Shown here piece after piece: positions 1-42,547 of a stretch of DNA of 42,547 nucleotides; positions within the stretch are counted from its first letter, which is position 1, and the number at the start of each line of letters is the position of its first letter. The notes beneath the pieces are model-generated. The model saw nothing but the letters and a program-made list of their open reading frames with translations. It did not search any database and was not told the origin of the DNA. This DNA comes from Pilatotrama ljubarskyi (taxonomy: Eukaryota > Basidiomycota > Agaricomycetes > Polyporales > Polyporaceae), in contig MU277801.1 in NCBI GenBank assembly GCA_022385805.1, positions 1 through 42,547 of the forward strand, read 5' to 3'. Position numbers and translations under genes: made by a program.

Positions 1-63
1 TGCTGACTCTCTGATGCTCTAAGATGTCTAAAAATGTCTCCTCATCTTGCTAAGTATTCACAG

Positions 64-1248
64 TGCTCTAAGATCCACATACATTTTACTGATGCTATCG
101 AGAGTCCCTCGATTCGCCGCAATCGAGGCACGTTTTGGCTGAAGGTGGATATTTCTTCTCTGATACGATGTGCGTTACTCACAGAGGACCTACAGATCGA
201 ATCTACTCCTTCGACCGACCCTAAGGCCGAGAGGCGGCAATACGTCTTCGACGGCCCCGTTCGCTACTCTCGCCATTTCTCGCCAACCATCGGCCGCTTG
301 ACCAACCTGAACGACGCCCGCCTCTATTCCACCTGGAAGATCTACATCAAGGGCGTGCGCATGTTCTTTGGCGACACCGTCCAGCACTGGAACAAGAACT
401 ACAAGGCCGCGCAGGCGATCTTCCAAGGTCCGACCTCGATCGCCGTCCGATCTACTATCCAGGCCGGCCACCGCCTGCTCTACGCGCGCTCGACCACGAA
501 CGGCTTCGGAATAATCGATGGCTCGGAGGACGTCTTCCGCCTGCTCCTACACGGCAGCATTGGGAGCGCCGACGGCCTCCCAGTCGGCGCAGTGACGCCT
601 TCAACGACGCCCGCGCCGTACGCGAACCGCGTCAAGCCGGCCGTGTACACCTACATCATCGCCGTCGACGACGACTCGTTCCGGTTCTCCGAGACGGGCG
701 CCGCCTTCTTCGTTGACTTCGCGTCCAAGCACGCGCTGCACGCCAACTGCGCGCCCGCCGTGCGCTACTCTGGCGAGTTCCACCCTCGCCCCGAGGGCGG
801 CTGGGAGAACTTCTCCGACGACGTGCCCGACGAGAGCGTCCGCTGGGAGCTCGTCATCGACAACAACAGCGGGACGTACAGCCCCGACCCGATGATGCTC
901 CCCGACCTCAAGGAGCTGCTGCAGTACAACTTCCCCGGCTTCACCGTCCATGCGCTCGATCGGAACGACCCGCGTCTCGTACAGAGCCGCGAGGCGTGCA
1001 GGGCCTACGCACTGCAGAAGCGTGGCGTGAAGCAAGAGGATCTACAGCCGCACGCGCGGGCTGGCGAAGAGACCCTGTCGCACACCGCACAGGTGCAAGG
1101 GAGCGCGGCTCTGGAAGGGCAGAGCACGCCTGATGGAGCGTCCAAGGCCACGACCGTTGGCGAACCTGTGGTCGAACCTGCAATCAAAACCATGGACGAC
1201 TCTCGGAAGCAGTTCAGCGATGGACGAGACTACCTCGACGCGATCTGA
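64..1248 (+). CDS. Conserved basidiomycete protein of unknown function (3' part, 5' end outside window)
   Basis: The frame is open to a TGA at 1246-1248 and codon use is strongly GC-rich from about position 190. An acceptor-like site ends at 63, so the first exons probably lie left of the window. A second possible intron of 42 nt (145-186) starts at GTGGAT and ends after TCACAGAG; it keeps the frame and cannot be decided by eye. The core holds FRFSETGAAFFVDFASKHA, then VRYSGEFHPRP and a stretch with WELVIDNNSGTYSPD followed by an NFPGFTVHALD segment. I believe this layout is shared by a family of uncharacterised Agaricomycete proteins, but could not check it. The last 60 residues are polar and probably disordered. 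No signal peptide, membrane segment or catalytic motif is visible. Function unknown. Confidence 0.6.
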   Translation, partial: CSKIHIHFTDAIESPSIRRNRGTFWLKVDISSLIRCALLTEDLQIESTPSTDPKAERRQYVFDGPVRYSRHFSPTIGRLTNLNDARLYSTWKIYIKGVRMFFGDTVQHWNKNYKAAQAIFQGPTSIAVRSTIQAGHRLLYARSTTNGFGIIDGSEDVFRLLLHGSIGSADGLPVGAVTPSTTPAPYANRVKPAVYTYIIAVDDDSFRFSETGAAFFVDFASKHALHANCAPAVRYSGEFHPRPEGGWENFSDDVPDESVRWELVIDNNSGTYSPDPMMLPDLKELLQYNFPGFTVHALDRNDPRLVQSREACRAYALQKRGVKQEDLQPHARAGEETLSHTAQVQGSAALEGQSTPDGASKATTVGEPVVEPAIKTMDDSRKQFSDGRDYLDAI

Positions 1249-1696
1249 ATGCTGACCTATATACTTATTGCTCACGACGTACCCTCCGGAATGTACCACA
1301 TACCCATGTCTATCTCAGTCTTGCAGCTCGATCGCTTGACGCATTCGCACCGACGAGCCTGCCACACCTTTGAGACGGTCACGGAAACGCCCGACACCGC
1401 TAGCGGCGCCGGATAGAGTAAGTCCAGGCGGCATTTACAGCACGGAAAACATACGGATGGGTGGAATAGGTGAAAGCAAGGGTATGAGCGGAATCGATGA
1501 CTATGACAACATGTAATGCTACAGAACGTGCAGGCATGGGGGGGGGGGTGATAGTATAGTACACACTGTTGCCTTCCAGCCTATTAGATGGTCGAGGGTG
1601 TGATAAGGAAGAAGAGAGGAGAGAAACGATTAGCAGAGATCATATGCATCTAGGGGCCAGGACGACTGACCATTTTGCTCTCGACAAACAGGGGAG
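1249..1696. other. Convergent intergenic region with an 11-G run
   Basis: This stretch lies between the 3' ends of two convergent genes and probably holds both 3' UTRs. A homopolymer of 11 G lies at 1538-1548. No ORF with coding character is seen. Confidence 0.5.
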
Positions 1697-3895
1697 TCAC
1701 TCCTCCATGTCATTATCCGCGTCGACGTCCAAATCCCGGTCAGCATCCATAGCGAGCAAATCATCAGCGGACACAGAGAAGCGCAGGTACGAGTTCTTCC
1801 GCATCGGACACACGGGCGGAGGCCGGTTCTCCAGAGGCCGACTACGGTCGCGCCTCCGGAGCACCATATGCGCAACGAGGTGCGCGATGCTCCTCGTCCA
1901 CGGCTTGCCGCCGCTCATAATCGGAGGGTAGCCCTCGATCGGAGAAATCGGCGTCTGCATCTTCAGGTCAAGCAGCGCGCCGATCTCCTTGCTCCTCTGC
2001 TTCTGCAGCTTGCGCACGCGCCGCGCCTCCGCGCGCATGTCCATCGCGGCGTGCAGCTCGCGCTTGCGCGCGCGCTTCTCCGCGAGGTCCGCGTCGGTCT
2101 GCATAGCGGCAGGCGGGAGACCCTGCACGGGCGGCAGGAGCGCGTTCGCGGCGGCCGTGACGCGCTCGTTGAGCTCTGCCTCGGCGAGCCGTGCCGCGCG
2201 CTCCTGCTGGAGCGCGTGTTTCCGTAGCGCCCGAAGCTGGAGGAACTCGTCCACCGCGAGGTTCGTGGATGCCGGGTCGAGCTGGACGTCAAGGAACTGG
2301 AGGTCATCTTCGTCTGGGGAGGGCGAGCGCGCGAGGGGCGGGTCGATCGAGACGGGCTGAAGGAAAAGGCCCAGGCCTTCTCGTTCGGGCGCGGGTGCGC
2401 CCCCGAGCAGAGACGGGGAAATCGTGTCCATCGGCAGAGCGGGCAACTCTGACAACGGGGAGTGCATTTCCTCGTCTTCAAGCTCCGGGAGCGCGCGGTG
2501 CGGCGAGTGCGGGGACTCGGGCGCCTCGCGAAGGTCTTCCATGTAGAAGTCCGGGAGGGCGAGCATGGCGCTGTGGGGCGAGTGCGGGGCGGGCGTCGGG
2601 CAGAGGTCGCCGTGGGCGGGCATGGCGTCGTGAAGTTCGTTCAAGGGTCGTCGGCGTGGAGACGGCGGGGGCAGCGACGGATCGCTATCATCGTCCTCCG
2701 AGGGCATTACTGTGTCTGAGTAGTCAGAATCGAGGTCCGCATCTACCGGCGGCGGATGCAGAGAGAAGTGGTTGAAGGGTGTGAGGAACGGCGGGTGGTA
2801 CTGCTGCTGCTCCTGGGCTGCGTGCGCGCCGGACGGCTCGCCGCTGCTCTGGGCGCTGCCGTACCAGTGGCGATCAGGGTGATGGTAGGGTATATCGAGC
2901 GGGGATATAAGAGACGACTGCTGGTAGGGGGAACCATGGGGCGCGATCCCAAGCGGGGAACCAAAATCGGCAGAATCAAGAGAGAGCCCGCCGGGCTTGG
3001 GCGACGGAGGCGCCGACAGATCATCAAAGAGCGTGCTGCTCGGACTGGCGCTCCAGTCCATCTCTGATTCCAATGGCCATCCTCCGGGATGGCTAGGCAT
3101 CGGCGCAAATTCCACGGGGTCGAACAGCGAGCCACGGCGACCGCTACTCGATGCGTCATCGTGCAGCGGAGGGAGGTCTGCCAAAGGCAGACCGTCGTGC
3201 AAGCTGAGCGGCGAGTGGGGAATCCAGACGGACGTCGGCTCGATCATGGCACGATCGTCACGAGAGCCTTCAGACTTCTGGCCGTCCTCGCACCCTCCCT
3301 GATTTCCCTGCGGTCCAAACTCCTCGAATCCAGAGTCGTCACGTACCGGGGGGAACGGTGGCGCGGCTGCGCCTCCGTCCTCTGATCCGTCTCCGTACCT
3401 CCAGGATTCGACGCCATGCTCTACATCTTGACTCCAGTCATCCGAAGGTAGGTCTCTCGGGCCGACAAGCAGCGTCGGGGGCGGGGAAAGCGGAGCGACA
3501 TGACGGGCGCCATCGTGCGACATGTTCACATCGACGATCTGCTCGCGATCGGGACACCCACAACGTGTTTCTGGCGGTTCTACAGGCAGTTCCGGCAGCG
3601 GCACTGTCGATGCGAGGGCCGCGTCTGTGAGGGGCGGGGAGGGATAGACCTGTTGAATGCGTCGGGATTGGTTGCACGGTGGCGTCGACTTCGCACGGGC
3701 GTCGGGAGCAAGAGCAGGATCTGGGCAGCAGCCTATGGTTAAGTAGGTGCTGGTGGCCAGCTTGCATGGATGTGGCGGGGGTCGCCACGGTCGGAGGAGG
3801 GAGTCGTTTGAAGCAGGTGGGAATAGGTCGGGGCGGGCGCTGGGAGAACAAAACCGGTCGTCAGAGGACTCGGGTAGTGTCCTGCACGTATTCAT
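1697..3895 (-). CDS. Disordered Pro/Ser/Asp-rich protein of unknown function (732 aa)
   Basis: A single uninterrupted frame of 732 codons runs from ATG at 3895 to a stop at 1697. A later in-frame ATG at about 3523 (MSHDGARH) could be the true start, because the first 120 residues look less coding-like. Most of the protein is low complexity, rich in Pro, Ser, Asp and His with many SPHSP/SPSP-type dipeptides that are typical proline-directed kinase targets. From about residue 560 there is a charged, probably helical segment (LQLRALRKHALQQERAARL, later RKRELHAAMDMRAEARRVRK). The C-terminus carries LVAHMVLRRRDRS, which resembles a motif in the unknown protein at 21.7-22.7 kb. The basic segments could suggest a nuclear role, but that is inference. 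Function unknown. Confidence 0.65.
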   Translation of the reverse strand: MNTCRTLPESSDDRFCSPSARPDLFPPASNDSLLRPWRPPPHPCKLATSTYLTIGCCPDPALAPDARAKSTPPCNQSRRIQQVYPSPPLTDAALASTVPLPELPVEPPETRCGCPDREQIVDVNMSHDGARHVAPLSPPPTLLVGPRDLPSDDWSQDVEHGVESWRYGDGSEDGGAAAPPFPPVRDDSGFEEFGPQGNQGGCEDGQKSEGSRDDRAMIEPTSVWIPHSPLSLHDGLPLADLPPLHDDASSSGRRGSLFDPVEFAPMPSHPGGWPLESEMDWSASPSSTLFDDLSAPPSPKPGGLSLDSADFGSPLGIAPHGSPYQQSSLISPLDIPYHHPDRHWYGSAQSSGEPSGAHAAQEQQQYHPPFLTPFNHFSLHPPPVDADLDSDYSDTVMPSEDDDSDPSLPPPSPRRRPLNELHDAMPAHGDLCPTPAPHSPHSAMLALPDFYMEDLREAPESPHSPHRALPELEDEEMHSPLSELPALPMDTISPSLLGGAPAPEREGLGLFLQPVSIDPPLARSPSPDEDDLQFLDVQLDPASTNLAVDEFLQLRALRKHALQQERAARLAEAELNERVTAAANALLPPVQGLPPAAMQTDADLAEKRARKRELHAAMDMRAEARRVRKLQKQRSKEIGALLDLKMQTPISPIEGYPPIMSGGKPWTRSIAHLVAHMVLRRRDRSRPLENRPPPVCPMRKNSYLRFSVSADDLLAMDADRDLDVDADNDMEE

Positions 3896-6800
3896 GATAA
3901 TGGCGTTGTATGTTGCCGTCGCTGAGGAGGAGAAGGAAGAGAATTAGCGTGCTTTGTCACTACGGTCGTTGGCTCGAGTTGTCGAGTGGAATAATACGCG
4001 CGCTGCTGGCAGCGCCTGGGTGGGGCGGTGCGAGAGAGCAGACAACGGGTGGATACACTTACTTTATTGAACTACAGCAGCTCACAAAGCCATGATAGGG
4101 CACGATGGACGACGACAGAGAGGGCCAGCAAGTCGGAGGAAGTTGAAGGAGCAAACGAGAGCTCGCCCAGCGCTGCAGAGCATGCCGCGCTCCGCATGTT
4201 CTGCATCTTGGCTCCTGCCGGGCGCTACAGCACAGGACCCATGGCACCTGCTTCTATCTCGTTTGAGAATGTCCCAAAACAACCGCTCAGTAAGCTTCCA
4301 TTATAAGTAATGAGCTACTTTTACAACAGCATCGTAAGGCAGGCGGATAAGATCGATGTTATCAACCCTCATCTCCAATTGTCCACTCCATCGGACCGGG
4401 TAAAGCGGACCTTGCGGGCACTGACCGGGGTCCTGGACGACTTCTGTGTGCTGCGCCTATCATGGCTGGATCACCTCCGACCTGCGTACGACAGGTCCCG
4501 TTTCGCCTTCTGCGATGCTGTACACTCACATCCCTCCTGCCCAGTCCCTGCCCCATTGCGCTCTCCCGGCAACGCCGACACACACGGCCGTAGTTATCTC
4601 TCCCGGCGTCACAAAGCTGTCGCCCTCTCTCACTGCCTCCAGTATTCCTGGGTAATCCTCGCAAACATGGGAGCTGCTCGGTCGACGCTCGCTATGAGAC
4701 CGCGCACTCGTGCTGGCAGAGGGACATCTCTCTTCTGACGGAATTGTGCCTAGTGGCGGCCTAAGAGAGTGCTTCGCGGCGCATCTGCGATCGCATCCAT
4801 CGTGCAGGACGAGATGCGTCCACCCCAGTCCTACCCGGGGTCACGCCCTCCACGCACAGGGCACGAGGCCCTCGCCAAACCACCCTTGCCTATCTCGCCG
4901 CATCGATGCCTCATCCTCTCCCAGCCCTGTCTGCTCTTCAGTCTTGTTTGCGTCTCCCTGGTCGATCTGGGCTTCGGTTCTCTCCTCGATGACTCCACCT
5001 TGCATATATTGTATCTGGGCGTGGCTGCCTCGAGTGAGCCTCGAGCCTCGCCTGTGTTGCGCTGGACCCTTGCAGCGTACTCGGGACGCAGATTAGGACA
5101 GCGTGGTGATTTTCAGCGCTGATGGACAAAACCACACTGACACCATCCTCGTACACCGGCCACTCGCATCCGGTCGTGTCGTAACAATCGTAAGTCCACG
5201 TCCGAACCTACTCATCATATGCCCACAGGAGACGCGCACACCACAGGTAAGGAACCCAGCCAGCTCGGACCTTCCTGCGTTCCCGTTCTCGTGCTCACAC
5301 CCGTAGCTATGAGCGTAGGCCCGTCTCCAGGCCCAGCAGACTCGCCATGTCCGGATCCAGTGAGCGAGCAGCCACCCACGGCATCCAACCCCAGGCCCGA
5401 CGAACCTGGTGCGAAGCCGAAGCCGGGCTGCGCATTCGGGCGATGCGCCTACCCCGCACCCTGGCACCGTCGCACGCTCTCCGTCTCCCTATCAGGACTT
5501 CATTATGGCTGCCACGCGTCGGACCTCGGACCTCCTGGGCCAGGGCCCCTGAACTCGGACAGTCGCTCAGGGCTGTGCTGCACGCTCGTCCGCTGGCTCA
5601 GTCTCGCGGTGCGTGCTCGTATCGAGCGACTGCGGGAACTCGGATGCTCGGCTTGTCGGAGTACCCGTTTGTAGGGTGCTTTGGCACGTTTGGCGTCCTG
5701 ACCGATGACCAGTTACGAGGGAACCGGTGACCGCATGATCCTCGGACTTCAGGATGCGCTGTCCGAAGCGTCGAAGGCGACGGCGGCCTCGTTGGCGTCG
5801 GTGCCGCAGACCGTCCGTCGTGGCGAAGACGGAAACAGGGAAAGCTGTGAACTTTTGCGTGTGAGGGCTCAGACGTCTCCTCTACGTACTCCACGGAGCG
5901 CAACTGGATTCGACAAACCTTGGAGAGGGACCACTCGGTGGATTCCTTCCCCGCGGTCATTAGCACGTTGGCGAGCGACTTCTACGCCCCATCTGGCACA
6001 GGGAAGGAGTGAAGGACTCACATGGGACCGCAGCACGCTATATACGGTTTCGGCCCTCCGCGCATCCTTCGTAGAATCCAGGATCCGCTCTGCGCACTCT
6101 ATGGCCAGATCTCGAGAAGCCGTCGCTATCTCACGTACGTGGGAGCATATATGCCATATGCCCTGAGAGAGGTCGCGTAGATCTGGGTGAGTTCCCTGCG
6201 TATGGGTTGTATCTAAGTAGCAGCAGAGGTGAGTACCGTCGGGGTCGTGGGGATCCGCAAGCGCAGGACTCGGGAGGGTATACCACGGCTAGCCTGCAAG
6301 TTGTTTCCTACGAGTCCTGACATGTACGACGTCAACTCCTCAATGGAGCTGCTGTAATCTGTGTATTGTCCTTGTCCATCACAAAGCCCAGCTTCAGCAG
6401 GCTAGAAGACCGGGGAATCGCAAGCCGGTCAACGCGACTACGGTATACCTTCCCAGGAGAAGGACAATGTCGTCTTCCAGACAAGCTCGCTGCTCCATCA
6501 GACATGGCGTCAGCTGGCCGCCCGAGCAGCACCAAACAGTCCTTCTCAAAGGAAAAGACTGCCCCATAGCACATCAGACCACCATCAGCCAACCGTCCAT
6601 CCCAATCCCCGCTTTGGCCGATTCAAGAACAACAGAAAGACGCGAAGCGGAAGCTCGCTGCGACAATGGCCATAGGTCGCTACGAAAGATGCGCACGACT
6701 AAATACCCTGTGCCCATTATACCGCAGTCCGGCCGTAGCGCTCTCGTAGGGTCAGCAGATCAGCGCCCTGCATCCACGCTTTGGTCCCAATCTGGTCCGG

Positions 6801-7101
6801 GTCGAGCGTGCGAGGTGTCTGTCACTTAGGCCAACGTCCATCGTTCGTGCGTCACAAAAGGTCGATGCGGCACTGTACACACTCATCACATTGTGGATGC
6901 ATGCCGCCTCAGTTCGAAGCTATCACCGTTGGCAAGGGTAGCCGTCATTACGAGTTGCAGACGATGGAGACGATGTGCTTGTGCTGGCGCCCTCCTAGCT
7001 GCCCTTTGACAACTGAGTGGAGATATATCGCGGGTGTCGTGACATACCGGTGCTAGCCGGGTGCCTGCCGCGTGTCTACCGATATTTTCAGCAGACAAAC
7101 A
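3896..7101. other. 3.2 kb without a convincing gene
   Basis: All open frames here are short and start or stop without usable splice sites. The only stretch with a mild coding look is about 5860-6180 on the plus strand, where one frame reads WIRQTLERDHSVDSFPAV and then, after a TGA at 6010-6012, another 55 codons to a TAG at 6178-6180. This could be a decayed gene or chance. I recognise no domain, RNA gene or repeat. Confidence 0.45.
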
Positions 7102-8404
7102 CTACGCAAGGGCGCCCAGGATGACAGCAGTGGCGATAGAAGAAACCAGGTTGACCTTCAGGCTCGTTGTCAGCGAAACACTCTTCCACGACCGCGCGAG
7201 ATAGACACTGGACTGACTTGGTTGTTGGTCAGGACGTCGTATCCGCTGACGACCTTGACGTCCGAGCCTGACGCCGGCTCGGGAGCCTCGTCCGTCAGGA
7301 TGCGTTTCGTCGAGTTGATGAAACGCGTGCGTTGAAGCGTCGCACCCAGGATCGAGTCCAGCTGACAAGAAATCCCTGGTGTCAGTGTTCTTCTGTCATA
7401 AACGCTCTCAACATATGCCCACCAGAGAGCCGAGCCCGCCTGCGAGCGTGCCCCACAGCAGCAGCGGAGGCAAGACGTCCATCCACACAGCCCGGCAAGC
7501 TGAGCTCTGCACGAGGAGGGATGCAGCGATGGTGCCGCCCATGATGAAGCCGCCCATAAGCGAGGCTAGCGTCCCTACTTTCGACAGGCCGCCATTCGTC
7601 CCGGGAGGTACGACTTTGAGGGTGGTGATGAGGATGGGCGGGGATCGCGAGAGGATGCCGAGCTCCGATGCCAGGGTATCGCCAAGGCAGCACGCGAAGT
7701 GTCTGTCGAATACGAGAGCATTTCAGTACTTCAGATCATCCGTAAAATTGATGACACCGGAATACTCTAGAACAAGAGTCTCTACCGCTCCAGGCGGAAG
7801 AGCGGTGGCGTCTCTTACTCCCGAATGGCTCACGATGCATTCAGTTCATCCTACCTCGAGTACGAGTACAACATCCCTCAATGTACCCATTCACAGTGCT
7901 CAAAGTGATCAAGGAGCTCATGACTTACCCTAGCGTAACGAAGAGCAGTGCGCGACTCCAAGAGGCAGCCGGCGTAGGCATCAGAGGACACCAAGCATCC
8001 AAGTCAAACGGCACCTTCTGTGCCGATATGATTTGTGGTACATTTGCAGCGTCCAGTACCTTCGACGGCCATGCATTCGGCTCGTACAGCGCGCTCCAGA
8101 CGAGCGCAGCTACCGCTGCGGACAAGGAGTTGCACAACACCTGTGCGGCGTTCCTGTAGCCAGCATCCTGGTGTCCCTCTTCGAGCTGTTTCTTCAGCGA
8201 CTTTCCGACCTTCGTCGCGCGAGATCCGGCCAGATAGAAGACAATCAGCGCAACGCCGAAGGTGCGGAGAGGGACGGAGAGCATAGTATATCCGACGCAG
8301 AAGGCAGCAGCTGCACCTGAGGGCGATAGGGACCGTTTTCGCAAGCCATGAAGAGAGAGTGCGACCGCTAGAACAAGCGGAGTGTTGAACGGAACAGACA
8401 CCAT
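7102..8404 (-). CDS. TMEM19/DUF92 family integral membrane protein
   Basis: Four exons (8404-7929, 7702-7423, 7361-7218, 7155-7102) join in frame to 317 residues, close to the usual TMEM19 length. Splice sites are GTAAGT, GTGGGC and GTCAGT donors with CAG/CAG/AAG acceptors. The family signature is clear: CCLGDTLASELG directly after the first splice, then VPPGTNGGLSKVGTLASL and a glycine-rich hydrophobic segment. Several hydrophobic stretches (near the N-terminus, LSVPLRTFGVALIVFYLAG, LASLMGGFIMGG and the last 15 residues VSSIATAVILGALA) are likely membrane spans. DUF92 members are polytopic membrane proteins; the plant homologue VTE6 acts in phytyl-phosphate phosphorylation, and a related isoprenoid-phosphate role in fungi is only a guess. 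All frames are intact, so the gene looks functional. Confidence 0.9.
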
Positions 8405-10157
8405 GTCGCCCAGGCCAATACAGAGGTGGTGATCGTCGCTGTCGGCGACGAGGACGCTGACAGCTGGCCTAAGACGACGGCATGAGTACTGGCGCCAAAC
8501 CTCGTTGGGCGCACATCTCAGACGCGCGCTCTCGCGATGTTCCCAAAGCGGATATTCGAGCGGAGTGCCTGAGGAGGTTCAACTTCAGACTCCGTCTGGG
8601 TGGCTGAATCTCGCCCTGCCACGAGTAGGTTACTAGGTACTCATACGCACCGGTCCTCGTCCAACCCACCGAACGTATTGACGTTTGTCTGGATATCTAC
8701 GCTGAAAACATATGAGGGGTAGTTGTAGCTTGGGATTGATACAGCGCCGAAACAAAGCTGGGAGGATCTCAGTAAGTCGATTACATACTTCGGTCTATGA
8801 TCAAGCACTGTACCAGCCTGGTGAGTGACTGGCTCTTTCGAGGCAAGAACGTAATGTTCATCATACATCGCAGCCTGTCGTCTAGGGACTAATCAAGTTC
8901 TATTTCTGCTGCTCACCAGAAGTCTAAAGAACATGTATGGGTAAGGTCGAACAGCTCAAGCCTCCGACTCTGTGCGGGATATCAGCGCCATCGTGCATCA
9001 TCTCCCGAAGACCGCATCCTTGCGCTGGGAAGGAGTCAGAACGTCCACCTTCCCACTGATCGAGTGCCAAAACCGGGCCCAGCGAATGACGTGGTGGGCT
9101 CTCCGTGCATCCGCCTACTGTATCATGCGTCGCTGAGTAGCAGCACGGACTCGGTCCCACCCGTGATTCTTGCTTCCTGAGAGCCGATAGTATGCCCGTT
9201 GAGGGCATTCTCTATAAAGGCGACTCTGCAAATGTTGGGATAGGTGTTGAAGAATGGTGAGGCGACCTCGAGTGCCTCGACAATTTGAGATATGCCCGCG
9301 CTTCAAGGGGCGTGAGTACGGCCGCTCTTCAGTAATCGCCCATTCGAGGTCTTCTATAGTGGCATAGACATGTCTACATCAAGACAATCACTCTGTGGTA
9401 AGCATCCTTCTTTGTTCTTCAGCACATGTTCCCGGCCTCATGCGTGCGCTTATTTGCTTGCGGAAATTCCGATGACAATTGTCGCCTTCCAGAACACATA
9501 CAACAGCTCAAAATAAGATCGCAGAATTCCCATGTGCCGTCGACAGAGAGCTTGTCTGGCGTTTTGGAACACTTGCTTAGTCGACTCTTTGAAGTGACGT
9601 ATTTTATCCGTTGCGTAAGCCTCTCTACCTGCTGATGAAGAATTGTCAGGGGCGCAGGGAGTTCGCAGACAGGAGCGACATCATGTCTTCATCATTGGTA
9701 CCGGGGAATTAGGAGGCCAATTTGACCGCCGCCACGACGTCGATTCAGAAGATCAGTTGACTGCGGCGGCGCGCCGGCGACTTCTCGTCCTCACACGCGC
9801 AATATGACGTTGAGTCGCCGTCGCCGCCCTCGGCATTCGCGTTTCTCCCGGACCCTGTCCTCGAGTCAATAAGAAGCTGCGGAGTCCATGCGTCCCTTAG
9901 GCTTCCACATCCATAGGGCCCGGAAGTACTCGTCCGCGCCAGTACATCCGGTCCAGCTTGCAGTCCGGTAAACATACTCTCATAATTGCGATCCATGGCA
10001 TACTAGGCAAGCGGAACGTCAGAAAGTTCGAGCTCGGGTACGAAGCTCGTTACATCGCTGACATCTTCGGTCACCAGGAATCGCTCATAAAAAGGAGCGG
10101 AACTTCTCACTGGCCTACCCCATCCTCCACCGAACGCCCCGTTCACTTCTCTGTATC
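8405..10157. other. 1.75 kb intergenic region, nothing recognised
   Basis: This region lies between the divergent TMEM19-like and P450 genes and should contain both promoters. ORFs are all under 100 codons and lack splice-supported extensions. Apart from a TATA-like element near 10086, I see no repeat, RNA gene or protein domain. Confidence 0.5.
10086..10094 (+). promoter_or_regulatory. Possible TATA box for the P450 gene
   Basis: CATAAAAAG lies 64-72 bases upstream of the P450 start codon at 10158, a usual distance for fungal TATA elements. It is a short AT-rich match only. Confidence 0.3.
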
Positions 10158-12415
10158 ATGGAGCTTCTCTTGCCTGCACTTGCTGCCGTTGCCATCCTGC
10201 TCTACGTTCTGTGGCAGCTTTTTCGCGAATTCTTCGTCAGCTCACCGCTGGACAATCTCCCCGGGCCTTCCTCCAGTTCCTTCCTGCAGGGTACCCCGTT
10301 CGCTATTGATGGAGGATCTGTAGGCTCATCCACATGCCTCAGGGAATATTCCAGACCTGTTCAAGCCGAATGCATCGCAACATCTCGCGGAGACATATGG
10401 CCCAGTCTCAAAGCTGCGAGCGATCCTTGGCGTACGTACATCAGCTGCTTCCCAGTAGGGGAACTTACCGTCAGAGACATGTCTAGGCTCGGATGCTGCT
10501 GGTGCATGATCCCAGAGCACTGCACAGCGTCTTCATCAAGGATTCGGACAATTACCCGAAGTGTCCTGCACCGTTCGAGTACGTTCACCCCGCTCGGTCT
10601 TCGAATCCGCGGTTGATGAAACGCTTCCAAGCGATTTTGTGCTCCTCATGGGTCCAAGCGTTCTGACCACGAATGGGGCGCAGCACCGCAAACAGCGGAG
10701 GCAGCTCAACCCTGTATTCTCTCTCGCCAATCTGCGTAACATGACCGGTATCTTCTATCACATCGCGCACAGGGTGCGCTCTTTCGCGGCATCCCGCGTT
10801 GACGAAGCCTGATCTATAATCTCCCCTAGCTCCGCAAAGCCATAGAGTATCGCGTAGAGAGTTCGGAAGGCGGTCAGATCGTGGACGTCAACGGATGGAT
10901 GGGGCGCACGACGCTGGAGATGCTCGGCCAAGCGGCGCTCGGATACTCCTTCGACAACTTCGTAGATGACTCCAGCGACGCGTTTGGCGAGTCGCTCCGG
11001 GCCTTCTTGTAGGCCATCTTCACCCGAACGCGTACTCTCAGCCAGGCTGACGACTTCTCCCGAATAGCCCGACCTACGCCCGCGTAATGCTCCTCGGCTT
11101 CATAATCCCTCCTCTGTCCTGGTTTGTGCCGCTCTGGCTCTGCCGCGCGATTCTGCGCGCTATCCCGCACCCGGACCTCCGGGAAATGATGCGTATCTCG
11201 GACACGATGGCGCAGCGGTCGCTGGAGATCGTGAACGAGAGGAAGATGGCGCTTATGAAAGGCGACGACGCGCTGAAGGAGAAAATCGGAGAAGGAAAGG
11301 ATCTCATGAGCATCTTGCGTAAGCCATGACGTCCTCAGTGGTCTGGTAGTTTACTGACCGCGGCTCGAAAATGTGTCAGTCAAGGCCAACGTGCTCGCCC
11401 AGGAGTCCGATAGGCTAACAGACGAAGAACTAGTCGCACAGATGTCGTGAGTATTGACGCGCTGGCGCTAATCGTGGTCTGCGGTGCTCTGATGAAGGTA
11501 CGCCAGAACATTCATGCTTGCAGGCATGGACACCACATCGAACGCCCTCACGCGCACGCTACAAGTCCTGGCTGAGCACCCATCTGCTCAAGACAGGCTT
11601 CGCGCGGAAATCATCGAGGCCCGCCAGGGGAACGATATCTCATACGATGCGCTAGACAAGCTGCCGTACCTGGACGCTGTTTGTCGGGAGACGCTTCGTC
11701 TCTATGCGCCGGTGAACATTATCGGACGCGCGTGCGTTGCCTCTCCCACCTCTCCGCTTCCAGAGGCAATCGATCGCTCACGTCTCCTTCCCTCAGCGCT
11801 GCGAAGGACATGAAACTGCCGCTGCACACGCCTGTCATCGGGAAGGACGGCTCTGCAACCACCGAGGTCCCCGTCCCGCAAGGAACTTGGATCTTCGGGA
11901 ACCTCCAGGCGAGCAACTGCAACCGCGCTCTCTGGGGCGACGACGCGTACGAGTGGAAGCCCGAGCGGTGGCTCAAGCCTCTTCCCAATGCACTGGAGGA
12001 TGCACGCATACCTGGCGTCTACTCCCACTTGTGAGCGCTGTAGCTGACGGCATGCAGCTTCGAAAGGCTGATGTTTCTCGCAGGCTGTCGTTCGCCGGAG
12101 GAGGGCGCTCCTGCATGTACGTCCGAATGCTTGACCAGAGCCAGCACTGCGTAGTACTCACGACTGTTCGCTCCTGATGCAGCGGGTTCAAGCTGTCGCA
12201 AATTGAGATGAGTGCGTGACTTTGAGTCGGTGAGAAGAGAATTGGTCTGACCATCCCCCACAGAGATCGTCCTTTCGATCCTCTTGTCCTCTTTCAAGTT
12301 TGAGACCACAGGAAAGCCGATAGTCTGGAAGACCTCGGGCGTTAGTTATCCAACCATGGGCGAGGACAGCTCCAAGCCAGAGCTGCTCCTCAGAGTCACC
12401 AAGGTGGATGCATGA
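10158..12415 (+). CDS. Cytochrome P450 monooxygenase (538 aa, 12 exons)
   Basis: Twelve exons join in frame: 10158-10290, 10343-10431, 10487-10560, 10632-10773, 10830-11008, 11068-11318, 11380-11446, 11498-11731, 11797-12030, 12084-12116, 12183-12211 and 12264-12415. The product begins with a hydrophobic membrane anchor (ELLLPALAAVAILLYVLW) and the proline hinge LDNLPGP, as in ER-bound P450s. The I-helix motif AGMDTT is near residue 320, the ETLR (ExxR) motif near 376, the PERW meander follows, and the haem loop FAGGGRSCIG places the ligand cysteine near residue 478. Length and motif order are normal and no frame is broken, although unspliced reading suggests stops. It should be a haem-thiolate oxygenase that needs cytochrome P450 reductase. 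The substrate is unknown, and I do not assign a CYP family. Confidence 0.93.
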
Positions 12416-12833
12416 TGGGAGGACCTCCCAGTAGGAAGGATCTCCAAGCATGTATAGCCTGGGATTTGTACTATATCATCACACGCGGAGCAGTCGCAGA
12501 AGATGTACATACATACCAATGGTAGCATATTCATAACAGCGAAACAATTGGCGATGCGCCGCAGGACGCTCGCCTGCCGTGGATCACCATCGTGTACGGT
12601 CATGATCATGCTAGTGTCGCAGTGGCTGATTGTGAAAGCAATAAATGGATGAGCATGTAATGGATACAGTGAACATAGTACGGCTGCGATGGTATATGCA
12701 ATAGTGTACAATACCCTACGGCAGATGATCGAAAACTCCAGGACCACCGAAAGACTATGGAAAGCGTATTGACAGCGAGGAGCAGTGCACTTGGAGCTAT
12801 AAAGAAAGATATCAATCGTGGAGCAGGGGGGGC
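12416..12833. other. Convergent intergenic region between P450 and CM1 protein
   Basis: This region should hold the 3' UTRs of both flanking genes. It is more AT-rich than the coding parts. No other feature is seen. Confidence 0.5.
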
Positions 12834-15800
12834 TCACTTTCCAGCCGGCGAGCCTTTGCCAGGAGCAGAACTCTTGGTAGACACGCCGGCTGACTCAATG
12901 ATCTCGTTCAGCGTCTGTATGCGCTTCTGTGCAAGTTCAATCTGCCGCTGGTATGACCTACACAGGCGTACAATGAGTGATGTTGTACATGGGCAGACGA
13001 GGAGTACTCACTTCATCTGGTTCTCCAGCTCTAAAGCGCGTTCCTTGCCGCCTTGCCTCTCCCGCTTGACCTTCTCCTCAGCGGCTCTGAGGCGCTTCTC
13101 GTACTCCTGTACACGCGCTTCCCACTTGCTATCCGCGACAGTCGTCTTTTGGTTCACAGCAGTGAGCTTCTCCTCCGAGGCCGCTAGTTGATTCTGTAGG
13201 TTGATCGCGCGGCGCTCCGCGTTCTGTGCTCGAGCGGTGAGAGCCCGGATCTCCATCGAGTCTGCCTGGTTGCCCTTGCGGGAGACGACATGAGACTGCA
13301 GAGCAGCATTCGTTGCCTACGGAGACGGAAAGAAAGCACATTAATGAGATATTACCAAGATGCAAACGTATGCGTACCTGGAGTGCCTCTATCTCGCCCT
13401 CCTTTGCGCTCAGCTTCTTGCGCCACACGGCCTTGGCTTCCGCGAGTGCCTTCACGCTGGCTTCAAACTTGTCGATCTGCTTCCAGCGAAGCTCCAGCTG
13501 CTTGCGCATGTCGTTCAGCTTGTCGGTGTAACGCTGTTCGGCCTCCTTAACGCGCTTCTCGAAGTCATTCTGGATTTGGCTGAGGGCCTTCAGGCGCGTG
13601 ATGAGGTTGTCGTGGAAGACGCTGAAGTTCGTGAACGGCTTTGTCTCTGCCTGGCCATGCTTCTTCTGTGGCAAGAGTAAGTACGACCCTCAGGTACGTG
13701 ATGTGAGAATGCGACCCACCGGGGTCTTGTCCACGCCGACGATCTTGTCCATGTACTGGTAGATCGTCAACAGCAGCGTGTTGCGCTCCGTCAACTGATC
13801 CCGATACTGTGCCTCAGCAGCGAGTAGAGCACGCTGGTCTTTGGAGAGGCGCTGCTCAAGCTCGGCGATCCGCGTGCGGAGGTTCGCGGTCTCGGTTTCT
13901 GCCGCCTTCAGACTCGCCTGCGCGTCATCCAGCTTCTCGGAGACGTTGAGGCGCGCCTGAGTTTGGGCGGCGAGCTGTGCTGCCAAGTCGCGGTTCTCCG
14001 CGTGCAGCTTGTCGATGACGCTATCGCGGTCACGACCCTTGCCTTCACGGTCATCGAGCTCCTTGCGGGCGCGTGCGAGCTCGTCCTCCAGGCGTTCGAC
14101 ATCGCGGCGAAGACGGTCGACTTCGAGTTGAAGAGAGAAGCGAGCAGTCGTATGCGTCTCGCCAAGTTTCTTGTTGTCTGCCTCGAGCGTCTGCAGAGCT
14201 GTCTGTACGGCGGCGAGATCGGCTTCGCGTTGGGTGAGGAGAGATTGCGTCCGTGCGAGGTCGTTGAGTGCGGACTGGAGTGCGGACTCCTTGGCCTCCA
14301 AGGCGCGACGTTCCTGACGGAGGGCGTCCTCGTGGTCCTTCTCAGCCTTGTCGAGGTCTGCCTGGAGACGTTCGCGGATTCCACGCTCGCGTTGCAGCTC
14401 TTGGACGACCTTCTCTATATGCTGCGCGAGCTCCTCTTTGCGGGCACGATGCTCCTGTGCCTCAGCATCGCGAGTGTTATACAATTCAGTAAGCTCCTCC
14501 AGGTCGGCCTTGAGTGAAGCGACCTTCTGCAATATTCCGACATGTTAATGCGCGCTCGGGGAAGCATGTATCCCCTCTCTTACCTGCTTGAGAGCGGCGG
14601 CCAATTGCTCCAGACGGTCCCGCTCCTCTGCCTCGTCTTCTTGGAGACGCTCCAACTGGTCCTTGAGCCGCTCGTTCTCGTCTTCAAGCGCATATATCTG
14701 GTTGCTCATCTTCTCGAGGTCGCGGTTCGCAGCCTCGATCTCGTTGTCCTTCTCCTCTGCTTCGCGTTCGAGATGAGCGAGGGTCGCCTCGAACTTGTTG
14801 TGGAGGTCCTCCGCGTTTGCCTCATATTCGTCGATGTGTAGTCGAAGCTCCTTGCACTCCGCATCGCGCTGCTCGAGGGCCTGGCAGCTATCGTTAGGAG
14901 GGAATAAATGCACGAAGAGAGTAGACCTACATCACGCAGCTCCTCCATCTGGCCCTTTGCTTCCTCGACCTCGCCTCTCCACTCGTCCTCCACACTCTCG
15001 ACTATTCGCTGGTGCTCAGCAATGAGCTCCTCGATCTCCCGGTTCTTCATGTCAATCTCGTCCTCCTTCTGCTGCAGTTCGATCTGTGCCGCTGCGAGCT
15101 TGTCGCGCACGGCGTTCAGCCCTTCCTCGACAGCTTCCCGCTCCTCCCGCTCCTCGATGATCTGCGCGCGGCTCTGGCTGCGCTCATGCGACTCGGCCTC
15201 GCGTCGCCGCTGCAGGTCCTCGATCTCAAGCTTGAGCGCCTCGAGCTCGTCCGCTAGATCCTCCTTCTCATCGTTCCGCGCCGTCAGCATCTCCTCCAGC
15301 TCGTCGATCCGCGCTCTGAGGTCCTCATTCTCGCCCTCCAGTTCCTCCGCCTGCCGCCGCCATCGCTCGTCTCCGTGCGAAGAGTGGTCCCCCCGCGACT
15401 CTGCGAGCTCGCGCAGCCGCTCCAACTCCTCCGTGTTCTCCTCCAGCAACCCGCGCACGTTCTCCAACTCCTCTTCCAGTTCCATGTTCCGCGCTTCTAG
15501 CTCGCGCAACGCGCCGTCATCCGGTCCGATGGCGCGTCGCCGCCTGAGCTCCCGCAGCTCCCGCTCTCGCTCCTCGAGCTTCTCTTCCAGCTCGCGTGCT
15601 CGCGCCTGCGCCCCGCCCGAGCCGCGCTGCAGCCGGTCCAGCTCGCGCTCAAGCTCCAGGACGAGTTTCTTGAGCTTCTTCATCTCCATGCCACGTTGCT
15701 GCACTTCGATCTTGAGGTTAATGTTCTGCTTGAGCGCGGCGTCGATCTGGTCCGGGGCGAGTTGCGCGAGACGTTCCTCCAGGAAGTGCACCTTGAGCTT

Positions 15801-16323
15801 GATGTTGAAGTTCTCCTTCTTAAGCGCGTCGATGTGCTATCGATTCAGGCCGGGGCCACCTCAGCACAGATCCATCTGCAAATCTAAGCGTGAGGCGCAC
15901 CTTCTCCTGGTCTCGCAACGTGAGGTTCAATCCGCCTTTCGCGCCTGTGCCCGCACTTCGTGTACGCTTGGGTCGGCCGGGGGCAGCGACAGCTGAGGTA
16001 TCCCCCCACCGCTTCTCTCGCCCATCTGGCGTGTCCAACACGTCTCCCTCATGCTCCTCGCGACTGTCGCCTTCGTCCTCATGGCCACCAAAGCGCTTCG
16101 CCACCGGGGTGGCCTCCTCAGCGCGTCTCTTCGCAAATGAGCTAGGGCCACTAGGTGAAGACGGTCCGGATGATACGGCGGTTGTTCCAGTCGATGCAGA
16201 GGGTATCCGGAGGCTCCGGGCGGGCGTCGAGAATGTCGAGTTGAAGGAGCCGAGGGAGATGTCGGGGACGGTGCCTGCGGATTGCGTTGATGTGTCGGCA
16301 CGCGCATTGAGTGCCGCAGACAT
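12834..16323 (-). CDS. Centrosomin CM1-motif coiled-coil protein (gamma-tubulin complex anchor, Mto1/Pcp1-like)
   Basis: Seven exons (16323-15901, 15836-14931, 14880-14584, 14526-13720, 13665-13378, 13316-13012, 12957-12834) give 1049 residues. Residues about 1-130 are Ser/Thr/Pro-rich and disordered. At 134-200 lies a centrosomin N-terminal motif 1: LRDQEKHIDALKKENFNIKL crosses the first splice and is followed by KVHFLEERLAQLAPDQI and a conserved Leu/Lys heptad. CM1 is known to bind and activate the gamma-tubulin ring complex (fission yeast Mto1 and Pcp1, fly centrosomin). The rest is almost continuous Glu/Arg/Leu/Gln heptad coiled coil, as expected for a rod at spindle pole bodies or cytoplasmic microtubule-organising centres. 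I see no clear C-terminal PACT or MASC motif, so Mto1 versus Pcp1 orthology is undecided. Every exon is in frame. Confidence 0.9.
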
Positions 16324-16771
16324 TATCGCCGTCGTGGTCGACGGCGATGAGTGTGGAAGTGTAGTAGAGTACAGTAATGTGAGAGGTTGCTGCAGCCTGC
16401 TTGAGCTGCGAGCACCTCGATGTTGGTTCGCCGCATTTGGTCTACGTTCCCACGGTTACAAGCTCGTCCGTTGGTGTACCCACACAACCATCCTCCTGCT
16501 CGCGCTGTCCATCCATAAATGCGTGTAGATGGGATGTCGTGCTTTCTTATAGTCTTTGAATGGAGCAGGTCTTTGCGTCTATCGAACCCACCACAGATGA
16601 GTGGGCACTCGGTCAGGCCGACTAGTACGGAGCTCCCCTCGAGCTCTGAGTCAACTTGAAGGGCTGCACAATATCGAGCGTACTCTGAAGCTCAGCCATA
16701 CTACTCCATACTTCTCGCTATTCATACAGGATCTTTGCGACCACTATCAAGATTCGACGCGTCCGACGCGT
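16324..16771. other. Intergenic region upstream of the CM1 gene
   Basis: This stretch lies between the start of the CM1 gene and the 3' end of the SDR gene. It should hold the CM1 promoter and the SDR 3' UTR. No convincing motif or ORF is seen. Confidence 0.45.
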
Positions 16772-17971
16772 CTAGAATCCGCCTCCATTCGTCCAACCGC
16801 CGTCAGCGACGAGGATCTGTGGGGGGACAGTGAGGTCAGTGCTTGCTTCCAAATCATAGGATCGTTCACTGACCTTGTTGGTCATGTAGCCGTTCGTAGC
16901 CAACATGAGCACGATGGACGCGATTTCGTCCGGCTTTCCCAGTCTGCCGATGGGGATCTTGCTCTGAAACCGAGACATGAGTCGGCGTAAGCTCTGCACG
17001 ACCGCAGTCGTTGACGTACCCTGACTGCGTCCGACGGGTTCTTCATCATCTCCGTGTCTGTTGTACAAAGGGCATCAGCAGAGCGTTCCCCAACTGCGTC
17101 ATGCGGCGTGTGCACCCTCAATCAGAGCGGGAGCGACCCCGTTCGTTAGCTGTCGAGCCATGGTGAGCGGGTCATCTCGCGGACGGCTGGTTTGAGATTA
17201 GTCTTGCTTACAATGCCTTCTTTGCAATATCGCAGAGACAGCCAGTGGATGAGACCGTGCAGCGCGGACTTTGACGAGGCGTACTGTGGCCCTATGACAC
17301 CGCCCGTCCCCGCAGCGACACTGAGTCGATGTGAGTGACTTTTGCTGCCACCTTCACACGCTAGCTATACCTCGAGGTGAAGATTATGCGGCCCCATTTC
17401 TGCTGCTGCATGTATGGCAGACACTTCTGAGCCAGCTAGGGTAAGACGTCGAAGATCAGCTTTGAGCTTCGCAACCAGGCTGGGGTGCCACCGGACGTAC
17501 AACGTAGTGAGTCCCTGCGTTTGTCCGCCAGATCTCCTCGAACGTGTCTGCGCTGACTTCTTGCATGTCACCTTCAGGGCCGATCTTGGGGCCCGTCACG
17601 CCATGGTTGCTGAACAAGATATCGGGGTGCCCCAGGACCTCCACCACCTGATCGTACAGCTTGCGCGCGTTCTCGTACGTTGAGAGGTCTGCCTCGAAGG
17701 CTGCTGCCTTCACGCCCGGCGCGAGCTTGACTAGTTCTGAGACTAACGCGTCGGCCTTCGCTTTGGACTTGGCGGAGGAGTGGTGCACGGCGATCGAGCA
17801 GCCGCTACGTGCGAAGGCACGCGCGGTGGCTTGGCCTATACCGCCACTGGAAGTGCAAAAATATGAGCACAACGCTTCTCCAACTATAGAGGGGAAAGTA
17901 ACCTACGTGCAACCCGTGATCAGTGCGAGCTTGCCCTGCAGGGGAAAGATGGACTCGGTCGAGGAGGACAT
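16772..17971 (-). CDS. Short-chain dehydrogenase/reductase (263 aa, 8 exons)
   Basis: Exons 17971-17907, 17846-17501, 17435-17371, 17320-17212, 17149-17116, 17057-17020, 16963-16874 and 16816-16772 close in frame to 263 residues, the classical SDR length. The Rossmann cofactor motif is TGCTGGIG near residues 19-26, interrupted by intron 1. FSNHGVTG stands at the usual NAG position, the IIFTSS segment supplies the catalytic Ser, and YASSK (Tyr about 173, Lys about 177) is the active site. IPIGRLGKPDEIA and the LVADGGWTNGGG end are typical of FabG-like NAD(P)-dependent oxidoreductases. A soluble NAD(P)H oxidoreductase is expected; the substrate cannot be told. It is 1 kb from the 5' end of the CM1 gene and 4 kb from the P450, so a joint pathway with the P450 is possible but not supported. 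Confidence 0.92.
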
Positions 17972-20491
17972 GGTACTTCAACGTCTGGTGTTGGATGTCT
18001 CGCGTGTGCCTGAGGTAGCCTGGGTACTCGTCTACGTGCTTATCTATACGGCGCGCGAGGGGACACGGGTAGAACGCAGGAGAATGGAACTAAGTATAAG
18101 TTCTCAGTTATGACGTCGGTTCTATGGCTGGTGGCCATCCGCAGAGCCCGCCGACACCGGTGTATGCCGTCTAGCGCTAGCTTGCCGAGCCAAAGGCTTC
18201 CGTTGTGTCTGAGAAGAATCAAGCAACACTTTTCGAAGCCGGTTCTCTTCAACAACCGGTCACGGATAACCATATGCTCCAGCAGTAGCTCAACTTGCAA
18301 GGTAGTTATGTAGCGTAACTTGACTTCAGTCTTCAGGTCACTTCAGAATCGGTCTGGGGTGGGCGAGCATTGAATGAGTCGGAGCCGAGCGGAGGTGCGA
18401 CCTAGCACGGTAGCGTCTGCGTGGAGTTTATAGCTCCGACGCTCCGCTTCCTCCGAAACTCCGTGGAATGCGAACGCCGCCGAGTCGGGTTCGACGTGCT
18501 CATCCACGTTCTAAATTCATGGATCATGCTTCCGAAGGAGTTCTTTGCTCACGTATGAGGCCTCTGTAGTACGCCCGAAAATACTTCAGCGTTGGCTCCT
18601 AGGGAACCTGTACGCATCAGGTAGGAGGCTCCGAGGAAGACCGCCGTAGCCTGCGCTGCCCGCGAGCATGCCGGCGTGTCAGCCCAGATACTAAAGCCCT
18701 CCGATCGGAGCAGGTGCTGCCTGCCTGCTAGTGCGATCGTGCTCGAAGGATGAACGATGATCTGTACGACTGTGTATGTTGAGGCAAGTCTCACATGTGT
18801 GGCTCAGCGCTTTACGAAAACTCAAGATGCTGACATGGCTCAAATTCGACGCTCAGAATAACGGATTGGTGGTAGCCCTCCACGCACCAGTCTTGACCTA
18901 TCATCGCGGTACTGTCTGCTACGGGTCACAAAGAGATTATGTTGGACTCTCTGTCTTGATTGGGCTCTGTTCCGTTTCTTCGATGACAACATGCGCTGGA
19001 GGCAGTCCTAGTAAGCCAGAGCATGGCGGAGCTCAGCTGACGCCTCCGGTCTATCTGTTGTCTCCGTACGAACCTTCAGTGGTCGGGATCAACAAGCCTG
19101 TGCAGACGACAAACATGCGGGTCGATACTCTTGTAGAAACCGAGTCGACATGTTCATAATGTGCTGCAAGGTGACGAGGACGGTACTAAATGGAGGACAA
19201 GCCCCGGAGCGCATCGTTCGGTGACTGGCTTCACATCACAGGGAACCTGCCGTGCTACCGTGTGCACCGGTACTCAGGCTTCGCGCCTCAATAGGTTTTA
19301 TGCCTGTGAGTGATCTCTACCGCCAAATCTCGTACGCCCGCTGATCCACCCCGCTTCCTCTTGATGACGTCCGCATATGCGTGAAGTTTATGCGAGCGCA
19401 CATCCCAATTTCATGACGATGTTCAGCCGCAATGGGGCCGCTTGCGAGCATCTTCTCTCTTCTCCGTAGCGGATTTTCCTCTAGTTCTTCCGAGACGCAT
19501 AGCCCATCCATTATTCTGAACCAGTTAACCCGAGCTATGAGCAGGATCAGCACCATTAGTATGGTACGACAAAACTACGGCTGATCACACGGAAGCGGAG
19601 CCACCATCGAGAGCCAAGAGGACAACATTAGACGTTCCGTGAGTGTTCACTGCGCCGTTGAATTCACTATGACAACATCGCCGGTCATATTACCAGCTCG
19701 CGGACGACATGAGGCCCAGCATGGGACCACAGCGCTGATTACGCGGAAATTGACAACTGGCCGTCCCCGAAGCCTGCGCGACCGTTAAACGTACCGTAGA
19801 GCTCATTCTGCACCCGTACTCTCTGAAGGCTAACCTACTCATTATACCTTTAGTAGAGTCGAGGCTTCACATAAGCGAGGTCTTGAATGGGATTGTCGAT
19901 GGCCGCGCTATGGCCATCTATGCGTTGGACACACTGCCGGAGATGAACTGCCTGATAATACATCAACAGTTGCCTTCTCCCACCGTGATCCGCCTCTCCG
20001 AGGAGCAGTATGTCATCGCCCTCTTTCACCCGCAGGCCCCTGGCGGCCCCGAGGAGAGGAAGAGCCAGCAAAGCTCCCGAACCTGCTGAACATGGAGCAT
20101 CATCGAACGCCTCCCGTTTGTACGTCTCCAGAACAAGCCCCGCTGAATGCATAGCACGAGGCGGCGACCACGGCATGTCACAGTTGTGCTGCTGCTGCGG
20201 CCATCTATGTTGCAGCATGGCGCGCGCCAAGGGGCAACCTTCCCGTCGTGTACGTTCGTATGTTTTTCGCCTCTGACATACTGTTCCTGTGACGTCTGGG
20301 GACCCAGCGTTTCTGCGCGACATGCCTAGACGGAGGTTGTAGCGACCTCCTCAGCAGTGGTACTCAGCCAGGAGAAAACGCATAAAGGGACGAGGGAGGC
20401 AGCGGGACTCGGCAGGTCGAACAGCTCGCTCGCCCTTCCAAGCATCTCTCCAGCCTCACCAGCTACCGCCAACCAACCCACCTCTCTCAAC
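17972..20491. other. 2.5 kb intergenic region, nothing recognised apart from hydrophobin upstream sequence
   Basis: No ORF here shows coding-type codon use or splice-linked exons. The right end is a C-rich 5' leader with a TATA-like element serving the hydrophobin gene. I see no tRNA, repeat or transposon remnant. Confidence 0.5.
20381..20390 (+). promoter_or_regulatory. Possible TATA box for the hydrophobin gene
   Basis: CATAAAGGGA lies about 105 bases before the hydrophobin ATG. The stretch between is pyrimidine-rich with CCAACCAACCCACC and CTCTCTCAAC just before the start, the usual look of a highly expressed fungal 5' leader. Confidence 0.4.
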
Positions 20492-20946
20492 ATGATGTTC
20501 TCCCGCGCCGTCACTCTCGCCATCGCTGCCATGCCCCTTCTTGCGGCCGCCACCCCCGCTCCGCTCGAGGCTCGCCAGAGCTGCTCCACGGGCGCGATCC
20601 AGTGCTGCCAGACCACCACCACCGTACGTTCCTCCCGGCACGCATATCTTATGAGATCAGTCGAAACTCACGGTGAACTACACAGGCCAACTCCGCTTCC
20701 GCTGCTGCTATCCTTGGCCTGCTCGGCATCGTCATCCAGGATGTGACCGCCATCGTCGGGCTCAACTGCTCCCCCATCAACGTCGTCGGTGTCGGAGGCA
20801 GCAACGCCTGCTCCGCTCACACCGTCTGCTGCGACGACAACAGCCACGTGAGTTTCGGAATGTTTCGGTAGAGAAAGCGAATAGCTCACGCGGGCTCATC
20901 GCAGGGCGGCCTCATCTCCATTGGCTGCCTCCCCGTCAGCCTCTGA
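20492..20946 (+). CDS. Class I hydrophobin
   Basis: Three exons (20492-20623, 20686-20847, 20905-20946) give 111 residues. The start is MMFSRAV at 20492; the second ATG at 20495 is equally usable. Residues about 1-20 are a signal peptide (AVTLAIAAMPLLAAATPAP). The mature part has the eight-cysteine hydrophobin pattern: C-x6-CC, then after a long Ala/Ile/Leu-rich stretch C-x13-C-x5-CC-x12-C. The wide spacing and hydrophobic region between Cys3 and Cys4 fit class I. Such proteins are secreted, assemble into amphipathic rodlet films and coat aerial hyphae, fruit bodies or spores. Introns sit after QTTTT and after DDNSH, positions common in basidiomycete hydrophobins. The frame is intact. Confidence 0.96.
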
Positions 20947-21690
20947 AGGAGCAGAAGGCATCGAATATCGGCCAGGATGATGACCGAGTCGGAGTAGTTG
21001 AAGTGTGACGCACGATGATTCTCGATAAATGTTTGTACCGAACGATGTCTGTGTACTTGATTCGTAGCGATGTGTTGTATGACTGTCGAGTTGACGTATG
21101 TTGGTTGTATGCCCCATATGCCGTGCACCGACTTCCCGACGTCCACAAACTCCCGTATCAGACGAGTTTCGTCGAAGTGAGAGGAGGGTGATGCGACAAA
21201 TCGAGAAGTTGAATCATAATTCCGCGCTATCTAGATACATGCATATGACGGCGCTATCGCACCTAACCCTTGGGACACCCCGATGAGCTCGAGCGCACCT
21301 CTCAAGGCCAGCCTGGAGGTGCGCCTGTGATGATGTGGCGGTTTATGACGAGACGAGAGGCGATCAGGGATGGAGATGGGTAGGGATACAAGACATGGTG
21401 GGGTGCGTGCGACGTTCTGCAAAGCGATGCAAGGGATAGCAAGGAGGTTAACGATAGTAGTGTGTTTGAGAGGGTATGCCGGGACTGAAACTTGAGGATG
21501 CGTAGGCGATTTGACGTTATGATTAGCGATTACGCACGGTAAGGAGGGTGGGTCATCTATTCGGTCATCATAAGTCTTCGGCCACAACGGTAACGAGACA
21601 GAGAAAATACTTACATCGTCATAAGTCGGCGGTCGCAGGTCGACTGCGTCATGTCATGAACGAAAAGGCATACCAGATTCAACCGGTAAA
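20947..21690. other. Convergent intergenic region after the hydrophobin gene
   Basis: The AT-richer first 150 bases probably hold the hydrophobin 3' UTR. No ORF above 120 codons with coding character, RNA gene or repeat is recognised in the rest. Confidence 0.45.
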
Positions 21691-22740
21691 TTATGAGTCG
21701 TCATCCAGATGACGAGAACCGGTAGTGTCGAGGGCAGAGAGGCACGTGATGGATAGTGGCGAGCGCGACAAGGGCTCATCCGAACGCTTCTTGGAGGCGG
21801 AGCGAGGACGTGTCGTGGAACGGTCGCGGTGGCGCATGATGAGAACGGCGACGAGCTGCGGGACGGCCAACTTGCCTGTCGGTGCAAGGGGCAGGTCCTG
21901 GGCGCGTTCCGGAGAGATGGGTGTCGATGACGCAGCCATGGTACGACGCGCCGCCCGCTCTGCAGCTTCGCGTGACGCGTCTAGGGTAGCGCTAGGAGAG
22001 GTCGGGGACGAGGGAGCGGTCGCGGTCGCGGTGGTCTCGACTGCCACGGGCTTGTAACCCATGTCGACGAGAACGTGCCAAATCCTCTCGACGAGGAGCG
22101 CATCCTGTGCCACGCACTCGTCGTGTCCCTTGTCCGCGTCCATGCGCGTCCGGACCTCCGAAGCGACAGTGTGGTGCATGGAAGCCAAGAATTGCGCGTC
22201 GGCGAGGACTCGGCGGGCCCTGCGGACCTGCTTCCCAGTCGGGGTGCCGGCACTCATGCTCTCGCGCCGCTCTGCGGTGCGCTTGGCCGCGTTCTCTGGC
22301 TTCTCAGGGGGTGCGGGAGGCTTGCGAGCACGGTGCGAGTCGTGATGAAAGTAGGAGGCGGCGAGGCAAGACCTGGACCGGCGGCGAAGTATCTCAGTGT
22401 GCAGTATCGGACGGCGGGATGCGTAGCTCTGCGCGCTGCTATCTTGCTCCCCAGAGTGGGCACTCTCGTCGCTGACGTCGTATCCGTCCTCGCTGACGAT
22501 TCGCTTGCGGTGCGACGGGCAAGGGATGGGAGTGGAGGGGAAAGGTACGCAGTTCTGAGAGGCGGTTTCGGAGACGGTCGACAAGAGAATCTCGGATGTG
22601 TTCGTGCGCGCAGCATTCGTGTTCGTGACAGAGACAGTGGGTTTGCTCTTATGAAGAACGGGGAGCTTGAAGTGAACCTTGGGCGTGCGAGGCGTGTTTG
22701 TCTTCGAGCGCAAAGGCTGCGGGGCGTGTACGAGGCTCAT
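21691..22740 (-). CDS. Basic Ser/Thr/Ala-rich protein of unknown function (349 aa)
   Basis: The frame is open further upstream to 23013, but I choose the ATG at 22740 because it has a CCGCC context and the protein then begins with MSLVHAPQPLRSKTNTPRTP; the residues encoded before it look non-coding. The protein is mostly polar and disordered. A probably helical central block (VRRARRVLADAQFLASMHHT to VERIWHVLVDMGYKPVAVET, about residues 185-260) is the best candidate for a folded part. Near the C-terminus is LVAVLIMRHRDRS followed by an Arg/Ser-rich tail, much like the tail of the protein at 1.7-3.9 kb. No enzyme motif is seen. Function unknown. Confidence 0.65.
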   Translation of the reverse strand: MSLVHAPQPLRSKTNTPRTPKVHFKLPVLHKSKPTVSVTNTNAARTNTSEILLSTVSETASQNCVPFPSTPIPCPSHRKRIVSEDGYDVSDESAHSGEQDSSAQSYASRRPILHTEILRRRSRSCLAASYFHHDSHRARKPPAPPEKPENAAKRTAERRESMSAGTPTGKQVRRARRVLADAQFLASMHHTVASEVRTRMDADKGHDECVAQDALLVERIWHVLVDMGYKPVAVETTATATAPSSPTSPSATLDASREAAERAARRTMAASSTPISPERAQDLPLAPTGKLAVPQLVAVLIMRHRDRSTTRPRSASKKRSDEPLSRSPLSITCLSALDTTGSRHLDDDS

Positions 22741-23430
22741 GGCGGGCAAGACGGAGTCAAAGTCGCGCGGAGAACGAGTCGGGCGTCGAGCAGAACGGAA
22801 CAAACGACGACCAGCGCAGCTCGTCGTGCAGGAGAGAGACAGCGAACACAACCAGCGCGGCTTTATTCCAGAGAGGGTGACAACGTGAAGAGAGCACGCG
22901 TGAGTTCCCCAACCGTTTCGAGTCTGCTGATCGCGTCTATGCCTTTTCGGATTGGCTGATTTATCCGATTCATCAATGTCCAGGTCGCGGGGACTCACCC
23001 GTTCGTGGAACAATTACAAGCTGTACCTTCTCAACCGCTCGCAACGAGAGCAGCAACAATTACTGTGTACGCAGGAACCGTCGGAAAGAAGATGTGAGTG
23101 GGAGACGGAGAGTATCAGAAGCAGAACAACGCCCAGAACACCCCTCGGCCATAGCCGGCGCATCGTCTGCATCCAAGAATGGAAGGTGTTTATGAACGCT
23201 TGCGGGTCGATATATTGATAGCCAGAAGAGGCTGTCATTCCCGTTTGTGTTTTGAAGAGCACGAGAGTGTAATACACAGAAAACATCAAGCATACATCGC
23301 AGGAGCTAACAGCAAGGCGAGAGCAGTTCATACACAGCAGGAGCGGAGGGCTACTATTGAACGGGCCTGGGTATGCCCCACAACAGCAGTGTGGAGAAGT
23401 GGGAAGACGCCTCGGACCAGTGGGACAGAG
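22741..23430. other. Intergenic region upstream of the 349-aa gene
   Basis: This lies between the start of the gene at 21.7-22.7 kb and the 3' end of the kinase gene. Both flanking genes are on the minus strand. No gene, repeat or RNA is recognised. Confidence 0.45.
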
Positions 23431-26400
23431 CTATACCTTCTGGCTGAATTCGCCAGATGCTATGTACTCGAAGTCCATAATCTGCGCGTTCTCCTCGTCA
23501 AATTTGAACATATCCAGCTTGTCCAACACGGTCCCGTCCGCAAACCGGATAAACCTGTCTAGTTCATCCTGGTGCTCTTGGAATGATAGGTTCTCCAAGC
23601 ACCGCCCAACCGATTTCTGCGGCACAACTTCCGCCATTGGACGCCAGTCGTCTGGATGGGTGCACACGTTAGGAAACACGCATAGCCGCATTCAGCGGGG
23701 AAACTCACGTTCTTGGCATTCACACCTAACCTCCGTCCAGACGTTGCCCGGGACGTGCCAATTGAGGTCACGCACAGAGATGCGCTCAGCAGGGTTCTCC
23801 CTAAGCATCTAGAGGAACCAGTCATTAATCCGTCAGAAGAAAAGCCTGGAGGCGTGAAAGACATACCAGTGAAAGCAATTTCGCTTGCATCTGGTCGAGG
23901 TGCTTCACACAATCGAGCCTAAGCGGCAATCTCTCCCTGTGCATTTGACACACATCGTCGCTCTTGTCTACCTTGAAATTCCAGAGGTGTTCGAGGCCCA
24001 AGATCTCGAGGAACACGATCCCCAAGCTCCAAACGTCCACTTTTGCATCATGGCCGACATGGGCGTGGTTGGGCGCGACCATCTCGGGGGCCGTGTATGC
24101 AGCCGTGCCGGATCTGTGATGTCCTCTCCACTGGTCATACATTCCTTTGGGCGTAACCCTCGAAAGGCCGAGATCAGAAAGGAGCGCGCGTCCCTGGACG
24201 TCGATGAGCACGTTGCCGGACTTGATGTCGTGGTGGACGATGTCGAGTTTCGCGAGAGCCTGCAGTCCGCAGATCTGGGTGCCGTGGTCAACGACGAAAG
24301 GCGAAAGCACGAGCGTTATACTCACCAGCTCAGCGCAATAGAGAGCCCTGTCCTTCCTCGAGATGGGCATGTGGCATCGCTCACGCATATCCATCGGACA
24401 GTAAGGCTGCGCATGCACAGCGACGATCAGTTCAACTCTACCTCTGCACCGTGCCAGACCACTCACCAAGACGAAGTACAGCTGATGTTGATCCTCCCAC
24501 GACATCAGGAGTCGAATCACATAAGGCATACGGATCCTGTTGACTCTCTGCATCGCCAGCTTCTCGGCGAGGAAGTCGGCTCGCCGATATCCGTATGCCA
24601 CGAGGGCACGCCACTTGTGCACCGTCTTCACAGCGTACACCTTATCCTTGCGCTTTACCAGCACCACGCGGCCGGCACCGCCGTCCGCAATCTTCGCGAC
24701 GACGTCAAAGGTCATGCCGTTCCGTCGTAAATTGGGCTCCTTGAAGTCCTCGGGGCGGTTGTAGAACAAGGTCTGCGTGTGCCACGGCTGCTTGAGTTGA
24801 TCCCAATGAGGTAGCGGGTCTGGAAGGAGAAGGCTCGGGCAAGTCGAAATCGGAGGCAGGTCGACAAGGTTCTTCTTTGGGGGTCCGGGTGGTACGTTCA
24901 ACCTCGGAGGGCCTCCGAAAGGTACTGGGACGTAGCCGAGTTGCTGAGCGCGGCGGTTCGGTACAACGATCTCGTCGTTATCGCTTCGCAAGCGAGTCCC
25001 GGCACCAGCTTCAAGTGGAGGCCCGGCGCCATTGAGTCCGACACGGACGCGGGCATCATCGTCTGTACCCTGGGGTACGCCAAAGCCAGGAGCATCACGA
25101 TGACCTTGCAGATTCAAGTTCTCCGCCAAGCGTTGCCTGTAAGAAGGACATTGAATCTGCACCAGGACGCTCGCTGCGCGCCCCCGACGAGCTACAGGCG
25201 CCGGCCTGGCAGGCTCCCAAGCCGCGCCCAAGGGGTTCTCAGGACGCGGCGGCGGAAGACCAGGAGGAGGCGGGAGAGCCTGAGCCTGAGCCTGCAAACC
25301 CTGGTATTCGATCATTTTTCTACCATCTTGCTGTCCTGCCTCTGGCGCTGACCCGCTCCGACGACGGCGAGGGACACGGTTCTGCGGCCAGCCACCGACT
25401 TGCTCCGGCTCGTTGGGTGTGAATCTCCAATTGACTGCTCGCACATCGACCATGCCATCTCTGTACGCGTACTGCGCGGCAGCCATCTCGTAACCTGCAT
25501 TTGCGGAGCGAGGAGGATGCCTCCCGTGCGGTGCATACTGCAAGTGGCCCTGCGGACGCATATCCATGGGATGCGCGTCATGTCTATCGAAGACAAGACA
25601 GGGGACCAGGCCATTAGGGGGTACGCCTGGTAGTCCTGCAGCTGCATCTGGGTCCAACTGAGCCCGTCCAACGTATTGGATAGTGCCAACCGGCATCTGC
25701 ATTGGAAGCTGGTTCGGCAGATACCCGTTCTGGAAGTAGTCCTGTTGCGGGATATTCATGGCCAGCTGGGCCGGAGAGTAGTAGTAGCGCGCCGCGGGAC
25801 GTTCGTCGTCGTAGTGTGGCTGCATGTATTGCGCCGGGTATCCTGGGGACATCTGCCCCTCGTACCCGGGGGACATCTGTCCCTGGTATCTTGGGGACAG
25901 CTGTACCTGACGTCCTGGAGGCAACTGCGCCTCGTAATGGGGCGACGCTTGCGCAGGGTATGCTGGCGAGAGATAGCCAGGCGAGTGCGGAAGGGGGCCT
26001 CCAGGCTGTCGCTGACGGGGGCTCGCTCGGACGGGACTCCCACGAAGGGGGCTTGCGCGAAGGGGACTGCCATTTGGGTCGGGCCATCCGCCGTTCACGT
26101 CCAGATCATCGCGATGCTGCAGTGCCGCCGGAGAAACGATCAAGGGCGTTCTCGGAGCCTCCAAACGATAGGCATTAGCGCGTTCGATGCAGATAGGCCC
26201 CGGCGGGGGCGCGCGTGGACGTTGCGGCGTACGCGGGACCTGGGGTGGCCAAAAGGACGGGCTACGGGGCGGTGTTACCACATAGCGAACACGCTCGAAG
26301 ACATGAGAGCTTACTCGAGGTGAACAGGCGATTGAGGCAGAGGTTTGCGCGGAGTGTTGTTTCCGGTATTTTGCACCTGCTCCGGCCATTCCTCAGCCAA

Positions 26401-27141
26401 GGGCGTGTTGGCTGGAGAGGAGAGTCCGCAACCTGAGTCGGGATCGCTGGCATATGACAGCGATTGCCGTGACCTGGGTTGCACGACAGGGCCATTCGCA
26501 GGTGCTTGCGTGGCACCTATGTCCGCCAATGGTGGCGCGTCATTCTGCGGGAAGGGAATCTCCGGGAGCTGAGACCAATGAAGCTCAGAAGCCAAAGGAG
26601 AAGACGGGTGCATCGCAGACGGGTTCAGGAACGGGTCATTGATGAGCTGAATTCCATTGAGGGAATCCGGCGGAGAGGACGACAAAGTCACTCTGGTAGA
26701 GTGTGTTAGAAGGCCGAGTCCCGAGTAGTGAGCCGGAGGTGAGCACGCCCTGGGAGGAGGAGGCTGCACCAGAAGTGGAAGAAACGGTATATAGCGCGGA
26801 GTGGGAGGGACGAGGTGACGGCGAATGCCAATCCCAAGAAAACTCGCCACAGTGCCACCGTGAGGGATGAGCGGCCGCAGGCTGCCCGGGTAGCGCGATG
26901 GGTACCGGAGATCGTCATCAAGGTCGTGGAGAAGTTCTGACGCGCCCATATCCGAAAGCCCACTACTGACAGAGTGGGTTGTGGGATTTTGGCGTAGCAC
27001 TCCGCTGTGCGCGGTGGGCCGCGTAGCGGCCACCCTGGACAGGGCATTGAGGTAGTCCGAGCGGGCTCGGTGAAGATACTGCGAGAACACGTGAGTCAGG
27101 GCATGAGAGAAACGTGAGAGGGCATGGTCGATGAGAGACAT
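23431..27141 (-). CDS. Ser/Thr protein kinase with long low-complexity N-terminus (1143 aa)
   Basis: Six exons (27141-26315, 26261-24467, 24406-24326, 24274-23867, 23808-23709, 23651-23431) join in frame. Residues 1-780 are Pro/Gln/Tyr/Arg-rich, including tandem SPGYEGQM-type units and RASPLRGSP-type units. The kinase domain starts near residue 790: glycine-rich loop IADGGAGRVV, ATP lysine in YAVKTV, catalytic loop VHHDIKSGN (HRD Arg replaced by His), SDLGLS in place of DFG, GTAAYTAPEM and DVWSLGIVFLEI. Catalytic Lys, Asp, Asn and metal-binding Asp are all present, so it is probably active. After the domain, residues about 1060-1143 form a tail ending near MDFEYIASGEF, which loosely resembles an AGC-kinase hydrophobic motif. 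I cannot name an orthologue. The joining of the 27141-26315 exon rests on a 53-nt intron that restores frame. Confidence 0.85.
25822..25990 (-). repeat. Coding tandem repeats, about 27 bp units
   Basis: Within kinase exon 2 the protein repeats imperfect units of about nine residues such as QLSPRYQGQ, MSPGYEGQ and MSPGYPAQ. The matching DNA is an imperfect minisatellite. Such repeats usually vary in copy number between strains. Confidence 0.7.
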
Positions 27142-28014
27142 TGAGAGGTCGTGACCGTGGCGGGAGACTGAGATCGCTTGTGAGCAGCCTCTGCGCCACT
27201 CGTAAAGCTACTTATACGGCGACATCGTACAAATATTATGGCGCCCACAGAGGAACCCGTTCAGGCAGCGTGCAGAGTAGTCGTCAAGGCGAGCGAGTCC
27301 CATAACAAGTCGGGCGTCGCAACAAAAGGGCCAGATACCACTGAAGAAGACGCGACGAATTGGGATGGCGCGTGCATGATGGGAACCTGCCGCAAAGACA
27401 AGAGCAAGAACAGGAGACATGGTACTCACTTGACGACAGTCCGCTGCCGAGTTGGAGGCTTCGTTTAGGTGAAGCTACTATTGTATACGTCCATCACCTT
27501 CCTTGGACTGACGATGTTGCCGAAGACCGCGCACCGCCGCGGGCAGCGCTCCGGTGGCGTACTACTTGACAATCTCTCCTCAGGCACATCCGTTACAATG
27601 GGCGAGGAGAGTCGAGCACATCACGGATCTGATGAAGGCTTTAGGTAAACAGTATGGCACCGGCTGCGCTAGGAAAGTGGTACCTCGCATTGGTTGAAGA
27701 GCGTTCGCAGGAGAGACACGCCACCGCACGCGAAGGGCATCGGCGCTTGTTATTTGGTGTCCGAGAGAGAGAGAGAGAGAGAGAAGGGGCTTCGATGGGG
27801 AGGCGCGCACGACGGTCTCCACCACGTGGAATACCGCGCCAGGCCCATACAGGGGCCCCATTTAGAGGGCACAGGTAGAGTATCAACGCTTGGCTTTGGC
27901 GAGCGGTACAGCGTATGCCGAAACACGGATGAATTGACAGGTAGTGTGAGACTACGCGTACTGTACAGCGCTGCGAAAGCAGGTCAGGAGCGCCGAGGGG
28001 CTGTTGTACGCTCA
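27142..28014. other. Intergenic region between kinase gene and retroelement
   Basis: This holds the kinase upstream region, a GA microsatellite, and presumably the unknown 3' end of the minus-strand retroelement. No gene is recognised. No clear poly(A)-like tail of the element could be found. Confidence 0.45.
27763..27784. repeat. (GA)11 microsatellite
   Basis: Eleven uninterrupted GA units are read directly. It lies about 230 bases downstream (in the element's sense) of the last possible retroelement codon. Confidence 0.95.
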
Positions 28015-28177
28015 TCAAGCATACACACTGGGCCCGCCCATTGCTAGTCCACTAGCAGTAGGCAGCTCGACGGCCCTGCCGGCGTATCTATCTAGAAGTA
28101 CTGTCCTATGGGCACACCTAAGGTAGTGCACCTGCTGCCGGAGCGGCATCAGGCGGGAGGAGGGGAGGAAGGGTGCC
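28015..28177 (-). pseudogene. Possible C-terminal end of retroelement ORF2 beyond the gap
   Basis: On the far side of the assembly gap, 54 codons read RLMPLRQQVHYLRCAHRTVL and on to a stop at 28015. The basic/aromatic make-up would suit the extreme C-terminus of the RT protein, but its link to the upstream part rests only on position, and the frame across 860 Ns means nothing. Confidence 0.4.
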
Positions 28178-29037
28178 NNNNNNNNNNNNNNNNNNNNNNN
28201 NNNNNNNNNNNNNNNNNNNNNNNNNNNNNNNNNNNNNNNNNNNNNNNNNNNNNNNNNNNNNNNNNNNNNNNNNNNNNNNNNNNNNNNNNNNNNNNNNNNN
28301 NNNNNNNNNNNNNNNNNNNNNNNNNNNNNNNNNNNNNNNNNNNNNNNNNNNNNNNNNNNNNNNNNNNNNNNNNNNNNNNNNNNNNNNNNNNNNNNNNNNN
28401 NNNNNNNNNNNNNNNNNNNNNNNNNNNNNNNNNNNNNNNNNNNNNNNNNNNNNNNNNNNNNNNNNNNNNNNNNNNNNNNNNNNNNNNNNNNNNNNNNNNN
28501 NNNNNNNNNNNNNNNNNNNNNNNNNNNNNNNNNNNNNNNNNNNNNNNNNNNNNNNNNNNNNNNNNNNNNNNNNNNNNNNNNNNNNNNNNNNNNNNNNNNN
28601 NNNNNNNNNNNNNNNNNNNNNNNNNNNNNNNNNNNNNNNNNNNNNNNNNNNNNNNNNNNNNNNNNNNNNNNNNNNNNNNNNNNNNNNNNNNNNNNNNNNN
28701 NNNNNNNNNNNNNNNNNNNNNNNNNNNNNNNNNNNNNNNNNNNNNNNNNNNNNNNNNNNNNNNNNNNNNNNNNNNNNNNNNNNNNNNNNNNNNNNNNNNN
28801 NNNNNNNNNNNNNNNNNNNNNNNNNNNNNNNNNNNNNNNNNNNNNNNNNNNNNNNNNNNNNNNNNNNNNNNNNNNNNNNNNNNNNNNNNNNNNNNNNNNN
28901 NNNNNNNNNNNNNNNNNNNNNNNNNNNNNNNNNNNNNNNNNNNNNNNNNNNNNNNNNNNNNNNNNNNNNNNNNNNNNNNNNNNNNNNNNNNNNNNNNNNN
29001 NNNNNNNNNNNNNNNNNNNNNNNNNNNNNNNNNNNNN
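28178..29037. other. Assembly gap (860 N)
   Basis: A continuous run of N interrupts the C-terminal part of the retroelement ORF2. Repetitive DNA is the likely reason for the gap. The size may be an estimate. Confidence 1.
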
Positions 29038-32000
29038 GGGTGGGGTGGCGCGACGAAGACGTTCGACTGCCAGGGGATGCTCGGAGAGCCGCAGTAAGGT
29101 TATGGCCTGCCGAAGACGGTGCGTGGGGAGGGAGAGGTAGGCTTGCGAGGTGCAGAGCGCCTCAAGCGAGGGCAGTCCGGGCTCTGAGTCGACCAGGATG
29201 CGCCGAAGTCGATGTTGCAGCAGGGGCAGGCGGCGGGAAGCCATGATAGCGTCGCGCAGGTGAGTGGCCAGGGCATGCTCGACAGCACGCAGGAGGCGTG
29301 TCACGTCCTCAACAGTGGGAAAACGGGCCAGGTCAACATCCACGGGGGCTGGCAGAGCGGCACCAGCATTACGGAGGTCGCTCCACCAGGTTGGAGCCCC
29401 ATGCAAGGTTGTGAGCTGCCAGAGAGCAATAAAGGAGTCGAGGACAAGCGCAGGCTTGTCGACGAGGATGTAGCGAAGGTAGCGAAGCGCAAGCGAGAAG
29501 CGTCGGTATGCAAGGGGCCACACACCGGTGTCGGTGAACAGCGGGGCAAGCTGAGAGCGAGGGCTAACATGGAGGGCACGCCGGAGGTATGTGGTTTGCA
29601 CATCGACCAGGCTAGCAAGGCCGGCGGGGCGCACATCTAGGACGACTTCGCATCCGGAGGTGAGGTGCGGTTCCACTCGTGCACGATAGAGTGTGAGCGC
29701 GATCGAGGGCGGCAGTGGTCCTACGTACGACGCCAGGGACATGCATGCATTGGCCGCTTTGATCGCAGCATCTTTCTTCGCAGCATAGTGGGGCACGAAG
29801 ATATCACGCTCTGTCGAGGTAAGGGACGTCCCGACATACTTAACTTGGGCGGTGTACATGAGCAGTCGGCCTTGGAGAGTGAGAGACGGGAGCGGGTCAG
29901 GGAGGGGACCGTGAATGCTGCTGAGGGTTTTTGGGATGTTGATGAGGAGGGAGTTGGCTGCACAGTAGCGCTCGAATGCATCGAGTTTCTCTTGCATGCC
30001 CGATGCTGAGAGGCTGATGAGAGCCATATCGTCTGCAAGTTCGAGGTGTGATATGCGGCGCCCATTGAGCAGGACATCGTGCGGATGTGGGAGAAGGTCG
30101 AAGTCAGAGAGGAAGAGAATCCAGAGGATCGGGGAGGCGGGGTCCCCAATGAGGATTCCCATCAGTGCACGGAAGCACTCAGTCATCTCTCCTGAGAGCA
30201 AGGACACGGGGTTAGTACAGCTGCAGGCACGCGGGCGTAGGGGCCTCGGTGGGGCTCACCTCCAAAGCGAACCGTGTATTGCAGCTGTTCGTAAAGCATG
30301 CGCAGCCAGTCGACCAACGGGCCATTCACACCCCAGCGCGCGAGCTTGGCCCAGAGCGTGGCCTGGTCAACGGAAGGGAAGGCGTTCTCGAGGTCGAGGT
30401 AGACAATCCAGACCGGTTTGGCGAGAGCTCGTGCACGCTCGATGAGGGCGCGGAGGATGTAGGCGTTATTGGAGGTACGGTGTCCAGCGCGGAACCCGCT
30501 CTGTGAGTCGGGCAGGCGTCCGGTGTCCTCCGCCCAGGCTCGCAGGCGACGATCGATGAGTAGCGTGAGGGCCTTGAGGAGGCATGACTCGAGGCCAATG
30601 GTGCGGTAGCTTTCAGGGAGTGTGGGGTCCTTGCCCGGCTTCTTGACCGCGGCGATGATGGCCGTGAGCCAAGCGTGGGGTGCGGCCCTGGAGTCCACGC
30701 AGGACTGGAAGAGGGCTCGCAGATCTTCGGAGGGCATGTTGAGGACGTCGGAGTAGCTGACACCGTCGATACCGCGCGCTGAGGAGCGGTTGTGTCGGCG
30801 GATGTGATCCTTTACGGTGTCGATCTCCTCTACCGTAAAGGGGCGGCTGAAGTGTTGGCCTCGTGACGTGTCCGTGGAGGGACGTGGCAGTGCCGCAGCC
30901 ATGAGTGTATTGAGAGCGCGCGCGAGAGGGTCAAAAGTCGGCGGCATGTCAGCAGGCGGGTTCATGCGGGCGCGAAAGACAGTAAGTAGCTGCTCCGGAG
31001 TAACAGGGGCATTTCTATACTTGTCATCTGTGAGGTTGTGATACGCTCGCCAAAAGGCACTGTCCGATGGTGCTCTGAGGAGTTATTCAAGAAAAACACG
31101 GCGCAGACCAAGGATCGGGACAGATTCTAGGCCCGACCCTTGCCAGCGGAGCTCATCCAGCTCAGGGGTGAGCGTCAGACCATCACTACGGGTGTGCGGT
31201 TCGGTAAGTAGCGGCTGTGGCGGTAGCGGCATGGACACTTTGAGGAGAGACGTGAGGAAGGCAGCAGCATCGGTCGGCCGAGCAGGCCAGAGTGCGGGGA
31301 CTAGAGGAGCTGGTGCACGCCAAGGTGCCGGCGCGGGTAAGGTCAGAGCTATTTCCGCTGAGCGTGCTGCAGCCGCAGCGAGCGGTGGGGGCTTCTCAGG
31401 AGGGTAGGTGAAGATGCGGACAGGTGCTGGGCGAGCGATGAGTAGGTCGGTGAGGGGCACGAGGAGATCTGCATGGGGGCATGCCCAGTGTTGTGCAGCG
31501 AGGGCAGGGGCCCAATGCGTGAGGACACGTGGCAGGTGGTCGTGTGGGGCCCAGATACGGAGGGCGCGGGTGGGGTCGAGTGACAGGACGAGTTGTACTG
31601 TGCCGAAGATCAGTGCGCGGGCCTCCGAGGGCTCGCCTGGGGCTCGTGCGCACCAGTTGTTGTCCAAGCCCCGCCCGAGGCAAGCTGCAATCGCGACAGC
31701 ATTGTCGGTATGAGCAGTGGCAAGGTAAGCGAACAATGGTGGACCATTGTGCCACGGGTCCCCGTAGAACATGCGCACTGCGTGGAGTGCGTGGTCTTTG
31801 AGCGGCGTGAGGATATCGGCTAGCTGTCGATCGAGGGCGGAGGCAGCGTGACTAGCAGCGGGCAGGCGGGGGCGGCTCGGGAGGGGCCGCTGCCGCAGTG
31901 ATGCAGATGGGGCCCGAGGTGTGGGGAGGAGGAGGAGTAGGGTTGTTGGCGCGTGATCAGCCCAGTCGAGTGGAGGATGTAGGACTTCGAAGTCGGACAC

Positions 32001-32768
32001 TGAGGGCGAGACCTGCGGCGCGGTCTCAGGAGCCACGTGACGTAGCAGGCTGCGCGAAGCGATGGCGAAGTCAATTACCGACTGACCTCCAGCTTGGAAG
32101 GATGTGTGGCGCTCGCGTGAGTGAGCTGTCTGACAGAGTGTGCCGTTGAGCAGTTCTAGGTGGAGCGCCTTGCACATGTCAGTGAGCCGGCGCCCGCGTG
32201 TAGAGATTACTGCATCAGGGGACACGCGCGGCAGCCCAGTGTTGAGGTCGCCAACACGGGCATTGAAGTCGCCGAGGAGCAGGAGCGGTAGTTCGCGCGC
32301 GAGAAGTGTTGGCAGGAGAAGCTCGTGGAGGCGCTATTCTGCCGTGAGTGGCGCATCAGCAAGCCATGGGGACGTCGGCGGGGGGAGGTATACATTGGCG
32401 AGCACAACCCGGGACGAGAGCTCTAGCAATAGCACTTCATGTTGGTGGGGAGGCAGCACAACCTGGACGTCAAGTGACGCGCGATAGAGCACAAGGAGTC
32501 CTCCCGATCGGTGGGACAGCAACACCGACTCGGGTCGGGAGAGAGCGACGCAGAGGTATCCCATCGGGAGCACCAGCTGGGCTTCCTGCCCCGGTCGTAG
32601 GTGTGTCTCTTGGAGGAAGATGATGTCGTAGCCGTGGATGTGCGCACAAAAGCGCGGGGAGGTCATTTTCAGGGCGAGGTTGCCATGTACATTCCATGAA
32701 AGGATACGTAGAGTACAGACATTTTGGGTGTCCCTACTAGTAACAAGTCGTCTAAGAGATAAAGGCAA
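29038..32768 (-). pseudogene. Retroelement ORF2: AP-like endonuclease plus reverse transcriptase, with stops
   Basis: The N-terminal domain is an exonuclease-endonuclease-phosphatase fold: LRILSWNVHG, IIFLQETHL (metal-binding Glu), LANVYLPPP, LLLLGDFNARVGD and the late WADHAPTT with Asp-His. The RT follows: SARGIDGVS, AVKKPGKDP, ESYRTIGL, SGFRAGHRTSN, VYLDLENAFPSV (motif A Asp), LIGDPASPILW (motif B) and HLELADDMALIS (motif C). Motif C is L-A-D-D rather than F/Y-x-D-D. A 68-nt canonical intron (30192-30259) must be removed to join motif A to motif B. Frame is broken by TAG at 32334-32336 and TAA at 31083-31085; each could come from a single C-to-T change in a Gln codon. No ATG is near the apparent start, and the open frame begins right after the ORF1 stop. 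The right part is lost in the gap. Confidence 0.85.
30192..30259 (-). other. Spliceosomal intron inside the reverse transcriptase domain
   Basis: On the minus strand the donor is GTGAGC, a perfect TACTAAC branch site lies 23 bases before the end, and the acceptor is TTGCTCTCAG. Removing the 68 bases joins YTVRFGG to EMTECFRALMG in frame, where the unspliced frame runs into a stop soon after. Length, branch sequence and frame restoration all agree. Confidence 0.88.
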
Positions 32769-32793
32769 AGCAGAACAGGTGAGGGCCGCCTAC
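32752..32793 (-). other. Candidate 42-nt intron joining ORF1 and ORF2
   Basis: Donor GTAGGC overlaps the ORF1 TAG; a pyrimidine-rich stretch and CTCTTAG acceptor follow. Removal keeps the frame and fuses ORF1 to the endonuclease through AYVL-RLVTSR. The donor is not ideal and 42 nt is near the lower limit for these fungi, so a true stop with separate translation of ORF2 is an equal alternative. Confidence 0.4.
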
Positions 32794-34568
32794 AAGACAT
32801 ATGCCCGAGCTTCATTATAGGGAGCCGCACGGGAGCGCAGGGACATCCACGCGTCAGCGAACGTTTGCGCGAGGAAGCGGGTCGGCATGTGGATGTGTAT
32901 GTAGAAGGCGTGCGATTGGTCACGGGTCACATCTGCAATGCGGTCGAACACCCCGGGAAGTTCCTCCCATACAGGTCCGGCCACCGCGTATAGCTGCCGT
33001 CGCAACTCTCCCGCGTCGTCCGCCCAGCGTACTTGTCCAAAGCGCACCGTGCCGGGCCCAGTGGGAGCATCGGGGGCGGGCGACGGAGCGGCTGGCACAT
33101 AGTTACGGGGCTCGAAGCCATTAGAGCGGCCTCGTTTGTTGTTATGCCTGGAATTGTTGTTAAATCGTCCGCCTCCTCGTCGAGGTGACGGAGACGGCGA
33201 GCGCGAGCGCGTGCGCGACCAGCCACTATGATGGGAGGCAGGAGGGGTGGCGGGAGCATACGTAACTGGTGTAGGCCACGACGTTGGGTAGGCCGGTGTG
33301 TGGGGGGCAGGAGCAGGCTCAGCAGCCGTCGGGTACTGGGGAGCGGCGGGCGGGCTGACCGGGTGATGGAGTGGAGCACGAGCGGGGCCAGCGGCTGGCA
33401 CAGCGCTGCAAGTCACTGGCGCAGGCGCAGACTGGGGAGCAGGTGGGGGGATCAGCACGCTGGCGGGCTGCGGGGAGGGAGCAGGCATTGCCACAGGAGC
33501 GGACAACGCAGCATAGGTAGGCGTGGGGACGGGCATCGGCGCATGTGCCAGTGCAGGGGAGACGAGTAGCACTGGGGCGGGACACGGCGTCAGCGCAGGG
33601 CCTAGGCCGGGGGCTTGTGCAGGCGCATAAGCGGGAGGCAAGGACGAGTAGTTAGGGATTGGGCCTTGGGGAAGGGAGGACGCATGCGACAGCGCTGCAG
33701 CAGGTACGGGCTCGAGAAGGTGCGCAGGGGCGAGGGGAGCGGTCGGTGTAGAGTTCGGCGCTGGTAAGGGTGCAGGTCTGTGCATGGTCGCGCCTAGTTT
33801 GTTTACAGCGGAAAGCACGTCACGAATGTCGTCAAGAATTTCAGAAAGGGAGTCCAAGATGGCAGTGTACTGCGCACCTCGACGGTTGTCCTCAACCTCC
33901 GTGTGTTGTACGAGCGCCTCGACACGCATCTCGACGTCGTGGAGCGGGATGGGACTAGAGGGAGACAGCAGGGAGGGGGTGTTGAGCCGTTCCTGGATGC
34001 CGGCCACCATGGTCGTGAGGTTGAGCAGGGCATCCTCTGTGCGCGAGCGGTGGGCATCGTGGGCTTTTGTTGAGCGGGTAACGAGCTCGAAGAGCGTGCG
34101 CACGTCTTGCTTCAGGGCAGGAATGTTCTGGCGACCGACATTGTTTCTGAGCGTGGTGGTGAGCAGGATATCGTCCGGGTCGCCGTTGGGGTCCCGGGGA
34201 GCGTCACCTGCTGCGTCGTCTGGGGGCGAGTCTGCAGCGGAGTCTGCGGCTGGCGGAGCCTTGCTGGCGCGGCTTTTCCCTCTATCGAGGGCACTAACGG
34301 GCGCAGTCTCGGTGCGTTGGCGCGTGAGGCGGACAAACGAGGCAGAGGTCTGACGGGACATGCAGCGTTGGTGAGATGAAGGAGGGATTAGCGGCATTCT
34401 ACGCACGGGTGTGGGAGGGTCGATCGAGGAGGCAGGCTGCAGACCACTCTCCGTCGTCGGGGATAGCGGGGGCTCTGAGAGGCCGGCAGGGGAAGTAGTC
34501 GGTGCAGCGGGAGGTGGAGACCCCGCGTAGGAGAGAGCGTCTTCGCAGACCTCTGTAAGCTGGCTCAT
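32790..34568 (-). CDS. Retroelement ORF1, gag-like nucleic-acid-binding protein (592 aa)
   Basis: The ORF is intact. Residues about 1-140 are polar and disordered. Residues about 140-262 contain two helical, likely coiled-coil segments (around LFELVTRSTKAHDAHRSRTE and LDSLSEILDDIRDVLSAV) that could drive multimerisation, as in LINE ORF1 proteins. Residues 263-455 are a Pro/Ala spacer. Residues about 456-490 are an Arg/Ser then Arg/Gly/Asn-rich stretch (SRTRSRSPSPSPRRGGGRF) likely to bind RNA. No CCHC zinc knuckle is present. The last 85 residues (FGQVRWADD to RAYVL) look like a small alpha/beta domain, perhaps RRM-like, which is a guess. It lies directly upstream of the endonuclease in the same frame. 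Confidence 0.75.
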   Translation of the reverse strand: MSQLTEVCEDALSYAGSPPPAAPTTSPAGLSEPPLSPTTESGLQPASSIDPPTPVRRMPLIPPSSHQRCMSRQTSASFVRLTRQRTETAPVSALDRGKSRASKAPPAADSAADSPPDDAAGDAPRDPNGDPDDILLTTTLRNNVGRQNIPALKQDVRTLFELVTRSTKAHDAHRSRTEDALLNLTTMVAGIQERLNTPSLLSPSSPIPLHDVEMRVEALVQHTEVEDNRRGAQYTAILDSLSEILDDIRDVLSAVNKLGATMHRPAPLPAPNSTPTAPLAPAHLLEPVPAAALSHASSLPQGPIPNYSSLPPAYAPAQAPGLGPALTPCPAPVLLVSPALAHAPMPVPTPTYAALSAPVAMPAPSPQPASVLIPPPAPQSAPAPVTCSAVPAAGPARAPLHHPVSPPAAPQYPTAAEPAPAPHTPAYPTSWPTPVTYAPATPPASHHSGWSRTRSRSPSPSPRRGGGRFNNNSRHNNKRGRSNGFEPRNYVPAAPSPAPDAPTGPGTVRFGQVRWADDAGELRRQLYAVAGPVWEELPGVFDRIADVTRDQSHAFYIHIHMPTRFLAQTFADAWMSLRSRAAPYNEARAYVL

Positions 34569-34970
34569 TGCGGGGGTGTATCGCGACGGACAGATGAGCC
34601 ATTTTAAGGGGGAGCCGTTTGTTTTCTTTTTATGCGTATGGTGGCAGTGGCTGTTAGGAACTGTGCAGTTCCGTAAGCAGAGCGCCTACGTTGTTGCGAA
34701 AATTTACAGCGCGGGGGTGTGTAGTTGTAGGCGTCGCAGGTGGGTATGTGCAAGGGAGAGCTGTAGCAGGTGTACCGAGGCGGTCGGGCAGAGAGAAACG
34801 ACATGAGGGCGAGAGACACGAGGTTGCGGAGGCAGTAGCCACGAAGCCTTCGGTTATCACAAATGTGTCATATATGGTGCGTGCGCAGCGCTGGTTGTCA
34901 TCCGGGCCCTCGACGTGCCATCCCACCTAACCGTCCCGCAGGTCCGGCTTAGTTAGCCGTGAGAGTCCGG

Positions 34971-34981
34971 GGGTCGATTCC
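34971..34981 (+). promoter_or_regulatory. tRNA-type B-box match
   Basis: GGGTCGATTCC matches the pol III B box (GGTTCGANTCC) at 10 of 11 positions. An imperfect A-box-like TAGTTAGCCG lies only 15-20 bases upstream, too close for a tRNA. It may be a tRNA or SINE remnant, or chance. Confidence 0.25.
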
Positions 34982-35360
34982 CACGTTGTTAGCCTTGTTC
35001 CCGCCATACACACCGCTCGTCAAGAAACCCGAATATTTCTCAGCGCCTGACCTACCAGATATAGCCGATCAGGCTGATGTGGCCCCACAGCTCTCGGCAA
35101 TCTCCCCCGTCCGCTCCCCTCGGGCTTCTTCGGCTATTCTTGTTCCTCCCCGCCCCCCGCCACCTGGCGTTTCGTAACACGTGCCCCGATCCCCGCCCCT
35201 CCCGCCTTTCCCGCCTTTCCCACCCTCCCTCCGGTGCGCGCTCCGTCCCGCCCCCCCGCTCGGCTAGAGTAAGCCCCGCTGATTAGATTAGTTCCCCGCC
35301 TCCTTCCCGATATAGACGGGTGCTCGTTGAACTTATCGCCCCACAGCGCTTATCGCATTC

Positions 35361-35470
35361 TGCTTGCCGCGTGCCGCCCGCTTGCCGCGCCCGCCGCGTG
35401 CCGCCCGCTGTCTGGCCGCCCGCCGTGTGCCGCCCGCTGTCTACCGCCCGCCGCCCACCGCCCGCCGCCC
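35361..35470. repeat. C-rich low-complexity tract (CCGCCCG-like units)
   Basis: The plus strand is built from repeated GCCGCGTGCCGCCCGC and related CCGCCCG words over about 110 bases. It lies about 350 bases before the gene A start and may be part of its upstream region or a decayed minisatellite. Confidence 0.7.
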
Positions 35471-35814
35471 CTTACTCAGCGCCCCTTCCCGCCCATTCCT
35501 CACGTCACCGCCATTCTAAAAACCTCCCGCTTTGTACATTCAGGTGTTGCCCGGTTTTGTTCTTGTAGCAGCTATCACACCTGGCACAATACTACAGATT
35601 TGGACAATCTCCCCCCCAGACGGCGTCACTCGGAGTTTCAATCTGGTGTTCAGCCGAGATCAAGCAACCTTTCCGGAAAAGGCAGGTGCTCGTTCGTAGA
35701 CCCCGCTCGGCTAGCCAGCTCGTTGGCTTCTCCCTTAGTTCACACTGCGCTCGCTTACACTAGTAATGGCGATATATTCACAGCTCACCGTCGTTCCGCT
35801 TCGCCCTCTTTGCG

Positions 35815-37583
35815 ATGTCCTCCTCGACGCAAGAAACAGACCGCGCCCAAGGCAACATCTCGCTCGACCATCTGCGCTACAACCAGGTCGGGCTCGCCAG
35901 TCTCTGCCGATTCTTGGGTGACGGTCCCCTCTATCGACGGTACCAGGCCCGATTCGACGCTGCTGACGTGGCGTGGTTCGCTGCCGGTGCGCACAAGGAC
36001 GGCAGCCACGACGTCGAGCCCAGTACCTTCCATCAAGCCTGGTACGATGGCCGCCTCGTCAGCGCCGCTGTGGCAAACACACCTCTCGACGTGTGGAGGG
36101 CGCGTCGTGAGGTCCGAGATAAGTTGAAGGAGCTCGTTCTCGACGCGGTGAGTGGTTCAGTCTCTACGTTCATGTACGATACTGACTCCAAATTAGGTGA
36201 CAATGCTCGACCGCCAGAGCGGTGGCGCCTCGTTCTGGGTTCATGTTGACGGCACCGTCCGCCCACAGCAGCCAATCGAAGTTTCGTCCTTGAAGATCGA
36301 TGCCTACGTCCCTCCCCATCTGTTGCGCGAGATTCCCGGCCTGGAGCGCTCGGTCGCGCAGATGGTACAGCAGTTCGCTGAAACTATCGGCCTGCCAGCT
36401 ACTGCGCGCTGGCTTGAGGCGTTCGCGAAGACTGGCCTGAGCCTGCCTGAGCGCGCTGCGAACCCTCCTCCGCCTTCGCAACCTCACAACGGCCACGCCC
36501 CCGCGCCGCTCATTCCCCCTCCAATTCGTGGTTCCACCCACTACATATTCCATGGTCGGCATCCGGGTGAGCTGGAACGGGTCTTGCAGGGTCCAACAGG
36601 AAATGAGGCGAACGATCGCGGCGGCCCCCCTCGCGCATCGCGGCCCGCAGTAGAGCCCGCCAGCACGCGCGACATCCCGAGCGAGACGCTCCCCTATGAG
36701 GAGATCAACATACTTCGAGGGGTCATCTTCGACCTCGAGGAGACCGTCCGCCAGAAGGATCGCGAGATCGCTCGCCTGCGCCGCGCCCTCCAACAGACTA
36801 CAGGTATGTATTGTGTGGTTGTCTACCTAGACATTCGCGCTGACAGTCCTACCAGGCAAGACTTCCTCGCGGATGAGTACGCCGGCCACGTCGCGCTCGG
36901 TGGCTCCGTCGTCGCAGTCGGTCTCGGAGCCCCCGCGCACACCGTCACCCACGCCGATTCACGCCCCCCTCCCTCTCGCTGCCGGCTCTCTCACGCCGTC
37001 CGCGACGCTCGCATCTGTGACGTCTCGCGCTCACACGCCTAACGTGACGCCGTCTAGCGTCGCCCGTGGCAAACGGCCTGCGCAGCCCGCCGGGCATCTC
37101 ACCCCCGCTCCACGCACCCCCGCTTCCTCGCCCATCAGCGTTTCGCGGTCAAGCGACAGCCGTCTGACGTCGCCTCTTTCCTCGCCGCTCTCGACTACCA
37201 TCTCCGTCAGCACTGACTGGCTGCCGACCGTCTCAGAAGGCGCCTCCGACACTGATGCTAATGAATGGGTGATGCCAGGTTCCCAGGACAGAACTCCTTC
37301 GCGTCGCCGCGGGCGGGGCGAGACGTCTTCTCAGTCCCCCGAGCCGCCGTTTACGCGTTTCACGATCATTGGTCCACACACCCAGTCCGTCGTCAACGAG
37401 TACGAGCTCCCGGCAATCCTGCACCGTGACCTGGGCGAAATGGCTCAGGCAATCCCGTATCAGGAGTGGTTCTCCTACATGATACGTGAACTTGGCATTG
37501 CTTCGAGCATTGCTGAGGAACTTTTTGATGCTATGATGGACGACACTGTCCCCGAGAGCTCTGCCAGTGTCCAGGGCCGGTGA
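35815..37583 (+). CDS. Gene A: unknown multidomain protein, possible mobile-element cargo (555 aa)
   Basis: Three exons (35815-36147, 36197-36803, 36856-37583) close in frame. The N-terminal 210 residues look globular, with LDHLRYNQVGLASLCRFLGD, an AVTMLDRQSGGASFWVHVDG segment across the first splice, and YVPPHLLREIPGLERSVAQM. A disordered stretch follows, then a short coiled coil near residues 285-315 (LEETVRQKDREIARLRRAL), a Ser/Thr/Pro-rich spacer of about 160 residues, and a compact C-terminal block with TRFTIIGPHTQSVVNEYEL and a Glu/Met-rich helical end. No known domain is recognised. It is followed by gene B on the same strand after 250 bases and faces a KDZ transposase, so it may belong to a mobile element. 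I have the impression that similar proteins occur in many copies in polypores, but cannot verify this. Confidence 0.75.
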
Positions 37584-37835
37584 GCGGAGACCATGGGAGG
37601 AGGTTGTCTAAATTTGCTATCTTGCTGTCTTGCTGCGTCGCATAGGTTGCATAGTGTTGCTGTCATGTAGTATTCCAATCAGATTCTCATTCGCTAAGGT
37701 CTCGCCTGATCTGTGCATATCTGAGAACTTTTTCTTAAGAAGTCTGAGCTGCATGTGTCTCTCTGCTTCCTCCTTCTGCGCTGCCACGACGCAGCCACGA
37801 CGCAGCCACGCCGACGTCAGCTGCTCCTCGACGTA

Positions 37836-39284
37836 ATGTCTATCAGCCACGGTGAGCCGCTCGCCATCATCGCGAAACCCATCCTCCCCGCGAAGAAACG
37901 AAAGCCCCCGCAACTGTCCAGAGAGCGGCGAATTCAGATTGCTCAGGACCGTAAGGCGAGACAGAACAGCATCGAGGAAGACATCCGCGAGTGGTACGAC
38001 GACTCTATCGCCTTCGCCGAAGACCTCCACAACCGCTTCCCGCAGAAGAGTGCCGACCACTATGTCCACATGATGTTCACCGGCGCGGAGAAGCTCCGGA
38101 GCACGAGGCAACCGAACTCTTACAACGCGTGGCTCCATCATCTGTCCCAGCACAATGGTACGTTTGTCTGTCATGCGTGCGACGTTCCTGACCCCACCTC
38201 CCCCCGTGTACAGCGAGCGGCGCGAACGCCATTGAACTCGGTCAGCAGCGAATGGAGGAGTACAACAGCCTCACGGATGCTGAGAAGGAGAAACTCCTCG
38301 AGCAGCTTGTCGAAAACCGCACCTCCAAGAACTATGGTCTCCGCCTTGACAAGCGCGGGCGGGTACAGGACGTCAACCATGTCCTCAAGAAAATTGAGGA
38401 CGCGGTGAGTTATCCCCGCCCCATTCTGCTCGGGTCCGCCATCGCTGACGCCACGTTCCTGTCATGCTTACTTGACAGCTTCTTGGCCTCCAGTCTCGCG
38501 TAGGCATTGAAGCCTTCTTCTGCGTCGTTCGCAATAATCCCGAGTACGACATGAAGCCCCGCTGGTGGTTCAGCCGCGCCGAGTTGGAGGACTACCTGCG
38601 CAATACGGTTCGCAAGTTTGCACCGGAGCGCATCGGGATCCTCGCGGAGGCGTTCGCCATTTCGGGGACGGACTTCGTTTGTGAGTACATGTACCTTGAT
38701 ATCCGGACTCGACCCACTGAAGGTTCCCTCGCGACAGCTCAGTTGAAGAATTCTAAAGAGAAGATCGCCTATCTCAAGGGCGAAATCCGCGACCTCGTGC
38801 AGGAGCAGCTCGGTACGTCCGCGATCTGATACGGCACGTTCAATTCTAATCAACGTCTGCAGCTGAGATTACGGGCGATAAGGACCTCAGGATGAGCTAC
38901 GTGCAGTTCACCCGCGACATCGAGATCCCGTACGCCGTGACGATAGTAGGCTGGGCTGGGAAGGACAAGCAGAACCCGAGGCCGTGGGTCAACCCATCTC
39001 AGCTCTCCAACGACCTCGAATTGCTCAAGGGCCTACGGAGCGACCTCCTCACCGGCGAGTGCGCCTTTGTCCGCCTGACTCCCCAGCAACACGAGGCGAC
39101 GAAGGACGCCTACAATCAGCGGGTGGAGGCCGGCGACGTGCCTCAGCGCAAGAAGCGCAAGGACGCCGGCGTGAAGCGCAAGAAGCGCGCTGACCGCGCG
39201 GAGGACTCAAGCAACAAGCGTCCTCATACGGATGCTGGAGGGCCTGACCCGGATGCCTCCCTGGAGACCTCCGCCGACGCGTGA
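37836..39284 (+). CDS. Gene B: unknown protein with basic C-terminal tail (403 aa)
   Basis: Five exons (37836-38157, 38214-38404, 38479-38680, 38738-38812, 38863-39284) close in frame. The start ATG (MSISHGEPLAII) is the first in frame after the gene A stop. The N-terminal half is highly charged and helical (RERRIQIAQDRKARQNSIEE, LTDAEKEKLLEQLVENRTSK), a middle part has FFCVVRNNPEYDMKPRWWF and YLRNTVRKFAPERIGILAEA, and then comes a beta-rich segment (EIPYAVTIVGWAGKDKQNP, WVNPSQLSNDLELLKGL, CAFVRLTPQQHEATKD). The last 50 residues are very basic (RKKRKDAGVKRKKRADR), a likely bipartite nuclear localisation or DNA-binding tail. No known domain is recognised. A nuclear DNA-associated role is inference. 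Confidence 0.78.
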
Positions 39285-40372
39285 TACCGAGGCCCCCCTC
39301 CCTCTATAGCCACCCCCTCTGCGTCGCGGTGCTCGGACGCACGACGGCCGGAGGCCTCACGCGGTAGACTACGTATAGATACTGTTCCTTGTGCTCTGCT
39401 CGTGTCATCTCGCTTTCCTATTGCTGACGTCCCCTTCTCATGTTGTGCCTTGCCCTCTCTCATCTCCGTCTCTCGCTGTTCTCCCCACTGCTAGCTGTCG
39501 TGCCTTAGAACTATTCGCGCCCACGTTTCATAATGTAGCTCTGTTTAATCAGTATAATCTGCATGCTGTCCTCATTGCGCCCGCCCCACGCGTGCTTCTG
39601 TATTGAGCGTACAAGTCCGGCGAGGTACTGCAAATCTCGCCCGCCGGCCCCGAAGGGTATTCAATCTCGACTCGGAGCTTCGCTGCTTCACGCGTCACTT
39701 TTGCAGAATTCCGCGAGCGTCGCAGCCTGGGACGCGGTTGGTGTCCCTCGGCGCGGTCTTGTCAAGATACGTACCGAGCGCGTCCTGTATAGAACCCACA
39801 CGTCTGTGAACACCACTTCTGTGCGATCCAGAACGTATTCGCGAATGGAGCTTCCGACCTGCGCCTCTCACCGGCCCACGCTATCGTTACTCATGGTCCA
39901 TCATGCGTGCACTAACAGCATCATCGCAGACCCAGCATTCAGCTGCGCGCATGATTCTGTGCACGAGGGGGTATACCGGACAGATGTGCACCGTACCACT
40001 TATCAGCGAGCTCCGAACCACTTGCTCGATACTATACATGTTGCCGCCGGAATTGGTACAATTCGCGTGTGCACGATGTCGTGCGGTGACCCGAATTGCA
40101 TCTTGTGCGCGATGTGCAGAGTTGCGACTCTGGGTTGACGTTCCGGAACAGCACGCATGACTGCCTTCATCAACTTCGGAGTCGTCGCAGGCCTGCAGCA
40201 ATCTGTACAGGAATGTACATTCTGGAAACAGACTCGCACTCATACTATTGCTCCGTTCGCTCACTCAACTTCAGATATAAATCTTCTACATTCCAAGAAG
40301 GCAGATGTATTCATGAAAAACAGGGCGTGCAAGAGGGCGATGCGTGATACAGCGAAGGTACAGATGCAATAA
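39285..40372. other. Convergent intergenic region between gene B and the KDZ transposase
   Basis: This holds the gene B 3' UTR and the transposase 3' side. ORFs present are not coding-like. I looked for an inverted repeat that could mark a transposon end but could not establish one by eye. Confidence 0.45.
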
Positions 40373-42475
40373 CTACATGCTGTCCGCGCTGCTACCGATT
40401 CGCTCGAGAACCTTGATGAACCGTCCGGAGTCTCTAATACTATCCAAACCTGGTATGCCGCCTTCCCCGCCGCCGTCGCCCTCATCATTATCGTCGCCGC
40501 CATCACTGTTCTCGGTCATGCCGACCGAAGCTCCCGCTCGCACCGCCCACGGAGGGAGAGGTACGCCGTCGACGAGAGTGGGGTCGCGCCCGAGACGAGG
40601 ACCGTATGCGAGGAGACCCGAGAACCCCGGCAGGCAGGAGGTCTTGTATAGCCAGTTGACAACCTTCGCATTGATGGAGTTAGCGTGTTGCTGACGCCGC
40701 TCCAGTTCGGCCGCAAGCTCGGGATACATGTCCAAACTCGCCGAGATCGCGCGGTGGTAGTCGACATGCTCATCCACCATAGCGGAGAAGAGGCGGCGGA
40801 CTTCGACGTTCAAACGCGCGATCTCCTCGTGGGCGCGTTTGACGTTGAAGTACACCGCCGCCGCCTCCCTGTTTGACCGTCTCGCCCACTCCAACTGGCG
40901 GATATCCCGGCGCGCGTCGCGGAGAAGATCGAACTCGCCCAATGAGACCATATCCATGATCTCGTTGAAGACGAGCTGGGCGCGCGGGGGTTTCAGCTCG
41001 CTTGCGCGGCGATTGTACTCCGCGAGCGCCTTGCGAATAGCCTCTGCGCGCGTCTTGAGGGCCTTCCCGATCTTGTCGCGCATCTTGTATGCTGTGCAAG
41101 AGGCGATTAGTGCAGAGCGCGGAATGAAATACCTAGACCTACCGACTCCGCTCATTCCGAGCTTGTCGAGCTCGAAGAACCGCTGCACTACGAGTCGCTC
41201 GAGGTTGTCGAGCGCGCGACGATACTTCCGGCATGCAAGCTCGTCCTTCATCCTCTTGTACTCAGGCGACTGCGGCATCCACCGCTCTTCGACCTCGAGG
41301 ACTTCTTCGAGGCGGCAGACCTCCTCTTCAGCCTGTTGGACGCGCACGTGCGCGTTGCGATAATTGCGTCTGATCTTGCGCACCTCCGTCGGGCCGAGGG
41401 ACTGAGCGACGATGAGATAGTCGAGTTTCTTGAACAACTCGATCGCAGCCTGATCCTTGAGGCTACGTAACATCAGTACAGTGAGTCGGAAGAGCATGCA
41501 CGAGAACGCGAGACATACCGCGCTTTCTCGAGGTTGTCGAGAGCCTCCATATACTCCAGTTTGTGGGCTAATTCCGGGGGCTCGCTCTTGAGGGACTGCA
41601 GATATTCGCCTTCCTCCACGAGGTAGCGCTCGTAGTCGACATCTGAGGTACCCAGCTCCACGCTATAGACCGCGAGAGCGCGCGTACCCTCTTCGATGAT
41701 CTGCAAAGCTTGTCGATAGTTGTTGAAGATGAATTTGCCTGGCATGGATCCCGATCAGCAGGTTCCTTGCAATAGGGGAATTAGCACTCACCAGATTCTT
41801 CGTGCTTTTGCATGCCCCAAAAATGGACGTATTGCTCGATCGCCTGGTGACGATGGAATTCGGTCGCCAGGCGCGTGCCCGATGCAAGGCCGTTCAGGAG
41901 CGAAAAAAAGCGCTCGCATCCTTCGAAGTCCTCCTTGCCGACGCCGTCCATATACATGGGGTGCCACTGCAGCTGACAGCCACGATTGTGACTATGCCCG
42001 TGGAAGGCCGGTACGACCCCGGACACTCGTCCTTCAACACGGGGACCGAGGGAGCTCCTTTTGAGGGTCTTGTCAAACTCACAGTATATGTCGTAACCGA
42101 GCTTGACCTTGAGATCCTCGCCGTATACCGATAGGAGCTTGTCGACGATGGCGATGGGGTACTTCAACCTGCAGGGTGTCAGTGGACTCGAGGTGCACGA
42201 ACACGGAAATTTACTCACAATTCACCACTGCGAACCATGTCGCACATGGTGAGGACCTGGCCATGGCGGCACAGGCAACAGAAGACGCCGGTGGTGTTGA
42301 AGAGCGCAAACATCTTCTTTCGCGCTTCGGGTCCTGCGTTACGCCAACGCTCGGCGCAGAGGGAAGGCGAGTCCGCGGGTTCCATGGCGGGCGGGGCGCA
42401 GCTGTCATCGCTTGATGACAAGGCGGGCGTGCCGGGATCATCAGGTGGCGTCGCGGTGATGTGCCAAAATCTACC
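40373..42475 (-). CDS. KDZ (Kyakuja-Dileera-Zisupton) family transposase, C-terminal 630 residues
   Basis: Five exons in the window (42475-42219, 42168-41792, 41738-41519, 41462-41143, 41091-40373) join in frame; earlier exons lie beyond the right edge, because an acceptor (CTTTAG) precedes 42475. Family landmarks are plain: CAERWRNAGPEARKKMFALF, ETG-like NTTGVFCCLCRHGQVL, MVRSGEL-LKYPIAIVDKLL, LGYDIYCEF, VVPAFHGHSHNRGCQLQWHP, EDFEGCERFFSLLN and TEFHRHQAIEQY. The Asp in GYDIYCEF and the Glu in EGCERFFS are candidate acidic residues of the RNase H-fold core; the first catalytic Asp and any CxC zinc cluster would be outside the window. The C-terminal 300 residues are helical and end in an acidic Gly/Asp tail. 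No stop or frameshift is seen. KDZ elements are cut-and-paste DNA transposons expanded in mushrooms. Confidence 0.9.
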
Positions 42476-42547
42476 CTAAAGCCGTGGGGTTGAGGCCGAG
42501 AGCCTTTGTAGGTCGAGGCCTCTGACGGGCTGAGCTGAGGTAGATGG
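42476..42547 (-). other. Intron or upstream part of the KDZ gene at the window edge
   Basis: The 72 bases have an in-frame TAG at their border with the first visible exon and a pyrimidine-rich acceptor, so at least the inner part is intron. The 5' exons are cut off by the window. Confidence 0.5.

Follow-up and report, generated by a model that had tools for sequence, protein, structure and literature searches.

A LINE (non-LTR retrotransposon) in the 42,547-base window, the whole stretch of DNA that was analysed, has a 68-nt segment with the anatomy of a spliceosomal intron inside its reverse transcriptase (RT). Exactly these bases are missing from sister families of the same genome, three copies with unrelated flanks contain them, and open, conserved frames lie on both sides. 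We propose, with a probability of roughly 60%, that this family gained an intron, that spliced mRNA would make the RT and that unspliced RNA would be the template that is copied. To our knowledge, copying from unspliced RNA is not expected for LINE elements.

Structure of the element and of its intron

The window is contig C132 of a genome of 33.1 Mb in 173 contigs. An earlier note on this DNA had recognized a LINE-like context, and the element is indeed a full-length LINE (Table 1). An APE-type endonuclease lies upstream of RT, since Pfam detects Exo_endo_phos (2.1e-15) and RVT_1 in one frame of exon 1 of the copy on contig C164. The rest of RT was found in exon 2 by profile search, and a Pfam scan of ORF1 gave no match. 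ORF2 is followed by a 3' UTR and the TC-repeat tail. As is characteristic of LINEs, the copies have a common 3' end with a simple-sequence tail and one of them is 5'-truncated.

Table 1. Features of the LINE in the window (positions of the forward strand).
Feature	Position	Strand	Remark
Whole LINE (non-LTR retrotransposon)	27763..34923	minus	5' end at 34923, 3' tail at 27763
ORF1, 631-aa stop-to-stop frame	32790..34685	minus	ended by TAG at 32790-32792
ORF2 exon 1	30260..32789	minus	endonuclease domain and RT motifs through motif A
Endonuclease domain in ORF2 exon 1	~32702-32025	minus	
RT motifs up to motif A in ORF2 exon 1	~30644-30291	minus	
Putative intron, 68 nt, spliceosomal-type, phase 1	30192..30259	minus	GTGAGC / TACTAAC / CTCAG
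ORF2 exon 2	28118..30191	minus	RT from motif B on, C-terminal Cys-His cluster
Stop codon closing the unspliced ORF2 frame, ahead of motif B	30183..30185	minus	
3' tail TT(CT)n, 23 nt	27763..27785	minus	18-23 nt across seven copies

In the window copy, ORF2 exon 1 is broken by in-frame stops at 32334 and 31083, and exon 2 is interrupted by a run of 860 N (28178-29037). Since C164 and the copy on contig C159 have 261 bases at this place, with 4 differing positions between them, the run seems to be a gap in the assembly that was given an incorrect length.

ORF1 and ORF2 lie in one frame with a single TAG between them, and no ATG precedes the endonuclease motif ILSWNVHGN of ORF2 (32789-32700). The bases GTAGGCGGCCCT around this TAG are also conserved in the related element on contig C138, where the frame of ORF2 differs. 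Excision of a 42-nt stretch, GTAGGC...CTTAG, would eliminate this TAG and keep the frame. The stop might thus be passed by means of a second mini-intron, and readthrough and reinitiation are just as conceivable. Upstream of the LINE a different repeat extends from 34924 to at least 36800 and ends at the start of the LINE. This repeat is 99.9% identical on contig C8; copies with 75% identity on C51 and C6 stop at the same position and are followed by unrelated DNA. A KDZ transposase match at 41784-42221 is possibly linked to it.

The 68-nt segment has the traits of a U2-type intron. It has GT...AG ends and a branch site, the A of which is 20 nt before the last G, and its removal restores the frame by joining the two RT halves as ...QYTVRFG-G-EMTECFRALMGILIGDPASP... 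The length of 68 is no multiple of three, and the unspliced frame stops just inside exon 2. The segment is located between two stretches that we take to be motif A (YLDLENAFPSVD) and motif B (GILIGDPASP). The earlier note had placed an intron with these signals between the two motifs, and its coordinates proved to be exact, as did the in-frame joining.

A strict intron pattern (GTRAGY..TACTAAC..YAG within spacing limits that we set) occurs a single time over the two strands of the window, at the LINE intron, and none of 300 order-1 simulations of the LINE contained it. Only 4 of 1,500,000 shuffles of the 68-mer fit, end to end, a looser consensus that we assume to be of the basidiomycete type. 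With 2 donor positions in the sense strand of the LINE versus 1.73 expected, this looser consensus by itself is not rare and is no evidence for an intron. The strongest argument for a putative intron is the exact absence of the segment from relatives, which is independent of any pattern. The 68-mer has 3 matches across the genome, all at the LINE site, and the genome search revealed no other source of these bases. Around the two splice sites, GGTGAG and GGAGAG may be the trace of a small duplication made when the intron was gained, but they are too short to serve as evidence.

Copies with the intron and relatives without it

The intron is present in all three family copies found that cover the site, i.e. 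in the window and on contigs C164 and C159. Further 3' ends were left out of this count, namely those on C144 and C145 (contig edge), C60 (short) and C22 (region deleted), as was a copy at 45 kb on C44, the exon-2 matches of which begin only at residue 72. A 261-base probe across the intron site had five matches among those listed in the genome, three at 100% (C132, C164 and C159) and two abutting pieces on C73 at 79 and 75%. C164 matches the window over 4916 bases (99.4%) and C159 over 1325 bases (99.8%), and one base of the intron separates both of them from the window. No intronless copy of the window family was among the matches listed in the genome search, which scores its best candidates and may have missed copies.

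The downstream flanks next to the element do not match among these three copies. C159 starts at a position corresponding to 30362 of the window, 103 bases ahead of the intron, and this start is a 5' truncation as left by aborted target-primed reverse transcription. The 5' end of C164 is cut by the contig edge, and its mode of insertion was judged from the 3' end alone. In total, seven copies have the same kind of TC tail followed by differing downstream bases. Another copy (C22:342032-343215) has lost about 5.4 kb inside, its first ~96 element bases being joined to late exon 2.

These copies bear on two suggestions of the earlier note. A host-fixed RT gene family is contradicted by the seven 3' ends with different downstream bases, by the truncated and internally deleted copies and by the two stops in ORF2 of the window copy; a domesticated host RT gene was likewise rejected because of several insertions, different flanks and truncations. 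Mobilization as unspliced RNA, on the other hand, gains support from three intron-bearing copies with unrelated flanks, one of them 5'-truncated, and none listed without the intron. A switch that works through splicing, which the note had offered as well, is conceivable.

Between the window and C164 (29038-33953) 29 differences were counted. Transitions account for 26 of them and fall into two types, T in the window against C in C164 (15) and G in the window against A in C164 (11), with no case of the reverse; 16 differences touch CpG. The pattern resembles strand-specific damage to cytosines in the individual copies, the changes being unpolarised.

In an alignment with related elements of the same genome, the 68-nt insertion appears in the three copies of the window family, and exactly the intron bases are missing in C49, C138 and C73 as well as in the more diverged C6 and C44. 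The protein matches flanking the site are 6 nt apart in C49 and 12 nt apart in C138, which fits no insert. C138 has a single 802-aa frame across both halves. In C49 an open frame of 1331 aa runs over ORF2, and its 3' end has TC repeats like those of the window family. Over 572 residues C49 is ~65% identical to the window family, and the alignment shows no difference in length. On the two sides of the intron, C49 and C138 show 60-74% identity to the window family. C73 was considered as a spliced copy of the window family and rejected, since its matches with C49 (735 bases at 78%, 506 at 73%) surpass those with the window family (356 bases at 74%, 188 at 73%) and its residues at the site are those of C49. 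Across the genome, 43 of 52 RVT_1 matches, a list that takes in other retroelement classes, span profile positions 100-125 unbroken. Five of the nine broken matches belong to the three window-family copies, the others to C21 (two), C10 and C29.

The related families read in this genome lack the intron, and the tree puts the window family in their midst, so that a single gain within the window family is the most likely history; absence of the intron is established for families of this one genome. Related intact copies without the 68 bases had been named in the earlier note as an argument against an intron, and C49 is literally such a copy. As a separate family with the divergence given above, however, it speaks for the intron having been gained and not against its existence. 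The occurrence at the same site in many copies, which the note had also raised, holds for all three family copies found and not for the related families of this genome.

The closest named database proteins are from Trametes cinnabarina, Trametes cubensis and Ganoderma sinense, which makes a polypore-type Agaricomycete the probable host; the best ten matches, named and unnamed, have 46-61% amino-acid identity in the RT region. Among 24 database relatives, no translated intron is seen in the 23 that can be aligned across the site; the alignment of P0018 stops before it. Within a stretch of 170 residues, length changes are found in P0004 (+1), P0015 (-10), P0021 (+8) and P0024 (+6). P0015, a gene model from Tricholomella constricta, departs from its close relative P0013 at the intron site, just before residue 1372, where the part from VRHGG to the start of motif B is swapped for a short unrelated run. 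A predicted intron, a frameshift or a deletion may lie behind this change. P0009 has an RNase H domain (residues 235-370) between endonuclease and RT; the domain is weak and below the cut-off in P0001 and P0002, and the window family gave no match to it. In a tree, for which 25 of the 27 rows were used (P0018 and P0024 were dropped for short alignments), the window family falls together with C49, C138, P0001 and P0003 in a group without internal resolution, inside a supported group of ten. The tree fits a gain inside this group and gives no order of the families.

Constraint after the intron was judged by amino-acid identities between families. Over 245 residues past the intron, the window family is identical to C49 at 66.5%, to C138 at 60.4%, to P0001 at 61.6%, to P0002 at 57.1% and to P0003 at 65.3% of the positions, and these five are mutually 59.2-65.3% identical over the same region. 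Since its identity to the relatives is about the range among those relatives, the downstream half is neither decayed nor released from constraint, as would be expected had it gone untranslated for a long time, although a very recent gain would look alike. In C164 there is no stop in ORF2 exon 1, and its 843 + 491 residues around the intron compare with the 1331-aa frame of C49.

Which RNA is copied

According to the mechanism we propose, one family of this fungal LINE acquired a spliceosomal intron inside RT, and the host spliceosome would remove it from part of the transcripts. A complete endonuclease-RT protein could be encoded by the spliced mRNA only; the protein predicted from unspliced RNA ends 25 residues past VRFG and is without motif B. 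The template reverse-transcribed at the target would be a transcript that has kept its intron. RT would bind this transcript in trans or before it leaves the nucleus, probably by way of the 3' end. The intron would in this way be passed on to new copies, in at least two further insertion events. We infer splicing in vivo and an enzyme made from spliced RNA from the intron anatomy and the frames. That unspliced RNA is the usual template is suggested because copies of spliced RNA would lack the intron, would still encode the enzyme, and none was among the matches listed. LINE proteins are thought to copy mainly their own encoding RNA (cis-preference). If the enzyme needs spliced mRNA, the template would not be the RNA that was translated. 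The evidence for this mechanism comes from three near-identical copies in one genome. Since only these cover the site, the intron may be recent and the copying events may be few.

As a tentative and rather doubtful extension, the two RNAs could have obligate roles as in retroviruses, the spliced form being mRNA only and the unspliced form being only the genome that is copied. Such a LINE would be without cis-preference, splicing would be a sorting step, and the intron would be selected because intronless copies are poorly expressed or excluded.

It is unlikely that the family is mobilized in trans by an intronless sister LINE, for instance by the RT of C49. The intron would then be a passenger, and splicing of the element itself would be irrelevant. 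C49, with its intact ORF2 and its tail of the same kind, could be a source of enzyme; however, it is not among the matches for the 3' 410 nt of the family in a DNA search. In addition, the family's own exon 2 is conserved as in the relatives, and C164 has open frames before and after the intron.

It is also improbable that the gain was very recent and neutral, with spliced RNA as the usual template and a few recent copies made from unspliced RNA by chance. The small number of near-identical copies, with one differing base in the intron among them, would agree with such a history. In that case, however, functional spliced copies should appear, but all three copies found keep the intron and none without it is among the matches listed.

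Had the three copies arisen by duplication at the DNA level, the intron would be uninformative about the RNA template. A target-site duplication, which is usual for LINEs without defining them, was looked for at the three copies whose ends are both known (window, C159 and C22), and none was seen; in C22 the sole common word is 5 bases long and 12 nt off the junction. Two of the three intron-bearing copies (C164 and C159) are on small contigs of 14.8 and 22.7 kb. Furthermore, the last 94 bases of the window contig (42454-42547) recur at 99% on C164, where they are ~8.9 kb downstream of the LINE, compared with a distance of 7.5 kb in the window. Nevertheless, each of the three pairs loses its homology at the 3' tail, and C159 does so at its 5' truncation as well; the tails vary in length (C132 23, C164 19 and C159 18 nt), and the flanks adjoining the element differ. 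The window copy also starts at the same 5' base as the C22 copy, which is preceded by other sequence. Duplication of DNA is thus a very unlikely origin of the copies.

Just as unlikely is the assumption that the 68 bases are not an intron, and are either translated as 23 extra residues after a ribosomal -1 frameshift or a damaging insert. The segment is open in the frame of exon 1, and in the frame of exon 2 back to 30255. But the overlap contains no in-frame slippery heptamer (X_XXY_YYZ), and none of the database relatives that align across the site has such extra residues. Moreover, the segment has GT/AG ends and a branch site, and its boundaries coincide with the alignment gap of the relatives.

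An antisense transcript as template, in which the intron would be unrecognisable, has been proposed for intron retention in Penelope elements (PMC3846280, in the portion available), but it is the least probable explanation here, as the 3' tail and the 5' truncation correspond to target-primed reverse transcription of sense RNA.

Comparison with known systems

The window LINE resembles the APE-endonuclease LINEs of Agaricomycetes in having the endonuclease ahead of RT. It differs from the LINE families of the same genome, which have no intron at the site; the database proteins were compared at the amino-acid level. Retained introns are known from Penelope-like elements (PLEs), whose mechanism apparently permits intron retention, for example in Adineta vaga, and a divergent Penelope copy was reported with an intron in its ORF (PMC3846280). 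In the portion of that paper available, unspliced-sense or antisense templates are discussed, and PLEs are set apart from every other type of retrotransposon. Their endonuclease is a GIY-YIG enzyme, and they have a common ancestry with telomerase (PMC3846280, same portion), whereas the window LINE has an endonuclease of the APE type. Membership in the Penelope group was rejected, since Pfam gives Exo_endo_phos and no GIY-YIG in the pieces scanned. By analogy, the window LINE seems to do what Penelope does, namely to retain an intron.

Cryptococcus neoformans is another basidiomycete in which splicing efficiency matters for transposons. According to the available part of PMC5851062, SCANR/RNAi recognises and silences transcripts there that are spliced inefficiently, and these typically stem from transposons. 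Poor splicing thus marks transposons in Cryptococcus, whereas the signals of the window LINE match the consensus and the element has multiplied. The accessible text of PMC3744415 and PMC5851062 further states that intron removal strongly lowers the mRNA of most Cryptococcus genes tested. By analogy, such an effect could be a reason for the intron being kept. Introners and introner-like elements are recently gained, complete spliceosomal introns (PMC9860276, in the part available). They are located at several gene positions, in contrast to the window 68-mer with its single LINE site. An introner origin was therefore rejected.

In a partial survey of the open-licence literature, covering the available text of, among others, PMC5718144, PMC3846280, PMC5851062, PMC3411680, PMC9860276 and PMC2678813, no LINE with a retained intron was found. 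Within this survey, the LINE case described here appears to be new.

An intron that must be removed for RT to be made and is nevertheless inherited would be a natural marker that the copied RNA is not the translated one. Hence, it becomes testable which RNA population a fungal LINE copies. It can likewise be tested whether a transposon may exploit intron retention, a feature by which a basidiomycete host polices such elements.
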